A stretch of 64,000 nt of DNA from Polyangium jinanense (GTDB taxonomy: Bacteria; Myxococcota; Polyangia; Polyangiales; Polyangiaceae): contig NZ_JAGTJJ010000011.1 in assembly GCF_028435365.1 (NCBI RefSeq), positions 124,001 through 188,000 on the forward strand, written 5' to 3'. The translations under genes and the position numbers were made by a program. This document shows, piece by piece, positions 1-64,000 of this stretch (the stretch's first letter is position 1; every line of letters starts with the position of its first letter). Under the pieces are notes generated by a model. That model saw only the letters and a list, made by a program, of their open reading frames with translations. It had not been told where the DNA came from and made no database searches.

Positions 1-152
1 TCGTGCGGCACTACCAGGCGATCGTGCCGGATCTGCGCGGGGCGAGTGGGTACCACGATCCGGTGACGGCGGCGTTCGTGGAGGCGACGCGCGTCACGCG
101 GAAGAAGCAGCGCGTGCCGGAGGAGTGCTTCGAGCGGAAGGGGGCGGAGTGA
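1..152 (+). CDS. C-terminal end of an unidentified protein (5' truncated by window edge)
   Basis: An open frame enters from the left edge and stops at TGA 150-152, giving about 49 residues. The visible tail is polar and basic, including the stretch RVTRKKQRVPEECFERKG, and has no hydrophobic segment. Third-position GC bias in this frame supports coding. I recognise no motif and cannot assign a function. It converges on the nuclease-like gene that ends at 156, three bases downstream. Confidence 0.5.
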   Translation, partial: VRHYQAIVPDLRGASGYHDPVTAAFVEATRVTRKKQRVPEECFERKGAE

Positions 153-155
153 GGA

Positions 156-905
156 TCAGGAAAGGGCCGCGCTCGCGTCGGGCGCGGTGACGGCGGCGCG
201 GTGCCAGCGGCGGAGGACGGCGGGGTCGCTGCACTGATCGATCTGCGCTTCGTGGTCGGGGCTGAGCCGGAGGCCACGCGCGGAGAAGACTTCCCGCACG
301 GAGGCGCGGAGCGTGTGGAGCTCGCCTTCTTCGCGCGCCTTTCGCTGGAGGAGGTTCTTGAGCGTCACGCGGTGGGCGACATTGCGGTCGTAGAGCGCCT
401 CGACCGGGATCGGATTCGCCAGGATGTTTGACGCGGAGAGCATCTCGCCCGGCAGCAAGGTGCGTGCGCGCGCGCCGGGTTCGTAGACCTCCACCCTGCG
501 TGGACTGAATAGCCGTACGACCCAGATGATCTTCGTGCCGGCTTCGAGCAGCTCGGCGACCTTCATCTGAAGCTCGTCTTCGTCGTGACCCGTGTCCACG
601 TACTCGACAGCGAGCAGAGGCGCGCTCTTCAACCAGCCGGGCGCGTCCGGAATGTCGCCGACTGCGATGTCGAGGGCGCGCATCGTACCCGGGTCGGGCG
701 AGAAGCCGGTGTCCACGCTCGCAGATCGGACAGCAGGGTCGCTGTTGAGCACGGCCGCACCAACGAGTTTGGCCCGTCCACCCCGACCGCCGGCAGGGAG
801 GCGCTCGATGATGTGTCCGCGCGAGAGCTCGTAGGGATCTCCCGCGCGGACCTGCTCGGCCTTGAACGGCCCGCTCTCCGTAACCTGAGGGGCCATGCGC
901 TTCAT
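156..905 (-). CDS. Uma2/DUF820-family putative PD-(D/E)XK nuclease-like protein
   Basis: 249 residues. The central part resembles the Uma2 (DUF820) fold: an aspartate in ALDIAVGD (D79), a glutamate in LLAVEYVD (E101), a lysine about 14 residues on (K115), and the hydrophobic strand AGTKIIWVV. The family is known as a PD-(D/E)XK nuclease relative that has multiplied in cyanobacteria and some myxobacteria, but its cellular substrate is mostly unknown. The typical PD pair is reduced to D79 here, so catalysis is uncertain. The C-terminal roughly 80 residues are charged and probably helical. It stands alone, convergent with the truncated gene at the left edge. The start could also be Met4 (896). 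Confidence 0.7.
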   Translation of the reverse strand: MKRMAPQVTESGPFKAEQVRAGDPYELSRGHIIERLPAGGRGGRAKLVGAAVLNSDPAVRSASVDTGFSPDPGTMRALDIAVGDIPDAPGWLKSAPLLAVEYVDTGHDEDELQMKVAELLEAGTKIIWVVRLFSPRRVEVYEPGARARTLLPGEMLSASNILANPIPVEALYDRNVAHRVTLKNLLQRKAREEGELHTLRASVREVFSARGLRLSPDHEAQIDQCSDPAVLRRWHRAAVTAPDASAALS

Positions 906-968
906 GGCTATGATCGTACCACGAGCGCGACGTGCGTTCGGTCAGGAAAAACCCCGACCAAGGCTCGC

Positions 969-2378
969 TCAGCGATTCACGATGTGAACCGCCGCGCCCA
1001 TCGCGTGCGCCGCGGCTTCCATGAACGCCTCGCCGAGCGTCGGGTGCGGGTGGATCGTCAGCGCGATGTCCTCGGCGAACGCGGCCATCTCGAGCGCGAG
1101 CGCGCCTTCGCTGATCATCGTGCTCGCCTCGGGGCCGACGATGTGCACGCCGAGCACCTGCTTCGTCTTCTTGTCGGTCACGATCTTCACGAAGCCGTCG
1201 GTCTCCATCATCGCCATCGCCTTGCCGAGCGCCGCGAACGGGAACTTGCCGACCGCGACCTCGATGCCCTTCGCCTGCGCCTCCTCGGCCGTCAGGCCCG
1301 CCGTCGCGATCTCCGGATCCGTGAAGATCGCGCCCGGGATGCACGCCCAGTCCTTCGCCGCCTTGTGGCCCGCGATGACCTCCGCGATGATCTCGCCTTC
1401 CTTCGAGGCCTTGTGCGCGAGCATGGGCGGGCCCGAGACGTCACCGATCGAGTAGATCGTCGGGACGTTCGTCCGGCCGAACTCGTCCGCAGGCACGAAC
1501 CCGCGCTTGTCGATGTTCACGCCCACGTTCTCGAGGCCGATGCCGCGCGAGTTCGGGCGCATGCCGACCGCGACGAGGACCACGTCCGTGACGACCGTCT
1601 CGGGCTTGCCCTCGACGTCGAGCTTCACGGCGACCGAGCCGTCGGCCTGCTTCTCGTAGCCCATGGCCTTGGCGTTCTTGAAGATCTTGCCGCCGCGCTT
1701 CTGGATGCGGCGCTCGACGACCTTCACGCAGTCCTGGTCGACGCCCGTGAGCAGCGTGGGCAGCGCCTCGACGACCACGAGCTCGGCACCGAAGGCCTGG
1801 TAGACCATGCCGAGCTCGAGCCCGATCACGCCGCCGCCGATGACGAGCAGACGCTTCGGGACCTCGCGCAGGCTGACCGCTTCCTTCGCGCCGATGATCT
1901 GCTTGCCGTCGAACTTGAAGCTCGGGATCTCGATGGTCGACGAGCCCGTCGCCAGGACGATGCCCTTCGTCGCCTCGATCGTCTCGACCGAGCCGTCCGC
2001 CTTCTTCACCTCGACGCGGTTCGGCGAGACGATCGTCGCCGTGCCCGCCATGAGGTCGGCGCCGTTCGACTTGAGGAGACCTCGCACGCCGCCCGTGAGG
2101 CGCTTGACGATGCCTTCCTTCCAGTCCTGCATCGCGTTCGGGTCGTGCTCGATGGAGCCGAGCTTGATGCCCATCGTCGCCATCGACGAGTGCGCCTTCT
2201 CGTAGGTGTGCGCCGCGTTGATGAGCGCCTTCGACGGGATGCAGCCCCAGTTGAGGCACACGCCGCCCACCTCTTCCTTCTCGATGCACAGCGTCTTCTG
2301 CTTCAGCTGGCCGAGCCGAATCGCGCAGACGTAGCCGCCGGGGCCGCTGCCGATGACGATCGCGTCGTAGGTCTTCAT
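969..2378 (-). CDS. lpdA: dihydrolipoyl dehydrogenase (E3)
   Basis: 469 residues, normal length for E3. This flavoprotein reoxidises dihydrolipoamide of 2-oxoacid dehydrogenase or glycine cleavage complexes with NAD+. The N-terminal FAD motif GSGPGG is at 10-15. The redox disulfide is Cys41-Cys46 in VCLNWGCIPSKAL. The NAD motif GGGVIGLELG is central, the second FAD motif is YSIGDV, and the C-terminal catalytic pair is His445 and Glu450 in HPHPTLGE. I chose the ATG at 2378 because GGAG lies a normal distance upstream; an in-frame TTG at 2390 would add four residues. It lies 102 bp downstream of the E1 alpha gene on the same strand, probably one transcription unit. The complex's E1 beta and E2 genes are not adjacent. 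Confidence 0.96.
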   Translation of the reverse strand: MKTYDAIVIGSGPGGYVCAIRLGQLKQKTLCIEKEEVGGVCLNWGCIPSKALINAAHTYEKAHSSMATMGIKLGSIEHDPNAMQDWKEGIVKRLTGGVRGLLKSNGADLMAGTATIVSPNRVEVKKADGSVETIEATKGIVLATGSSTIEIPSFKFDGKQIIGAKEAVSLREVPKRLLVIGGGVIGLELGMVYQAFGAELVVVEALPTLLTGVDQDCVKVVERRIQKRGGKIFKNAKAMGYEKQADGSVAVKLDVEGKPETVVTDVVLVAVGMRPNSRGIGLENVGVNIDKRGFVPADEFGRTNVPTIYSIGDVSGPPMLAHKASKEGEIIAEVIAGHKAAKDWACIPGAIFTDPEIATAGLTAEEAQAKGIEVAVGKFPFAALGKAMAMMETDGFVKIVTDKKTKQVLGVHIVGPEASTMISEGALALEMAAFAEDIALTIHPHPTLGEAFMEAAAHAMGAAVHIVNR

Positions 2379-2480
2379 CCGATTCTCCAAGGTGGAACGC
2401 GGGCCGACAGCCCCTTTTGGGCGCGGATTACCATGTCGAGGGAAAGGTGGGGGCGGAAAAAGCGGTCGACCAGGGGCGAA

Positions 2481-3662
2481 TCAGTGCCCGCCGCCGCCCT
2501 GCGAGCCCCCATAAGGCCGGTTCCCGAGGACCTCGGCGCGTTGCTCCGCGAGGTGCCACGGTAGCTCCGCGTAGACGTCGTCGAAAAGCGTCTCGCGCGC
2601 CGGCGGGCCGAGCGCCTCGACCTCCTGGATCGCCGCGCCGATCTCGGCCATGAGCCCGTCCTCGAGCGCGCCCTCCTCCGCCTCGTCGAGCAGGCCGCGA
2701 TGGACGAGGTGCCGGCGCAGACGCACGATCGGGTCGCGCTGCGCCCACGTGTCGACCTCCTCCTGCGAGCGATACCGCGTGGGATCGTCGCTCGAAGAGT
2801 GCGCGCCCATGCGGTAGGTCACGGCCTCGATGAACGTGGGCCCGCCGCCGCTCCGCGCCCGCGCCACGGCGTCGCCGACGACACGGTGGACCGCGAGGAC
2901 GTCGTTGCCGTCGACGCGCACCGAGGGGACGCCGTACGCGCGGCCCTTCACCGCGAACGTGGGCGACGCCGTCTGCTTGGCCGCGGGGACGCTGATCGCC
3001 CAGTGGTTGTTTTGACAAACCAGGACGCAGGGGACCTTGAAGACGCCCGCGAAGTTCAGGGCGTTGTGGAAGTCGGGCTCGCTCGTGCCGCCGTCGCCGA
3101 CGAAGCCGACGACGACACTGCGATCTTTGCGCATCTTCGCAGCCCAGGCGGCGCCGACGGCGTGCGGGAGCTGCGTGGCCATACAGCTCGACCACGCGAC
3201 CTGGTTCACGGCGCGGCCGCTCATGTGCGAGGGCATCTGCCGGCCCTTGAGGACGTCGCCCGCGTTGCCGAAGTACTGCGCGATGTAGCTCTTCAGCGGG
3301 AAGCCTCGCACGAGCATGATCGCGCTCTCGCGCAGGGCCGGGAACACCCAGTCGTCGCGCTCGAGCACGAGGCCCGTCGCGATCGGCGTCGCCTCCTGGC
3401 CGCGGCACTCGCCAGCGAAGTGGATGCGGCCCTGGCGCTGCAGGAGCATCATGCGCGTGTCGATGAGGCGCACGCGCTTCATCTCGCGGTAGGCGCGGAG
3501 GAGCACGTGCGGGGACAGGCCGGGATCGGTCGCGGGATCGGCGCTGCCGTCGTCGCGGAGCACGCGGAGGAGCCCCAGATCCGGGGCGTCGGCGGCGCGA
3601 GGAGCCGGCGTCGCGGGCGCCTCGTGCGCTTGCCCGTGCGCCTCAACGTCGTGTTCGTGCAT
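2481..3662 (-). CDS. thiamine-diphosphate 2-oxoacid dehydrogenase E1 alpha subunit, branched-chain type
   Basis: 393 residues. The ThDP-binding motif runs from GDG (189-191) to NN (218-219), within GFVGDGGTSEPDFHNALNF and CQNNHWAISVP. The TSE.DFH..LNFA and NNHWAIS(V/T)P patterns are those of branched-chain 2-oxoacid dehydrogenase E1 alpha rather than classic pyruvate dehydrogenase. The phosphorylation-loop region YRMGAHSSSDDPTRYR is also present. The first ~45 residues are low-complexity and His/Ala/Pro-rich, as in actinobacterial and myxobacterial homologues. It should decarboxylate 2-oxoacids with an E1 beta partner that is not next to it here; the gene downstream is lpdA. Pyruvate as substrate cannot be excluded. 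Confidence 0.88.
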   Translation of the reverse strand: MHEHDVEAHGQAHEAPATPAPRAADAPDLGLLRVLRDDGSADPATDPGLSPHVLLRAYREMKRVRLIDTRMMLLQRQGRIHFAGECRGQEATPIATGLVLERDDWVFPALRESAIMLVRGFPLKSYIAQYFGNAGDVLKGRQMPSHMSGRAVNQVAWSSCMATQLPHAVGAAWAAKMRKDRSVVVGFVGDGGTSEPDFHNALNFAGVFKVPCVLVCQNNHWAISVPAAKQTASPTFAVKGRAYGVPSVRVDGNDVLAVHRVVGDAVARARSGGGPTFIEAVTYRMGAHSSSDDPTRYRSQEEVDTWAQRDPIVRLRRHLVHRGLLDEAEEGALEDGLMAEIGAAIQEVEALGPPARETLFDDVYAELPWHLAEQRAEVLGNRPYGGSQGGGGH

Positions 3663-3713
3663 GCGGGCGAACCTAGCGCGAATCCGCCCGGCTGTAGAGG
3701 GTGAAGCGCTCGC

Positions 3714-4517
3714 TCAGGGGACGCAGACGCCGTAGGTCGCCGTCTCGGGAGTGCACGTCTGGCCCGCGGGGCAACCGCCCGCCTCCGGCTCCAGGTTCTG
3801 CCACCCCGTGTTCAGGCAGCTGTACCGGCAGATGCTGTTGAAGCAGCGCTGGTTTGCGGCGCAGTCGTTGAGGTCTTTGCACGCCCCGCCCTCGGGGGCG
3901 GGCGTGGCCGACATGGGGACGCAGAGCGAGAGCTCGTCCTCGAGCACGGTCAGACGGCAGGGGTAGCCGTCCGTGCACTCCTTGCCGTCGAAGAGCGTGC
4001 AGGATTTGGCGAAGTTGCAGAGCCAGACCCGCTTCTCGCCGTAGCGGTTGTAGACGTTGCACTGGGCGCTGCCGCAGAAGGACGCGGGCTGGCTTCTGCA
4101 GCAGATGGGCGAGCAATAACCAAAGACGCACGTGAGGCCGACCGCGCACTCGCCGTTGGCCAAGGTGCAGGGCGCGCCCACCCCCTTGATGCCCGCGCCC
4201 CCCTCGCAGACCGTGCCCGTGCCGAGGCCATTCGACCGGCAGGACTCGTTGGGGCCTTTGCAGTCCTGCGCGAGCAGGTTGCAGTCTGTCTGCTCGACGT
4301 CGGTGTAATCGGTGCACATGGGCGTGCCGCCCGTGCCCGACGAGGACGTCGTCATGCCGCCCGCGCCGCCCTCGCCGCCCGTACCACCGATGCCGCCCGT
4401 GCCTCCCGTGCCCGCGGAGCCGCTCGGAGTGTTTTCGCCATCGGTGCCCGGACAACCGACGAGGAGCCCAGCCGAAAGCGAGACGAGGACCACAGAAGCC
4501 AAGCGGATCGGCGACAT
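3714..4517 (-). CDS. Cys-rich secreted lipoprotein with Gly/Thr-rich linker
   Basis: 267 residues. A lipoprotein signal peptide ends in the lipobox LLVGC (Cys22). A Gly/Thr/Ser spacer follows (GTGGTGGIGGTGGEGGAGG, about residues 35-55), then a domain with more than 20 cysteines and motifs such as CTDYTDVEQTDC and CKGPNESCRSNG. The cysteine patterns suggest small disulfide-bonded modules exported to the outer membrane or cell surface. The same architecture recurs in the genes at 4617 and 8701, so these are probably paralogues. Function is unknown. The start ATG is directly followed by basic residues and the hydrophobic core. Confidence 0.85.
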   Translation of the reverse strand: MSPIRLASVVLVSLSAGLLVGCPGTDGENTPSGSAGTGGTGGIGGTGGEGGAGGMTTSSSGTGGTPMCTDYTDVEQTDCNLLAQDCKGPNESCRSNGLGTGTVCEGGAGIKGVGAPCTLANGECAVGLTCVFGYCSPICCRSQPASFCGSAQCNVYNRYGEKRVWLCNFAKSCTLFDGKECTDGYPCRLTVLEDELSLCVPMSATPAPEGGACKDLNDCAANQRCFNSICRYSCLNTGWQNLEPEAGGCPAGQTCTPETATYGVCVP

Positions 4518-4557
4518 GCGGCGACGATACCATGAGCCGCCTCGAGGCTCCGAAAAG

Positions 4558-4591
4558 GAAGAGGCCGCAGCGAGCCCGCCGCGGCCTCTTC
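4558..4591 (-). terminator. hairpin terminator downstream of the lipoprotein gene at 4617-5834
   Basis: Perfect 11-bp inverted repeat GAAGAGGCCGC / GCGGCCTCTTC (4558-4568 and 4581-4591) with a 12-nt loop, starting 26 bp after the stop codon. In the minus direction the stem is followed by CTTTTCG, a short T run. This fits an intrinsic terminator separating two neighbouring lipoprotein genes. The T run is short, so partial read-through is possible. Confidence 0.6.
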
Positions 4592-4616
4592 GAGATGCGT
4601 CAGCGTTCGCGAAGGC

Positions 4617-5834
4617 TCAGGGCATGCCGCCCGCGCCGCCCGCGCCGCCCGCAGCGCCGGCACCGCCAGCACCACCGGCGCCGCCAGCACCACCGGCGCC
4701 ACCGGCACCGCCAGCGCCACCGGCACCGCCAGCGCCACCGGCACCACCCATGCCGCCATCGGGCGAAAGCGCGCCGAGCGGGTACGTTTGGTCGACGCAG
4801 TACTTGCCGTGCACGGTGTCGGTGCAGGTCAGGCCGTTCGCCGCATTGCCGCAGGCCGCCTGGCCCTGGTCGCACTTCGGCATCGGCAAGCAGTAGCCGA
4901 CGTTGGCCGGGTTGCCCTGGATGATGCCCCAGCACCAGTTATCCGGGGCGATGCAGTCTTCGTGCTTCGTGCAGCTATTCGTGCAGAAGCCGATGTCGCC
5001 GGGGCCCGTGCAGTCCTGGTCCGCCGACGGGGTGCAGCCCATGATGACCGGCGAGAAGACGCAAAGGCCCTTCGCGAGACCGCCGCAATCGCCGTAGCCG
5101 ATGTCCCCGTCCTGCGTGCAGAGGCCGGAGCAGAAGCCCTTGCCGTCCGAAAGGCCGCCGATGCACAAGCCGTTGCCGCACTCGTCCGCGGCCGCCTTGG
5201 GATCACAAAGCGCCCCGAGATCCTTGCCCTGCGGGGCGGCGCTCACGCAGATCCCACTGCCGAGGTCGCAGACGCGACCCGAACCGCACGCCTCGTCGTT
5301 CGCGCAAGTCGGGAGGCAGACGTCGCCGGCCGTGAGCCGGATGCACGCGACGTCCTCGCGCCCGTGGCACTTGAACTCATCGAGCGGGTCGTTGATGTAC
5401 ATGCCCGTGGGATTGTTGATCTCGCACGACGCGAGGCACCGTCCCTCGGATGCGCTGTTGTCCGCGCCCTTGTAGCAAATGCTGCCGACGCCCGGACAAT
5501 CGCCGCTCGTCTTGCAGGTCTTGCTGCAGTAGCCGCCCTGCGGGCCGCCCTGGAAGACCGTGTCGTCCTTGTCCGCCACGATGCAGGTCCCGGGAGCACA
5601 CTCGGCGTCGGTCGTGCAAGGCAGGGCGAGCCAATCGCCCGGATCCACCGTGCCACCCGTGCCGCCGCCGCCCACAGCGCCGGTGCCACCGGTGCCGCCG
5701 CCGGCGCCGCCCTCGCCACCGGTGCCGCCGTTACCGCCGTTGCCGGTGTTGTCTCCACAGCCCGTGCTGTTCATCGCGAGCCCGAGGCTCAACCCAAGGG
5801 TCGCGAGGACCCACCATGCGCTCTTCAATTTCAT
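4617..5834 (-). CDS. Cys-rich secreted lipoprotein with C-terminal Gly-Gly-Ala repeat tail
   Basis: 405 residues from the ATG at 5834, which has GGAGG six bases upstream; a longer frame to 5918 lacks such a site. The signal peptide ends at Cys26 in NSTGC, a weak lipobox. A Gly-rich linker (GGNGGTGGEGGAGG) follows, then about 270 residues with regularly spaced cysteines (CTTDAECAPGTC, CKTSGDCPG, CTKHEDC). The protein ends in a tract of roughly 15 near-perfect GGA triplets and the terminus GGMP. C-x(5)-C-x(3)-C modules of this sort occur in many myxobacterial surface proteins of unknown role. The Gly-Gly-Ala tail may form a polyglycine-like helix or be the product of repeat expansion. Confidence 0.85.
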   Translation of the reverse strand: MKLKSAWWVLATLGLSLGLAMNSTGCGDNTGNGGNGGTGGEGGAGGGTGGTGAVGGGGTGGTVDPGDWLALPCTTDAECAPGTCIVADKDDTVFQGGPQGGYCSKTCKTSGDCPGVGSICYKGADNSASEGRCLASCEINNPTGMYINDPLDEFKCHGREDVACIRLTAGDVCLPTCANDEACGSGRVCDLGSGICVSAAPQGKDLGALCDPKAAADECGNGLCIGGLSDGKGFCSGLCTQDGDIGYGDCGGLAKGLCVFSPVIMGCTPSADQDCTGPGDIGFCTNSCTKHEDCIAPDNWCWGIIQGNPANVGYCLPMPKCDQGQAACGNAANGLTCTDTVHGKYCVDQTYPLGALSPDGGMGGAGGAGGAGGAGGAGGAGGAGGAGGAGGAGAAGGAGGAGGMP

Positions 5835-5969
5835 CGGCCGCCTCCACGCGAACGAAAAGAAAGACCAGGCCACCCGCGTGACGGGCAGCAAACCTCGCCT
5901 TCCGGAAGCCCGAAGCATACCTGCTGAGACGCACGAGGGCCAGCCGCTCGGCCCGTCCGGAGCGGTGCG

Positions 5970-6584
5970 TCAGTCGTCGCGCGGGCCTGGCGGCAAGGGC
6001 GCGACCGCCTCTTCGTCGTCTTCCTCGTCGTCCGGCCTTCGCGGCTGGATGGTGAAGATGGTGAGCGCGACGAGACCAAGCGCCATGCCCATGCCGATCT
6101 TGCCGAAGAGCTCCGCGCGCTTGTGCACGGCTTCGAGAAGCTGGCCCTGCGGCGTGTCGTCGCGCTGCACACCCTGCCGGTGCAGCTCGCTGATGCGAGG
6201 CGAGAGCGAGAGGGCGACGTAGGCCGCGGAGACGGCCATGAAGAGCGTGCACGAGCGGCGCAGGCGCGAGAGGATCGTGCGGCCGCGGCGGCGCGTGGCG
6301 AGGGTGCGCGTGACCTCGGCGGCGAGCGCCGCGAGGGCCGCGCCGAGGGCGATCGTGTCGAAGCGCGCGAAGATCGTGCCCATCACGTCACCCGCGATCG
6401 GCCGCGGGAGCATGCTGAAGACGATGGGCGCGGCGTTGGCGCCGAGCGCGACCATGCCGCCGATGTACACGCCGCCCGCGAGGACGGCGACGAGGGCCGC
6501 GACGCGATCGACGACGGCGAGGATACGGTCCCGCTTTTCCTGCGGATCGGGGGCCAGATCGGCCTCGGTGAAGGTGTCGTTCAT
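5970..6584 (-). CDS. DUF4149 (TMEM205-like) integral membrane protein
   Basis: 204 residues with four predicted membrane helices: around AALVAVLAGGVYIGGMVALG, around IALGAALAALAAEV, at FMAVSAAYVALSL, and at IGMGMALGLVALTIF. The segment GANAAPIVFSMLPRPIAGDVMGTIFAR, a helix with a conserved Pro-rich turn, is typical of DUF4149/TMEM205 proteins, whose role is undefined. The acidic C-terminal tail is cytoplasmic by the positive-inside rule. Its ATG overlaps the upstream stop as ATGA (6581-6584), so it is translationally coupled as the last gene of a three-gene operon. Confidence 0.8.
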   Translation of the reverse strand: MNDTFTEADLAPDPQEKRDRILAVVDRVAALVAVLAGGVYIGGMVALGANAAPIVFSMLPRPIAGDVMGTIFARFDTIALGAALAALAAEVTRTLATRRRGRTILSRLRRSCTLFMAVSAAYVALSLSPRISELHRQGVQRDDTPQGQLLEAVHKRAELFGKIGMGMALGLVALTIFTIQPRRPDDEEDDEEAVAPLPPGPRDD

Positions 6585-7612
6585 ACGTGCATCCTCACGC
6601 CGTGGTCGGCGTCGCGCGTGCCGATCTCGAGCGCAGCGGCGCGGCTCTTCACGACGACGGGCGGCCTGCCCGACGCCTCGAAGCGCACGTGCGCGCGCGA
6701 GAGCTTGCTGTTCAAACAGTACGTCATGGGGCCGTCTGGGTTCGGGTAGTAGAGGCCGACCATGTCGTCCGTGTCCGCCTCGAACGAGCCCTCGATGCGC
6801 GCGGCGCGGCCCTCGGCGGAGAAGCTGTAGCGGCGCAAGCCGACGTCGCCATGCGCGCGCGCGATTTCGAGCACCGCGTTCCAGGTGTAGGTCACGCCGC
6901 GGAAACGCGCGCAAACGAGCGTGACGAGCGGCGTGAGCACGGGGCCCACGCGGACGCGGCCGGAGAGAGCTTCCACGACGAGATCGGCTTCGCTCTCCCA
7001 AGTGTTGACGTGGCACCAGGCATAAAGATCCGCGTGCCCGCGGCCCCAGTTGTGCCCCTGCATGCCGCGCCAGTTGGAGAGATCCCAGCGCTCGCCGTCG
7101 ACCTCGACCTCACCGGAGAACACGAGGTCGGGGTACGGGGTGAGGGTCTTCGATTTGGGAAATTTGCCGCGGTACATCGAGGCGTGCGGGAACGGGACGA
7201 ACGGGCTTGCCTCGCCCTCGAAACGAAGGTCCCAGCGAATCGAATGCTCACGCCGCGCGATGCGGCCATGGGTCTCGCCGGGCCGGATGCGCATGCGCTC
7301 CTCGGAGGAGCCGCCGGTCGCGGGAAGGCTCCAGGCGACGTCGAGGCCTTCCTTGCCAAAGATCGCGTCGGCATAGGGGAGCACGTGCTTGACCGCGACG
7401 TGCTTGCTCTGCCCGCCGCGGCGATCGAAGGCGATCGCCCAGCCCTCGGCGAGGGTACGGCCGGGCTCGCGCGCGGAGGCGAAGATCGTGGCCTTGATCC
7501 AGAGCGCGCGGTCGCCCGCGGGGTCGTTCGCTTTGAGGAAGTAGCTCTCGACGTGATCGCGGACGGTCGCGGGATCGAAGCGGACGGCGTTCGGATCTTT
7601 CGGTTCGTTCAT
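6581..7612 (-). CDS. CrtC/AttH-like lipocalin-fold protein of unknown function
   Basis: 343 residues, no signal peptide, mostly beta by composition. The motif WRGMQGHNWGRGHADLYAWC in the centre resembles the G..(D/N)H.WG....W.W signature of the AttH / carotenoid 1,2-hydratase (CrtC) two-lipocalin-domain superfamily, and to a lesser degree tocopherol cyclase. A carotenoid or lipid ligand would be possible, but no carotenoid gene lies nearby, so I do not claim hydratase activity. It sits between the HEAT-repeat gene and the DUF4149 gene, with 4-bp ATGA overlaps on both sides. The trio is therefore one operon and probably one pathway. Confidence 0.6.
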   Translation of the reverse strand: MNEPKDPNAVRFDPATVRDHVESYFLKANDPAGDRALWIKATIFASAREPGRTLAEGWAIAFDRRGGQSKHVAVKHVLPYADAIFGKEGLDVAWSLPATGGSSEERMRIRPGETHGRIARREHSIRWDLRFEGEASPFVPFPHASMYRGKFPKSKTLTPYPDLVFSGEVEVDGERWDLSNWRGMQGHNWGRGHADLYAWCHVNTWESEADLVVEALSGRVRVGPVLTPLVTLVCARFRGVTYTWNAVLEIARAHGDVGLRRYSFSAEGRAARIEGSFEADTDDMVGLYYPNPDGPMTYCLNSKLSRAHVRFEASGRPPVVVKSRAAALEIGTRDADHGVRMHV

Positions 7613-8640
7613 GCCGGTTCGTCCTCCGCGAGCGCGACGAGCGCCTCGTTCACGGCGTGCGGGTCGGCCCGCGAGGGATCCCCTTCCATCGCCGCGATGA
7701 TCGTGCGGGCCGATCGAATGCGCGCGCGACCGACGGCGGCGACCGCGAGCGTGCGCTTGTTACGATCCCACGAGCCGAGCTCGCTGACGATCTCGCGCGT
7801 GGCGCGCGCGTGGCCCATGGTCGCCAGCGCGACGCGCGCGTGCCAGGAAAAACGGTCGCGACCGAAGCCGAGCGCGCCGCCGAACGCCCGCCTCTCGAGC
7901 CCCACGCGCGCCTCCGAAAGCCCGAGTGATCCCGCGATCTCGATCGCGGCAGCCTCGTCCTCGGCGTCCTCCGTCTTGATCGCTCCATTCACGACCGACA
8001 CGAGCACCTTCGCTCCCGCCGGATCCCCGGCGCGGCCGAGCACCACGGCCGCGGCGACGCGCACCGTGGGAGAATCGTGATCCACGAGCGCGCGCGCCCT
8101 CGCCGCGAGGATGGGATCGACCACGTGCTCGCCCTCCTCGCCGCCGATCTCCTCGGCCATGCGGAGCGCGATGTGGCAGACGAGCGGGTCGGCGTCGCGC
8201 GTGCGGGCGGCGAGCGCCTCCACGACGGACGCGCGATCCTTGCAGACGCGGGCGTACGCGATGACCGCCTGGAAGCGCACTTCCGCGCGAGAATCTTCGA
8301 GCGCGCGGGCGAGCCTCTGGGCTGCGCGGCTGTCGCCGATCTCGCCGAGCGCGGTGAGGGCCATCTGCCGCACGTGGACGTCGTCGTCCTCGATGGCGAC
8401 GAGCAGGGCGGGCAGCGCTTCGTTTGCGCCCACGTCGGCGAGCCCGAGCGCGGCGGCCGAGCGGACGGGCGCGGCTTCGTCGGAGAGTGCGCGTTCGAGA
8501 GCGCGCACGACCTGGCTGCGAGCTTCCTCGGCGTGGCGGACGAGGTCACGCACGGCGTCCTCGCGCACGGAGGCTTTGGACGAGCCCACGTCGCGGAGGG
8601 CGGCGTCGAGGGTGCGGGGAAGCGCAGGCGCCCGGAACAT
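7609..8640 (-). CDS. HEAT-repeat protein
   Basis: 343 residues from the ATG at 8640; a GTG at 8658 is an alternative, and neither has a clear ribosome-binding site. At least six degenerate HEAT repeats are visible, each with the pattern D..V(R)..A..ALG..G, for example APVRSAAALGLADVG, DVHVRQMALTALGEIG, RAEVRFQAVIAYARV and SPTVRVAAAVVLGRAG. HEAT proteins of this PBS-lyase/EZHEAT style are usually cytoplasmic scaffolds. It is the first gene of the coupled trio reaching 5970, so it may scaffold or regulate the CrtC-like protein. Confidence 0.82.
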   Translation of the reverse strand: MFRAPALPRTLDAALRDVGSSKASVREDAVRDLVRHAEEARSQVVRALERALSDEAAPVRSAAALGLADVGANEALPALLVAIEDDDVHVRQMALTALGEIGDSRAAQRLARALEDSRAEVRFQAVIAYARVCKDRASVVEALAARTRDADPLVCHIALRMAEEIGGEEGEHVVDPILAARARALVDHDSPTVRVAAAVVLGRAGDPAGAKVLVSVVNGAIKTEDAEDEAAAIEIAGSLGLSEARVGLERRAFGGALGFGRDRFSWHARVALATMGHARATREIVSELGSWDRNKRTLAVAAVGRARIRSARTIIAAMEGDPSRADPHAVNEALVALAEDEPA

Positions 8641-8700
8641 GCGCGGCGAGGCTAGCACGGCGGGTGCCGGATCACTTCCCGCGGATGGCCCGGAAAGACC

Positions 8701-9360
8701 TCAGGGACCGCCGCCCGCGCCTCCAGCGCCGCCGGCTCCTCCTGCGCCTCCAGCGCCACCCGCACCGCCTGCACCGCCGGCTCCTCCTGCGCCTCCCGCA
8801 CCACCTGCGCCGCCGGCTCCTCCTGCTCCGCCTGCACCTCCGGCTCCGCCTGCACCTCCGGCGCCCGTCGGAACCCAGGGCGCAGGCGGCGCGGGCGTCT
8901 CCGAGGGCAGACAGATCTGCGGCACCTCGGTCGAGACCGCCGGCGGCGCGATCTTCACCACGCAGATGCGCTCCGCGATCGGCTCGAAGTCGATGATCCG
9001 CGCGGCGTGCTCCGATGGACGGGCGCACTCGTAGCCGTTGCGGCAATCGTCGTTGTCTTCGCAGCCGGCCATGCAGAACGTTCGACCGAAGCGACCCCAG
9101 CTCGCGTCGTCGGCGGGGCCACAGGCCGGATCGAGCTCGGCCGAGAAGGCGACGCAGACCCCGTCGTCCTCCGGGCATTTGTCGGGATCGCACCCGAAAA
9201 TCGTGCAGTAGCCGCCCGGCTGCGTGGTGTCGCAGAGGCGGTCGCCCAGTTGCGAGCAGTCGGTCGAGGTCGTGCAGTCCTCCCCGATCTTCGGCGTACA
9301 GCCGACGAGCGCAACGACGAGGGCGGCGAGGAAGAGCGTGATCACGCGGGGTCGGGGCAT
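8701..9360 (-). CDS. Cys-rich lipoprotein with C-terminal Gly-Gly-Ala tail
   Basis: 219 residues. The signal peptide ends in ALVGC (Cys21). About 120 residues with cysteine pairs follow (CTTSTDCSQLGDRLC, CEDNDDCRNGYEC), then a Pro-rich hinge and a terminal tract of about 17 GGA triplets ending GGGP. Same architecture as the gene at 4617, but shorter. It is most likely a surface-exposed, disulfide-stabilised lipoprotein; function unknown. It is divergent from the ferredoxin gene. Confidence 0.83.
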   Translation of the reverse strand: MPRPRVITLFLAALVVALVGCTPKIGEDCTTSTDCSQLGDRLCDTTQPGGYCTIFGCDPDKCPEDDGVCVAFSAELDPACGPADDASWGRFGRTFCMAGCEDNDDCRNGYECARPSEHAARIIDFEPIAERICVVKIAPPAVSTEVPQICLPSETPAPPAPWVPTGAGGAGGAGGAGGAGGAGGAGGAGGAGGAGGAGGAGGAGGAGGAGGAGGAGGGP

Positions 9361-9676
9361 CGCAGGGCAAGCGTACTAACGGGCCTCGGGCCGGCGTGCA
9401 ACCGGGCGCCGCGGACGGCGCGGAGAGGCCGGGATCCGACGGCCGATCGGAGTCGACCGTGGCGCGTGGGATCACGTTTGCGGCGTTGCTCTGGACGGAT
9501 GGCCCGGGGCACTGCAGGATGGGGACGCCGCTCCCTGCCCGCCCATGTCCTGGAGGGCGCGCGGCGCAAAGCCCGGGCCTCATCAAACGTGCGGAACGCT
9601 CGAATTGACAGCCGGGGCGCCGCCCTTTAGATACCGGGAAATTCCGGACCGCACCCCCGGAGGACGAAGCAACCCC
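9361..9676. other. divergent intergenic region (316 bp)
   Basis: Separates the lipoprotein gene (leftward) from the ferredoxin gene (rightward). Apart from the consensus promoter at 9605-9633, I see no gene. The open frames present here are short, lack ribosome-binding sites and overlap one another. Confidence 0.5.
9605..9633 (+). promoter_or_regulatory. consensus sigma-70 promoter of the ferredoxin gene
   Basis: TTGACA (9605-9610) and TAGATA (9628-9633) are separated by exactly 17 bp, the ideal housekeeping spacing. Transcription would begin near 9640, leaving a leader of about 35 nt with GGAGG at 9660-9664 before the ATG at 9677. It is the clearest promoter in the window, which suggests strong constitutive expression of the ferredoxin. 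Confidence 0.75.
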
Positions 9677-9982
9677 ATGGCCACCTACATCACCGAAGAT
9701 TGCATCAACTGCGGAGCTTGCGAGCCGGAGTGCCCCAACGAGGCGATCAGCGAGGGCGACGAGATCTACGTGATCGACCCCGAGCTCTGCACCGAGTGCG
9801 TGGGCTTCTACGACCACGAGGCTTGCCAGGCGGTTTGTCCGGTGGAGTGCTGCTTGCCCGACCCGCAGCGCGTGGAGACCGAGAACGATCTCATCGCCCG
9901 GGCCTCCCGCCTGCACCCGGACGACGGCGAGCTCAAGAAGAAGGTCGCCGCCAACGACTACCCCTCCCGCTTCCGCAAGTAG
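9677..9982 (+). CDS. 2[4Fe-4S] ferredoxin, Alvin/YfhL type
   Basis: 101 residues. The first cluster motif is C9-x2-C12-x2-C15-x3-C19-P. The second has the longer spacing C38-x2-C41-x8-C50-x3-C54, followed by C58-C59. The eight-residue insertion and the helical C-terminal extension after the second cluster are hallmarks of Alvin-type (YfhL) low-potential ferredoxins. It should carry electrons in the cytoplasm; the partner is not indicated by neighbours. GGAGG sits 12 bp before the ATG, and a consensus promoter lies upstream. Confidence 0.93.
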   Translation: MATYITEDCINCGACEPECPNEAISEGDEIYVIDPELCTECVGFYDHEACQAVCPVECCLPDPQRVETENDLIARASRLHPDDGELKKKVAANDYPSRFRK

Positions 9983-10005
9983 CCACGAGGAGCGCCGCCC
10001 CCGAG

Positions 10006-10764
10006 GTGCATCCGCCCACGGCCCGCCCAACGTTCCGGCCGCTCGCCCTCGCGCTTTGCGCGCTGGGTTTGGCTGGTTGCGGCGGTGGCGTTCCCCTCCT
10101 GCATCCCGCACACGTCCTCTCGCCTGGCAAGGTCACGCTGGGCGCGGGTTTGTCCGGCCGGCCCGTCCTCGGCGCGCTCCCGAGCGCGCGCGGAACGGAC
10201 GCGGAGCCGATCGAGCGTGCCCTCCAGGATCTGGCGATCGCTCCGGCCGTCGCGCCGTGGGTGGGCGGCCGCATCGGCATCACCGGCTCGAACGAGGCGG
10301 GCCTGACGTACTCCGGACGGTCGGTTCGTCTGGACGGACGACACGCGTTCACCTTGAGCAAGAGCGTCTCGCTCTCGATGGGGCTCGGCGGCGAGGTGAT
10401 CCTGGCGAGGTCGGGCGTCGACGGCGGGGCCGGCGGGGGGACGGGCGGGGGGCTCGACGTCCCGCTGCTGCTCGGCTGGAAGAGCACGGGGGAGCTTTAT
10501 TCGGGCTGGATCGGCCCGCGGGCGGGGATCTCCTGGGTGCGCGGGAGCGTCGTTCCGGCCGTCGCGACGAAGCCCTTGACGCTCGCGGGCGAGCACGTCC
10601 GGGTCGGGATGGTGGCGGGGCTCCGGCTCGGGTTCCGTCACGTGCACGTGGCCCTGGAGATCGGGGGCGACTGGCACACGGTCTCGGGCAGCCTGGGCGC
10701 CACGGACGTCTCGTTCGATCAGTTCTCGCTGACCCCGGCGGGCGCCCTGGTCGTCAGCTTCTGA
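10006..10764 (+). CDS. outer-membrane beta-barrel-like lipoprotein
   Basis: 252 residues from GTG 10006. The frame is open far upstream through the ferredoxin gene, but the signal peptide begins here and ends in the lipobox GLAGC (Cys25). The mature part alternates Gly-rich and aromatic or hydrophobic beta strands (KVTLGAGLSG, GGRIGITGSNEAGLTYSG, VSLSMGLGGEVILA, HVALEIGGDW) and ends with LVVSF, the hydrophobic C-terminus typical of beta-barrels. I infer an outer-membrane porin-like or YaiO/OMP_b-brl-like protein with a lipid anchor. It begins 24 bp after the ferredoxin stop and may be co-transcribed. Confidence 0.7.
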   Translation: MHPPTARPTFRPLALALCALGLAGCGGGVPLLHPAHVLSPGKVTLGAGLSGRPVLGALPSARGTDAEPIERALQDLAIAPAVAPWVGGRIGITGSNEAGLTYSGRSVRLDGRHAFTLSKSVSLSMGLGGEVILARSGVDGGAGGGTGGGLDVPLLLGWKSTGELYSGWIGPRAGISWVRGSVVPAVATKPLTLAGEHVRVGMVAGLRLGFRHVHVALEIGGDWHTVSGSLGATDVSFDQFSLTPAGALVVSF

Positions 10765-10860
10765 GCCATTCGCGCGATTTTCGGCCGAGATTCCGGGACA
10801 GCAGGGCGACCTCGGGCGAGGTGCTTGCCCGCCCCGAGGACCCGCCATAGACTGGCGATC

Positions 10861-11781
10861 ATGCGCTCCTCGAACGTCCCGCTGCCTGCGCTCCTCGCCT
10901 CTCTCGGCGTTGTCGTGGGCGGTTGCTCGGCGCCCGTCGCCGAGGCCGACGACATCACGAGCGCGACCGGGTCCACGACCGAGGCGATCGTCCTCGTCGA
11001 ACGCAGCGCCGCCGAGGGAGAGTTCGTCCAGACGAACGTCTCGGCGAAGTTCATGCGCCTCGCGTCGGGCGCGGATCCCGAGGTGGCCGAGCGCGTGGTC
11101 GGTGGATCGTGGCTCGAGCTGCCGGCCGCGGGCGAGTGCGTGGCGCTCGCGCCGTTTGCCGCGGCGGAAGAGGCGGACGCGCTCTCCGCGCTCGGCTCGA
11201 TCGAGCTGCTCGACGTGGGCGACCTGTCGATCCAGGCCGGGACGACACGCATGCCGCTCGCGACGCGTGCGTTCCCGGACGTGGGCGCGTTTGTCTCGGG
11301 CGTGTTCTACACGTCGCGCGACGCGCAGAGTGATCTGCCGGCGCCCGCGCGGTACGTGCTCGAAAGCACGGGCTCGGGGACGCTGAATCCGTTCTCGATC
11401 GAGGCTGAGGCGCCGAGCGCGCCGGAGCGGGTTCGTCTCGGTGAAACCGCGCTCGCCGAGGGCGCGGTCTTCGAGGAAGGGACGGCGGCGACGCTGCGGT
11501 GGAACGCGAGCGAAGCGCCCACGGTGGGTGATCTCGTCTACGTGGATCTGACGGCGCCGAGCGGCACGGGCATTCGTTGCACCTTCAACGATTCGGGCGA
11601 AGGCGTGATCCCGGCGTCGGCGCTCGACAAGAAGACCTGGGGCGCGCTGCCCGCGACGGTCGCGCTCTCGGTGCATCGGCTCCGCCAGGGTGGCTTTGCG
11701 GCCGCGGGGATCGACGCGGGTGAGCTTCGGTTCGACCTGTCCGTCGTCGGTCGCGCGACGATCGTGTCGACATCGCCCTGA
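10861..11781 (+). CDS. putative lipoprotein of unknown function
   Basis: 306 residues from the ATG at 10861. The signal peptide ends at VVVGGC (Cys22). The mature protein is acidic and Ala/Glu-rich with no recognised domain. A ~40-residue segment (TLRWNASEAPTVGDLVYVDL) looks like a beta-sandwich strand pattern. It is followed 37 bp later by the Ser/Thr kinase gene on the same strand, so it could be an extracytoplasmic partner of that kinase; this is inference from position only. Confidence 0.75.
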   Translation: MRSSNVPLPALLASLGVVVGGCSAPVAEADDITSATGSTTEAIVLVERSAAEGEFVQTNVSAKFMRLASGADPEVAERVVGGSWLELPAAGECVALAPFAAAEEADALSALGSIELLDVGDLSIQAGTTRMPLATRAFPDVGAFVSGVFYTSRDAQSDLPAPARYVLESTGSGTLNPFSIEAEAPSAPERVRLGETALAEGAVFEEGTAATLRWNASEAPTVGDLVYVDLTAPSGTGIRCTFNDSGEGVIPASALDKKTWGALPATVALSVHRLRQGGFAAAGIDAGELRFDLSVVGRATIVSTSP

Positions 11782-11818
11782 CGAACGTTCGTCCGGTAAA
11801 ACCAGCGGGGACCTTTTG

Positions 11819-13804
11819 ATGAACCCCGACGAGCGCGAGACGGCAGAGCGTTCCCGGACGCACGCGGAGGCCTCGCGCAGGCTGGAGGAGGCGTGTGATT
11901 TCACGGGGGCGGCGCGGGAGGCGCTGCTCGCGGGGGACGCGCGGCGTGCGGCGAGGCTCGGCGCGCTCGGGGGCGACGACGCGACGGCGCGGGAGGCGAT
12001 CGCGCGGATCGCGGAGCGGCTGCCGAGGGAGGTCGCGCTCGCGGCGGCGTCGGATCTCGGATCGCGAGGGTTTGGCAAGTACGCAGCGGCGCTCTACGCG
12101 CTTCTCGGCGAGCACGCGGAGGCGGCGAGCGCGTTCGTCGCGGCCGGCGAGGTACTGCTCGCGGCCGAGAGCTTCGAGCGCGCGGGGCAACCGGCCGAGG
12201 CGGCGCGCGCGCTCGAGAGTGCGCTGCGGCAACGGCCGGATCAGGCGGCGCCGCGGCTCGCGCTGGGCGCGCTTTTGGCGCGGCACGGGCGAACCGAGGG
12301 GGCGATCAAGGCGCTGCAGCAGATCGACGTGGCCGCGCCGGAGCGGGCCGCGGCGCTGCCGCTGCTCGCGCGGTGCTTCGAGGAGGTCGGGCTCGCCGAG
12401 GCAGCACGAGAGACGCGCGCGGAGATGGCGCGGCTCGGGGTTCGGGAGGAGCCACCCGCGAAGGATGCGCCAAGGGAGGCGGCCCGGAAAAACGAGCGGC
12501 GCGGCGGGGGTGTTGTTCTTTTCGGGCGGTACGAGACGACGCGGGAGATCGCGTCGTCGGCGCATGCGCGTCTCGTCGAGGCGATCGATCGAATCAGCGG
12601 TGAGCGCGTGGCGGTGAAGATCTTCAGCGGGCTCGTCGAGGGCGCGGGGCGCGACGCGCTGCAACGCTTCGAGCGAGAAGCGCGCGCGCTCGAACGGCTA
12701 CGCCATCCAAACGTGGTGCCGCTCCACCAGTACGTGCCGGAGGGGCCGGCGATGGTGCTCGCGTTCATGCGAGGCGGGTCGCTCGCGGACAAGATGCGCG
12801 AAGGGCCGATGGCGCCGGCGCGTGCTGTGGAGATCGCCTGTCTTCTGCTTTCGGCGCTCGGCGAGGCGCACCGGCTCGGGATTCTGCACCGCGACGTGAA
12901 GCCCGCGAACGTGCTGTTCGACGACGCGGGGACAGCGATGCTGTCGGACTTCGGCGCGGCGCACCTCGGGGACCTGTCGAGCACGGCGACGGCCGGCGCG
13001 ATCGGCACATACGCGTACATGTCGCCCGAGCAGAGGCTCGGTCGTCCGGCGGGGATCGCGAGTGATCTCTACGCGGTGGGCGCCGTGCTTTACGAGCTGC
13101 TCACGGGGGAGGCGGCCGAGCCGATGCGCGGGCGTTTCCACGGGGGAGCGCCGAGCGAGAAGAACCCGGAGCTCGGGCCGGAGCACGACGCGGCCGTGGC
13201 CGCATTGCTCGCGGAAGAGCCGGATCGCCGGCCGGAAGATGCATTCCAAGCGCGGCGCGCGCTGTCGGCGCTGCGCTGGCCGGAGGCGCTGCCGAAACAA
13301 TGGACCGCGACGAACGGGAGCGAGCGGCCGGCCGCGCCGAGAGAAGGTGAACGCCTGGGGCCGCCGCTCGCGCTGGGCGATGGTCGCGACATGGCGAGCC
13401 TGCGCCACGACGCGTGGCTCGATCGCGAGGTGCTCGTGCTCCCGATGGACGAGGCGTCCCTCGCGCGGGCCCGCGCGTTCGCGCGGACCGGGCATCCAGC
13501 GCTGCCGACGGTGCTCCGCGTGGATCGTGCAGCCGGCGAGATCTGGGTGGCGCCGCCGCTCGGCAAGGCGCTTGCCGATGCGCCGCGCACGCTCGACGCG
13601 GCAGCGATCGAGCGGCTCCGGCAGGCGCTCGCGGCGCTCGCGGCCGTGGGCGGCGCGCACGGCTACGTCGACGCGCAGCACCTCTACTGGTTCGACGGCG
13701 AGCTCGAGCTCGCCTGGCCGCGCAAGCCCGCGACGCCCGATGCGGTCGAGAAAGACCTCGCCGCGATCGACGCGCTCGCGCGTGGCATGCCGCCGGCGCG
13801 CTGA
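11819..13804 (+). CDS. Hanks-type Ser/Thr protein kinase with N-terminal helical-repeat region
   Basis: 661 residues from the ATG at 11819 (GGGGA 8 bp upstream). Residues ~10-215 are Ala/Leu/Glu-rich helical pairs resembling TPR. The kinase domain spans about 235-500: Lys267 in VAVKIF, the catalytic loop HRDVKPAN with Asp359, DFG Asp377, and the activation segment GTYAYMSPEQ. The Gly-rich loop is degenerate (EIASSAHARLVEA instead of GxGxxG), so ATP binding may be altered. The C-terminal ~150 residues resemble a second, remnant kinase-like or sensor module and carry no transmembrane helix, so the protein is cytoplasmic. Kinases of this type are abundant in myxobacterial developmental signalling. 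Confidence 0.93.
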   Translation: MNPDERETAERSRTHAEASRRLEEACDFTGAAREALLAGDARRAARLGALGGDDATAREAIARIAERLPREVALAAASDLGSRGFGKYAAALYALLGEHAEAASAFVAAGEVLLAAESFERAGQPAEAARALESALRQRPDQAAPRLALGALLARHGRTEGAIKALQQIDVAAPERAAALPLLARCFEEVGLAEAARETRAEMARLGVREEPPAKDAPREAARKNERRGGGVVLFGRYETTREIASSAHARLVEAIDRISGERVAVKIFSGLVEGAGRDALQRFEREARALERLRHPNVVPLHQYVPEGPAMVLAFMRGGSLADKMREGPMAPARAVEIACLLLSALGEAHRLGILHRDVKPANVLFDDAGTAMLSDFGAAHLGDLSSTATAGAIGTYAYMSPEQRLGRPAGIASDLYAVGAVLYELLTGEAAEPMRGRFHGGAPSEKNPELGPEHDAAVAALLAEEPDRRPEDAFQARRALSALRWPEALPKQWTATNGSERPAAPREGERLGPPLALGDGRDMASLRHDAWLDREVLVLPMDEASLARARAFARTGHPALPTVLRVDRAAGEIWVAPPLGKALADAPRTLDAAAIERLRQALAALAAVGGAHGYVDAQHLYWFDGELELAWPRKPATPDAVEKDLAAIDALARGMPPAR

Positions 13805-13861
13805 TCCGCGCGCGTTTCCTGCATCCACGTCCCGCACGGGCGCTCTGCGCCCACGCGGACC

Positions 13862-15856
<1,995 letters not shown>

Positions 15857-15865
15857 TCGGAACGC

Positions 15866-16549
15866 TCAGGCAGCCTTGCGCCGGCGACGCGCACGCACGA
15901 GGCGCACGAGCGCGCGCACGCCGAGGCCCGCGCCGAACAACAAGCCGAGCGACGAGGGGACACCGGCCGCCCACACGACGATCGGGATCGACGGCCGCGT
16001 CGGGCACGTCGAGCGCATCGCGAAGCGGCACGCGTTCATCTGGTCGATCTCGTCCCGCGCCGCCGTGGTCTCGGGCGTCTCCGGCAGCGCGCGCATCGCC
16101 GCCGACGAGAGCATCCACGCCGCGAGCGCTTCCCGATCGGCCGAAGCATCCTGCGGCAGGTTCTTCATCACCGCCGCGAGCGCGCGCGCCCGGGCCGTGG
16201 GCTCGATCTCCGCGAACGCCCCCGCGTACGCCGACGCAACCTTGCTCGAGACGCGCCCGAGGCAACTCAGGGCCCGATCCTCGGACGGCCGCAGGTACAC
16301 CGTGCTCCCCTCGGGCGTCACGTGGGGGATCGATCCCGTGACGGGCTCCTCGTGCATGAGCATGCGCCGCGCGCCCGGCACGCACGGCGGCAAACGCGGC
16401 GGCGGGCGTAGCCACACCGCGGCGTACTGCCGGTACGATACGAGCGCGGCCGCGAGGCCGAGCGCGGAAATCACGAGGAGCGCGGCGACCACGATGCGCG
16501 TGCGACGCCCCCGCGCAGGCTCGGCCGAAGAGGAATCGGTCGCGCTCAT
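15866..16549 (-). CDS. two-helix membrane protein of unknown function
   Basis: 227 residues. A basic N-terminus is followed by a helix (IVVAALLVISALGLAAALV, ~20-38). A ~150-residue periplasmic part contains four cysteines (PPCVPGARR, LSCLGRV, NACRFAM, STCPTRP) that could form disulfides. A second helix (VVWAAGVPSSLGLLFGAGLG) precedes the Arg-rich cytoplasmic tail RARRRRKAA. I do not recognise the family. It lies convergent with the antiporter gene and 33 bp downstream of the large regulator gene, possibly in one operon with it. Confidence 0.72.
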   Translation of the reverse strand: MSATDSSSAEPARGRRTRIVVAALLVISALGLAAALVSYRQYAAVWLRPPPRLPPCVPGARRMLMHEEPVTGSIPHVTPEGSTVYLRPSEDRALSCLGRVSSKVASAYAGAFAEIEPTARARALAAVMKNLPQDASADREALAAWMLSSAAMRALPETPETTAARDEIDQMNACRFAMRSTCPTRPSIPIVVWAAGVPSSLGLLFGAGLGVRALVRLVRARRRRKAA

Positions 16550-16582
16550 GGGAAACGCTTTTGATCGGCCGTCCCCGGCCTG

Positions 16583-19051
16583 TCAACCGCGGAGCGCCTC
16601 GCCGGGGGTCTGCGCGACCCTGGCCCAGACCGAAGCTGCTTGCGGCTGGCCCATCGCCGCCGACAGGTACGCGAGAAAGCGCGCGGAGGCTTGCTCGGCC
16701 TGCCGATCGGACGCCTCGCGCGCCCGCGCGAGCGCCGTCAGCGTCTCGAGGAGCGCCCGATCCACATCGCCCGCCGACGCGAGCGCGATGCCGTACGACA
16801 GCAGCGCCCGCGCATGCGCCCGCGGCGAGCTCGCCCCCGCCACCGCTTCCTTCAGCTTGCGCAGGCCCTCGCCGGGCTCGCCGCGAACGAGCTGCACGAA
16901 CGCGCTCATCCGCTCGACGAGCGCGTCGTGCTCTCCCGTCACCCGGAGCCGCACGAGGATGTCCTCCAGCGTCTCGACGTCGCCCTCGACGAGCGCCTGG
17001 CGCAGGAGCTTCGACAGTCGCTCCGCCATCACCACGGGATCCTCGACCGCGTCGGGATCCGCGCCGAGCGCCGCGACCGCGTCCGCCACCGAGGCCTTGC
17101 CCGGCGACCCGAACGCCGCGACGCCCGCGCTTTCCGCGCCGAGGCTGTCGGGCGAGAGCGAGCCGATCGACGACGGCGGGTGAGGCTCGGAGCGGATCTG
17201 TCCCCCCTCCCCCATCGCCGCCTCGATGAGCGACGCGATCGAGATCTCCTCGGCGCGCGGGTCGACGAGCAGCTCGCCCTCGTCCGAGAGCTCGGGCACT
17301 TGCACGTCCGGATCGAGGCTGCGCGCCTCGTCGATCAGCGCCGCCGCCGCCTTCCGCAGGCCCGCGCCTGCCGCCGCGAGCGCCGCCTCCGCCGCGAGCA
17401 CCGCCGCCGACGCCCGCTCTCCCGCGACGGCCGCGTGATAGGCCGGCTCCGCGAGCCCGAGCGGTCCCACGTTCTGCTCGAGCACGCGACCGGCCATGCG
17501 ATGCCAGAGCTCGCGTGTCCCCGCGTCGAGCAGCCCGATGAGCGCGCGCGTCGTCGTCCTCGACGCGATCGCGAGCCATCCTTCTTCCGGCCGGTACGCC
17601 CATCCCGCGCCGCAGAGCGCGTCCTCCACGACGGCCACGCGCGCGCCCGCGCCCGCCATCAGCGTCGACACCGCGTCCACGATCTCGTTCGGCGCATCGG
17701 CGCCGAGCAGCGCGACGCCCACGAGCGCCGCGCGTTCCCCGGGTTCGAGCCACGTTGCGCGCCGCGTGATCCACTCGTGCGCCGGCGCCGATGCGCCTCG
17801 ACCGCTCGTCCGATCCCGCGGCTCGGCCACATCGCCGACCCACCTGAGCTCACCCGTCGAGAGCCCCTCCGCGAGCGCCTCGCGAATCCCGAGCGGCATC
17901 CCTTGCCCACGACGCGCCCATCGCTCCGCCGCTTCCTGCGTGATCGCGCCGCCGCAGAACGCACGCGCGAGCTCCACCGCCGCCTTTTTCGGCAGCGGAC
18001 CGAGCGTCACCTCCGCGGCGACCGGGATCGACGAGAGCACCTCGGGCAGCGTCTCCTCGACGTCGATCCGCACGACCGACCGGAAAAACCCCGGCGGCGG
18101 GATCGCCTGCGACACCACCTCCAGCGTCGCGAGGTCGATCAACGTCACGTCGTCGACCGTGAGCAGCCCCGATCGACCATCCACCGGCGCGAGCCACGCA
18201 TCCACGAGCTCCGCGGCGTTCCGCGTGCTGATGCCTTCGCCCGCCAGGAGCTTGTCGAGCGCCGCGGCGAGCGCCTCCGGCAGCTCGGGCGGCGCTTCCC
18301 GCGCGAGCGACCGCGCGAACGCGTTGCGCAGCGCCCCGAGCGGCTCGCGTGGCAAGAACGTCGGCGCGATCCGGAGCGACCGCGGCGGCGCGAGTCTGTG
18401 CACGAGCTCCTGGAGCAAACGCGTCCCGCCCGCGCCCGGCGCGGCTCGCAAGAGACCTGCACATCCGAGCGGCACCGACAGCTTGCCGAGCTCCTCCTCA
18501 CGCCCGACGAGCTCCGGCGCGGCCACGAGCTTGTGCACGTTCGCCAGCGTGTCGCCCCGCAGCGGCGCGTAGATGTCGAGCCGCAGGCCCCGCACGATCG
18601 ATCCATCCGCGGCGCGCCCTCGGCGCAGCCCCGCGGTTACGAGATCGCCGGACTGCACCGCTGCGAGATCCGGATCGAGCAGCACGTCACCGGGACGCGC
18701 GATCGCCGCGAGCCGCTCCGCACGCAGAAGCGCCTTGCCCCACGCGAGCCCCTCCGGCGTGCCGAGCGCTTGCATCTCGCCCTGCGCAATGCCGATCCGC
18801 AAGGGCTCGGTGTCCTGCGCTTCGGCCACCTGTTCGAGCGTGAACCCGAGCGCCTCGTCGAGCGCTTCGGCGGCGAAGTCGACGCTGAACGCCTCGCCGC
18901 TCCACGCGCAAAGCGCGCCGCCATGAGCCTCCGCGCGCTTCCGGATCGACAGCGATCTCTCGAGATACCCCGATCCGGAGCCTGCTTCCGGGCCACTCGG
19001 CCCGTGGAAGCTCACCACGATACGTTCCGCCACGCGCGCATCGTCTCTCAT
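16583..19051 (-). CDS. large cyclase/ATPase/TPR-type regulatory protein with degenerate P-loop
   Basis: 822 residues. Residues ~10-180 resemble a class III nucleotide cyclase homology domain (IGIAQGEMQALGTPEGLAWGKALLRAERL matches the region before the second metal site), but the metal-binding aspartates are not evident. From ~190 a LVGREEELGKL start and the segment GLLRAAPGAGGTRLLQEL mark an AAA/STAND-like ATPase whose Walker A lacks the lysine (AGGTR). LLTVDDVTLID resembles Walker B. The C-terminal half is Ala-rich and helical, with TPR-like pairs. The layout is that of cyclase-ATPase-TPR transcriptional or signalling regulators; the sequence suggests a pseudoenzyme sensor. No DNA-binding domain was seen. 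Confidence 0.7.
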   Translation of the reverse strand: MRDDARVAERIVVSFHGPSGPEAGSGSGYLERSLSIRKRAEAHGGALCAWSGEAFSVDFAAEALDEALGFTLEQVAEAQDTEPLRIGIAQGEMQALGTPEGLAWGKALLRAERLAAIARPGDVLLDPDLAAVQSGDLVTAGLRRGRAADGSIVRGLRLDIYAPLRGDTLANVHKLVAAPELVGREEELGKLSVPLGCAGLLRAAPGAGGTRLLQELVHRLAPPRSLRIAPTFLPREPLGALRNAFARSLAREAPPELPEALAAALDKLLAGEGISTRNAAELVDAWLAPVDGRSGLLTVDDVTLIDLATLEVVSQAIPPPGFFRSVVRIDVEETLPEVLSSIPVAAEVTLGPLPKKAAVELARAFCGGAITQEAAERWARRGQGMPLGIREALAEGLSTGELRWVGDVAEPRDRTSGRGASAPAHEWITRRATWLEPGERAALVGVALLGADAPNEIVDAVSTLMAGAGARVAVVEDALCGAGWAYRPEEGWLAIASRTTTRALIGLLDAGTRELWHRMAGRVLEQNVGPLGLAEPAYHAAVAGERASAAVLAAEAALAAAGAGLRKAAAALIDEARSLDPDVQVPELSDEGELLVDPRAEEISIASLIEAAMGEGGQIRSEPHPPSSIGSLSPDSLGAESAGVAAFGSPGKASVADAVAALGADPDAVEDPVVMAERLSKLLRQALVEGDVETLEDILVRLRVTGEHDALVERMSAFVQLVRGEPGEGLRKLKEAVAGASSPRAHARALLSYGIALASAGDVDRALLETLTALARAREASDRQAEQASARFLAYLSAAMGQPQAASVWARVAQTPGEALRG

Positions 19052-19075
19052 CGCGCGCAGCAGTCAAAGGGGTTC

Positions 19076-19921
19076 TCAGCCGAAAATGATGAACCCGAGC
19101 TTCGTCAGCACGAAGTCCGCAACGAGGATCGAGATCGAAACGCCCACTACGGCCCGCGTCGTCGACTGCCCCACGCCCTCGGTGCCGCCGCGCGTGATCA
19201 TCCCGAAGTGACAGCCCACGAGCGCGATGATCGCTCCGAAGAACGGGCACTTCATGAGGCCCATCCAGAAGTCGCGAAAGTTCATCGAGCCGAGCGCGGA
19301 GCGAAGGAAAAACCCCCACGGGATGCCGAACTGCCAGTCGCAGATGATCATCGCGCCCGAGAAGCCGATCACGAGCGCCAGCGCCCCGAGCACCGGCATC
19401 ACGATGACGCAGGAGATCAGCCGCGGCACCACGAGCTTCTTCATCGGGTCGGCGCCGAGCGCGCGGATCGCGTCGATCTGTTCCGTCACGGCCATCGAAC
19501 CCACCTCGGCCGCGATGCCCGATCCGATCCGCCCTCCCACGATCACCGCCGTCAGCGTCGGCGCGAGCTCGCGCGAGAACGACAGGCCGATCACGCGGCC
19601 CGTGTACTCCATGCCGCCGAACTTCTGCAGGCCGAAGGCGAACTGCACCGCCATGACCATGCCCGTGAAGAGCGCCGTCGCGCACGCGATCCCGAGCGAT
19701 CGGATGCCGAGCTGCTCCATCTGGTGCATCGTCGATTGGAACTCGAACGGACGCTGAAACATCGCCACGAACGTCTCGCGCGTCATCCGCCCGAGCTGCC
19801 CGAGGTGCACGAGGAAGTTCATCCCCCGCTGCGCGAGCCGCTCGTAGAACGGCGGCTCCGGCGGCAGCCCCGGCAGCGACTTCGGCTTCTGCGACTCCAC
19901 GCCCGCGGTCTGGCTACTCAT
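19076..19921 (-). CDS. MlaE-family ABC lipid transporter permease
   Basis: 281 residues. The family signature is clear: GIRSLGIACATALFTGMVMAVQ, the coupling region FSRELAPTLTAVIVGGRIGSGIAAEVGSMAVTEQIDA, and a helix near the C-terminus with DFVLTKLGF. Five to six membrane helices are predicted. MlaE permeases work with an MlaF ATPase and an MCE-domain MlaD protein in phospholipid transport between inner and outer membranes. Neither partner lies next to it. Its start overlaps the stop of the upstream lipoprotein gene by 8 bp, indicating translational coupling. Confidence 0.93.
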   Translation of the reverse strand: MSSQTAGVESQKPKSLPGLPPEPPFYERLAQRGMNFLVHLGQLGRMTRETFVAMFQRPFEFQSTMHQMEQLGIRSLGIACATALFTGMVMAVQFAFGLQKFGGMEYTGRVIGLSFSRELAPTLTAVIVGGRIGSGIAAEVGSMAVTEQIDAIRALGADPMKKLVVPRLISCVIVMPVLGALALVIGFSGAMIICDWQFGIPWGFFLRSALGSMNFRDFWMGLMKCPFFGAIIALVGCHFGMITRGGTEGVGQSTTRAVVGVSISILVADFVLTKLGFIIFG

Positions 19922-20444
19922 CGGCCGGCACCGTGGCGAACCCCTTGACGAACTCCCGGAACGGCCCGACCGCGGCCGAAAACCCCGCGGGGTCCGCGAT
20001 GCAGTAGAGGTCGTAGACGCAGCCGTCCTTCTTCAGGACCCACACGTCGAACTGCCGCGGCACGCCGTCGAGCTTCGCCGTCACCACCGTGTGCAGCGCC
20101 TCGCGCCCGTCGAACGGCACGACCTCCTCCGTCACCACCTCGCGCTCCGTGAACTGCAAGAAGAGGTGCTGCACGAGCGAGCGCAGCGGCACGTCCTCGC
20201 CGTCCACCTTGCAACGGCCCGAAGCCGCGATCATCGCTTCGTTCGCCGTGTCCTCGAACGCCAGCGCCTCGCCGTCGAGCTCGATCCGTTTCCACGTCGA
20301 GGGCGGCGTCGGCACACGGAACGCGTAGCCGCGCCCTCGGTACACCGAGCCCGTGAAATTCGGCCCTCCGCACGCGCCAATTCCGAAGAGTGCGAGGCAG
20401 AGGCCGAGCACGAGCGCTCGGGGGCGACGAAAGGGTATTCCCAT
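19914..20444 (-). CDS. lipoprotein coupled to the MlaE permease
   Basis: 176 residues from the ATG at 20444. The signal peptide ends in GIGAC (Cys25). A compact alpha/beta domain without known motif follows (RGRGYAFRVPTPPSTWKRIEL, DGREALHTVVTAKLDG, VYDLYCIADPAGF). The pattern RVP..W...........F is reminiscent of PsbP/DUF1795-type domains, at low confidence. The stop codon lies inside the start of the MlaE gene (19914-19921), so the two are made together. A lipid-binding or assembly role in the transporter is a reasonable inference. Confidence 0.78.
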   Translation of the reverse strand: MGIPFRRPRALVLGLCLALFGIGACGGPNFTGSVYRGRGYAFRVPTPPSTWKRIELDGEALAFEDTANEAMIAASGRCKVDGEDVPLRSLVQHLFLQFTEREVVTEEVVPFDGREALHTVVTAKLDGVPRQFDVWVLKKDGCVYDLYCIADPAGFSAAVGPFREFVKGFATVPADE

Positions 20445-20533
20445 CGCGCGGGCGAACCTAACACGCCGAAGGGAGCGTCTCCGGCGGAAACCGACGACCT
20501 GACCATGCTGTGACAGACTGCGTAGTCCGTTTC

Positions 20534-21352
20534 TCACCAGCCCCACGGGTCGCGGCCCTGGGGCCGTCGCGGCGGCGGCGGGGCGCCGTAGGGCGAGCCG
20601 TAGGGGGATTTTGGCTTCGGGGCGGGCGGGCGGAACCGGTCCCAGCGGTCGTGTTCGCGGGCGGGCTTGCCGCGCATGAACAGGCGGACGAGCAGCGCGC
20701 CCGCGACGAACCCGCCGAGGTGGGCGAAAAACGCGACCCCGCCGCCCGTGCCGCCGATCGAGCCGATCCCGCTGAAGAGGTTCAGCACGAAGTACTCGAG
20801 GATGATCACCCAGGCCGGCAGCTCGAAGAAGATCCCGAAGAAGAGCCAAAGCGGGAGGATCGGGTTCAACACCGTGATCGGCGAGCGCGGGTAGAGCGAC
20901 CCGTACGCCGCGAGCACACCCGAGATCGCGCCCGAAGCGCCCACCATGGGCACGACCGACGAGGGGTTCACGACCACCTGCGCGAAGGCCGCGGCCATGC
21001 CGCAGAGGACGTAGAAGAACGCGTACCTGCGGCTCCCCATGGCGTCCTCGACGTTGTCGCCGAAGATCCAGAGGTAGAGCATGTTGCCGCCGAGGTGCGC
21101 CCACCCGGACGGGTCGTGCATGAACATGCTCGAGAACAACGTCGGCAGGGCGGCGATCGGCTCGTGCACGAGGCGCGCGGGCACGAGGCCGTGCTCCATG
21201 AGGAGCTCATAGGCCCTCGCCTCGGTTCCGCGGGGACCGGCCACCGAGATCAGCGCCTGCGTCCACACGAAGACGCAGATGTTCACGATGATGATCAGCC
21301 AGTTGACGTACGGCGGGCGCCGAGCCGGCAGGCGGTCTCGAAGGGGCAACAT
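20534..21352 (-). CDS. rhomboid-family intramembrane serine protease
   Basis: 272 residues with six predicted membrane helices. The catalytic dyad is visible: Ser140 in GASGAISG and His211 in FFAHLGGFVAG. The HLGGN motif (86-90) provides the oxyanion-hole asparagine, N90. The loop after helix 1 is long and periplasmic. The C-terminal tail is a cytoplasmic Pro/Arg-rich stretch (PPPPRRPQGRDPWGW). It should cleave transmembrane substrates in the inner membrane; substrates are unknown. It is divergent from cysS. Confidence 0.93.
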   Translation of the reverse strand: MLPLRDRLPARRPPYVNWLIIIVNICVFVWTQALISVAGPRGTEARAYELLMEHGLVPARLVHEPIAALPTLFSSMFMHDPSGWAHLGGNMLYLWIFGDNVEDAMGSRRYAFFYVLCGMAAAFAQVVVNPSSVVPMVGASGAISGVLAAYGSLYPRSPITVLNPILPLWLFFGIFFELPAWVIILEYFVLNLFSGIGSIGGTGGGVAFFAHLGGFVAGALLVRLFMRGKPAREHDRWDRFRPPAPKPKSPYGSPYGAPPPPRRPQGRDPWGW

Positions 21353-21459
21353 GACGGGACCGCCTTACCATGCGCATCCCATGCCGGCCCTTCAAGGACA
21401 CGAGGCTCCGCCTTCCCCCTCGTGACAGGCGTGGACCGTGCTGGTAGACGGTGAACGCG

Positions 21460-23034
<1,575 letters not shown>

Positions 23035-23491
23035 GTAGGAACGACTCCCTCACCCCCGACCCCTCTCCCTCGCGGGCTGAGCGCTTCGCCGGGGCGCTGC
23101 CCCGGACCCCGCGGGGGCTATCCGCCCCTCGACCCGGACCAGGCACGGCCTGGACCGAGGGTGGAAGAACTGCGCTCCGCGCAGTTCTTCCAACGGGCCC
23201 GTTGGCAATCGAAAGGGCAGCGCGTCTGTCTTGAGGGGCAGGGTCGCCGCCGGTCTTGACTCGGCCTGTTCGATGAACTGCGCGGAGCGCAGTTCATCGA
23301 CCTTGGGTCCAGCGCTTGCGCTGGTCCGGGTCCAGGGGCGGATAGCCCCGGTGGGGCCTGGGGCAACGCCCCAGCGAAGCGGCTCCCAGATGAGACCGAT
23401 GCTCAGCCCTCGCGGGAGAGGGGAGAAGAGGCTGTTCGATCGCCTCCCCCCGTGACGTAGCCAGATCCGGGAATTACCCTTCCCCCGGCCC
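23035..23491. other. intergenic region filled by a repeat element (457 bp)
   Basis: The spacer between cysS and the dnaJ-like gene carries no credible gene. It is occupied almost entirely by the structured repeat at 23079-23385. Outside that repeat lies a further inverted pair rich in CCCTCTCCC / GGGAGAGGGG (about 23059-23080 and 23401-23423), so the whole spacer can fold into one long stem. Confidence 0.7.
23079..23385 (+). repeat. MITE/REP-like repeat element, copy A
   Basis: Imperfect terminal inverted repeats of about 25 bp begin with GCGCTTCGCCGGGGC on the left and end with GCCCCAGCGAAGCGG on the right. Inside are two arms, each carrying a blunt palindrome: GAACTGCGCTCCGCGCAGTTC near 23166 (one base over the core GAACTGCGC/GCGCAGTTC) and GAACTGCGC-GGA-GCGCAGTTC near 23276. 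They are flanked by GGGGCTATCCGCCCC-type and GACCCGGACC-type blocks. A second copy in opposite orientation lies at 46243-46566. No transposase is present, so it is non-autonomous at best. Confidence 0.75.
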
Positions 23492-24463
23492 ATGGCTCGC
23501 GACCTTTATTCTGTGCTCGGCGTCGCCCGGGACGCTGACGAAGACACCATCAAGAAAGCTTTCCGCAAGCTCGCCGTCCAGTACCACCCGGACAAGGCGC
23601 CGGGGAAGGCGAACGAGGCGAAGTTCAAGGAGATCAACCGCGCTCACGAGGTCCTGTCGGACAAGCAGAAGCGAGCGCTCTACGACGAGTTTGGCGAGGA
23701 AGCCTTGCAGCAGGGCTTCGACGCGGACCGAGCGCGCTTCGTGCGCCAGTACGGCGGAGGCCGCGGCCGAGGCGGCGCGCCCGGCGGGGCCGGCGGCGTT
23801 CCGTTCAACGTCGAGGAGATCTTCGGCGGGGGCGGAGGAGGCGGCGATTTCGGCGACCTCTTCGGCAACATCGGCGACATGTTCGGGCGGGGCCGCGGCG
23901 GGGTGCGCGGCGGCGGCGCGCGTGCGGCGCGAAAGGGGCAGGACGTCGAGAGCGAGGTGACGATCGAGTTCGTGTCGGCGGTGAAGGGCACCACGGTGCA
24001 GCTCCAGCGCGAGGGCGAGGAGCCGATGACGGTGCGCATCCCGCCGGGCGCGAACGAAGGCAGTCGCATTCGTGTCCCTGGGCAGGGCGGGCCTGGAATG
24101 GGCGGCGGACCTCCGGGGGATTTGATTTTGACGATCCACGTCACGCCGCACCCCTTGTTCAAGCGCGAGGGCGACGATTTGCGCGTCGACGTGCCGGTGA
24201 GCCTCGGGGAGGCGTATTTCGGCACGAAGATCAAGGTGCCGACGCCGGACGGCGAGGTGACGCTGAAGGTCCCGGCGCATACGCAGAGCGGGCAGGTGCT
24301 CCGGCTCAAAGGGAAAGGCGTGGCGCGAAAAGGGAAGGAGCCGGGGGATCTTTACGTGCGGTTCCTGATCCATGTCCGTACGGAGGAGGATCCGCGCGTG
24401 GCCGAGGCGGTGAAGGAGCTGGATTTGCCGGGGGAGGAACTGCGGAAGGAATTGCGGTTCTAG
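23492..24463 (+). CDS. type II J-domain co-chaperone (CbpA/DnaJB-like)
   Basis: 323 residues. The J domain (1-70) has HPD at 32-34 for stimulating an Hsp70 partner. A Gly/Phe-rich linker (~85-150) carries [21 protein letters not shown]. Two C-terminal substrate-binding beta domains follow ([48 protein letters not shown]). The zinc-finger cysteines of DnaJ type I are absent, so it is type II. No dnaK lies nearby. It converges on the secreted protein gene ending at 24478. Confidence 0.93.
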
Positions 24464-24477
24464 CCCGACGCTGCGGT

Positions 24478-24972
24478 TTACCGATACATAAGGGGCGCGT
24501 TCGCCCCCGGGTTCTGCGACGGGACGCATGGGACGTTCACCGGGTTGCCGTCGTAATCGACGCCCACCATCCGGAACGCGCCCCACGTGTGATCGACGGT
24601 GTAGCTGTCGCGTTCCCCGGTGCCGGCGTACGAGAGCGTGAACCCCTCGGAGTTGGTCTCCAGGTACAACGGCTTGCGACCGCCGCCGGTCGAGCAATAG
24701 GCGAGCTCGAATCGAGAGGTCGTGGTTGGAACCCCGAGAATGGTGAGCTTCTCGTCGCCGACATAGGTGATCATTTGATCGCCACACACGGCGACGACTC
24801 TTCCGAAGATGGGACGGGGATGCGCGCACGCGTCTGCGGCGGGCGCGCGCGCACTCTCGCTCGCGTCGGGGTTCTCCTCGATGGGTTCACCCGTCACGAC
24901 GCGCCCCCCGAGCGCCACGACGATCCCCACGCTCGCGGCGAGAAGGATGGCGGGCTTCTGTGAACATTTCAT
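24478..24972 (-). CDS. secreted protein of unknown function
   Basis: 164 residues from the ATG at 24972, preceded by AAGGAGAG at ideal distance; a longer upstream frame lacks that. Residues 1-28 form a signal peptide (KPAILLAASVGIVVALGG). The mature part has four cysteines and a beta-rich pattern (GDQMITYVGDEKLTILGVP, KPLYLETNSEGFTLSYAG). No family recognised. Confidence 0.78.
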   Translation of the reverse strand: MKCSQKPAILLAASVGIVVALGGRVVTGEPIEENPDASESARAPAADACAHPRPIFGRVVAVCGDQMITYVGDEKLTILGVPTTTSRFELAYCSTGGGRKPLYLETNSEGFTLSYAGTGERDSYTVDHTWGAFRMVGVDYDGNPVNVPCVPSQNPGANAPLMYR

Positions 24973-25150
24973 GCGGCTCTCCTTGCCGGATGCGTTGCTG
25001 CCCATTCTACGCCAGCAACACGCGTGCCCGGAGCGTCGGCGAATCGCCAGAAGACATGACGAAAAGTCGCCTTCTCGCATTGCCGCGCAGAGGAAGGTGC
25101 CAGGAATGCAGGAAGCCGCGGCGTGCAATGACGGTCCGCGACGAGAGAAG

Positions 25151-25191
25151 CCCGGAACATCGAGCCTTTGTCCAGCGCTCGATGTTCCGGG
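25151..25191 (-). terminator. 15-bp perfect hairpin downstream of the rubredoxin gene
   Basis: Perfect inverted repeat CCCGGAACATCGAGC (25151-25165) / GCTCGATGTTCCGGG (25177-25191) with an 11-nt loop, 38 bp past the stop of the minus-strand rubredoxin gene. On the minus strand the stem is followed by CTTCTCTCG, only partly T-rich. It is the strongest simple hairpin in the window; a terminator role is the most economical reading. Confidence 0.6.
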
Positions 25192-25228
25192 AGGCTCGGA
25201 GGAGCGGCGGCGCGGCCTTCTCCCTCGA

Positions 25229-25417
25229 TCAGACGTATTGCGACCAGAATTGGAAGTTGCGCTTCGGCCCCCCGCACTTCGGACAGACCCAGGTGTCGGG
25301 GAGCTTCTCGAACAACGTACCGGGTGGGATGTTCGTCTCGGGATGGCCGAAGCGCTCTTCGTACATGAAGGAGCAGCGCTGGCCCTGGCACTCGAAGCGG
25401 TTGTACCTGTACTCCAT
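25229..25417 (-). CDS. rubredoxin-type iron protein
   Basis: 62 residues from the ATG at 25417; an ATG at 25435 would add six. The C-terminal half is a clear rubredoxin: IPPGTLFEKLPDTWVCPKCGG, with the second Cys pair C-x2-C. The first pair is C-x4-C (ECQGQRCSF) rather than the usual C-x2-C-G, so the first knuckle carries two extra residues. All four iron ligands are present. It should be a small cytoplasmic one-electron carrier. It is divergent from the STAND gene that starts at 25480. Confidence 0.85.
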   Translation of the reverse strand: MEYRYNRFECQGQRCSFMYEERFGHPETNIPPGTLFEKLPDTWVCPKCGGPKRNFQFWSQYV

Positions 25418-25479
25418 GGGCACGAAGGCTAGCATGGCTTCGGCCCCTTCCGCTTCCTGCGGATCGTCGTGTAACGTAC

Positions 25480-28400
25480 GTGTCCGTGCGAGTTGCGCGG
25501 AACCTGACCTGGATCCACCTCTCCGATCTGCATTTCGGTCATGGCAAGGAGGCGACGACGCGCTTCGATCAGAAGCTCGTGGCCGACGCGATCATCCACG
25601 ACGCCGTGACGGTGGCAGGCGAGCTTGGCCCGCCCGACGTCGTGTTCGTGACGGGGGACATCGCTTTTTCCGCCTCGGCCGACAAGGAGTATCCGACCGC
25701 GAAGGAGTGGCTCGACAAGCTGCTGGCGGCGCTGAAGCTCGGCCCGGAGCGCGTGTTGCTCGTGCCGGGCAACCATGACGTCGATCGCAAAAAGGCCCAG
25801 GAAGGACCGAGTCGGCTCGTCCACAAAGGGCTTCGGTCGAACCCGGACGAAGTGAACGGGCTCCTCGAGAAGGCCGACGAGATGGAGGTGGTCTGGCCCA
25901 AGCTCGCCGCTTACCAGAACTTCGCGAAGGCCTTTGGCGCCCCTGAAATAACCCCCGCGATCCCCTTCTGGACCAAGCAGCTATCCAGTGATCTCGGTCC
26001 GGTGGAGGCCATCGGTCTGAACACGGCGCTCCTGAGCTTCGACAACGGGGACAGCCGAGAAAACCTTGCCCTCGGCCTCGGCCAGCTTTTGCGTGCCCTC
26101 GAAGGGGTGAAGTCCGACGCTCTCCTGTTCGTTCTCCAGCACCATCCGCCGGGGTGGCTGCGGGATGGCAAGGACCTCCTCGCGCTGCTCAAAGGCAGGC
26201 CGCATCTCTTGCTCTATGGTCACGTCCACGATCAGCATGGCTTCGTCACCCTTCCGTTGGACAGCCGCGCCAATCTAGAGCTGGTGGCGGGAGCGGGGCA
26301 CCAGGACGCGAAAGAGGAAGGGAATCACGCCTACGCGTGGGGGCGGCTGAATCGCGACGGCCTCGAGTATTACCCTCGTGCTTGGCTGAAGCGGGAGCTG
26401 AAGCTCTGGGCCCAGCAGATCCTTCCGCCCGAGGATCAGAAAGGCTACAGCCTGAAGCTCGGCGAGTTTGTTCGTTTCCCGCGGGCGAAGCTCCCCGACG
26501 CGCTCGACCGATGGCTGGCGAACAGCACGGCGCACGCTCCTTCTGCTTCGACCGCCGATTCGATTACCGGACCGGCAGCTTTCAGCGGGGCCATCGCAGA
26601 GCCTGCACCTGCCCCTGCTGCTCCGGTGGTCGCCACGTTTGATCCCGCGAACGCATACGTCTCCATTCCCTTCCGAGCCAAGGGCGATCAGGTCGTCGGG
26701 CGCGCGGACGCCTTGAAGAAAGTGCGCGAGCAACTGGTGAAGGGGCGGCGGACGGCGATCGGCCAGACGGCGGCGTTCGTCGGGCTGGGCGGTCTGGGGA
26801 AGACCCAGCTCGCAGTCGAGTATGCCCATACGTACAAGGATCAGTATCCGGGCGGTGTGTACTGGTTCAATGCGGATGCGGATCTGCATGCGCAGCTCAC
26901 GCGTCTGGCGTGGGCTGCTCGCTGGGTAAGCCCGGCAGCGGAACCGCGGGTGGTATTGGAAATCGCGACTCACCAGATCCGGAACCGCTCGAACTGCCTC
27001 ATCGTGTTCGACAATGTGGAGAATCTCGCAGCGATCGAGTTTTTGCTGCCCGAGGGCTCTGCGACCCCCCACCTGCTCATCACGAGTCGCGTCTCCCAGG
27101 TCGGCTTCGATCCAGTGCCAATTGATCCCTTGACCGAGGTGGAGTCACTGGAAATGCTTCGACGTGAGTCCGGGCGCAGCCTGGACAAGCCGAGCGACCA
27201 CGAAGCAGCGCTCCGCATCGTGAAGCAGCTCGAAGGGTTACCCCTCGCGCTGGAGCTTGCAGGTGCATACCTGCGGCGAGCCCATGGTGTTTCTTGGATG
27301 TCCTACGCGGATCTCCTGGAGAGCGAGGGCGTCAAGGCGCGTGGGCTTCGGGATGGCCCGTTGTCGAGCTTCACCAAGCACAATGCGGATCTGTACGCGA
27401 CGCTGCGTATTCACAAATCCATCCTCGATGATTCGCCTCTACTTGGTGAGGCCCTCGATCTGCTGGCATGGAGCGGGGCAACGTCGATGGGCAGGGAGCT
27501 CCTCGGATACCTCCTCGGCCGTGAATCAGCGGCGCTCGATGTAGCGCTCGGTGAGGCGGAGACGCTGCGGATCCTGAAGCAGGAGCAGGGAAGCGTTGAC
27601 CCATCAAACGCTCGCTTCCAGATGCATAGGCTGGTGCGAGAGGTGCGACAGGCAGAAGTTCCCCTGGCGCGGGAACCTGCACGATGGCTCGGTGTGCTGG
27701 AAAGGCTTGGGAATTGGTTTCAAGATCGCCGGGACAATTTTGCTCACCTCTCCTTCTACGAGGCAGAGCTCGATCACCTCGAAGTATGGCAGAAGCACGC
27801 AGCTCGCATGGGCTATATGCGCGATGCGGTGCGACTCTTGTGGTTGCGCGCATATCCGCCTTATTATCGAGGACAATATCGACAGGCTCACGACACGGTG
27901 AAGAGTGCACTCGCCTTGTTTGAGGGTTCCGCTGTCATTGACCCTAAATTGGAAGCGTATCTGCGCAATGATTGGGGCCGCACGCTTAACGAACTCGGCG
28001 ATCATCGAAAGGCGCTAGAGTACCACCAGCAAGCCCTCGACATCCGCCGTGACGTTCTTGGCGAAACCCATCCCGATACCGCAGAATCGCTTAACAATGT
28101 AGGACATTCCCTTGGCGAAACCGGAAATCATCGAACGGCGCTTGAATATCAGAAGAAGGCTCTCGAAATCTACCGTAAAGTCCTTGGGGAAACACATCCC
28201 AACACGGCAACCTCGCTGAGCAATATAGGTGGTTGGCTCGGCAAGTGTGGGGAGCACGAAGAAGCACTCGAATACCAACTGCGAGCTCTCGATATTCACC
28301 GTGAAGTTCACGGCGAGGCACATCCAGACACCGCCCTGTCGCTCAATAATGTGGGCGGTTCCTTCGGAGAGCTCAGGGAATATCAAAACGCGATCGACTA

Positions 28401-28791
28401 CCATCAGAAAGGTCTGAGCATCCAACTTCAAGTTCTCGGGGAGAACCACCCCGACACCGCCACCTCGCTCCTCAACGTAGGAATGACTCTCCAGAAGCTG
28501 GGAAATCCCGTCCAGGCGCTAAAGCACTTGAAGATGGGGCTTTCGATACGCCAGGAGACCCTCGGCGACAGGCACCCCGATACGCAGCATTCATGGGAGA
28601 ATGTCGTTCGGCTTCTGCTGCGTCAGCGTAAGAAGGCAGACGCATTGGCGTTGGTCGAAAACGACCTGAAGAAGTTTCCGCACAACCCAACACTCAAACG
28701 CCTCAAGCAAGAGATTCTCGGCAGGCGCTCTGCAAAGGTCCACGGCAAAACTCCGGGCCCGACCAAGAAGGCCAAATCTCCGAAACGATAG
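25480..28791 (+). CDS. STAND protein: calcineurin-like phosphoesterase / NB-ARC NTPase / TPR sensor
   Basis: 1103 residues, start GTG 25480. The N-terminal metallophosphoesterase has D16-x-H18, GD (59-60), GNHD (97-100) and GHVH (247-250), so all metal ligands look intact. The NB-ARC NTPase has Walker A GLGGLGKT (435-442), Walker B IVFD with Asp511, the sensor-like TSR in LLITSR, and GLPLAL near 586, followed by a winged-helix region. From about 790 to 1070 there are at least six kinesin-light-chain-type TPRs of 42 residues (LGETHPDTAESLNNVG, LEYQKKALEI). The plan is effector-switch-sensor, as in antiphage and NLR-like STAND proteins. No signal peptide or membrane helix was seen. It sits next to a restriction-modification cassette. 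Confidence 0.9.
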   Translation: MSVRVARNLTWIHLSDLHFGHGKEATTRFDQKLVADAIIHDAVTVAGELGPPDVVFVTGDIAFSASADKEYPTAKEWLDKLLAALKLGPERVLLVPGNHDVDRKKAQEGPSRLVHKGLRSNPDEVNGLLEKADEMEVVWPKLAAYQNFAKAFGAPEITPAIPFWTKQLSSDLGPVEAIGLNTALLSFDNGDSRENLALGLGQLLRALEGVKSDALLFVLQHHPPGWLRDGKDLLALLKGRPHLLLYGHVHDQHGFVTLPLDSRANLELVAGAGHQDAKEEGNHAYAWGRLNRDGLEYYPRAWLKRELKLWAQQILPPEDQKGYSLKLGEFVRFPRAKLPDALDRWLANSTAHAPSASTADSITGPAAFSGAIAEPAPAPAAPVVATFDPANAYVSIPFRAKGDQVVGRADALKKVREQLVKGRRTAIGQTAAFVGLGGLGKTQLAVEYAHTYKDQYPGGVYWFNADADLHAQLTRLAWAARWVSPAAEPRVVLEIATHQIRNRSNCLIVFDNVENLAAIEFLLPEGSATPHLLITSRVSQVGFDPVPIDPLTEVESLEMLRRESGRSLDKPSDHEAALRIVKQLEGLPLALELAGAYLRRAHGVSWMSYADLLESEGVKARGLRDGPLSSFTKHNADLYATLRIHKSILDDSPLLGEALDLLAWSGATSMGRELLGYLLGRESAALDVALGEAETLRILKQEQGSVDPSNARFQMHRLVREVRQAEVPLAREPARWLGVLERLGNWFQDRRDNFAHLSFYEAELDHLEVWQKHAARMGYMRDAVRLLWLRAYPPYYRGQYRQAHDTVKSALALFEGSAVIDPKLEAYLRNDWGRTLNELGDHRKALEYHQQALDIRRDVLGETHPDTAESLNNVGHSLGETGNHRTALEYQKKALEIYRKVLGETHPNTATSLSNIGGWLGKCGEHEEALEYQLRALDIHREVHGEAHPDTALSLNNVGGSFGELREYQNAIDYHQKGLSIQLQVLGENHPDTATSLLNVGMTLQKLGNPVQALKHLKMGLSIRQETLGDRHPDTQHSWENVVRLLLRQRKKADALALVENDLKKFPHNPTLKRLKQEILGRRSAKVHGKTPGPTKKAKSPKR

Positions 28792-28977
28792 GACTCTGCT
28801 TGGCCTGCATCGGCCGCAAAGGGTGTAGGCCGTGGCAGCCTATGAGAGCACTGCACCCAACCACACGCGGCGCTCGTCGATACCTGCGTTGAGTTCCTCA
28901 ACGATTTGGTGGTACCGTCACGTGATGATGTGTTCGCCGGACATTCGGGGACAGACGGGCGATCCAGAAGGAAGGCC

Positions 28978-29382
28978 ATGAAGAACATCATTGGGTACCA
29001 CAACACCGAGAAGATGGGCTACTCCCTCATCGACGGGAAGGGGCCGTTCACGTTCTACACGAGGAAACCCGTCCAGCACCTCCTCGGCGCGAGGGTATGG
29101 GCGATTGCTGGGGAAGGCCAACCGAGGAGGTACTTCCTCGGGGGCTGGTTCATCGTCAACGAGGCTCGCCCAACAGATCGTGATGAATTCACCAACCTCG
29201 TTCGAGGGACGGAGGGCAAGACGTTCAAGCCCATGATTCGCCTGGACCAGCACGCGTGGTTCGCGGACTTCCGAAAAAGTCAGAGCAATTTCAGCCTGGG
29301 ACTTCTGGCGGCAAAGGACGAGTTCGTGAGGCACCTCGAGGCCCTCGCCGCGCAGGCGACGGCCACGAAAGGACGAGGCTGA
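28978..29382 (+). CDS. small protein of unknown function in the defence region
   Basis: 134 residues from the ATG at 28978, with AAGGAAGG just upstream. Aromatic-rich alpha/beta sequence: NTEKMGYSLIDGKGPFTFYT, GARVWAIAGEGQPRRYFLGG, FKPMIRLDQHAWFADF, NFSLGLLAAKDEFV. The strand pattern VWAIAGEG..RRYFLGGWFIV recalls the PUA-like EVE/ASCH fold found in proteins that read modified bases, but I see no diagnostic motif, so that is a guess. It lies between the STAND gene and the tandem repeats and is on the same strand. Confidence 0.65.
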   Translation: MKNIIGYHNTEKMGYSLIDGKGPFTFYTRKPVQHLLGARVWAIAGEGQPRRYFLGGWFIVNEARPTDRDEFTNLVRGTEGKTFKPMIRLDQHAWFADFRKSQSNFSLGLLAAKDEFVRHLEALAAQATATKGRG

Positions 29383-29412
29383 AGGCCTCCGAGGCGAGTC
29401 TGCCGAGGCTTG

Positions 29413-29607
29413 GTCGACAACGACCGAGGACCTTGTCGACAACGACCACGACCTCGTCGACAACGACCGGGCACCTCGTCCACGACCATCACGGCTTCGT
29501 CGACAACGACCGGGCACCTCGTCGACAACGACCGGGCACCTTGTCCACGACCACCACGGCTTCGTCGACAACGACCGGGCACCTTGTCGACAACGACCGG
29601 GCACCTC
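29413..29607. repeat. tandem array of nine 21-22 bp units, each beginning GTC(G/C)AC
   Basis: Units start at 29413, 29435, 29456, 29478, 29499, 29521, 29543, 29564 and 29586. Type 1 units are 21-22 bp and begin GTCGACAACGACC. Type 2 units (29478, 29543) are 21 bp and begin GTCCACGACCA. The period is close to two helical turns, and type 1 units contain the palindrome GTCGAC. No unique spacers separate the units, so this is not CRISPR. The same units recur on the other side of the restriction-modification genes at 31944-32020. Confidence 0.9.
29456..29513 (+). repeat. 58-bp direct repeat, left copy
   Basis: These 58 bases (two full array units plus the first 15 bases of a third) are identical to 31944-32001, 2,488 bp away in the same orientation. 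The pair brackets the endonuclease and methyltransferase genes and would allow their loss or gain by recombination. Confidence 0.88.
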
Positions 29608-29662
29608 GTCGACAGGTACTGGTCAAAGTTGACCAGCCGGTCCCGAAAGCTGACCTGTCGAC
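29608..29662. repeat. left palindromic end of the restriction-modification cassette
   Basis: Nested inverted repeats: outer arms GTCGACAGGT / ACCTGTCGAC (29608-29617, 29653-29662) and inner arms CTGGTCAA / TTGACCAG (29619-29626, 29629-29636). The outermost 19 bases, GTCGACAGGTACTGGTCAA (29608-29626), are the reverse complement of 31931-31949 except for one mismatch, giving the cassette terminal inverted repeats. Confidence 0.8.
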
Positions 29663-29900
29663 GCAGACCTCCTCACGGCATGTGTGTCATGTAAGCAATG
29701 TTGCGCACTGGTCGTTCCCTACCACTTGAACGTACTTTGTTACCCTGGCCGTCCGGCGCCTGGGCGCCGCATCAGGGTTGTCGGACCATCCCTCGTCGGG
29801 CTAGGCTGCCTCGCGCCGGGTACACGGTTGGCACTTCGCCCGCTCCACACTGGACTGAGTTGCAGTCCGCCTCAATACCGACCCAGGTTCGGAAATAATC

Positions 29901-30734
29901 ATGACGCCGTACAAGGAATTCACAACTCGTCTTACGCTGCTAATCAGCAAGAATCCGCATCTGATCACGACGACGTTGAGTAATATCTTTACAATGCGGC
30001 TCATCGGCAACAAAACCCATGGCGACTTGGCCGAGATTGCCATAGCCGAATTCATCAACCAGTACATGTACGACTTCAAATCCGTACACGTCGGGAAGGA
30101 CTTGTATAGAGCAAAAGAACACGAAGAGGACATCAAAATCATAAACGAAATCACCAAGGCTGAGTTCCCGGTGAGCCTCAAGGCATATGGCGACGGTCCT
30201 CTCCAGCTATCAACCGACAAGAACTTTCTGATGTATCCAAAATTGCAACAAATGAAATCGCCAATTCAGGGGGCGCAACTCTCAGCATTGTGGAGGGATC
30301 CGGTATTTGCTGACTTTAGTGCACTCAATGTGCTACCTCTAATCTACGACGAAAGGAGGCAACGGTGTAACATTCTGGTATTTGATCAGGAGAAAGCGAA
30401 GGAGCAGATAGCGAAGATCGTTCACGAAGAAGAAGGCAAGGGTCGAAAACATCCGGTGTATCGTTTTTATGATCGAACCGGGGATTATGTATGCGAAGTC
30501 CGTTACGGGAGCGGGACAGCCAATGCCCTGCAGAGAGGTCTGTGGACCAATACAAAAAAAGGATTAAAGTATTTTGATAGTGTCACGGGTGGCTGGATTA
30601 CGTATTCACGCAACCAAATCCTGGTAAAGTTGTTCTCGCATGCGCTTCTTGCTACATCGAGCGGCCATGAAGCGGCATTGGAAGAGTTAAAAAAGGACAT
30701 CGAAACGCAAAAGAAGATGTCCGCATTGGGATGA
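29901..30734 (+). CDS. probable type II restriction endonuclease
   Basis: 277 residues. No family motif is certain, but the context is strong: the stop codon is one base from the start of a DNA adenine methyltransferase. Candidate PD-(D/E)XK residues are E45 in GDLAEIAIAEF, D77 in KEHEEDIKI, and K94 in FPVSLKAYGDG. The C-terminal third is basic and Lys-rich (KKGLKYF, LEELKKDIETQKK), as expected for DNA binding. The gene is visibly AT-richer than its surroundings, with A/T-ending codons and runs of A, which points to recent transfer. It is expected to cut unmethylated DNA at the site protected by its partner; the recognition site cannot be read from sequence. Confidence 0.68.
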   Translation: MTPYKEFTTRLTLLISKNPHLITTTLSNIFTMRLIGNKTHGDLAEIAIAEFINQYMYDFKSVHVGKDLYRAKEHEEDIKIINEITKAEFPVSLKAYGDGPLQLSTDKNFLMYPKLQQMKSPIQGAQLSALWRDPVFADFSALNVLPLIYDERRQRCNILVFDQEKAKEQIAKIVHEEEGKGRKHPVYRFYDRTGDYVCEVRYGSGTANALQRGLWTNTKKGLKYFDSVTGGWITYSRNQILVKLFSHALLATSSGHEAALEELKKDIETQKKMSALG

Positions 30735-30735
30735 T

Positions 30736-31875
30736 ATGAATACGCTGGCTCTATTCGACGACATAATAGTCGAGGCTCCGAAAACCGAGGGCATCAAATA
30801 TGCTGGTTCCAAGCAAAAGCTGTTGCCACACATCATTGCTTTGGCGAAGAAGGTTCGTCCCAGAACCGTTCTCGACGGCTTTGCTGGGACAACTCGCGTT
30901 TCTCAGGCTTTCGCGCAAAACGGCTACTTGGTAATTGCAAACGACGTGTCGGTGTGGTCCGAGGTGTTCGGACAATGCTACTTGCTCAATGAGCGTCCCC
31001 AATCGCACTATGTGCCACTGATAGAACACCTTAACAACCTACCTCCCGAAGATGGGTGGTTTACTGAAAATTACGGCGGTGACCCAGGGGACGGGACGTC
31101 GGTGGGGGTAGATGGTCTGAAGAAGCCATGGCAGCGACACAACACCCGTCGACTCGATGCAATTCGAAATGAAATTGACCGCTTGAGCTTGACGCCAGTT
31201 GAAAGGGCCGTCCTCCTAACGAGCCTGATATACGCGCTGGATGAAGTCGACAGTACACTCGGGCATTTTGCCTCCTATCTCCATGATTGGTCGCCACGGT
31301 CATACAAGACAATGCAGCTAAGGACTCCAGCCTTATTGCAGAGACGCGCCTCCCATCAGGTGTATAGAAAGGATATCTTCGAACTCCTTCCAGACGTTAA
31401 GGTCGATCTGGCATACCTCGATCCGCCCTACGGATCCAATAATGAGAAAATGCCGGCCTCAAGAATCCGTTATGCTGCTTACTACCACCTGTGGACAAGT
31501 GTATGCCTGAACGATCGCCCCAGCGTCTTTGGAAAGGCCAGGCGACGATCGGACACATCGGACGTTGTTGCAACCTCGGTCTTCGAGGAATTTAGAAGCG
31601 ACAGTCAAGGCCGTCTGATAGCAGTTGACGCAATCAGGAGAGTTCTGCACGCCACCAAAGCTAGGCATATCATTCTCTCCTACAGTTCGGGCGGTCGTGC
31701 GACTGCAGAGCAGCTCAACGATGCGATTGCACAGATTGGGCGACTACTCGAAGTCGTAGAGCTCGACCACCGAAAGAACGTGATGGCTGGCATGCGGTGG
31801 ACGAATGAGTGGGTACGCGATGCAGAACGGCCCAACAGGGAGTTTCTGTTTCTTGTGGAAAAGACAACGACCTGA
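30736..31875 (+). CDS. D12-class adenine-specific DNA methyltransferase
   Basis: 379 residues. The D12 layout is clear: motif X-like YAGSKQKLL (22-30), SAM-binding motif I DGFAGTTRVS (47-56), and catalytic motif IV DPPY (229-232) followed by GSNN, then YYHLWT. It should methylate N6 of adenine in the site cut by the preceding endonuclease. Its ATG (30736) follows the endonuclease stop by one base, so the genes are translationally linked, nuclease first. Like the nuclease gene it is AT-richer than the host genes. An orphan epigenetic role is less likely given the tight pairing. Confidence 0.92.
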   Translation: MNTLALFDDIIVEAPKTEGIKYAGSKQKLLPHIIALAKKVRPRTVLDGFAGTTRVSQAFAQNGYLVIANDVSVWSEVFGQCYLLNERPQSHYVPLIEHLNNLPPEDGWFTENYGGDPGDGTSVGVDGLKKPWQRHNTRRLDAIRNEIDRLSLTPVERAVLLTSLIYALDEVDSTLGHFASYLHDWSPRSYKTMQLRTPALLQRRASHQVYRKDIFELLPDVKVDLAYLDPPYGSNNEKMPASRIRYAAYYHLWTSVCLNDRPSVFGKARRRSDTSDVVATSVFEEFRSDSQGRLIAVDAIRRVLHATKARHIILSYSSGGRATAEQLNDAIAQIGRLLEVVELDHRKNVMAGMRWTNEWVRDAERPNREFLFLVEKTTT

Positions 31876-31930
31876 GCTCTCGCTTCAGAAACCGCCGAGA
31901 TTTCGCAAACTTGACCACTTGAAGGGAAAG

Positions 31931-31949
31931 TTGACCAGTACCCGTCGAC
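31931..31949 (-). repeat. right 19-bp inverted repeat of the restriction-modification cassette
   Basis: TTGACCAGTACCCGTCGAC is the reverse complement of 29608-29626 with one mismatch. A further TTGACCA lies 20 bp upstream (31911). The end lies 56 bp after the methyltransferase stop. Confidence 0.8.
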
Positions 31950-32027
31950 AACGACCGGGCACCTCGTCCACGACCATCACGGCTTCGTCGACAACGACCG
32001 GTGACCTTGTCGACGAAGACCGGGTAG
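31944..32027 (+). repeat. right copy of the GTCGAC tandem units and 58-bp direct repeat
   Basis: Three full units (31944, 31966, 31987) and a degenerate fourth starting GTCGACGAAGACC at 32009. 31944-32001 is identical to 29456-29513. The array runs to within a few bases of the start codon of the next lipoprotein gene, so it replaces that gene's normal upstream region. Confidence 0.88.
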
Positions 32028-32028
32028 A

Positions 32029-32397
32029 ATGCCCACCATGCTTCGCCCCCTCCTCGCTTCGGCCTCGCTCCTCTCCTTGCTCACCCTCGCCGGCTGCGAC
32101 GAATGCGACGAGATCGATTGCGCTTGCCTGCATGGCTCCATCGTCGTGACCGCCGTCGACGCGACCACGAAAGAGGCGCTCTTCGACGCCAAGGTCGCCA
32201 TCGGCAACGACCCCTGCCCGGAGCATGCATCGGAGCACTACTGCTTTGTCGCCGCCGGGACCTATTCGGTTCAGGTCTCCGCGACGGGGTATGCTCCGAA
32301 GACGGTCTCGATCGTATTGCCCGAACCGCAGGGGGAGGGCTGCTGCATCTGCGGGGAACGCGTCGAGCAGACCGTCGAGCTCACGCCGATGCCTTGA
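32029..32397 (+). CDS. small lipoprotein with carboxypeptidase-regulatory-like domain
   Basis: 122 residues from the ATG at 32029 (ATG 32038 is an alternative). The signal peptide ends in TLAGC (Cys23). The mature domain has the Ig-like pattern IVVTAVDATTKEALFDAKV..AAGTYSVQVSATGYAP, typical of carboxypeptidase-regulatory or PEGA-like beta-sandwich modules, with eight further cysteines. Probably a cell-envelope protein. Host-like GC content resumes here. Confidence 0.8.
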   Translation: MPTMLRPLLASASLLSLLTLAGCDECDEIDCACLHGSIVVTAVDATTKEALFDAKVAIGNDPCPEHASEHYCFVAAGTYSVQVSATGYAPKTVSIVLPEPQGEGCCICGERVEQTVELTPMP

Positions 32398-32651
32398 GAT
32401 TCATTCGTTCGACGCCTGCATTCTCCGTTTACCACCTGCTTTTGACACGCCGCACAATGATGAGCCCAGTTCGGTCGAGCCGCGAGCTCGTGGACGCCGA
32501 CGTGGAACGCGGAAAGATATTCAAGGCACGGCTCGAAAAAAAACGCGCTTTCGCAAGACGATCCAGCCGTTGCCATCGGCATCCCGGGGATGGTATTCGT
32601 CCCAGATTGGGAACGCGTCGGGCTTCCCATTCCCCCACCCCATCGAGGCCC

Positions 32652-33473
32652 ATGCTTAAAAGAACCCTGATCCTCACGGCGTTCGTCTCCCTCACCGCCT
32701 CCACCGCGTTCGCGCAAGGCCAAACCGGCGACACCTCCGCGCCGCCGCCTCCGCCGCCGCCGGCCGACACCACCGCGCCGCCCCCCGACGCCACTGCGCC
32801 GCCGCCTCCCGCCGCGACCACGGCGCCCCCCACGGAGACGCCCAAAGAGGAAAAGAAGGACGAAAAAGATCTGGATCCGGGCGGACGTGTTCGCTGGGGT
32901 GTCTCCGGCAATCTCGGATGGCACCTGCCGCAATCGATGTTCACCATCGGCGGCGAGGGCCGCATCGGCTACCAGGTCTCGAACATCTTCAGCGCTTACG
33001 CCGCCATCGGTGGCACCGCCGGCTTCGGGTTCAGCGCCGATATCGGATTCGAAGGCGTCAGCGTGGGCGTCTCGGCCATCTCGTACTGGTACGTCGGCGC
33101 CATTGCCGAGGCCATTTTCAAGAACCGATTCTACGTCGGCGGCGGCCCCGTCCTCGCGCGCGGCGCCCTCGGCGGCATCACCACCGGCGTGAGCATCGAC
33201 GGCGTCGCCGAGGTCACCGAAATCGCCTCCGCGGGCTTCAAGCCGGGCCTCAATCTCCGGTTTGGCCTCTCGACCGCGAACCCGAGCGGCCCCTCGCGCC
33301 GCCGCGGCGGCTTCAACATCGGCATCGACGCGCTCTTCCTCTTCCACCCGAGCGCGGTTTTCGTGACCACCCGCGCGGACGGGCCGAACGGCTCCGCGGG
33401 TGTCTCCGTCACGGAGAGCGCGCTCGGCGTGAGTTTCGTCCCGATGCTGACGCTCGGTTACGATTCGCGCTGA
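32652..33473 (+). CDS. outer-membrane protein with Pro-rich N-terminal linker
   Basis: 273 residues. The signal peptide ends at ASTAFA/Q (about 21). A Pro/Ala/Thr linker follows (APPPPPPPADTTAPPP) and then a short EEKKDEKD charged stretch. From ~80 on, alternating beta strands suggest an eight-strand-like barrel (GRVRWGVSGNLGWHLP, FSAYAAIGGTAGFGFSA, GVSVGVSAISYWYVG). The terminus LTLGYDSR ends in a polar residue, not Phe, so barrel assembly is plausible but not proven. The Pro-rich segment may span the peptidoglycan. GAGG lies directly before the ATG. Confidence 0.75.
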   Translation: MLKRTLILTAFVSLTASTAFAQGQTGDTSAPPPPPPPADTTAPPPDATAPPPPAATTAPPTETPKEEKKDEKDLDPGGRVRWGVSGNLGWHLPQSMFTIGGEGRIGYQVSNIFSAYAAIGGTAGFGFSADIGFEGVSVGVSAISYWYVGAIAEAIFKNRFYVGGGPVLARGALGGITTGVSIDGVAEVTEIASAGFKPGLNLRFGLSTANPSGPSRRRGGFNIGIDALFLFHPSAVFVTTRADGPNGSAGVSVTESALGVSFVPMLTLGYDSR

Positions 33474-33555
33474 CCCGGCGCACCCCCCTTCCGTTTTCGT
33501 CCGCATCCCGGCTAACATCCCCTCGCCCGCTCCCCAGCCACGAGAGGAGGCGACG

Positions 33556-35199
33556 ATGCTTGCCGGACGCATGATGGACTTTCCGCTCACCCTCACGCAT
33601 TTTCTCGAACGCGCGCGCACCTTCTTCGGCCGCAACGAGATCGTCTCGCGCCTCCCGGACAAGACCCTCGTCCGCACCACCTACGCCGACTTCTACCGCC
33701 GCACCTCGAAGCTTGCCGGCGCCCTCGCGCGCCTCGGGGTTCGACCGGGGGATCGGGTCGCCACGCTCTCGTGGAATCATCAGCGCCACCTCGAGGTCTA
33801 CCTCGGCGCGCCGGCCATGGGCGCCGTCGTCCACACCTTGAACCTCCGGCTCCACCCGAATGAGCTCGGCTACATTGCCAATCACGCCGAGGACAAGGTC
33901 GTCGTCGTCGACCGCTCGCTCCTGCCGCTCTGGCACAAGTTCGCCGATCAGGTCCGCTCGGTCCGGCACGTCGTCGTCGTCCCCGACTGCCCCGCGCAGG
34001 GCGAGGCGACGAGCGCCGAGATCGATTACGAAGAGCTCATCGCCCCCGAAAAAGACGAATACCCCTGGCCCACGCTCGACGAGCGCAGCGCCGCGATGAT
34101 CTGTTACACCTCGGGCACCACGGGCAACCCCAAGGGCGTCGTCTACAGCCATCGCTCGACCGTCCTTCACACGCTCGTCGTGTGCAATGCCGATACCATC
34201 GGCGTCCGCGAAGCCGACACCGTCCTGCCCGTCGTGCCCATGTTCCACGCCGCCGCCTGGGGCCTGCCGTATGCGGCCGTCATGGCCGGTTCCAAGCTCG
34301 TTTTTCCGGGCCCGCACCTCGACCCGCCGAGCCTGCTCGATCTCATCGCCGCCGAGAAGGTCACGATTGCCGCGGGCGTGCCCACGATATGGCTCGGCAT
34401 CCTCCAGCTCCTCGATCAGCACCCCGGCAAGTGGGACCTCTCCGCGATCCGCTCCACGGTCATCGGCGGCTCGGCCGCGCCGCCGGCGCTGATCGACGGA
34501 TTCAAATCACGACACGGCATCGACGTCACCCACGCCTGGGGAATGACCGAGACGAACCCCGTCGGCACGCTCGCGCGGGTCAAGCACGGATTGTCCCAAA
34601 CAGACGATGCCACGAAGCTCGGGTGTAAAGCCTCGCAGGGGTATGCCGTGCCGTTCGTCGAGCAGCGGCACGTCGGCGAGGATGGCCAGATCCTCCCGTG
34701 GGACGGCGAGACCATGGGTGAGCTCGAGGTGCGCGGCCCCTGGGTCGCCTCCTCGTATTTCGGCGGCGAGGGCCCCGATCGGTTCACCGAGGATGGGTGG
34801 TTCAAGACGGGCGACGTCGTCACGATCGATCGCGAGGGGTATCTCCGCATCACGGATCGTTCGAAGGACGTCATCAAATCGGGCGGTGAATGGATCAGCT
34901 CGGTCGCGCTGGAGAACGCGCTCATGAGCCACCCGGCCGTGCTCGAAGCGGCCGTCTTCGCGGCGCGGCACCCGAAATGGACCGAGCGGCCGCTCGCGGC
35001 GATCGTGCTCAAGGAGGGCAAGACCGCCACGAAAGAGGAGCTCAATGCTCACATCGAGGCGAAATTCGCCAAGTTCTGGCTGCCGGACGATTACGTCTTC
35101 ATGGCGCAGATCCCGCGCACCTCGACCGGTAAGTTCCTGAAGACGAAGCTCCGCGAGCTCTACGGCGATCACCTGGAGAAGCAGGGATCGTCGGCGTAG
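33556..35199 (+). CDS. medium/long-chain fatty-acid--CoA ligase
   Basis: 547 residues, ANL superfamily. P-loop-like YTSGTTGNPKG, the A5 motif WGMTETNPVG, GWFKTGDVVTID, the hinge RITDRSKDVIKSGGEWIS, and the A10 lysine in TSTGKFLK are all present. These segments, including GGEWIS, match the AlkK-like medium/long-chain acyl-CoA ligases. It activates fatty acids with ATP and CoA in the cytoplasm, probably for beta-oxidation or lipid remodelling. GAGGAGG lies 5 bp before the ATG. It stands as a single gene. Confidence 0.93.
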   Translation: MLAGRMMDFPLTLTHFLERARTFFGRNEIVSRLPDKTLVRTTYADFYRRTSKLAGALARLGVRPGDRVATLSWNHQRHLEVYLGAPAMGAVVHTLNLRLHPNELGYIANHAEDKVVVVDRSLLPLWHKFADQVRSVRHVVVVPDCPAQGEATSAEIDYEELIAPEKDEYPWPTLDERSAAMICYTSGTTGNPKGVVYSHRSTVLHTLVVCNADTIGVREADTVLPVVPMFHAAAWGLPYAAVMAGSKLVFPGPHLDPPSLLDLIAAEKVTIAAGVPTIWLGILQLLDQHPGKWDLSAIRSTVIGGSAAPPALIDGFKSRHGIDVTHAWGMTETNPVGTLARVKHGLSQTDDATKLGCKASQGYAVPFVEQRHVGEDGQILPWDGETMGELEVRGPWVASSYFGGEGPDRFTEDGWFKTGDVVTIDREGYLRITDRSKDVIKSGGEWISSVALENALMSHPAVLEAAVFAARHPKWTERPLAAIVLKEGKTATKEELNAHIEAKFAKFWLPDDYVFMAQIPRTSTGKFLKTKLRELYGDHLEKQGSSA

Positions 35200-35325
35200 G
35201 CGCCCGGCCCCCGGGGCGCGGGCGAGCTGCCGGACGAGGTCGCGGGCTCGTGGCGCTGGACCTCGCCCCCGGGGTCCAGTAGAAACCACGCCCCGGAACG
35301 CCCCCGCCCGCGAGGTCATCCCATC

Positions 35326-36081
35326 ATGGACCGCTCCGCCTACGACGCCCTGTTCGCCCTCGAAAAAGACCATTTCTGGCGGGTCGCGCGCCGTACCCTG
35401 CTCCTCGAGATCCTGGAGAAAGAATTGCCGGCGCGGCGGCCCTTGCGGCTCCTCGACGTGGGCGGCGCGAGCTCCCTCATCACGCGCGAAATGCGTCGGT
35501 ACGGCGAGGTGATCATGGTGGAGCCGGACGCGCAGACGGCGGCGTTCGCGCGTGACGAGCTCGGCTACGACGCGCGGGTGGGCAGCCTGCCCGACGCGCT
35601 GCCGGTGGAAGGGACCTTCGATGGGATCACGCTCCTCGACGTCCTCGAACACCTCGACGAGGAGGTTCCGGCGCTCCTCGCCCTGAAGCGCCTCCTCCGC
35701 CCCGATGGGCTCTTGCTCGTGACCGTACCCGCCCTGCCCTTTCTCTGGAGCTCCCACGACGTGTCGGTGCATCACCGGCGGAGATACGTCCGCCACACCT
35801 TGCTCGAAGCGCTGCGCGCCGGAGGGTTCGAGGCGGAGAGAATCTCTTATTTCACGTCGCTGCTGTTGCCCGTCCTTGCGGCCCAGCGGATCGGCGATCG
35901 GCTGCGGCGAGGCGTGCCGGAAAAGGCGCATTATCGGGTCGCGCCGCCTCCGGCTCCGATCAACGCCGCCTTCGGCGCGGTGATGGACCTCGAACGAGCC
36001 CTCCTCCGGCGATTCGATATGCCCATCGGATCGTCGCTCGTGGCGATCTGCCGCCACGCGGAGGCGCGCCCCTCCCGCTAA
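35326..36081 (+). CDS. class I SAM-dependent methyltransferase
   Basis: 251 residues. Rossmann motif I LLDVGGASSLIT is a variant (GGASS in place of GxGxG). The acidic motif II is VEPDAQ, and the post-II segment ITLLDVLEHLDEE is typical of the Methyltransf_11/23 group. The C-terminal part has a helix (FTSLLLPVLAAQRIGDRLR) seen in enzymes acting on lipids or quinones, but the substrate is unknown. Its stop overlaps the stop of the convergent Gre-type gene (36078-36081). Confidence 0.85.
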   Translation: MDRSAYDALFALEKDHFWRVARRTLLLEILEKELPARRPLRLLDVGGASSLITREMRRYGEVIMVEPDAQTAAFARDELGYDARVGSLPDALPVEGTFDGITLLDVLEHLDEEVPALLALKRLLRPDGLLLVTVPALPFLWSSHDVSVHHRRRYVRHTLLEALRAGGFEAERISYFTSLLLPVLAAQRIGDRLRRGVPEKAHYRVAPPPAPINAAFGAVMDLERALLRRFDMPIGSSLVAICRHAEARPSR

Positions 36082-36566
36082 CGCACTTCCGCCACCTCGT
36101 ACACCTTCGTCCCCTGCGGCGTCGGAACCTCCGCTTCGTCGCCTTCCGACAAACCCATCAACGCCGCGCCGAGCGGGCTCGTCGGCGTCACCACCTGCAC
36201 CTCGGTACCGCCCACCTTTACGCGTTGCCCGCCCGCCGCGGGCAACACGAAGCAGACGAGCTTCGCTCCCCGGTGCAAAAGCGTCACGAGCGCCGTCGCT
36301 GCGATCCCGTCGCCCGGCGCAAACGCGCGCACATGGATCACGCCCAGCAGCGCGAGCGACCGTTCGAGCTCCCGCGCTCGCTCGGCTTGGCCCCGCGCGA
36401 TGTAGGACGCCTCGGTCGAGCGCATGTCCTTGTCGTTTTCGGGCTTGTTTTCCTCGTGTGACGCGGCCGCGGCCGCCTCGTGGGCGATCCGCGCCATCGT
36501 GGCGAGCTCGTCCGCTAGCCGCGTACGAAGCTCCTTCAAGAGTTCCTGTTTGTCGAGCTGCACCAT
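36078..36566 (-). CDS. GreA/GreB-family transcription elongation factor homologue
   Basis: 162 residues. An N-terminal coiled coil (1-75) is followed by a FKBP-like C-terminal domain with VVTPTSPLGAALMGLSEGDEAEV, the Gre signature (S P x G xAL x G...GD). In true Gre factors two acidic residues (D41/E44 in E. coli) at the coiled-coil tip enter the RNA polymerase secondary channel. Here the tip region reads NKPENDKDMRSTEASYIARG and contains acidic residues. It could be a cleavage factor or a competitor such as Rnk or GreA-like regulators. Confidence 0.87.
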   Translation of the reverse strand: MVQLDKQELLKELRTRLADELATMARIAHEAAAAASHEENKPENDKDMRSTEASYIARGQAERARELERSLALLGVIHVRAFAPGDGIAATALVTLLHRGAKLVCFVLPAAGGQRVKVGGTEVQVVTPTSPLGAALMGLSEGDEAEVPTPQGTKVYEVAEVR

Positions 36567-36587
36567 CCGCTCCCCGTGGACGCCCCA

Positions 36588-37280
36588 TCAAGCCACGGAC
36601 GCCCCACCCCCCGCAAGCGCCACGCGGTACACGACGCCCCATTTGTCCGTCGTCCCCTCCACATCGTCGATCACCGGCACCCGGTACCTCGTGATCTCCT
36701 CGATCCCCTCGGATGGCAGATACGCGCGCCCCGGGTCCCCGAGCAGCACCGTCCTCCCCTCGGCCGCGCGCGCCTCGAGCCACGGCCAAACCACGCGCGT
36801 CATCGCCGCGTCGTAACAAACGTCCCCCGCCAGCACCACCTCCGCCCCCTCGGCCCACGGCGGCAAACCCGCGCGAACGAGCGCGTCCTCGACGTGCGCT
36901 TCCACGGTCACGCCCGCGTCCTCCGCGTTCATCGAGATCGCCACGCCGGCCAGCGGATCCGTATCCACGGCGACGACACGCCTCGCCCCTGCGCGCGCCG
37001 CGGCGATCGCGCAGAGGCCCGAGCCCGCGGCCAGATCGAGCACGGCCTTGCCACGCACGAGCTCCGGCTGATCGAGCACGAGCCGCGCGAGCGCTTGCCC
37101 GCCGGCCCAGGCAAACGCCCAGAATGGCGGCTCGATCCCGTGCGTCCGGAGAAACGCCTCCGTGGCGCGCCAGAGCGGCGTCACCTCCGTCGCCAGCCGG
37201 AGCCGGATCTCGGGCAGGAGCGGCGGCGCGCACGGCGTCGTGTTTTCCTCGATGAATCGCCTCGCATCGGCCTCGTGCAT
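36588..37280 (-). CDS. ETFB-lysine-methyltransferase-like protein (METTL20/PrmA family)
   Basis: 230 residues. FIEENTTPCAPPLLPEIRL and PPFWAFAWAGGQALARLVLD are hallmarks of the ETF-beta lysine methyltransferase group. The SAM motif I VLDLAAGSGLCAIAAA and GDVCYDAAMT follow. Bacterial homologues methylate lysines on electron-transfer flavoprotein beta subunit, but the alternative of a nicotinamide-like or unrelated protein substrate remains open. It lies 21 bp upstream of the Gre-type gene on the same strand. Confidence 0.83.
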   Translation of the reverse strand: MHEADARRFIEENTTPCAPPLLPEIRLRLATEVTPLWRATEAFLRTHGIEPPFWAFAWAGGQALARLVLDQPELVRGKAVLDLAAGSGLCAIAAARAGARRVVAVDTDPLAGVAISMNAEDAGVTVEAHVEDALVRAGLPPWAEGAEVVLAGDVCYDAAMTRVVWPWLEARAAEGRTVLLGDPGRAYLPSEGIEEITRYRVPVIDDVEGTTDKWGVVYRVALAGGGASVA

Positions 37281-37343
37281 GGACGCGCGCGAGCGTACTC
37301 GATGCTTGACGCCCGCGCGGAAAAAAGGTCAGTAGGGGACCCG

Positions 37344-38057
37344 ATGTGGGCAAACGCGCGTCCTGCCATTTACGCCGTCCTCGGTCTTTTTGCCGCGGCT
37401 TGCGGGCCCGCGAAGCCTGCGGAGAGCCCGGGCAGCGCGGCGCCCACGGTCGCGGTCGCGGAGGCCGAGCCGAGTGGTGAGCCGGTCGGGCCCGACGTCA
37501 CGAGCCCCGGGGATCAGTTCGAGCTTTCGATCGGAGGCAAAGTCTACTCCGTGGCCGACGGCAAACCGTTCGAGGTGCAGATCGGCGGCGAGCGCTTCGA
37601 GGCCACGATCCGGTCGAAGCAGGTCCTGCAATACCAGGCGAACGGGATCTCCTTCCGGTATCCGAAAGAAATGACCCTGGAGGAGGAGAGGTCCACGGGC
37701 GTCACGAGCATCACGGTCGAGGCGGCCGATTCGACGTTCCTGATGATCCAGATCTATTCGGTGGACGTCGACCCCGCGACGCTGAGCCAGTCGCTCGTCG
37801 AGGGCATCGAGAAGGAGATGCGCTCGCGCGGCGGCCAGTTTCACCCGGGCAGCGGCACCACCGCGACCCGGCGCCTGCGCGGCGAGAACGTCGAGGGCAC
37901 GCGGCTCGAGTTCACGCTCGCGAAGGAGTCGATGCGGACCGAGATCTACGTCCTGCGCAAGGGCAAGCTCACCATTTCGGTGCTGATCCAGCGCTCGGAC
38001 GACGACGCGATCATGGCGGAGCGTCGCTTCAAGGTGATCACGGACTCGCTCCGCTGA
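37344..38057 (+). CDS. lipoprotein of unknown function
   Basis: 237 residues from the ATG at 37344 (AGGGGA 5 bp upstream). The signal peptide ends in FAAAC (Cys20). A Glu/Pro/Ala-rich linker precedes a domain with a clear alpha/beta pattern (ISFRYPKEMTLEEERS, SITVEAADSTFLMIQIYSV, EGTRLEFTLAKESMRTEIYV). PsbP/DUF1795-like topology is plausible. TTGACG sits 39 bp upstream. No family certain. Confidence 0.78.
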   Translation: MWANARPAIYAVLGLFAAACGPAKPAESPGSAAPTVAVAEAEPSGEPVGPDVTSPGDQFELSIGGKVYSVADGKPFEVQIGGERFEATIRSKQVLQYQANGISFRYPKEMTLEEERSTGVTSITVEAADSTFLMIQIYSVDVDPATLSQSLVEGIEKEMRSRGGQFHPGSGTTATRRLRGENVEGTRLEFTLAKESMRTEIYVLRKGKLTISVLIQRSDDDAIMAERRFKVITDSLR

Positions 38058-38076
38058 TCTTGACAGGCGGCGCTTC

Positions 38077-39111
38077 GTGCGAGAAACCGAGGCGCCCGTG
38101 AGCGACCCTTCCCCGAACGAGGCCTCGAAAAAGGGCGCACCGCGCTCGCTCGCGCGGCTCGCCGTGCGCCTCGTGGGCCCGGTCTTGCTCGTGGTCGTGC
38201 TCCTGCGCGTGCGTGACACGCAAAAGGCGTGGGACGCGCTCCTCTCGGCCTCGCTCCTGCCGCTCGGCCTCGCGTTCTTGCTGAACGCCGGCGTCTGCTG
38301 GCTGAAAATGCTGCGCACCGGCGTGCTCCTCGCCGCCCGCGGCTATGAATACCCGCGGAAGCGCGCCTGGCTCAGCTTCCTCGCGACGATCTACGTCGGC
38401 CTCTTCACCCCGGGCCGCGTGGGCGACGTGCTCCGCGCGCAATACTTCCGCCACGACCTCGGGATGCCGTATTCCGAGGGCGTCGCCGTCGTCGTGGTCG
38501 ACAGGCTCTGCGATCTTTACGTGCTCGTCGCGTTCGTGGCGATCGGCGTGGCGCGGTGGAGCTCGGTCGTCGTCGGGGATCTCGCGCTCTTCACCTGGGG
38601 CGGCGTCCTCCTCACGGCGCTCGGCCCGCTCGTGCTGTTCGTCCCGTCCTTCGCGCAGACGGCGATGCGGGCCGTTTACAAGAAAATGCCGGGGGATCCC
38701 ACCGGCGAGGGCTTCGACCGTTTTCTCGTCGCCCTCCGGGCCCAGCGCCCGAGGCACCTCGCGTCCTCGGTGCTCCTCACGATCCTCGCGTTCGGCGTGA
38801 ATTACCTCCAGGGGTATCTCATCGCGCAATCGCTCCACCTCGACCTCGCGGTCTATGATGTCGTCTGCCTCCTCGCGGTCGCGAGCCTGCTCGGCCTCTT
38901 GCCCATCTCGGTCTCGGGCCTCGGCGTGCGCGAGCTCTTTTTTTCGGTCGTCTTCCCGGCGCTCGGCCACCCCGCGGATACGGGCGTGATCTACGGGCTC
39001 GTGGTGTTCCTCGTGATCTACGTGGGCGTGGCGGCCATGGGGTTTGTCGGGTGGCACCTGGCGCCGCCACCGTTCGGGGACAAACCGAGTGTTCCTGGAC
39101 GAACCTCTTGA
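38077..39111 (+). CDS. flippase-like / lysylphosphatidylglycerol synthase TM-domain protein (UPF0104/AglD-like)
   Basis: 344 residues, eight or so membrane helices. The family pattern is visible: NAGVCWLKMLRTGVLLAARG, FLATIYVGLFTPGRVGDVLRAQYF, VVVVDRLCDLYVLVAF, and the C-terminal GLLPISVSGLGVRELFF. These proteins act in flipping or modifying lipid-linked sugars (AglD group) or as MprF-like transmembrane parts without the synthetase domain. Here the synthetase is absent, and the surrounding glycan genes favour a lipid-sugar role. Start GTG 38077; GTG 38098 is possible. Confidence 0.85.
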   Translation: MRETEAPVSDPSPNEASKKGAPRSLARLAVRLVGPVLLVVVLLRVRDTQKAWDALLSASLLPLGLAFLLNAGVCWLKMLRTGVLLAARGYEYPRKRAWLSFLATIYVGLFTPGRVGDVLRAQYFRHDLGMPYSEGVAVVVVDRLCDLYVLVAFVAIGVARWSSVVVGDLALFTWGGVLLTALGPLVLFVPSFAQTAMRAVYKKMPGDPTGEGFDRFLVALRAQRPRHLASSVLLTILAFGVNYLQGYLIAQSLHLDLAVYDVVCLLAVASLLGLLPISVSGLGVRELFFSVVFPALGHPADTGVIYGLVVFLVIYVGVAAMGFVGWHLAPPPFGDKPSVPGRTS

Positions 39112-39193
39112 GGCGACGATGGGCGCATGCCCGGCGCGGCTCCTCCAGCAACGCGCCCCCTTCCGGGCCAGGTGACGCCCTGCACCTCTCCCC

Positions 39194-41236
39194 TTGTCCG
39201 TCCCCACCCAACGTGCTTTCGTGGCATCTGTGTCCCGTGCCGATGACACGACGTTGAACAAAGCCGAGCCCCAGCGGACTTCCGTCACCGGCCCCGACGC
39301 GGTCCTCCTCGCCTGGATCACCGCGGCCGTCACGAATGCGATCACCATCACGCGGTCCTTGGCCATGCCGCCGCGCCTCGTCACGCGCGTCCTGCATCAC
39401 AGCTTCGACGCCGGGCATTTCCTCGCCCTCGGCCTCGCGTGGGCCGGCCTCGTGGGCCTCCACGTTCGATTCGGCCGAGCGCGACCGCGCGCCTCCGCCG
39501 CCCTTCTCGTCGCCCTCTCGCTCGCCTTCGGCGCCCTTCTCTTGCCCGGCGACCTCAGGAACGCGGCCGAGCGGCTCGCCTCGGGCAAGGCCTGGGTGAA
39601 GCCTGCCCTGCTCGTGACCTTCGTCGCCCTCTTTTCGCTCGCCGTCCCCGTCGCCGTCCTGCTCGGCCGCCTCGCCGCGCGCCCCTTCCTACGCTGGATC
39701 GCCATTGCCAGTGGCATGGCCGTCCTCTCGGTGAACCCCGTCCTCCTCGAAGGCGATTATGCGAGCGCGCGCCTCTTCGTCGCCTCCGCCGGCGTGGCGC
39801 TCGTCGCCGCGGCCCTCGCTGGCGCGGTCTTGCCGGCGCGCCTCGCCTCCCTCGCCTCCCGGCTGCGCCCGCTCCGCGTCCCCCTCCTCGCGGTGGCCTC
39901 GCTCGCCGCGGCCACCTCGCTCGTCGTCCCCCCGCGGCCCTCCGTGGTCGTGGCCCTGCTCAGCCCGTCCGGCTCGCTCCTGCCGCCATTCCTCAGCGCA
40001 CTCCAGGAGAACATGCTCCCCGAAGACGTCCCCGTGCCTCCCGAAATGGCCCCGTGGTTCGTCGACCGGAAAAACGCGCCCCCCGTCCCGCCCGGATCGC
40101 CCCCGGTATTGCCACCCCATCCGGCGGTCATTCTCCTCAGCATCGATTGCCTCCGGAACGATTTCCTCGCGTCCGGCAAGTACGACGACCAACTCCCCAC
40201 GCTCGCCGCCCTCCGCGCGCAGGGCGTGTATTTCCAAAATGCTCGCTCCGCCGGCTCGCAGACGGTCTACAGCCTCGCGTCGCTCTTCGCGGGCACGTAC
40301 TTCTCGCAGCAATACTGGACCGAGGTAACCGCCCCCCACGCCCACGGGCTCTGGCCCGAGAAGGACGAATCCACCCGGTTCCCCGAGCTCCTCCGCGCCG
40401 GCGGCGTCTCCACGATCACGTTCGCGGCCACGCCCTGGCTCGTCAATCGATTCGGGATCGTGCGGGGCTTCTCGGAGGAGACCTATCTCCGCCCCGGCAA
40501 GCACCACTGGCACATGGGGAAGCCCCTCGTCGACGCGGCGCTCGCGCGGCTCGCGCAGGTGCGCGACGAGCCGTTTTTCCTGTACATCCATCTCCTCGAT
40601 GCGCACGCCCCCTACGACCTCGCCGGCACCTCGGGCACCGCGTTCGAGCGCCACCTCCGCGAGCTCATCCTCGTCGACGGTCACGTCCGCCGCCTGCTCG
40701 ACGCGATCGAGCGCTCGCCGTTCGCCGCGCGCGCCGCCGTCGTCCTGACGAGTGATCACGGCGAGGCGTTCGGCGAGCACGGGCACTGGACGCACGCGAA
40801 CTCGCTCTACGACGAGCTCTTGCGCGTTCCGCTCATCGTGCGGGCCAGGAACGTCGCGCCGCGCGTGGTCGACGAGCCCGTCACGCTCGTGGACCTCGGC
40901 CCGACGATCCTCGACCTCTTCGGCGCCGAGACCCCCGGCAGCTTCATGGGCCAGAGCCTCGTACCCTTCCTGCGCGGCGAAAGCCCCAAGCTCACGCGCC
41001 CGATCGTCGCCGAGACGCGCCTCAAGCGCGCTCTCGTCCTGCGCGACGCGACGAAGCTCATCGTCGACGATCGCAACCGCACCGTGGAGCTCTACGACCT
41101 CGCCGCGGACCCAAGCGAGACGAACAGCCTCGCGGACGACCCGGTCCGCCTCATGCCGCCGCTCGCGCTCATGCGCCGCTTGCTCGCCACACACACGCTG
41201 CGCCGCGAGGGGTACGTCACCCCGTATCGACGCTGA
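39194..41236 (+). CDS. membrane-anchored sulfatase-superfamily enzyme
   Basis: 680 residues. Five to six N-terminal membrane helices (~30-250) precede a periplasmic alkaline-phosphatase-fold domain. Metal-site motifs: ILLSIDCLRNDF, IHLLDAHAPYD, and TSDHGEAFGEHGHW. The nucleophile segment SAGSQTVYSLASLFAGTY has no Cys/Ser-x-Pro-x-Arg formylglycine signature, so it is more likely a phospho- or phosphoglycerol/phosphoethanolamine-type transferase, or a phosphodiesterase, than a true sulfatase. It probably modifies a surface glycan made by the neighbouring genes. Confidence 0.82.
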   Translation: MSVPTQRAFVASVSRADDTTLNKAEPQRTSVTGPDAVLLAWITAAVTNAITITRSLAMPPRLVTRVLHHSFDAGHFLALGLAWAGLVGLHVRFGRARPRASAALLVALSLAFGALLLPGDLRNAAERLASGKAWVKPALLVTFVALFSLAVPVAVLLGRLAARPFLRWIAIASGMAVLSVNPVLLEGDYASARLFVASAGVALVAAALAGAVLPARLASLASRLRPLRVPLLAVASLAAATSLVVPPRPSVVVALLSPSGSLLPPFLSALQENMLPEDVPVPPEMAPWFVDRKNAPPVPPGSPPVLPPHPAVILLSIDCLRNDFLASGKYDDQLPTLAALRAQGVYFQNARSAGSQTVYSLASLFAGTYFSQQYWTEVTAPHAHGLWPEKDESTRFPELLRAGGVSTITFAATPWLVNRFGIVRGFSEETYLRPGKHHWHMGKPLVDAALARLAQVRDEPFFLYIHLLDAHAPYDLAGTSGTAFERHLRELILVDGHVRRLLDAIERSPFAARAAVVLTSDHGEAFGEHGHWTHANSLYDELLRVPLIVRARNVAPRVVDEPVTLVDLGPTILDLFGAETPGSFMGQSLVPFLRGESPKLTRPIVAETRLKRALVLRDATKLIVDDRNRTVELYDLAADPSETNSLADDPVRLMPPLALMRRLLATHTLRREGYVTPYRR

Positions 41237-41282
41237 CCCGCGCTTGACGCCGCCCCCTTCGGCGGCTACGCCCTCGCGCTCC

Positions 41283-43718
41283 ATGGTCGAGGGAGATGCT
41301 CGGATCCAGGGCCGCGTGGGCCCGCGCCTGGCCGGGGCCGCCACGACCCTCGTGCTCCTCGCCGGCACCGTCCTGTTTGGCAGGGTCGTCCACGGCCACT
41401 ACCCCATTCAGAAGTGGCTCGTTTGGCATTACGCCGGCGCCTGGCTCGGCGTGCTCGTCGTCCTCGCCGCCTCCTACGGCCTCGGCCACGTCCTCGTCCG
41501 CCGCGCCTTCTCCTTGCGCCTCCCGCTGTGCGAGCACGCGATCACCGCCCTCGCCGTCGGCGTCTTCGGGTACGAAATCCTCGTCTTCCTCGCCGGTATT
41601 TTCCAGCTTTATCGCGCGCCGACCTTTTTCCTTTTGCCGCTCCTCCTCCTCGCGGCCGTCTCCGTGCCCCTCGCGCGCCACCTCGCCCACGTGCGCCGCG
41701 TCCTTGCGCGGGCCTCGCGCCGCGCGCCGCGCCTCTCGACCGGGGCGATCCTCGCGCTCGCGTTTGGCCTCCTCGGGCTCGGGCTCGTGTACGTCAACGT
41801 CCTCACCCCGCACAATGTCCAGTTCGACGCGCGGTGGAAACACATGGCGCTCGCCGAGGATTACGTCCTTCACGGCGGCGTGCACCCCTCGATCGAGGGC
41901 TTCGTCTTCTCGGCGCGCCCCCATTTCAGCTCGTATCTCTACACCTGGGCCTTCCTCCTGCCCGGTGGCCGCCTCTTCGACCGCATGGTCCTCGCGGCCC
42001 ACCTCGAATTCGCGATTTTCCTCGTCACCACCGTCTTCTTCCTCCCCGTGCTCGTCCGGCGCCTCGTCCCGCGCGTCGATCCTCGCTGGATCTGGGCTGT
42101 CCGTTTCCTCTTCCCGGGCGTGTTGCTCTACGACAGCTCCGTGAGTGGCGGCGCCGATCACGTCGGGGCCATGTTCGCCGTGCCGATCGCGCTTTGCCTC
42201 TTCCGCGTCCTTCGCGACCTCGATCCGCGCCGCGCCGCCCTCCTCGGCCTGCTCGCGGCGGGCGCGGCGCTCACGAAGGAGACCGTGGCGATCATGCTGG
42301 TCCCCTTCCCGGCGCTCGCGCTCCTCGTGCAATCGATCCACGCCGCCGGAAAGGCCCGCCGGGAGGGAAAACCCGCGCGCCCCGCCCTCGCCGCCCCGCT
42401 CGTCTTCGGCCTCGCCGCCCTCGTCGCCACGTCGCCGCTTTGGCTGAAGAACTTCGTCTTTTATGGCGACCCGGTTTATCCCCTCTCGCACCGCTTCCTC
42501 GACCTGCACCCATTCTCGGAGGACGCGGCCTATCGATTCCAGTACGGATACCTGGAAGGGAAGATGTGGGCGCCTTCGCGGGACCTCCAGGGATTCGCCG
42601 AGACGGTGAGCGCGCTCGGCCTCTTCTCCTTTCTGCCGAATGATTGGAGCAAATTCCACGGCGACGTCCCCGTCTTTGGCTCGCTCTTCACGCTCCTGCT
42701 CCCGTCCCTGCTCCTCGTGCGCGTAAACAAGCACGTCTGGCTCCTCGTCGCGTGGATCCACGTGGCGATCTTCACGTGGTATGCCGTCAACCACCAGGAC
42801 CGTTACCTCCAGGCGCAGCTCCCGCTGATGGCGGCCGTCACCGCGGCGCTCGCGCTCTCCCTGTACCGCGCATCGGGCCGCCCGGCGCGGGCCGCGCTCT
42901 TCGGGCTCGTGGGATTGCAAGTGGTGTGGGGCGGCGACGTCTACTTCTTCCAGACCCACGTTTTCGCGAAATCGCCGCCCAAGCAGGTGATCGACCTGCT
43001 CAGCAGCGGATTCGATCAGAAATTCGAGGAGCGTTTCGCCGTCCAGAACCGCTTTCAGACCGTCGGCGCCCAGATCCCGCCCGGATCACGCCTGCTCCTG
43101 CACCTCATGCACACCCATCACGGCCACCTCGGCACCGGCGTCCCGACGGTGCTCGACAATTACCTCTGGCAGTTCGGTATCGAATACGGCCGCGCCGGCT
43201 CACCCGAGGGTGTACGCAAGCGCCTCCGCGAGCTCGGCGTCACCCACGCGTTCGTCGCGCCCGAAAAAGAAAGCGACGGCTCGAACTCGATCGCCGCCGA
43301 CATCCTGTTCTGGGAATACGCGCGGAGCGGGCTCGAAGAGCGCCGCATCGTGGAGGGCGGCATCCTCGGTCGCGTGACGGACGCGCCGATCACGGCCCCC
43401 TTCCGCGACGTGGCCCTCGTCCTCGGCTGCTCGAAGGACGCGCCTCCACGCGGGCTCTATCGCGTGACGGACCTGCACATCCTGCCTTATGGCCCGAACG
43501 CGCGCGAATTCCCGGCGCCGCAGGCGGAGGCCGCCACGAAAGAGGCGGCGGAGAAGCTCCTCCCGGTCACGGAATACGCGGTCCTCGAGAAGCAATGTTA
43601 CGAGCAACAAAAGCCCCCCGAGCTTCTGGAGCGCTTCGAACAACTCGTCGAGCGCAGGAGCCACGGCGCGTGGAAGAAGCTGGAGATCTGGGCACGCAAG
43701 CGCGAGGGCAGCGACTGA
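41283..43718 (+). CDS. polytopic membrane protein, glycosyltransferase-like, tandem paralogue 1
   Basis: 811 residues from the ATG at 41283. About 12 hydrophobic helices in residues 15-560, then a ~250-residue soluble periplasmic part. Motifs shared with the next gene include FDARWKHMALAEDYV, LFPGVLLYDSSVSGGADHVG, ALTKETVAIMLVP, NHQDRYLQAQLP and VWGGDVYFFQTH. The layout, with acidic residues in an early periplasmic loop and a soluble C-terminal domain, is that of GT-C type transferases (ArnT/PMT-like) using a polyprenyl-phosphate sugar, but no catalytic motif is certain. TTGACG lies 36 bp upstream with a 17-bp spaced TAC sequence. Confidence 0.72.
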   Translation: MVEGDARIQGRVGPRLAGAATTLVLLAGTVLFGRVVHGHYPIQKWLVWHYAGAWLGVLVVLAASYGLGHVLVRRAFSLRLPLCEHAITALAVGVFGYEILVFLAGIFQLYRAPTFFLLPLLLLAAVSVPLARHLAHVRRVLARASRRAPRLSTGAILALAFGLLGLGLVYVNVLTPHNVQFDARWKHMALAEDYVLHGGVHPSIEGFVFSARPHFSSYLYTWAFLLPGGRLFDRMVLAAHLEFAIFLVTTVFFLPVLVRRLVPRVDPRWIWAVRFLFPGVLLYDSSVSGGADHVGAMFAVPIALCLFRVLRDLDPRRAALLGLLAAGAALTKETVAIMLVPFPALALLVQSIHAAGKARREGKPARPALAAPLVFGLAALVATSPLWLKNFVFYGDPVYPLSHRFLDLHPFSEDAAYRFQYGYLEGKMWAPSRDLQGFAETVSALGLFSFLPNDWSKFHGDVPVFGSLFTLLLPSLLLVRVNKHVWLLVAWIHVAIFTWYAVNHQDRYLQAQLPLMAAVTAALALSLYRASGRPARAALFGLVGLQVVWGGDVYFFQTHVFAKSPPKQVIDLLSSGFDQKFEERFAVQNRFQTVGAQIPPGSRLLLHLMHTHHGHLGTGVPTVLDNYLWQFGIEYGRAGSPEGVRKRLRELGVTHAFVAPEKESDGSNSIAADILFWEYARSGLEERRIVEGGILGRVTDAPITAPFRDVALVLGCSKDAPPRGLYRVTDLHILPYGPNAREFPAPQAEAATKEAAEKLLPVTEYAVLEKQCYEQQKPPELLERFEQLVERRSHGAWKKLEIWARKREGSD

Positions 43719-43768
43719 GCCGGGATCCAGCTTGACGCAGGCAGGGCCGGCGAGTACCTCCGTCGCCA

Positions 43769-46231
43769 ATGGAATCGGTCGAAACGGCGGAGTCGGTCGG
43801 ACCTCCCGCGCAGAGCGGACGTCTCGCGCGCTTGCGTCAGGCCCTGGTCACGCTGGCGCTCGTGGCGGGGATCGGCGTCTTCGGTTGGGTGGTCCACCAA
43901 CACTACCCGATCCCGAAGTGGCTCTTCTGGCGGTACGCCGGCTACTGGCTCGGCACCCTCGTCGTGGGAATGGCCAGCTACGGCCTCGGCCACGTCGCGC
44001 TCCATCGGGTCTTCCGGGTGCGGATGCCGCTTCTCGAGCATGCAATGGTCTCGATGGCGCTCGGGGTCTACGGCTTCGAGATCCTGATGTTCATCATCGG
44101 CCTGCTCGGACTCTACCGCACGGCCACGTTTTTCGTCCTGCCCGTCGCGCTCCTCGCCGCCGTCGCCCTGCCGCTCTACCAGCACGCGCTTCACATCCGC
44201 CGCGTCTTCGCCCGCTCCGCCCCGACCCGGCCCAAGCTCGGGCCGGCCGCGCTCGCCCTCGCGTTCGGCCTGCTCGGCCTGGGGATGATTTATTTTTACG
44301 TGATCACCCCATCGAACATCCAGTTCGATTCGCGGTGGAAACACCTGGCCCTCGCCGAGCAGTACGTGGTGCAGGGCGCCATACGGCCTGCGGTCGAGGG
44401 GTGGGTCTTCACGGCCCGCCCGCATTTCACTTCGTACCTTTACACGTGGGCCTTCCTCGTCCCCGGGCGCCTCTTCGACAAGATGACGCTCGCAGCGCAT
44501 CTCGAGTTTGGCCTGTTCGTGATGACGACCGTCGTCGGCATCCCAGCCCTCGTGCGGCGGCTCGTGCCGCGCGCCGATCCTCGCTGGATCTGGGCCGCGC
44601 GGTTCCTCTTCCCCGGCGTCCTGCTCTACGACAGCTCCGTCTGCGGCGGCGCCGACCACGTCGGTGCGATGTTCGGGACGGCGGTCGTGCTCGTCCTCTT
44701 CCGCGCGCTGCGCGACCTCGACCTCCGGTACGTCTCGCTTCTCGGCGTCCTCTGCGCCGCCGCGGCGCTCACGAAGGAGACGGTGGCCATCATGCTCGTG
44801 CCGGCGCCGCTCGCGCTCGTCGTGATTCGAGGGGCCATGCTCGGGGTGCAATCGTTCCGGGGGCGCGCCGAGCCCAATCTCGGGCGCCGCTGGCTCGTCG
44901 CGCCGCTCTTGCTCGGCGGCGTCGGGCTCGCAGCGAGCTCGCCGCTATGGCTCAAAAACCTGCTCTTCTACGGCGACCCCTTCTATCCGCTGCTCGGCGC
45001 CAAGCTGCACGCGCACCCCTTCACGGATCAGGCCGCGTATCGATTCAAATACGGTTATGCCGAGGGCCTGCTCTGGAAGCCGACCCGCGATCTCAAGGGG
45101 CTCCTCCAGACCCTCGTCGCGCTCGTCGATTTCTCGTTCGTCCCGAATGACTGGCCCAAGTTCCACGGGAAGGTGCCGGTCTTCGGCTCGATGTTCACGC
45201 TGCTGCTCGGCTGTCTCCCCTTCCTGAAGAAGGCGAAACGAATCTGGCTCGTCGTCCTGCTCGTACACGTCGGCATCTTCATCTGGTACTCCGTCCATCA
45301 CCAGGACCGCTACCTCCAGGCGCTCATGCCGTACATGGCGGCAGTCACGGCGGCGATCGCGCTCTCCGTGTGGCGCGCGTTCGGCACGGGCGCGCGTGTC
45401 GCCCTCGCGACTTTGTTCGGGCTGCAAATCGTGTGGGGCGGCGACGTATACTTCATCCAGACGCACGCCCACGCGCGCTCGCCGCTCAAGAACAGCATCG
45501 ACCTCCTGAGCGCCGGTTTCGAGAAGAAACACGACGCGCGCTTCGGCATCCAGCAACATTGGCAGGAGGTCGGCCAGGCGACGCCGCCCCAATCCCGGCT
45601 GCTGCTGCATATCTGGCCCGACCACCACGCCCACCTCGGGACGATGCGGCACACGGTGCTCGACGCCTACCTCTGGCAATTCGGCGTGGAATACGGTGCC
45701 GCAGGCTCGACCGAGGGGGTCCGCACGATGCTGCGCGATCTCGGCGTGACGCACGTCTTCGCCGAGCCCGATAAGGAGAGCGACGGCGCAAACTCGATCG
45801 CAGCCGATCTTCTCTTCTGGGACTTCGTCACCCATCTCCGCGAGCGCAAGACCATCGGTCAGGGGCTGCTCGGCAAGGTCCCGGAGGAGCCCATCCAGGC
45901 GCCCTTCGACGACCTGACCGCAGTCCTGAGCTGCACGGCAAAGGCGCCGGCCAAGGGCCTCTTCCGCGTGCGGGACCTGCGCGTCCTGCCCTTCGGCCCG
46001 ATCGGCTTCCCCGCACCGTTCAAGCCCGCAAAGACCAAGGACGAGGCCGAGGCCCTCCTCGCGCATGCCCACTTCGTGGTCCTGGAAGAGGGCTGCAAAG
46101 AAATCGGCAAACCCGCAGGCGTCACGCGCGCCTTCGACCTCGTCACGCACCGCCGGCGTTACGGGCCCTTCAACGCGATGGAGCTCTATCGCCGCCGCCC
46201 CGGCCTCTCCGCAATCCCCCTCCCGCCCTGA
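43769..46231 (+). CDS. polytopic membrane protein, glycosyltransferase-like, tandem paralogue 2
   Basis: 820 residues, collinear with the preceding gene over its full length: QHYPIPKWLFWRYAGYWLG versus HYPIQKWLVWHYAGAWLG, FLFPGVLLYDSSVCGGADHV, AALTKETVAIMLVP, HHQDRYLQALMP and LAEQYVVQGAIRPAVEGWV. Clearly an old tandem duplication. TTGACG lies 33 bp before the ATG, as for the first copy. Expected at the inner membrane, acting on surface glycan. The most diverged region is the C-terminal soluble part, which suggests a changed acceptor. Confidence 0.75.
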   Translation: MESVETAESVGPPAQSGRLARLRQALVTLALVAGIGVFGWVVHQHYPIPKWLFWRYAGYWLGTLVVGMASYGLGHVALHRVFRVRMPLLEHAMVSMALGVYGFEILMFIIGLLGLYRTATFFVLPVALLAAVALPLYQHALHIRRVFARSAPTRPKLGPAALALAFGLLGLGMIYFYVITPSNIQFDSRWKHLALAEQYVVQGAIRPAVEGWVFTARPHFTSYLYTWAFLVPGRLFDKMTLAAHLEFGLFVMTTVVGIPALVRRLVPRADPRWIWAARFLFPGVLLYDSSVCGGADHVGAMFGTAVVLVLFRALRDLDLRYVSLLGVLCAAAALTKETVAIMLVPAPLALVVIRGAMLGVQSFRGRAEPNLGRRWLVAPLLLGGVGLAASSPLWLKNLLFYGDPFYPLLGAKLHAHPFTDQAAYRFKYGYAEGLLWKPTRDLKGLLQTLVALVDFSFVPNDWPKFHGKVPVFGSMFTLLLGCLPFLKKAKRIWLVVLLVHVGIFIWYSVHHQDRYLQALMPYMAAVTAAIALSVWRAFGTGARVALATLFGLQIVWGGDVYFIQTHAHARSPLKNSIDLLSAGFEKKHDARFGIQQHWQEVGQATPPQSRLLLHIWPDHHAHLGTMRHTVLDAYLWQFGVEYGAAGSTEGVRTMLRDLGVTHVFAEPDKESDGANSIAADLLFWDFVTHLRERKTIGQGLLGKVPEEPIQAPFDDLTAVLSCTAKAPAKGLFRVRDLRVLPFGPIGFPAPFKPAKTKDEAEALLAHAHFVVLEEGCKEIGKPAGVTRAFDLVTHRRRYGPFNAMELYRRRPGLSAIPLPP

Positions 46232-46579
46232 GCTTCTGGGGGGCGCTTCGCTGGGGCTCTGCCCCAGGCCCCACCAGGGGCTATCCGCCCCTGGACCCGG
46301 ACCAGCGCAAGCGCTGGACCCGGGGTCGATGAACTGCGCAACGCGCAGTTCATCGAACAGGCCGAGTCAAGACCAGCTACAACCCTGCCCATCGAAACAG
46401 CCGCGCAGCCATTTCGACCGGCAATGCCGTCCTTGGTCTTGCCACCGGCCCGTGGAAGAACTGCGCGGAGCGCAGTTCTTCCACAATGGTCCAGGGCTTG
46501 CCCTGGTTCGGGTCGAGGGGCGAACAGCCCCCGCGGGGCCCGGGGCAGAGCCCCGGCGCGGCGGCCGCCAGAAGAAACC
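46232..46579. other. intergenic region filled by repeat copy B (348 bp)
   Basis: Between two convergent membrane-protein genes. Nearly all of it is the repeat element at 46243-46566. I see no gene here. The palindromes in the element could serve as bidirectional terminators for both genes. Confidence 0.7.
46243..46566 (-). repeat. MITE/REP-like repeat element, copy B (inverted relative to copy A)
   Basis: Begins GCGCTTCGCTGGGGC and ends near GGGGCAGAGCCCCGGCGCG. Its left arm is the reverse complement of the right arm of copy A, with shared blocks GGGGCTATCCGCCCC, GACCCGGACCAGCGC and a GAACTGCGC-palindrome at about 46329. Its right arm is the reverse complement of the left arm of copy A, with the palindrome GAACTGCGC-GGA-GCGCAGTTC at 46457 followed by TTCC. 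The middle ~80 bp is less conserved. Confidence 0.75.
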
Positions 46580-49369
46580 TCAGTTCACGCGCGCGGCCTG
46601 CGGGGGTGCGGGCATGAGCACGTCATCTGCGAGGATGTGCCCCCAGTTCCCGTTTGACTCGTCTACGATCACGACGCGCCCCTGCTTGCCTGCGTATGCG
46701 CTCGTCGAGAGCTCGGTGGGCCGGAGGATCTCGTCGTTCTTGCCGCAGGACCGCGCCACGATGCGCCCGTCGACCTCCAGGCCTACGAACGTCTTCTGGC
46801 AATCCTTGCCGCCGCCTACGAGCACGTGAATGGGCTGGCCGTCGAGTGTCAGCATCGGGAGCGCGACCTTGCCCTTTGCTGCGTCGCCGCCGTGGTATCC
46901 GTTCGCGAGCGCGCGGCCGAGGAAGCCCGTGATCTCCTGCTGATTGCCTGTCGGGCCTGTCGCGGGCGCCTTGCCGAACGCCGTGCCTGTGATTTCGGTT
47001 CCCTCGGGGAAGACCTCGTCGAAGCTGTAATGGATGGCGAATCGCGCTGCGAATGCGATCACGTCGGGATCGTTCTCCGGTAGCTCGGTGAGAGCTGCGC
47101 GGAACAGCTCGACCCCATTGCCCGGCACGCCTGACCGGAGCCGCGCGCGGATGTCTTCCTTTGTCCCGCTGGACCAGTGAATCCCGTCGATGTAGAGACC
47201 GCTCCCGGGCGCCTTGTCCTCGTCGACGATCCGGAGCGACGCGCGGCGGCCCTGCAGATCCTCGATTTGCCAGGCCTCGGGCACGAGCTGCCGGTCGGCG
47301 CGCGGGCGTGCCGTGCGCTGGGTCGCGCCATCGACCACGAGCTCCACGCGCACGCCGGGGCTCGATTTGCCGCCGAGCGCGAAACGAAGCTCCGGCTTTG
47401 CGAGGACGCCGAGATCGATCTCCAGGGTCCCCGTGCCGCCTCCCGCGTCTGGCAGCGAGACGAGCAGACTCTTGCCCGTCGCGCCCATGCGCCGCATCTT
47501 CTCGATGCGCAGCCCCGCGCCTTTCATTGCTGCGCCTGCGGGCAGATGGCCCTCGAAATCGGCGACCTCGCCGATTTGCCCCCGGAGCTCGCCGAGCAGC
47601 TTCTCCCGGTCCGGATGACGCTCCAGGAAAACCTCGTAAAACGCGAGCGACTCGAGGAGATCGCTCCGCGTGCCCGTGCGCGCGAGCACCGCGATGTCGC
47701 GCGCCGGATCCGGGATCTGGGTGTTCTTGACGGTGCGCAGCGCCTTCACGAGGTCGGGGTCCCAGCGCAGGAAATGGAACGTGCTCCCGTCGACGTTCGC
47801 GCGGGTCTCCTCCTTGAACTTCTCGCCCCAGGGATTGCCGAGATCCACCACCGCGCCCTCGGCGAGCAAATCCTCCAGCGAGCCGCGCTTCTCGTGCCCC
47901 GGCCGCCCGCGCTTCTCGATCGACTTGTGCGCGATGCGCCGGTTCGCGAGACCGTATGCGTCGACGATCGGCAGATCCGCGTACCAGCCCACGAGGCCGA
48001 TGCAATCGATCGAGAGCTTGGGCCGGAGCCCGCGGGCGATGAACGTCTTGTGGACCCGCTCGCCCATGCCCGCGTAGATCGAACCGGATTCGAACGGAAA
48101 GACGTTCTTCACCGGGTAGAACGTATTCTCCTCGGCGAGGTTCCAGCGCTTCTCGTAGGGCTTGAGCACGCGGACGGGCAGGACGGCGACCGCGACGGCG
48201 AGCGCCGCGACCGAGCCGACGAGCGCCCGCGCTGGCCCGGCGAGCTCGCGCAGCCGATACCGGAGCGAGACCTCGGTCCCGACCGCGAGGATCGGCAGCA
48301 GCGAGACGAAGAACCGGTGCTCCATGAAATCGCCGCCGACCTTCACGACGTAGCGGCCATAGACGAGGAGCGAGAGCAGCGCGAAGATCCGGAGGCGCGT
48401 CTCGGCCCGATTGCGAGACCGCCCGGCGAGCGCGAGGAGGAAGAGCGGGATCCAGATCACCGCGCCGCTCGTGAAGAGGAAATGCGTCGCGTAGACGAGA
48501 CCCTGCGACCAGTACGTCAGGTTCCCCGACTTGGCGTAATAGGTATTCGGAAAGAAATCGCCGTACGCGCGCCAGCGCCAGAGGAAATACGGAACGTAGA
48601 ACAGGACGAGCGGCGCGCCGTACGCGAAATACCGGCGGAGATCGAGCCGCTTCCAGAACGGCCGCTCCTCGTGGTGAATCAGGTCCTCGGCGACGATCGC
48701 GAGGCCCATGCATCCGTAGAGGAGCAGGTGATCCGGCCGCGTGAGCGCGGCGGCGATGAATGCGAGCCCCGCTCCGAATGCGCCATTCTTGCGGAGCGAG
48801 GCCCACATGCCCACGGCCACGAGCATCGCGGCGGGCATCGTTTCGAGGCCCGACGAGGCGAACGTATAAAACGGCCGACTCCCGGCGAGGCAAAGCGCGG
48901 CGAACGGAATGATCGCGGGCTTCGGGCTCGCCTTGCGCACGACGAGCGCCACGAACACGATCGCAAACACGTACGCCGCGAGGTTGCCGAAGAGCCCGGC
49001 GTGCGGGATCGAGACCCGGACCTTGGCGAGCAGCCCGAGCACCAGCGTCCACAGAAAATTCGTGTATCCCTCGACCCACTCGCCCGGGTTGAAGACGAGG
49101 CCCTCGCCGCGCGAGAAGTTGCGCGCGTATCGGAACGAGATGAACGCGTCGTCACACAGCCATCGGATCTTCCACGCGAGGGCGAGCCCCGCGCCGATCC
49201 CACCGAGGAGGACGATCGCGTAAAGGACGCGCTTGACGACCGGGGAGACGCGGCCGGCGAGGAAACGCTCGAGGAAGAGCAAGAGGACCGCGCCGAGGAT
49301 CAGACCGGCGAGCAGGGGCAGGCTGGCCTTGATGGCTTCGGCCGCGGCGACGACGATTTCGAGGAGCAT
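46580..49369 (-). CDS. polytopic glycosyltransferase-like protein, AftB-like motif
   Basis: 929 residues. About 12 helices fill residues 10-430. The early periplasmic loop contains CDDAFISFRYARNF then GLVFNPGEWVEGYTNFLW (about 68-107), a signature of GT-C transferases such as mycobacterial AftB and related bacterial proteins. The paired aspartates are the expected catalytic site. The soluble C-terminal half (~450-929) is beta-rich, with LVVDGATQRTARPR and GTLEIDLGVLAKPELRF patterns that suggest a carbohydrate-binding module. It likely transfers a sugar from a polyprenyl-phosphate donor to surface glycan or protein. It ends against repeat copy B and is convergent with the tandem paralogues. 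Confidence 0.82.
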   Translation of the reverse strand: MLLEIVVAAAEAIKASLPLLAGLILGAVLLLFLERFLAGRVSPVVKRVLYAIVLLGGIGAGLALAWKIRWLCDDAFISFRYARNFSRGEGLVFNPGEWVEGYTNFLWTLVLGLLAKVRVSIPHAGLFGNLAAYVFAIVFVALVVRKASPKPAIIPFAALCLAGSRPFYTFASSGLETMPAAMLVAVGMWASLRKNGAFGAGLAFIAAALTRPDHLLLYGCMGLAIVAEDLIHHEERPFWKRLDLRRYFAYGAPLVLFYVPYFLWRWRAYGDFFPNTYYAKSGNLTYWSQGLVYATHFLFTSGAVIWIPLFLLALAGRSRNRAETRLRIFALLSLLVYGRYVVKVGGDFMEHRFFVSLLPILAVGTEVSLRYRLRELAGPARALVGSVAALAVAVAVLPVRVLKPYEKRWNLAEENTFYPVKNVFPFESGSIYAGMGERVHKTFIARGLRPKLSIDCIGLVGWYADLPIVDAYGLANRRIAHKSIEKRGRPGHEKRGSLEDLLAEGAVVDLGNPWGEKFKEETRANVDGSTFHFLRWDPDLVKALRTVKNTQIPDPARDIAVLARTGTRSDLLESLAFYEVFLERHPDREKLLGELRGQIGEVADFEGHLPAGAAMKGAGLRIEKMRRMGATGKSLLVSLPDAGGGTGTLEIDLGVLAKPELRFALGGKSSPGVRVELVVDGATQRTARPRADRQLVPEAWQIEDLQGRRASLRIVDEDKAPGSGLYIDGIHWSSGTKEDIRARLRSGVPGNGVELFRAALTELPENDPDVIAFAARFAIHYSFDEVFPEGTEITGTAFGKAPATGPTGNQQEITGFLGRALANGYHGGDAAKGKVALPMLTLDGQPIHVLVGGGKDCQKTFVGLEVDGRIVARSCGKNDEILRPTELSTSAYAGKQGRVVIVDESNGNWGHILADDVLMPAPPQAARVN

Positions 49370-49489
49370 CGAGGAAAGATCCAGGCAAACGGGCGGGATC
49401 CGTCGCCCGCGGGCGGGAGACTAGTACATCCAGGGGCAAGTTGCAGGGGGGTCGTGCGCGCCGCGGCCCGCGCGTATCCCTGACCGCCT

Positions 49490-51187
49490 CTATTTCCGCA
49501 GCCGCTCCGCGACCGAGGTGTGCACCGCGATGTACGCCGGCAGATCCTCGTGGTCGTCGTAGATCACCTGATAGCCGTACTTCGACAGCCACACGGGCGG
49601 CCTCCCCGCGTCGAAGATGATCACCGGCGGGGTGAGGTTGCACCTCTGTTCGAGCTCCTTTGCGTGCTCGATGATGTACTTGAGCTCGATATGCACCCCG
49701 TGCACGAGGCGCTGCTGCGCGCGCGCGGGCACGCAGTTCGCGAGCTCCTTCGACGATAGGTTGTACTGGTCGAGGAAGTGCAGCGCGCCGTAATACTTCT
49801 GCACCACGTGAAACGGCACCATCCCCGCCTGGCCCGAGATGAACGAGAGGGGCTGCTCGCGCGTCGGGCCGAGCTTTTCGAGCGTCTCCAGGAACGCGGG
49901 CAAGAGCTTCGCGTCGCGGCGGTGCGGGCGGTTCGCGATCTCCGGGAACGAGAAGGCCGCCATGCCGGGTTTCTCGCGGGCCGCGCGTGCCTGTTTCCTG
50001 GCCTCGGCCCACCTGTGGCTCATGTTCAACGGCGACCGACCAAAATCGATCACGGCGTTCACGTTGAGCCAAAGCAGCGTCGCGCCGAACAGAAAGCCCA
50101 CCGCCGCCGCCCGCTCTTGCGACGCGCGGTCGATCGCGAAGAGCATGAGCACGACGTACGCCGGCATGGCGGGCACGAGGAACCGCGCACCCGTCATCCA
50201 ATCGCCCCCGCTCATCAGGACGAACGCCGTCGAAGCGAACGCGAGCGCCGCCGTGAGCACCACGGACATCGGCAGCCGGCGCTTCACCACGCCCCAGGCG
50301 ACCATACCGAGCGCCACGCAAAGGAGGGGCACGTATGCCGAATTCGTCTCTTGGAAGCCCGCTTGCGCGTAACGAAGCCCGTTGTCGAAGTCGAAGCCCC
50401 CCGATTTCATGCTCGCGGGGTTCGGCACGGCGCTGCCGAAGGCCACCTTCCGCGACACGGCCAGCACGACCACGGGCGTGATCGCCGCGCCGAGGACGTG
50501 CAGGCTCCGAAGAAAACGACGCCGCGCCTCTGCCGTCTTGTCGAGCGTGCGAAGCAAAAACGAATACGTCGCCGCCGTCGCCGCGAGCGCCAGCAAAACG
50601 ACGGGCGACTCGGGCCGCGCGCCGGCGAAACCCGCGGAGACGAGGACGACGGGCGCGAGGGCGCGAACGGTCTGACCACGCCCGGCCGTTTCGCTCGGCT
50701 CGCTCTCGACGTACCGGGCGAGCACGAGCACGGCGAGCACGCCGAAGAGCGCCGTCATCGACGTCTCCATGCCGCTCGTGCTCCAGTACAGAAAACACAG
50801 GCTCGTCGCGAGCAGCGGCGCCGCGAGCGGCGAGAGCCGCGGGGACACGCCGCGCGCGAGGACCGTCACGACCCCGAGGGCGAGCGCCGCGCAGCCGATG
50901 CTGGTGATCCAGCCGAGGATCGGCGCCCCCGCGCCCGTGAGCTTCTCGGCGAGCGCCAGCCACACCACGAGCGAGAAGCTCGAGCTTTGCTCGATGGGGG
51001 CCCCATTGTAGTTGACGATCGCCCCGAACCGGGCGAGCGCATGGGAGACCCAGAACGTGATGTGGCTATCGTCATGCCCGGCCGACGGAAAGTAAGTGGC
51101 ACCGAACACGACGCCGAGCAGGAGCCCCAGAACGAGCCCGACCCAGGGGGCATGCTCGCGCAGCCGTTGCAAAAGACGCGTGATCAT
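49490..51187 (-). CDS. polytopic glycosyltransferase-like protein, smaller relative of the AftB-like protein
   Basis: 565 residues, ten or more membrane helices. The early loop GHDDSHITFWVSHALARFGAIVNYNG followed by IEQSSSFSLVVWLALA aligns in plan with the DDAF...EGYTNFLW motif of the gene at 46580, again with paired aspartates. It lacks the long C-terminal soluble domain. Probably a GT-C transferase for the same surface polymer. It is the upstream gene on the minus strand, with 120 bp between the two. Confidence 0.78.
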   Translation of the reverse strand: MITRLLQRLREHAPWVGLVLGLLLGVVFGATYFPSAGHDDSHITFWVSHALARFGAIVNYNGAPIEQSSSFSLVVWLALAEKLTGAGAPILGWITSIGCAALALGVVTVLARGVSPRLSPLAAPLLATSLCFLYWSTSGMETSMTALFGVLAVLVLARYVESEPSETAGRGQTVRALAPVVLVSAGFAGARPESPVVLLALAATAATYSFLLRTLDKTAEARRRFLRSLHVLGAAITPVVVLAVSRKVAFGSAVPNPASMKSGGFDFDNGLRYAQAGFQETNSAYVPLLCVALGMVAWGVVKRRLPMSVVLTAALAFASTAFVLMSGGDWMTGARFLVPAMPAYVVLMLFAIDRASQERAAAVGFLFGATLLWLNVNAVIDFGRSPLNMSHRWAEARKQARAAREKPGMAAFSFPEIANRPHRRDAKLLPAFLETLEKLGPTREQPLSFISGQAGMVPFHVVQKYYGALHFLDQYNLSSKELANCVPARAQQRLVHGVHIELKYIIEHAKELEQRCNLTPPVIIFDAGRPPVWLSKYGYQVIYDDHEDLPAYIAVHTSVAERLRK

Positions 51188-51517
51188 AAGGACCTTCGTT
51201 CGTGCGGGACAAGCGGAAGTGCGCGGTCTCTTACCACAAGTTCCTCTCCCCGAGGCCCTCCAGCGTCACCTACCCCCGTGCATCGTCGGGAAGAGGCCGA
51301 AACCTCCCTCACCTACCCCCGCTCACGGCGTGAGCTCCTCGAAATTCGGATCGATCCTGCCCCCCGACACCCCGTGACCTCGGCAAGATCACGTCTGCTC
51401 TGACCCCGCTCGGCATCCGCGCGGGCAAAGATCGCACATGCCTACCCTCACGTGTTCCCGGGAGCCCACGAGGATCACGCCTCATCTGGCCCCGCGCAGC
51501 CGCAGAGCGGACCAGGA
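51188..51517. other. intergenic region (330 bp), no feature seen
   Basis: Between two minus-strand genes. Short open frames cover it on both strands, but none has a ribosome-binding site, a start in good context or a recognisable product. No strong hairpin or promoter consensus found by eye. Confidence 0.5.
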
Positions 51518-52480
51518 TCACGATTTTTCGACGATCCGGCCCCGATTCTCCTCGTACCAGCCGATCGTCTTCGCGAGCCCCTCTTCCAGCGCCGTCCGCG
51601 CCTCGAACCCGAACCATTCGCGCGCCCGCGACACGTCGAGCATCCGGCGCGGCTGACCGTTCGGGCGCGAGGTATCCCACACGATGTCCCCGTCGTACCC
51701 GCACGCCTTCGCGATCGTCGCCGCAAGATCCCGCATCGACACCTCGCGCCCCGCGCCGAGGTTCACCGGCTCCTCGCCGTCGTACCGCTCCGCCGCCCGC
51801 ACGAGCCCCTCCGCCGCGTCCTCCACATAAAGGAACTCCCGCGTCGGCGACCCGTCGCCCCAGAGCACGACCGACCGCTCCCCACGCAGCCGAGCCTCCA
51901 CGAACTTCCGGATCATCGCGGGGATCACGTGGGAATCCTCGAGGTCGAAGTTGTCCCGCGGCCCATAGAGGTTCACCGGGAAGACGACGACAAACTTCGA
52001 CCCGAACTCTTTCCGGTACGCCTGCGCCATCACGAGCAGCGCCTTCTTGGCGATCCCGTACGGCGCATTCGTCTCCTCCGGATACCCGTTCCAGAGGTCC
52101 TCCTCCCGGAACGGTACCGGAGCAAATTTCGGATAGGCACAAATGGTACCGGCGACAACAACCTTGGGCGTCCCTGCGCGCCGCGCTTCTTCGAGGACGT
52201 GCAGGCCCATGGCCATGTTGTCGCGGAAGAAGGTGCCGGGATGGCGGCGATTCGCGCCGATGCCGCCAACACGCGCGGCCAGATGCAAGACGAGGTCGGG
52301 GCGGTGCGTTTCGAAGAGAGATCGCGTCGCGTGGGCGTCCGTCAGATCGAACTCGGCCGAACGGGGGACCACGATCTGCCGCGCGCCACGCGCTTTCAGC
52401 ACTTCCACGACGTGCGAGCCGAGGAACCCGGCGCCGCCCGTGACGAGGATCTTGGAGTCAGAGAGAGGGAACATCGGCAT
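51518..52480 (-). CDS. GDP-L-fucose synthase-like NAD(P)-dependent epimerase/reductase
   Basis: 320 residues from the ATG at 52480 (ATG 52474 is equally possible; longer frames extend into the divergent promoter). Rossmann [13 protein letters not shown], the catalytic Y-x3-K in APYGIAKKA, and the [22 protein letters not shown] block are typical of GDP-fucose synthase (Fcl/WcaG). It would convert GDP-4-keto-6-deoxymannose to GDP-L-fucose or a related sugar. No GDP-mannose dehydratase gene is adjacent, so specificity is not certain. Confidence 0.87.
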
Positions 52481-52560
52481 GGGAAGCACGACCTTAAAGA
52501 AGGCGATACCACCCTCACGCGCTCGGCGCAGCACGTCGATCGAGAAGTAGCGAGGAGCAC

Positions 52561-52971
52561 ATGCCGCGCAGAGTCCGCCCCAAGAAGCTCTTCCTCACGA
52601 TCGGCGAGCGCTTGAAGGCATTCCGGCTCGCCGCCGGGCTGACCCAGGAGGAAGTGGCCGAAGGTCACGCGCCCGGCGAGTCGTTCGCCAACAAGGGTCA
52701 CATTTCGAGCATCGAGCACGGGCTCGCGAACCCCACCGTCGAGACGCTGCAACGTATCGCCGAGGCGCTCGAAGGAGACGTGGAGCTCGTCGACCTGGTC
52801 ATCGACCCCGACGAGAGTTTACGCCACGCGGTCATCGCGCTCTCGCGGACGCTGCCCGACGAGGTGCTCGGCGAGATTCTGGTGAAATACGGGCCGGTGC
52901 CGGAGCTCGTGCCCCGAAAGAGGAAACGCACGCACCATCGGGCAAGCGGGGCGCGGCCGAAGGCGCGGTGA
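52561..52971 (+). CDS. XRE-family HTH transcriptional regulator
   Basis: 136 residues. The helix-turn-helix lies at about 15-75: [22 protein letters not shown], then [27 protein letters not shown], a textbook XRE fold with an insertion ([10 protein letters not shown]) between the helices. The C-terminal ~60 residues are helical and end in a basic tail ([16 protein letters not shown]). It has GAGGAG 5 bp before the ATG and is divergent from the fucose-synthase-like gene, so it may regulate that gene. The insertion before the recognition helix is unusual. Confidence 0.88.
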
Positions 52972-53916
52972 CTAGGTCCGGGAATACCAGTCCACGAATT
53001 TGCGGATCCCCTCGCGAATCGCCGTCTTCGGCTCGTACCCGAGCGCCGCGCGGGCCGCGCCGATGTCCGCGATCGTGTGCTCGACGTCGCCGACGATCGA
53101 AGGACCACGATGCACGCGCGCGGGCTTGCCGAGGGCCTCGGCGAGCAGCGCGACGACCTCGTTCAACGTCGTCGGCGTACCCCCGGCGCCGAGGTTGTAG
53201 ACGCGGTAGCCCTCGCCGACCTGATCGATCGCGCGCACCGTGCCGTCGATCACGTCGTCGACGTAGGTGTAGTCGCGGCTCGCCTCCCCCGTGCCGTAGA
53301 GCTCGATCGTCTCGCCGCGATCGATGGCGCGGCAGAACGCGTGAATGGCCATCTCGGGTCGCTGCCGCGGTCCGTAGACCGTGAAATAACGGAGCGACGT
53401 GACCCCGAGGCCGTGCGTGTGCACGAGGGTGCGAAGCACGAGCTCGGCGGCGCGCTTGCTTGCGGCGTACGGGCTCATCGGCTCGTCGGCGCGGTCGTCC
53501 TCGGCGAAGGGCAGGCGCTTGCTCGCTCCGTAGACCGACGAGCTCGACGCGAACACGAAACGGGTGACACCCCGCGCGCGGGCGAGCTCGGCGAGGCGTA
53601 TCGTGCCCTCGACGTTCACGCGCTGGTAACGCGACGGCGCGGCGAGGCTCGGGCGCACGCCCGCGAGGCCCGCGAGGTGAACGACGGCGTCGAAGTCCGT
53701 AGCCGAAAGGAGATCCGTGACGGCGGCGTCGTCGAGGAGGTCAGCCTCGACGACGTGGGCGCGGCCTCGGATGCGGGCGAGATTTCGCTCCTTGATCGAG
53801 CGTGCGTAGAAGGGATCGAAGCTGTCGAGGCCGACGACGGTGTCGCCTCGATCGAGGAGACGTTCCGCCAGGTGGGATCCGATGAACCCGGCGATGCCGG
53901 TCACGAGCAGCTTCAT
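52972..53916 (-). CDS. NAD-dependent nucleotide-sugar epimerase (UDP-glucuronate/UDP-glucose 4-epimerase type)
   Basis: 314 residues from the ATG at 53916. TGIAGFIGSHLAERLL binds NAD. VHLAGLAGVRPS, the SSSSVYG strand, and the catalytic YAASK are present. The start GDTVVGLDSFDPFY and the fold GYRVYNLGAGG are those of UDP-glucuronate 4-epimerases. Its stop codon abuts the stop of the XRE gene. Supplies sugar donor for the glycan genes around it; the exact sugar is unproven. Confidence 0.88.
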   Translation of the reverse strand: MKLLVTGIAGFIGSHLAERLLDRGDTVVGLDSFDPFYARSIKERNLARIRGRAHVVEADLLDDAAVTDLLSATDFDAVVHLAGLAGVRPSLAAPSRYQRVNVEGTIRLAELARARGVTRFVFASSSSVYGASKRLPFAEDDRADEPMSPYAASKRAAELVLRTLVHTHGLGVTSLRYFTVYGPRQRPEMAIHAFCRAIDRGETIELYGTGEASRDYTYVDDVIDGTVRAIDQVGEGYRVYNLGAGGTPTTLNEVVALLAEALGKPARVHRGPSIVGDVEHTIADIGAARAALGYEPKTAIREGIRKFVDWYSRT

Positions 53917-54003
53917 CGCGGGCGCGAGGGTAGCACCCCGATCTCGCCTTGCCTGCACTCCGAGCCCTCGTGCGGACGGACCGTTCTGCTATCCTCCGCC
54001 GCC

Positions 54004-55026
54004 GTGAGCGCCGTGGACATCACCCAGCCCTCTCCGGGCGAGCCTGCTGCCTTCGCCCTGGCCCGAAAGGCGGCCGAGAGCCCGGTGGTCATCCTGCCGC
54101 GCGTCTCGCTCGTGGTCCCGGGCCTGAACGAGGGAAAGAGCCTGCCGGAGCTCGCGCGGCGCATCCACGAGGCGCTCGCCGGCAAGGAGCAGTACGAGCT
54201 CATCTTCGTGGACGACGGCAGCACGGACGACTCGTGGGCCGTGATCAAGCGCCTCGCCTCGGAGAACCCGACCGTGCGGGGCGTGCGCCTGCGGAAAAAC
54301 TTCGGCAAGGCCCAGGCCCTCACAGCGGGCTTTCGCAAGGCGCGCGGCACGATCTTCGTGACGATGGATGCCGATCTCCAGGATGACCCGGCGGACCTGC
54401 CGAACTTCCTCACCAAGCTGGAGGAAGGTCACGACGTGGTCGTCGGCTGGAAGGTGCAGCGGCTCGATCCGACGAACCGCCTTTTCCTCTCGCGGATCTT
54501 CAACGGCACCGTGGGCATGGTGACGGGCGTGAAGCTGCACGACATGAACTGCGGCTTCAAGGCGTACCGGAGCGAGGTGATCCGCTCGATCCCGATCTAC
54601 GGCGACCTGTTCCGGTTCATCCCGGCGCTCGCGGCGTCGCAGGGCTTCAGCGTCACCGAGATCCCGATCAAGCACCACGCCCGCAAGTACGGCTCTTCGC
54701 GTTACGGGCTCGAACGGATCCTGCGGGGCTCGTTCGACCTGCTCAGCGTGCTCTTCCTGACGCGCTACCAGAAAAGGCCGATGCACCTCTTCGGCTTCGC
54801 GGGCCTGACCCTCGCGGGGATCGGCATGCTGATCGAGCTCTACCTGACGGTGCTCTGGTGCTTCGGGCACAAGATCGGCGACCGTCCGCTGCTTTTGCTC
54901 GGTGTGCTCATGATCGTCACGGGCATCCAGCTCTTCTCGATGGGCTTCATCGGCGAGTTCCTGACGTACCAGAGCCAGACGCGTCACCTCGAAGACGAGC
55001 CGCCGATCCGCGAAGAGATCCTCTGA
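54004..55026 (+). CDS. GT2 polyprenyl-phosphate glycosyltransferase (DPM1/GtrB-like)
   Basis: 340 residues from GTG 54004. A GT-A domain with SLVVPGLNEGKSLPEL, FVDDGSTDDSW and the metal motif MDADLQDDPADLP occupies ~35-250. Two C-terminal membrane helices follow (LFGFAGLTLAGIGMLIELYL, LLLGVLMIVTGIQLFSMGF). This is the GtrB layout: it loads a sugar from a nucleotide donor onto polyprenyl phosphate on the cytoplasmic face. That product is exactly the donor type that the GT-C proteins at 41-51 kb would use. The segment NCGFKAYRSEV is well conserved in the family. Confidence 0.93.
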   Translation: MSAVDITQPSPGEPAAFALARKAAESPVVILPRVSLVVPGLNEGKSLPELARRIHEALAGKEQYELIFVDDGSTDDSWAVIKRLASENPTVRGVRLRKNFGKAQALTAGFRKARGTIFVTMDADLQDDPADLPNFLTKLEEGHDVVVGWKVQRLDPTNRLFLSRIFNGTVGMVTGVKLHDMNCGFKAYRSEVIRSIPIYGDLFRFIPALAASQGFSVTEIPIKHHARKYGSSRYGLERILRGSFDLLSVLFLTRYQKRPMHLFGFAGLTLAGIGMLIELYLTVLWCFGHKIGDRPLLLLGVLMIVTGIQLFSMGFIGEFLTYQSQTRHLEDEPPIREEIL

Positions 55027-55350
55027 TCCCCGCCGCGTAACCACGCGGGCAGGCCGCACGCTCCCGGGCACTGCGCGCTTTTCGCGCACCCCACGATCCG
55101 AGCCGCGAGCGTGCAGGATCTCCACTCGCATCCGCATTGGATGCGACCTCTCAGTTCTCCCCAACGTTGACGCGCCGCACGGCAGGCGTCCCCCGACAAA
55201 CCTTCCGCGCGCGCCCTCGTTCGCGGCGCTCGGCTGCGCCCTGGCTGGATGAACCTTGCTCGAGCGCGCGCGTTTCCACGCGCTGGCCGTGAGCTTGCAT
55301 GGGCAGATCCCGCGCGCGATCCACGTCCACGAACTGCGAGGCTCAAGCCC
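55027..55350. other. intergenic region (324 bp), no feature seen
   Basis: After the GT2 gene. No convincing gene, hairpin or promoter. A short pair ACTGCGCGCTTTTCGCGCA near 55069 could be a weak hairpin. Confidence 0.45.
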
Positions 55351-55665
55351 ATGGCGCTCGATCTATCGATCTCCCACGGACAACGTACGGCCCTTGGTAC
55401 ACAGCCCGACACGAGCGGGCCCAGCGATGCCCGCCCTCCATCGGCGACCCGAGCGGAGGACGTCTCCCCGGTGACGCGAGCGCTGTCCCTCGCGCAAGCG
55501 CTGGCCGACGCGCTCGCCGATACCCGTGGCTTCGGGGTCAATGCAGCAGCGCAGCACGAGCTCTCGCTAGCGCACTCGCTCGCCTCGCACGTCGTCGACA
55601 TTCTCGAGGGCCTGCCGCCCGACTCGGTACGGTCGAGGACGCCCGCCCCCGACGCCGAGGAATGA
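55351..55665 (+). CDS. small hypothetical protein
   Basis: 104 residues from the ATG at 55351 (GAGG 9 bp upstream). Low-complexity N-terminus, then a helical segment SLAQALADALADTRGFGVNAAAQ and HSLASHVVDILEG. No known motif. It lies 19 bp from the convergent regulator gene. The coding call rests on frame bias and the start context only. Confidence 0.4.
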   Translation: MALDLSISHGQRTALGTQPDTSGPSDARPPSATRAEDVSPVTRALSLAQALADALADTRGFGVNAAAQHELSLAHSLASHVVDILEGLPPDSVRSRTPAPDAEE

Positions 55666-55684
55666 ACTGCACGACGCCCTCACG

Positions 55685-58300
55685 TCACGACGGCGGCCCC
55701 GCCTCGATCGCCCGCCGGTAGCGCTCCCGCCGCGTCCCATCCTTCAAAATCTCGTAGGCCTCGTCGAGCACCTCGATCACGAGGCGCACATCGCTCTGGA
55801 GATCGGCCGTCGCCGCCGTGAGCAGGCGCGAGGGCTCGAAGAAGCGCCGGAGCTCCAGGTAAGCCCGCCGGATTTCGTAATTCGTCGCCGTGCGCCCGAT
55901 GCCGAGCAACGCGAAGTAGTCGCCGTCCTCGACGAGCGCGACCCGCGCCCGCACCCGCATGCGGACCGCCTCCTCGTCGAGCGGATCCTCCGCGAGCCGT
56001 CGCTCGGCCGTGGCAGGCCGCACCGGCGTGAGCGCCGCGAGGACCTCCAAACAAACGAGCGCGTAGAGCAGCGGCATCATGTCAGGCCCCGATCGGGCCG
56101 CGAGCTCGCCGACGGTCGTGCCCGGCGCCTGCCCCACGAGCGCCGCTTCATCAGGCAAGAGCGCACACTCGGAGAGGAGCGTCATGCGCGTGCCTGCGTC
56201 GAACCGCGCAGCCGCGCCGCCGAGGCGCGCGACCGCGACTTCGGGCGGAATCACGCGCCGGACGATCTCCACGAAGACCTCGGCCCCCGTGGCGCCACCA
56301 AACACGTTGGGCTCGGCACGCAGGCGGCCCGGCGGCTCGGCTTCGAGCTCGAGGGTGCCGGACTCGATGAGGATCGCCCTGCCGATGATCCACTCGGCAT
56401 GCGCGCGGAGGACGGGCCAGAGCGCGTCCTGCTGGAGAAATCCGTGCGCGATGAGCGCCGCGCCCGCATGCCGGCCCGAAGGCGGGAGCTTGCCGGCGAG
56501 CCGATGCGCGACGTCCCGCTCGAGGTCGCCGCGGGCCGAAAGGAAGGAGAGGAGCGCCTCGTCGGCGACGCCCGATCCAGCCGTGACCACGTCGCCGTCC
56601 TGCAAGACGACACGACGCACCGCGCCACCTTCGTGCACCGCGAGCGAGCCCGTGACGCGGCTGGCGATCGCGCGGGCGAGGGCGCGCGGCGCGTCGCCGG
56701 GGCCGAGCACCGTGGGTTGCGGGCTGCGCGGGCCCTGCGAGGAATGCGCCGGCTGCGCGGACGGAACCGGCGCCGGCGGCGGGGGCACGGGCGGAGCGAG
56801 GCGCACCGACGGCGGCGGGGCATCGGAACCGCGGCCGAGGAGGCTGGGGGCCGTGGGCGGGCTCAGGGGGTTTGGGGGCGTAGCTCCGCTCGCCGGAGCG
56901 TAGCCCCCAAGCGTGGGAGGGTTCGAGGGCGTAGCTCCGCTCGCCGGAGCGTAGCCCCCAAGCGTGGGGGGGTTCGAGGGCGTAGCTCCGCTCGCCGGAG
57001 CGTAGCCCCCAAGTGTAGAAGCGAGGCGCGGCATGCCACCCGGGACCGTCCACCGGGACGGGAAGACCGTCGGCGGCGCGATGTCGATCAAGGGCTCGAT
57101 CACGGGCGGCGGCGGGCGCGGCGGCGTGGGCGCGGATGCGGGACGCGGCTCGACCGAGCGGGTGGCCGTGGTCGTCTCCGTCGGCCGGACCGGCGTGCCC
57201 GCATCGTCCGCGACCACGATGCGACTCGCGCGCGGCTCCCAGGCCGTCGCGGGGGCCTCCGAGGAAACGGCGCGGACGTCCGGCGAGCGCGGCGTCGATC
57301 CCGCGGGCGCGCTCCTCCCTGAAGACTCGCTCGGCTGCGGCGCGGACGGCACGTCGAGCACGAGGTCGCCTACGCTCGGCGGCTCGATGGATCCGGTCGA
57401 GGACACGGGCGGGTTTGGCGCGGTCGTGTTCCCTTCGGCCAGGGCAAACGAGCCGGTCGTGATGCTGAGTGCGTTTGGCCCCGTGCCCGGATCGATTCCG
57501 CCGGTGCCGAGGTCCGACTGCGAGCTATCCGCCTCGGCGTCGAGCGGCTCTTCGAGGATGGCGAGGAACTCGTCGGCGAGGATGAGGTCGAGCTCCTCCT
57601 CGACGGCCGCGGCTTGTGGAGGCGTGGACGACGAAGGCGTCTCCGCGAGCACGCGTTGCTCGGCCGCGGCGAGCATGTTCATGAGCTCGGGCGAGAGCTG
57701 CATGGGGTGCGGGGGCAGGAGCGTCGGCGGCGATGGCCCTTCGCTCTCGTCGGGCGGGAAGATCGACACGCCCATCTCGGCGATCTCGGGCGCGCCGGGG
57801 AACGCGGACTGGAAGGCTGGCGGGAAGGAGCTGGTACCGTCGTCGAGCAGACCCGGGGGCACGGTCTCGCCGGGGCGGATCGCCCGGGCGCCGCGGTCGT
57901 CGACGATCGAGTCTTCGTCGAGCGGGGCTGGGTCGGCGAGCGCGGCGATCTGGGCGACGATGGCGTGGATGTCGAGCGGCCGCGCGAAGGAGCGACCTGC
58001 GGCGGAGTGCGCGCCGATCTCGGCGGCGCGTATGCGGCTCCCCAGACAAACGAGCTCGGCGTCTTCTCCACCGGGCAGCTCGCGCAGCCGCTCGATGGCG
58101 TCACGCGCGCCGGGTTGATCGATGTCGACGAGCAGGACGCGCGGCGACTCGTCGAGCACGCGTGCTTCGAGCCGCTCGATCGGCGCGAAGGCCACGGCGA
58201 AGCCTTGCGCGCGCAGCGCCGACGCGATCGTTTGCCCTTCCGCGGAGGCATCCGCGATCAGGATCACGTCGCGACGCGGCGTGTTCGGGGCTTCCTCCAT
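55685..58300 (-). CDS. multidomain regulator: receiver-like domain, Pro-rich linker, DUF4388-like domain, degenerate J domain
   Basis: 871 residues from the ATG at 58300. Residues ~8-110 look like a receiver fold (VILIADASAEGQTIASALRAQGF, VLLVDIDQPGARDAIERLR), with D55-like aspartate in LLVDID. A ~350-residue low-complexity Pro/Ser linker carries three 17-residue repeats containing GGYAPASGATP. Then a DUF4388/PATAN-like domain (GSLAVHEGGAVRRVVLQDGDVV, RGDLERDVAHRLAGKLPPSG). The last 70 residues resemble a J domain (DYFALLGIGRTATNYEIRRAY) without the HPD motif. Such proteins are common in myxobacterial two-component signalling. Confidence 0.82.
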   Translation of the reverse strand: MEEAPNTPRRDVILIADASAEGQTIASALRAQGFAVAFAPIERLEARVLDESPRVLLVDIDQPGARDAIERLRELPGGEDAELVCLGSRIRAAEIGAHSAAGRSFARPLDIHAIVAQIAALADPAPLDEDSIVDDRGARAIRPGETVPPGLLDDGTSSFPPAFQSAFPGAPEIAEMGVSIFPPDESEGPSPPTLLPPHPMQLSPELMNMLAAAEQRVLAETPSSSTPPQAAAVEEELDLILADEFLAILEEPLDAEADSSQSDLGTGGIDPGTGPNALSITTGSFALAEGNTTAPNPPVSSTGSIEPPSVGDLVLDVPSAPQPSESSGRSAPAGSTPRSPDVRAVSSEAPATAWEPRASRIVVADDAGTPVRPTETTTATRSVEPRPASAPTPPRPPPPVIEPLIDIAPPTVFPSRWTVPGGMPRLASTLGGYAPASGATPSNPPTLGGYAPASGATPSNPPTLGGYAPASGATPPNPLSPPTAPSLLGRGSDAPPPSVRLAPPVPPPPAPVPSAQPAHSSQGPRSPQPTVLGPGDAPRALARAIASRVTGSLAVHEGGAVRRVVLQDGDVVTAGSGVADEALLSFLSARGDLERDVAHRLAGKLPPSGRHAGAALIAHGFLQQDALWPVLRAHAEWIIGRAILIESGTLELEAEPPGRLRAEPNVFGGATGAEVFVEIVRRVIPPEVAVARLGGAAARFDAGTRMTLLSECALLPDEAALVGQAPGTTVGELAARSGPDMMPLLYALVCLEVLAALTPVRPATAERRLAEDPLDEEAVRMRVRARVALVEDGDYFALLGIGRTATNYEIRRAYLELRRFFEPSRLLTAATADLQSDVRLVIEVLDEAYEILKDGTRRERYRRAIEAGPPS
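56880..57020. repeat. three tandem ~51-bp copies of a palindromic repeat inside a coding region
   Basis: Each copy holds the palindrome CGTAGCTCCGC-TCGCC-GGAGCGTAGC preceded or followed by CCCCCAAGCGTG and GGTTCGAGGG. In the minus-strand gene they encode the three GGYAPASGATP repeats. The same core occurs at 59814-59870 and, without coding, at 63902-64000. Confidence 0.8.
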
Positions 58301-58444
58301 CGCGGGCACGGCGTGATCCTTCGACCCGATGCGCCAGGCTGTCAACGCGTGGCCCTGGGGTCATCCCTTCCTACGTCCAAGGCGGCGTTCGTTCCAACAT
58401 TTGGGCCGCCCGCTCAGTGTATCCGGTGATAAGACGAAAGGCGC

Positions 58445-58597
58445 ATGTCCGCCTTCGGCACCCCCCGAGAGCTCGCGCTGGTGGCCTTCCTGGTCGGGCT
58501 CGTGGTCATCCACTCGATCGTCCCGCGGATCGGCGAGGCCATCGGTGGTCACTTCGAGCGCAAAGCCAAGGGGACAGGCCCGTCGAAGGGCGCCTGA
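58445..58597 (+). CDS. 50-residue single-helix membrane protein, TatA-like
   Basis: 50 residues, ATG 58445 with AAAGG 4 bp upstream. Plan: short N-terminus with FG..REL, a hydrophobic helix (ALVAFLVGLVVIHSIV), then the amphipathic stretch PRIGEAIGGHFERKAKG. This matches the layout of TatA/TatE subunits, where EL..., a helix, then P.(L/I)G..(L/I)G follow. The conserved FG after the helix reads HS here, so assignment is tentative. It is divergent from the regulator gene and upstream of the anchored protein at 58760. Confidence 0.6.
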   Translation: MSAFGTPRELALVAFLVGLVVIHSIVPRIGEAIGGHFERKAKGTGPSKGA

Positions 58598-58759
58598 GCG
58601 AAACATCACCGCCGAACCTAGCATTCTGCATTTGCAGAACGTAGCGTCGGAGCATGAGCACGACGTGGTCTCTCGCGCGGGAAGCAGCCTGGCGCGCGCG
58701 ACGTGTCCCGCGAAAGCCGACGCGCGCGGTCTCGTGAAAAACGTGGTAGGGCTCGGCCC

Positions 58760-59917
58760 GTGCAGACGCGCACGCGCAACGCCCTCGTCTTCGCGGCCGC
58801 CGCGGCGGTGGTCGTCGCGGCCGTCGTCTGGGTCTGGCAAAAACGCGAGATGGCCCGCCCGCTGCCCGGGACGCTCGACGCCATCCCCGAAGGCGCGCTC
58901 CTCGTGGCCACGGCCGACCTCGGCGCCCTGCGGCGCTCGGGCGCCTTCGCGCCCCTGCTCTCCGAGACCCGCGAAATCCCCGGCCTCGGCAAGGTGCGCG
59001 ACGTCTGCGGCACAGACCCCATGGCCGGCCTGACGGAGCTCGGCGTGGCCGTGCCCGCGTCGGGCGGCGACGGCGACTTCGGCCTCGTCGCCTCGGGCGC
59101 CATCGACCCGGACGCCCTGCTCGCCTGCGCGAGCAAAGTCATCGAGGCGCGCGGCGGCCGCTCCGTGGTGAACCCGATCGGCGCGTTCCGCACGGTGCGC
59201 GATGCGAAGCAGTCGACGAGCGGCGCGGAGATCGCCGTGCGCGAGGGCGGGCCCATCCTGCTCGGCGCGGGCAACTACCTGCGATCGATGATCGACGCGG
59301 CGGAGGGCCGCGTGCCTTCCGCGCGGGCCGACGGGGATCATACGAAACTCGCGTCGGAAGTGGGCCCGGGCGCGCTGCGCGTGACCGTGGTGCTCACGCC
59401 GGAGCAGCGACGCACGCTGCTCGAAGAGATCGCGCTGAGCGGGGCGCAGGGCTCGCCGGCGGCGTCGGTCGTCGGGCTCGGGCTCTCGGTTTCGATCGGC
59501 GAACGTGTGGGTTTGTCGGGGGTCGTGGCCTGCGACGCGCCGGCCCCATGTGCCGATCTGGCGAAAATCTTCGACGGAAAACGCGCCGCGCAGGCGGACG
59601 ACACGCTCGTGCGCCTGATGGGCCTCGGGTCGATCCTCGAGCGGCTGCGGATCGGCTCGGAGGGCTCGCGCATCTCGGCGCGCGTGGACATGTCGACGGA
59701 CGAGGCGACCGAGCTCGTGACGCGCGTGATCGCCTTGCGCGCCGCGGCAGGACGGCCCAAGTCCCCGATCGAGGAAGACCGGAAGGATCCGCCCCCGCCA
59801 AACCCAAAGCCGGCGCCAACGCTCGGGGGCTCCGCTCCGCCGAGCGGAGCTGTGCCCCCGAACCCCCCGTCGGAAAACCCGGCGGCGGAGCCGGCTCCGC
59901 CGCCGAAGCCGCGCTGA
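58760..59917 (+). CDS. membrane-anchored protein of unknown function
   Basis: 385 residues from GTG 58760; GTG 58703 would add 19 basic residues. An N-terminal anchor (ALVFAAAAAVVVAAVVWVW) is followed by a periplasmic alpha/beta domain (LPGTLDAIPEGALLVATADLGAL, TELGVAVPASGGDGDFGLVASG). The plan, a region built around substrate-free repeated GALLVA and GLGLSVS strands, resembles DUF3352-like secreted proteins. The C-terminal tail is Pro-rich and contains the in-frame palindromic repeat encoding GGSAPPSGAVPPNPP (59818-59870). Confidence 0.72.
   Translation: MQTRTRNALVFAAAAAVVVAAVVWVWQKREMARPLPGTLDAIPEGALLVATADLGALRRSGAFAPLLSETREIPGLGKVRDVCGTDPMAGLTELGVAVPASGGDGDFGLVASGAIDPDALLACASKVIEARGGRSVVNPIGAFRTVRDAKQSTSGAEIAVREGGPILLGAGNYLRSMIDAAEGRVPSARADGDHTKLASEVGPGALRVTVVLTPEQRRTLLEEIALSGAQGSPAASVVGLGLSVSIGERVGLSGVVACDAPAPCADLAKIFDGKRAAQADDTLVRLMGLGSILERLRIGSEGSRISARVDMSTDEATELVTRVIALRAAAGRPKSPIEEDRKDPPPPNPKPAPTLGGSAPPSGAVPPNPPSENPAAEPAPPPKPR
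59814..59870. repeat. palindromic repeat inside the C-terminal tail of a coding region
   Basis: Core GGGGCTCCGCTCC-GCC-GAGCGGAGCTGTGCCCC, flanked by AACGCTCGG on the left and GAACCCCCC on the right, matching the layout of the repeats at 56880 and 63902. It encodes the residues GGSAPPSGAVPPNPP. Confidence 0.75.
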
Positions 59918-59985
59918 ATCTTACGGCAGCGTTTCCGTTTTCGGGTGGAACGAACGGTGGGCCGCTCGATTAGACTGGCGTCGCC

Positions 59986-61782
59986 ATGACTACGCCGAAC
60001 GACACCATTCCTTCCCGGCTCTTCAAGCAAGCCGAACGCAGGCCCGACGCGCCTGCCCATCACATCAAATCGGGCGGCGTCTACCGGCCGAAGAGCTACC
60101 GGGAGCTCGCGGACGAGGTCAAACGCCTGGGCAAGGCGATGATCGCGCTCGGCCAGAAGCCGGGCTTCACCGTGTGCATCCTCGGCTTCAACCGATCCGA
60201 GTGGGTCGCCTTCGACGTCGCGGCCATGGCCGCAGGCGGCGCGCCCGCCGGCATCTACACCACGTGCTCGCCCGAGGAGGTCGCGTACATCGTCCACCAC
60301 GCCGAGAGCGAGATCGTCCTCGTCGAGAACGCCAGCCAGTGGGCGAAGATCGAGAAGATGCTCGGCGAACTGCCGCACCTCAAGCAGGTCGTCACGATGC
60401 GCGACGCGCCGCACATCGATCACCCGCTCGTCGTCTCGTACGAGGCGTTCCTCGACAAGGGGAAGGACGTCTCCGACGCGGACTTTTTCGCGCGCATCGC
60501 GGCGCTCGAGCCGCAGGGACTCGCGACGTTGATTTACACCTCGGGCACGACGGGGCCGCCCAAGGGCGTGATGCTCTCGCACCAGAACCTCGTGTGGACC
60601 TCGGACACGTCGCAAACGCTCGTGGGCGGTACGGCACAGGACTGCGTGCTCTCGTACTTACCGCTCTCGCACATCGCGGAGCAGATCTTCTCCATCCACG
60701 GCAGCATCACGATGGGCGGAGCGGTCTACTTCGCCGAGAACATCGACAAGGTCCCGGACAACCTCAAGGAAGTGCAGCCGACGCTCTTCTTCGGTGTCCC
60801 GCGCATCTGGGAGAAGTTCCACGCGGGCGTCCAGGGCAAACTCAAGGAAGCCACGGGCGCGAAGAAGGCGCTCGTCGAGTGGGCGATGGACATCGCGCGC
60901 GAGGCGACGGCGGTGAAGATGCGCGGCGGGCAGCCCGCGGGCGCGCTCGGTCTCCAGTACAAGCTCGCGCAGAAGCTCGTGTTCACGAAGCTGAAGAGCG
61001 CCATCGGGATGTCGCGCGCGCGCACGTGCGTGTGCGGCGCCGCGCCTGTGTCCAAGGAGATCCTCGAGTTCTTCGCGAGCCTCGACATCATCGTTTCCGA
61101 GGTCTACGGCCAGAGCGAAGACACGGGCCCGACCACGTTCAACCGGACGAACAAGACGAAGCTCGGCACGGTCGGCACGACGCTCGACGGGATCGAGGTG
61201 AAGATCGCCGAGGATGGCGAGATCCTGGTGAAGGGCCCGAACGTGTTCCTCGGCTACTACAAGGAGCCGCAAGCGACGGCCGACACGCTCGTCGACGGCT
61301 GGCTGCACTCCGGGGATCTCGGGCAATTCGACAAGGACGGCTTCCTGTCGATCACGGGCCGCAAGAAGGAGATCATCATCACGGCCGGCGGCAAGAACAT
61401 CGCCCCGAAGAACATCGAGGCGGCCCTGAAGAACCACCCGCCCATCGCCGAGGCCGTGGTCATCGGCGACCGGCGCAAGTACCTCACCGCGCTCGTGGTG
61501 CTCGATCCGGCCGCCGCCGGCGAGCTCGCGGGCGCGCCTGGGGCGGATCTGGCGAAGCTGCGCGAAGACCCCGCGGTGGTGGCTGCGGTCCAGAAGGCGG
61601 TCGACAGTGTGAATTCCACGCTCGCTCGCGTGGAGACCGTGAAGAAATTTCACATCACGGACCGCCCCTTCACGATCGAGAACGGTGAGCTCACGCCCAC
61701 GTTGAAGCTCAAGCGCCGCGTGGTCTACGACCGCTACGCCCGCGAGATCGACCGCATGTACGAGGGCGCGCAAGACGCCTGA
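59986..61782 (+). CDS. long-chain fatty-acid--CoA ligase (FadD15-like)
   Basis: 598 residues. LIYTSGTTGPPKGVMLSH, the A5 segment VYGQSEDTGPTTFNRT, the A7 motif DGWLHSGDLGQFDKDGFLSITGRKKEIIITAGGKNIAP, and VKKFHITDRPFTIENGELTPTLKLKR near the end are present. This is the FadD15-type subgroup of ~600 residues. It activates long-chain fatty acids with ATP and CoA. The gene is monocistronic, 68 bp after the anchored protein. Confidence 0.94.
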   Translation: MTTPNDTIPSRLFKQAERRPDAPAHHIKSGGVYRPKSYRELADEVKRLGKAMIALGQKPGFTVCILGFNRSEWVAFDVAAMAAGGAPAGIYTTCSPEEVAYIVHHAESEIVLVENASQWAKIEKMLGELPHLKQVVTMRDAPHIDHPLVVSYEAFLDKGKDVSDADFFARIAALEPQGLATLIYTSGTTGPPKGVMLSHQNLVWTSDTSQTLVGGTAQDCVLSYLPLSHIAEQIFSIHGSITMGGAVYFAENIDKVPDNLKEVQPTLFFGVPRIWEKFHAGVQGKLKEATGAKKALVEWAMDIAREATAVKMRGGQPAGALGLQYKLAQKLVFTKLKSAIGMSRARTCVCGAAPVSKEILEFFASLDIIVSEVYGQSEDTGPTTFNRTNKTKLGTVGTTLDGIEVKIAEDGEILVKGPNVFLGYYKEPQATADTLVDGWLHSGDLGQFDKDGFLSITGRKKEIIITAGGKNIAPKNIEAALKNHPPIAEAVVIGDRRKYLTALVVLDPAAAGELAGAPGADLAKLREDPAVVAAVQKAVDSVNSTLARVETVKKFHITDRPFTIENGELTPTLKLKRRVVYDRYAREIDRMYEGAQDA

Positions 61783-61836
61783 GGCCAAAGGCAAGCTCGC
61801 CGGGGGCCTCCGCTCCGTGCTAACGGAGCGTGCGCC

Positions 61837-62592
61837 ATGCACGCCGTCACCTTCGACTTCGGACAAACCCTCGCCGCCCTCGACGCGGAGCTCACGGCCG
61901 CCCGCCTCGCCGAGCGGAGTCTATCGTTCGACCCCCAACGAATCCAGGTCGCCCTCCCCGACGCATGGCGCGTCTACGATGACGCCATCCACCGCGGCCT
62001 CGGCGGTCATCCCTGGAAGATCTTCATGCGCGCGCTGCTCGAACGCGCGACCTCGTCGCCACTCGACGAGGAAGCGCTCGCGGGCGCCGTGGACTTCCTC
62101 TGGTCCGAGCAGCCGCGGAAAAACCTCTGGCGACGCCCGATCCCCGGCATGCTGGAGCTCGCGGAGGATCTCTCCGACGCGGGTGTGCCCGTGGGCATCA
62201 TCTCGAACTCGGAGGGGCGACTGGCCGAGCTCGTCGCGGAGCTCGGCTGGGACGATCGGTTCCTTGTGATCGCCGACAGCGGCCGGCTCGGCATGGACAA
62301 ACCCGGCCGCCCGATCTTCGCGTGGACCGCCGAGCGGCTCGGCAGGTCGCTCGATCGGATCGTGCACATCGGCGACTCGCTCGCCGCCGACGTGGAGGGC
62401 GCGCTCGGCGCGGGGATGCGCGCGGTGTGGTTCGGCGGAGATCCGAAGCGCGCGCTCGGCGAGCGAGCGCGCGTCGCGAAGGATGCGAGCGAGGTGCGGA
62501 GGGCGCTCGTCGAGTTCGGCGTCGCGGCCGCGAGCGAGCGCGTGCCTACTCGAGTTTCGCCCCGGCCTGGATCCAAGTCGCGATCGACTTGA
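61837..62592 (+). CDS. HAD-superfamily hydrolase-like protein
   Basis: 251 residues. Motif I is DFGQTLA: the nucleophile Asp is present, but the second Asp of DxDx(T/V) is Gly, as in dehalogenase-type members. Motif II is ISNSEG, motif III the Lys in MDKPGRPIF, and motif IV GDSLAADVEGALGAGM. Cap region ~15-110. Substrate unknown; phosphatase activity is doubtful without the acid/base Asp. Its last 47 bp overlap the end of the convergent lipoprotein gene. Confidence 0.85.
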   Translation: MHAVTFDFGQTLAALDAELTAARLAERSLSFDPQRIQVALPDAWRVYDDAIHRGLGGHPWKIFMRALLERATSSPLDEEALAGAVDFLWSEQPRKNLWRRPIPGMLELAEDLSDAGVPVGIISNSEGRLAELVAELGWDDRFLVIADSGRLGMDKPGRPIFAWTAERLGRSLDRIVHIGDSLAADVEGALGAGMRAVWFGGDPKRALGERARVAKDASEVRRALVEFGVAAASERVPTRVSPRPGSKSRST

Positions 62593-63886
62593 TCTCCGCG
62601 TCCGTCAGCGGCTCGCCCGAGAGCGGCATGAGGCTCGTCATGTCCGCGCGCCCTTCACAGTGCGGATCGACCTTGCAGAGCAGATAACTCGCCGCCGGTT
62701 GTCCCGGCACCACACGCTGCGCGCCCGTCTGCACGCTCGACGCGTTGATCACGTTCGCCAGGAACGTCTCCGCGTCGGGCGACAGATCCAGATCGCCCGC
62801 CTTGTCCGTGCTGTCGTGGCACTTCGACGTCGCGCAGCGCGAGCCCATCAGCGTGCGCACGCTCCCCCACGTGCCGGCCGTGTTCGGATCGGGCGCGTCG
62901 GGGTCGGGGGGACAATTTCCGTAGTCGATCGGTTCGAGGATCGACGGATCGCCCGGCTTCGTATCCGGCTTCATCCCGCGGATCCAGCACCACACCGCGC
63001 GCGTCGAGAGCGCGGTCCACGTGCGCTGGAGGAGCGGCATGCGCGGGCCGAGTTCGTCCGAGAGGAGCCGCTTGTAGAGGTAGCTCCGCCCCGGATCCCC
63101 CGGCGCGACGAGCGACCACGGCGTGGCCGAGGGATGCGCGTTGCCGTTGCCGTTCGCGTCGCCGACGCGCACCCGATCGAGATCGGTCACGCGTACGTCG
63201 AGGAAACCTTTCAGCGACGCGGGCGACGCGCCGAGGTTCACGATCACGCTCGTCGGCGAACCGCCCGCCGCGAACGACGCGCCGTCGAGCGGCACGCTGA
63301 GCACCTCGGCGCCTGCGTCGTCGAGCCTACGGATGCGCGCGCCGTTCGCGTCGAGCGACGGCGGCGCCGCGGCGAGCCGCAGCTCCACGCTCGCCGGCGG
63401 GAACGACGCGTTCTTGTCGAGGACGACCTGCAAGATCTCCCGCTCTTGCCCGCCGATCACGAGTTTGTCCCCGGGCCGCTCGCACTCGTCCGGCACGAGG
63501 CTCGGCTCGGCCGCCGTGATCTGGCAGGGCGCGTTCACGAGCGCGAGCATGTCCTTCACACCGCCGAGCTCGGGGTACTGCCGCGACGAATGGCACACGC
63601 CCTGGTTGAGCGAACACGTCTGCGCGACGCCGAGCGCGTGCAGCGACGCGATGTTCGGGTAGATCGCCTCCGCCGGATCATCGCTGCCGCCCGCGCCGCC
63701 GCCGCTTCCGCCGCTGCCGCCCGTGCTGCCGCTGCCACCGGCGCCGCCGCTCGCGCCGGCGCCGCCGCTACCGTTTCCGCCCTCGCCGCCGGTGAGGTCG
63801 ACGTCCTCGTCGGCTCCGCATCCGACCGTCACCACCAGGGCGATCGAGAGTGCCCCGATCGCCCTGACTGCCCGCGACAAACCCAT
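62546..63886 (-). CDS. secreted lipoprotein with Gly/Ser tract and cytochrome-like Cys-His motifs
   Basis: 446 residues from the ATG at 63886 (AAAGGA upstream). The signal peptide ends in VTVGC (Cys23). A Gly/Ser/Ala tract follows (GGAGASGGAGGSGSTGGSGG). The domain then contains CSLNQGVCHSS (C-x6-C-H) and RCATSKCHDS (C-x4-C-H), the latter like atypical haem-binding motifs in delta-proteobacterial cytochromes. The C-terminal ADMTSLMPLSGEPLTDAEIKSIATWIQAGAKL resembles the end of cytochrome-c-like domains. It is expected at the outer membrane; possible redox role, haem not proven. Confidence 0.78.
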   Translation of the reverse strand: MGLSRAVRAIGALSIALVVTVGCGADEDVDLTGGEGGNGSGGAGASGGAGGSGSTGGSGGSGGGAGGSDDPAEAIYPNIASLHALGVAQTCSLNQGVCHSSRQYPELGGVKDMLALVNAPCQITAAEPSLVPDECERPGDKLVIGGQEREILQVVLDKNASFPPASVELRLAAAPPSLDANGARIRRLDDAGAEVLSVPLDGASFAAGGSPTSVIVNLGASPASLKGFLDVRVTDLDRVRVGDANGNGNAHPSATPWSLVAPGDPGRSYLYKRLLSDELGPRMPLLQRTWTALSTRAVWCWIRGMKPDTKPGDPSILEPIDYGNCPPDPDAPDPNTAGTWGSVRTLMGSRCATSKCHDSTDKAGDLDLSPDAETFLANVINASSVQTGAQRVVPGQPAASYLLCKVDPHCEGRADMTSLMPLSGEPLTDAEIKSIATWIQAGAKLE

Positions 63887-63901
63887 CCCGGTCGTCCTTT
63901 C

Positions 63902-64000
63902 AACGCTTGGGGCGTAGCTCGGACAAGCCGAGCTACGCCCCAAACCCCTCAACGCTTGGGGCTGCGCTCGGACAAGCCGAGCTACGCCCCAAACCCCTCA
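63902..64000. repeat. two tandem 49-bp palindromic repeats at the right edge (third copy cut)
   Basis: Copies at 63902-63950 and 63951-63999, starting AACGCTTGGGG, with stem GTAGCTCGG-ACAAG-CCGAGCTAC inside the first copy and the variant GCGCTCGG-ACAAG-CCGAGCTAC in the second, ending AAACCCCTC. A third copy begins at 64000. Same family as the coding-region repeats at 56880 and 59814. Confidence 0.85.

Follow-up and report, generated by a model that had tools for sequence, protein, structure and literature searches.

A restriction-modification gene pair as the likely cargo of a small transposon-like element in a tandem array of Polyangium jinanense

Mobile restriction-modification units and the Polyangium locus

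The wide movement of small restriction-modification (R-M) systems that carry no mobility genes has so far been only partly explained. Mobile insertion cassettes and MITE-type elements have insertion-sequence-like ends enclosing transposase-free DNA, and are presumed to be moved in trans. The PluTI element of Photorhabdus luminescens, a putative small mobile element with a Type II R-M system, is reportedly delimited by 16-bp direct repeats corresponding to part of insertion sequences. Also close to the present case are R-M units that have duplicated a short target and end in imperfect inverted repeats, outlined in a paragraph of a review (PMC3874152, citing Furuta et al. 2010).

The locus described here lies in a 64,000-nucleotide stretch of a P. 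jinanense contig (the window). Its R-M pair is highly likely to be carried as cargo by a small transposon-like element that is non-autonomous, occupies positions 29615-31942 and was probably moved by a transposase acting in trans. With the mobile insertion cassettes and MITE-type elements it shares insertion-sequence-like ends, the lack of a recognized transposase and presumed movement in trans; here, however, the cargo is an R-M gene pair, and no cognate autonomous element was found in the collections searched. Like PluTI, it would be a small mobile element with a Type II R-M system, but it has inverted repeats and an 8-bp duplication rather than 16-bp direct repeats. The units in PMC3874152 resemble it in being R-M units that are terminated by inverted repeats, lie beside a short duplicated target and are not linked to any known mobile element. 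Going by that review paragraph alone, the present element differs in its perfect 12-bp ends, in the extra motif copies at each end, and in having a tandem array as its target, so that the period shows the joint directly. A literature search returned no paper on this particular element. It is a clear further case of such units, one whose ends are perfect, which has additional end sites, and whose joint can be read. Because the array period records the pre-insertion sequence, the ends and the target duplication can be read from one genome, and since the exact 12-bp ends and the end motif are searchable, the missing transposase and any sister cassettes should be directly findable.

Ends, target site and host array

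The features of the locus, in window coordinates, are as follows.

29413..29614, no strand: left part of the apparent host tandem array, 22- and 21-bp units, consensus GTCGACAACGACCGGGCACCTC, including the left 8-bp target copy
29607..29614, + strand: left copy of the putative 8-bp target-site duplication, CGTCGACA
29615..31942, + strand: proposed inserted element, 2,328 bp, G+C 0.515
29615..29626, + strand: left terminal inverted repeat, GGTACTGGTCAA, perfect over 12 bp
29619..29636, no strand: nested palindrome of the left end, CTGGTCAA-AG-TTGACCAG, made up of two TGGTCAA-type sites that point towards one another
29646..29656, - strand: third site of the left end, degenerate, TGGTCAACTTT-like with 2 mismatches
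29901..30734, + strand: predicted Type II restriction endonuclease, 277 aa (PADLOC PDLC03568, E 5.3e-129)
30736..31875, + strand: predicted D12-class adenine-N6 DNA methyltransferase, 379 aa (PF02086, E 3e-25; PADLOC PDLC03342, E 6.9e-156)
31907..31917, - strand: subterminal site of the right end, TGGTCAAGTTT, 20 bp inside the terminal site
31931..31942, - strand: right terminal inverted repeat (GGTACTGGTCAA on the - strand), perfect over 12 bp
31943..31950, + strand: right copy of the putative target-site duplication, CGTCGACA
31943..32024, no strand: right part of the same array, including the right 8-bp target copy

Two hallmarks of a transposon-type insertion are found here: perfect terminal inverted repeats at both ends of the element, and an identical 8-bp direct repeat immediately outside them, which reads as a target-site duplication (its phase would be matched by chance about 1 time in 22). 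Perfect 12-bp inverted repeats spaced 0.5-6 kb apart are common in the window, with 298 pairs, but only one of these, the present element, has an abutting outer direct repeat of at least 6 bp. Forty dinucleotide shuffles of the window yielded a mean of 153.9 pairs each, and across all 40 the abutting repeat measured 6 bp or more in 8 pairs, and 8 bp or more in 1 of them. There is no further exact copy of the ends in the window; with 2 mismatches there is one match, at 49762-49773, where 1.16 would be expected by chance.

An earlier note on this DNA, made from the letters and a list of open reading frames, had described 19-bp inverted repeats with one mismatch (29608-29626 and 31931-31949). These are present, but they consist of the 12-bp end, one mismatch and GTCGAC, because the duplicated target contains this palindrome. 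Part of the repeat is therefore target DNA, and the element's own ends are 12 bp long. Could the R-M unit have moved by itself, without any transposase, its own endonuclease opening the target at GTCGAC as a possible recognition site? This palindrome is found in the target and occurs 11 times across the two array halves (the duplicated target being counted in both), and PMC3031569 gives restriction-enzyme breakage as one of two proposed links to R-M movement. However, GTCGAC is common in the window (61 sites), terminal inverted repeats with multiple sites point to a transposase, and the restriction dependence in the experiments of PMC3031569 was mainly a matter of selection, making such self-movement very improbable.

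The left half of the array ends with GTCGACA at 29614, and the right half begins with CGTCGACA at 31943. When the flanks are joined with a single copy of the 8-mer, the array is continuous, and the joined unit agrees with the consensus at 22/22 positions. As far as the sequence goes, the array looks like host DNA that formed one array before the insertion. The perfect direct repeat of tandem units previously put at 58 bp is indeed perfect and made of the array, but measures 59 bp (29455-29513 and 31943-32001). It reflects array periodicity, being two stretches of one array, because the joined flanks give a continuous array; the long direct repeats thus appear as the halves of an interrupted array and not as the ends of a cassette. 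Arrival at a pre-existing array and possession of its own ends, which had been offered as alternatives, are supported by the sequence at the same time: a unit with its own ends, inserted into one pre-existing array. (The sequence GTCGACAACGACC, with up to 2 mismatches, matches 23 times against 3.55 expected.) The idea of an exchangeable cassette, with cargo swapped between the same repeats, is not supported: within the window, exact copies of the array core are confined to the surroundings of this element. An exact-pattern scan of genome contigs for the array elsewhere gave a single locus, in Nocardia, which by eye reads as repetitive coding DNA. Loss of the element by recombination between the array halves is possible.

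How much does the 8-bp overlap count for? Independent truncation of two halves of an array with a period of about 22 bp would, by our estimate, produce it at the chance frequency given above, and the weight therefore rests on the inverted repeats located exactly at both break points. This bears on another explanation, in which homologous or illegitimate recombination brought into the array, by exchange, a donor fragment that already had the array on both sides, the repeats being the vehicle. The 59 bp of identity between the two sides would offer homology, and movement of an R-M system by plasmid integration at chromosomal insertion sequence copies is reported in PMC3031569, with crossing-over at 1-3 bp in 2/28 products. 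However, recombination predicts neither that inverted repeats lie at the two break points nor that end sites are clustered, and the array runs on across the joint as a single array; this route is improbable.

Base composition also sets the element apart: its G+C of 0.515 compares with 0.682 for the window and with 0.705 (1-25000) and 0.688 (33000-64000) for the distant flanks. The R-M genes had been called AT-richer than surroundings of roughly 70% GC, and their composition does deviate (endonuclease 0.469, methyltransferase 0.527), but the contrast is weaker on the left, because the immediate left neighbours have a G+C of 0.60-0.61. At third codon positions, G+C is 0.56-0.58 in the R-M genes versus 0.70-0.95 in the seven neighbours measured.

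If the element is indeed a transposon-like one, the transposase would not be encoded by the element itself but supplied in trans, presumably from a related insertion sequence, and would recognize the 12-bp ends together with the repeated TGGTCAA sites beside them. The target of the insertion would have been a tandem array that was already present between genes, and a staggered cut would have duplicated CGTCGACA. Once in place, the methyltransferase would protect the host's sites while the endonuclease would cut unmodified DNA. Cells losing the unit would risk being cut, and it is proposed that the unit therefore persists better.

Sites within the ends and the presumed transposase

The motif TGGTCAA[ACG][GT]TT, with 0 or 1 mismatch, has four matches in the 64 kb, and all four lie in the two element ends. 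In the left end two TGGTCAA-type sites face each other, forming the nested palindrome that the earlier note had rightly seen there; in the right end two run in the same direction, 20 bp apart. When up to 2 mismatches from TGGTCAACTTT are allowed, there are five matches in the window, again all in the ends, the fifth being at the left end. A total of five is ordinary, because shuffles of the whole window (n=60) average 3.6 matches with a maximum of 7, and only the clustering is unusual: when the two 60-bp ends were shuffled 2,000 times, five matches were never reached. Repeated-motif arrangements of this kind may serve as transposase-binding ends, and the subterminal sites would presumably do so here.

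Several terminal repeats are also characteristic of IS21-type elements. Might the ends then belong to an element of this type that had its istA and istB genes exchanged for the R-M pair? Such an origin would fit the repeated occurrence of one motif at each end, but the exact motif was present at 0/30 IstB loci and 0/16 IS1595 loci, and with one mismatch at 7/30 and 3/16, a weak comparison because these 46 loci come from Nocardia's phylum, far from the host lineage. The plasmid IS21 regions gave the exact motif in 0/3, one of them having a single-mismatch match about 2 kb from istB. An IS21-type origin is considered unlikely.

The earlier statement that no transposase lies inside the element holds for the open reading frames (ORFs) scanned, among which no transposase, the mark of an autonomous element, was recognized. 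The 286 bp ahead of the endonuclease gene are without a recognized gene, and a 66-aa ORF at 29698-29898 has no Pfam match. Altogether 18 ORFs of at least 50 aa overlap the element, with family matches only for the two R-M genes; six others had no match in Pfam, so that the scans covered eight of the 18, the other ten being 51-94 aa long.

Nor was a cognate transposase with these ends found in the collections searched, that is, viral contigs, plasmids, the IstB and IS1595 loci and the plasmid IS21 regions. In plasmids the end sequences had no well-covering match. In viral contigs one exact end was present at 29 + 19 = 48 loci; at none of the 48 was it accompanied, at a distance of 0.4-6 kb, by a partner end with at most 2 mismatches and an outer direct repeat. 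One candidate (L025) was set aside, since by eye its end match falls within a long ORF on a phage-like contig. Another (L057) was rejected as a run of TGGTCAACTTT repeats between mutY-like and integrase-like genes (named by eye). A further scan with the end motif had no match, and in 396 genomes the end motif had one match (L063), near a contig end.

The gene pair, its relatives and its neighbours

The adjacent endonuclease and methyltransferase genes are the signature of a Type II R-M system, and the cargo is predicted to be one. In an alignment of 91 relatives, D77, S92 and K94 of the endonuclease are invariant, and its structure model (pLDDT 89.4) is consistent with a PD-(D/E)XK fold, with structural matches. 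Of the 3,874 proteins found with the endonuclease, 120 were listed, and the few of these that bear an organism name include Gammaproteobacteria, Deltaproteobacteria, Methylotenera, Terriglobia, Bdellovibrionales, Planctomycetes and Verrucomicrobiae at 76-83% identity, a spread that fits wide horizontal transfer. A tblastn search with the endonuclease had no match in plasmids or phages, and in viral contigs it found 0 loci with the single sequence and 5 with the alignment (one of which, L060, is the same contig as L007). With the methyltransferase as query there were 98 plasmid records, all below 60% identity, and 7 viral loci. The endonuclease had no match in 198 genomes of Nocardia's phylum, in a search run without a positive control; Corynebacterium proteins of the same endonuclease family are named in the second list of relatives described below.

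A distant related R-M pair, 50-55% identical, is found in L007, where a single pair of 9-bp inverted repeats occurs within 700 bp and lacks direct repeats on its outer sides. Ten other viral contigs (L002-L006, L008, L058, L059, L061 and L062) have a relative of one of the two enzymes, with no relative of the partner enzyme detected in the fetched locus (that of L061 being truncated). Lone methyltransferases in such contigs may protect phage DNA.

Does the family as a whole move as cassettes? It might form a dispersed class of transposase-free cassettes with fixed ends, in which the R-M pair sits in the place of the transposase as the only cargo, with relatives of near-constant length in many phyla, but this is doubtful. 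Among the closest endonuclease relatives, 8/118 have their longest contig at 2,458-2,493 bp (a pile-up found after the fact), a weak hint of assemblies ending at cassette ends. This first list comprised 118 of the best 120 of the 3,874 proteins; excluded were the window's own contig and a protein that lacked a length. In simulations with two smoothing widths, a pile-up of this size was reached in 84 and 26 of 4,000 for a 40-bp length window and in 97 and 55 of 4,000 for a 30-bp one; it is not robust, because with a 60-bp length window it was reached by 630 and 287 of 4,000. In the second list (119/120, one protein already counted being left out), the tightest cluster held 5/119, which was reached by 234-785 of 4,000 simulations (30- and 40-bp length windows).

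Upstream of the element, at 25480-28791 (+ strand), lies the gene for a protein of 1,103 aa in which calcineurin-like phosphoesterase, NB-ARC and TPR domains are found. The N-terminal region of this protein matches the anti-phage models PADLOC PDC-S60 and NCBIfam DS8 (the latter far below its curated cut-off), which makes it a candidate defence gene near the R-M unit, and together the two may form a small defence patch. Directly before the array, a gene at 28978-29382 (+ strand) encodes a 134-aa protein with no family match in Pfam, NCBIfam or PADLOC. When the downstream lipoprotein, whose gene lies at 32029, was used as query, 3 proteins were retrieved, namely its own record, a Polyangium sp. 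y55x31 protein (86%) and a protein of a Polyangium metagenome assembly (77%). Elsewhere in the window, at 56868-57013, 59816-59868 and 63900-64000, there is a second, different repeat family; its repeats are 49-51 bp long, have a palindromic core and resemble dispersed REP-like repeats.
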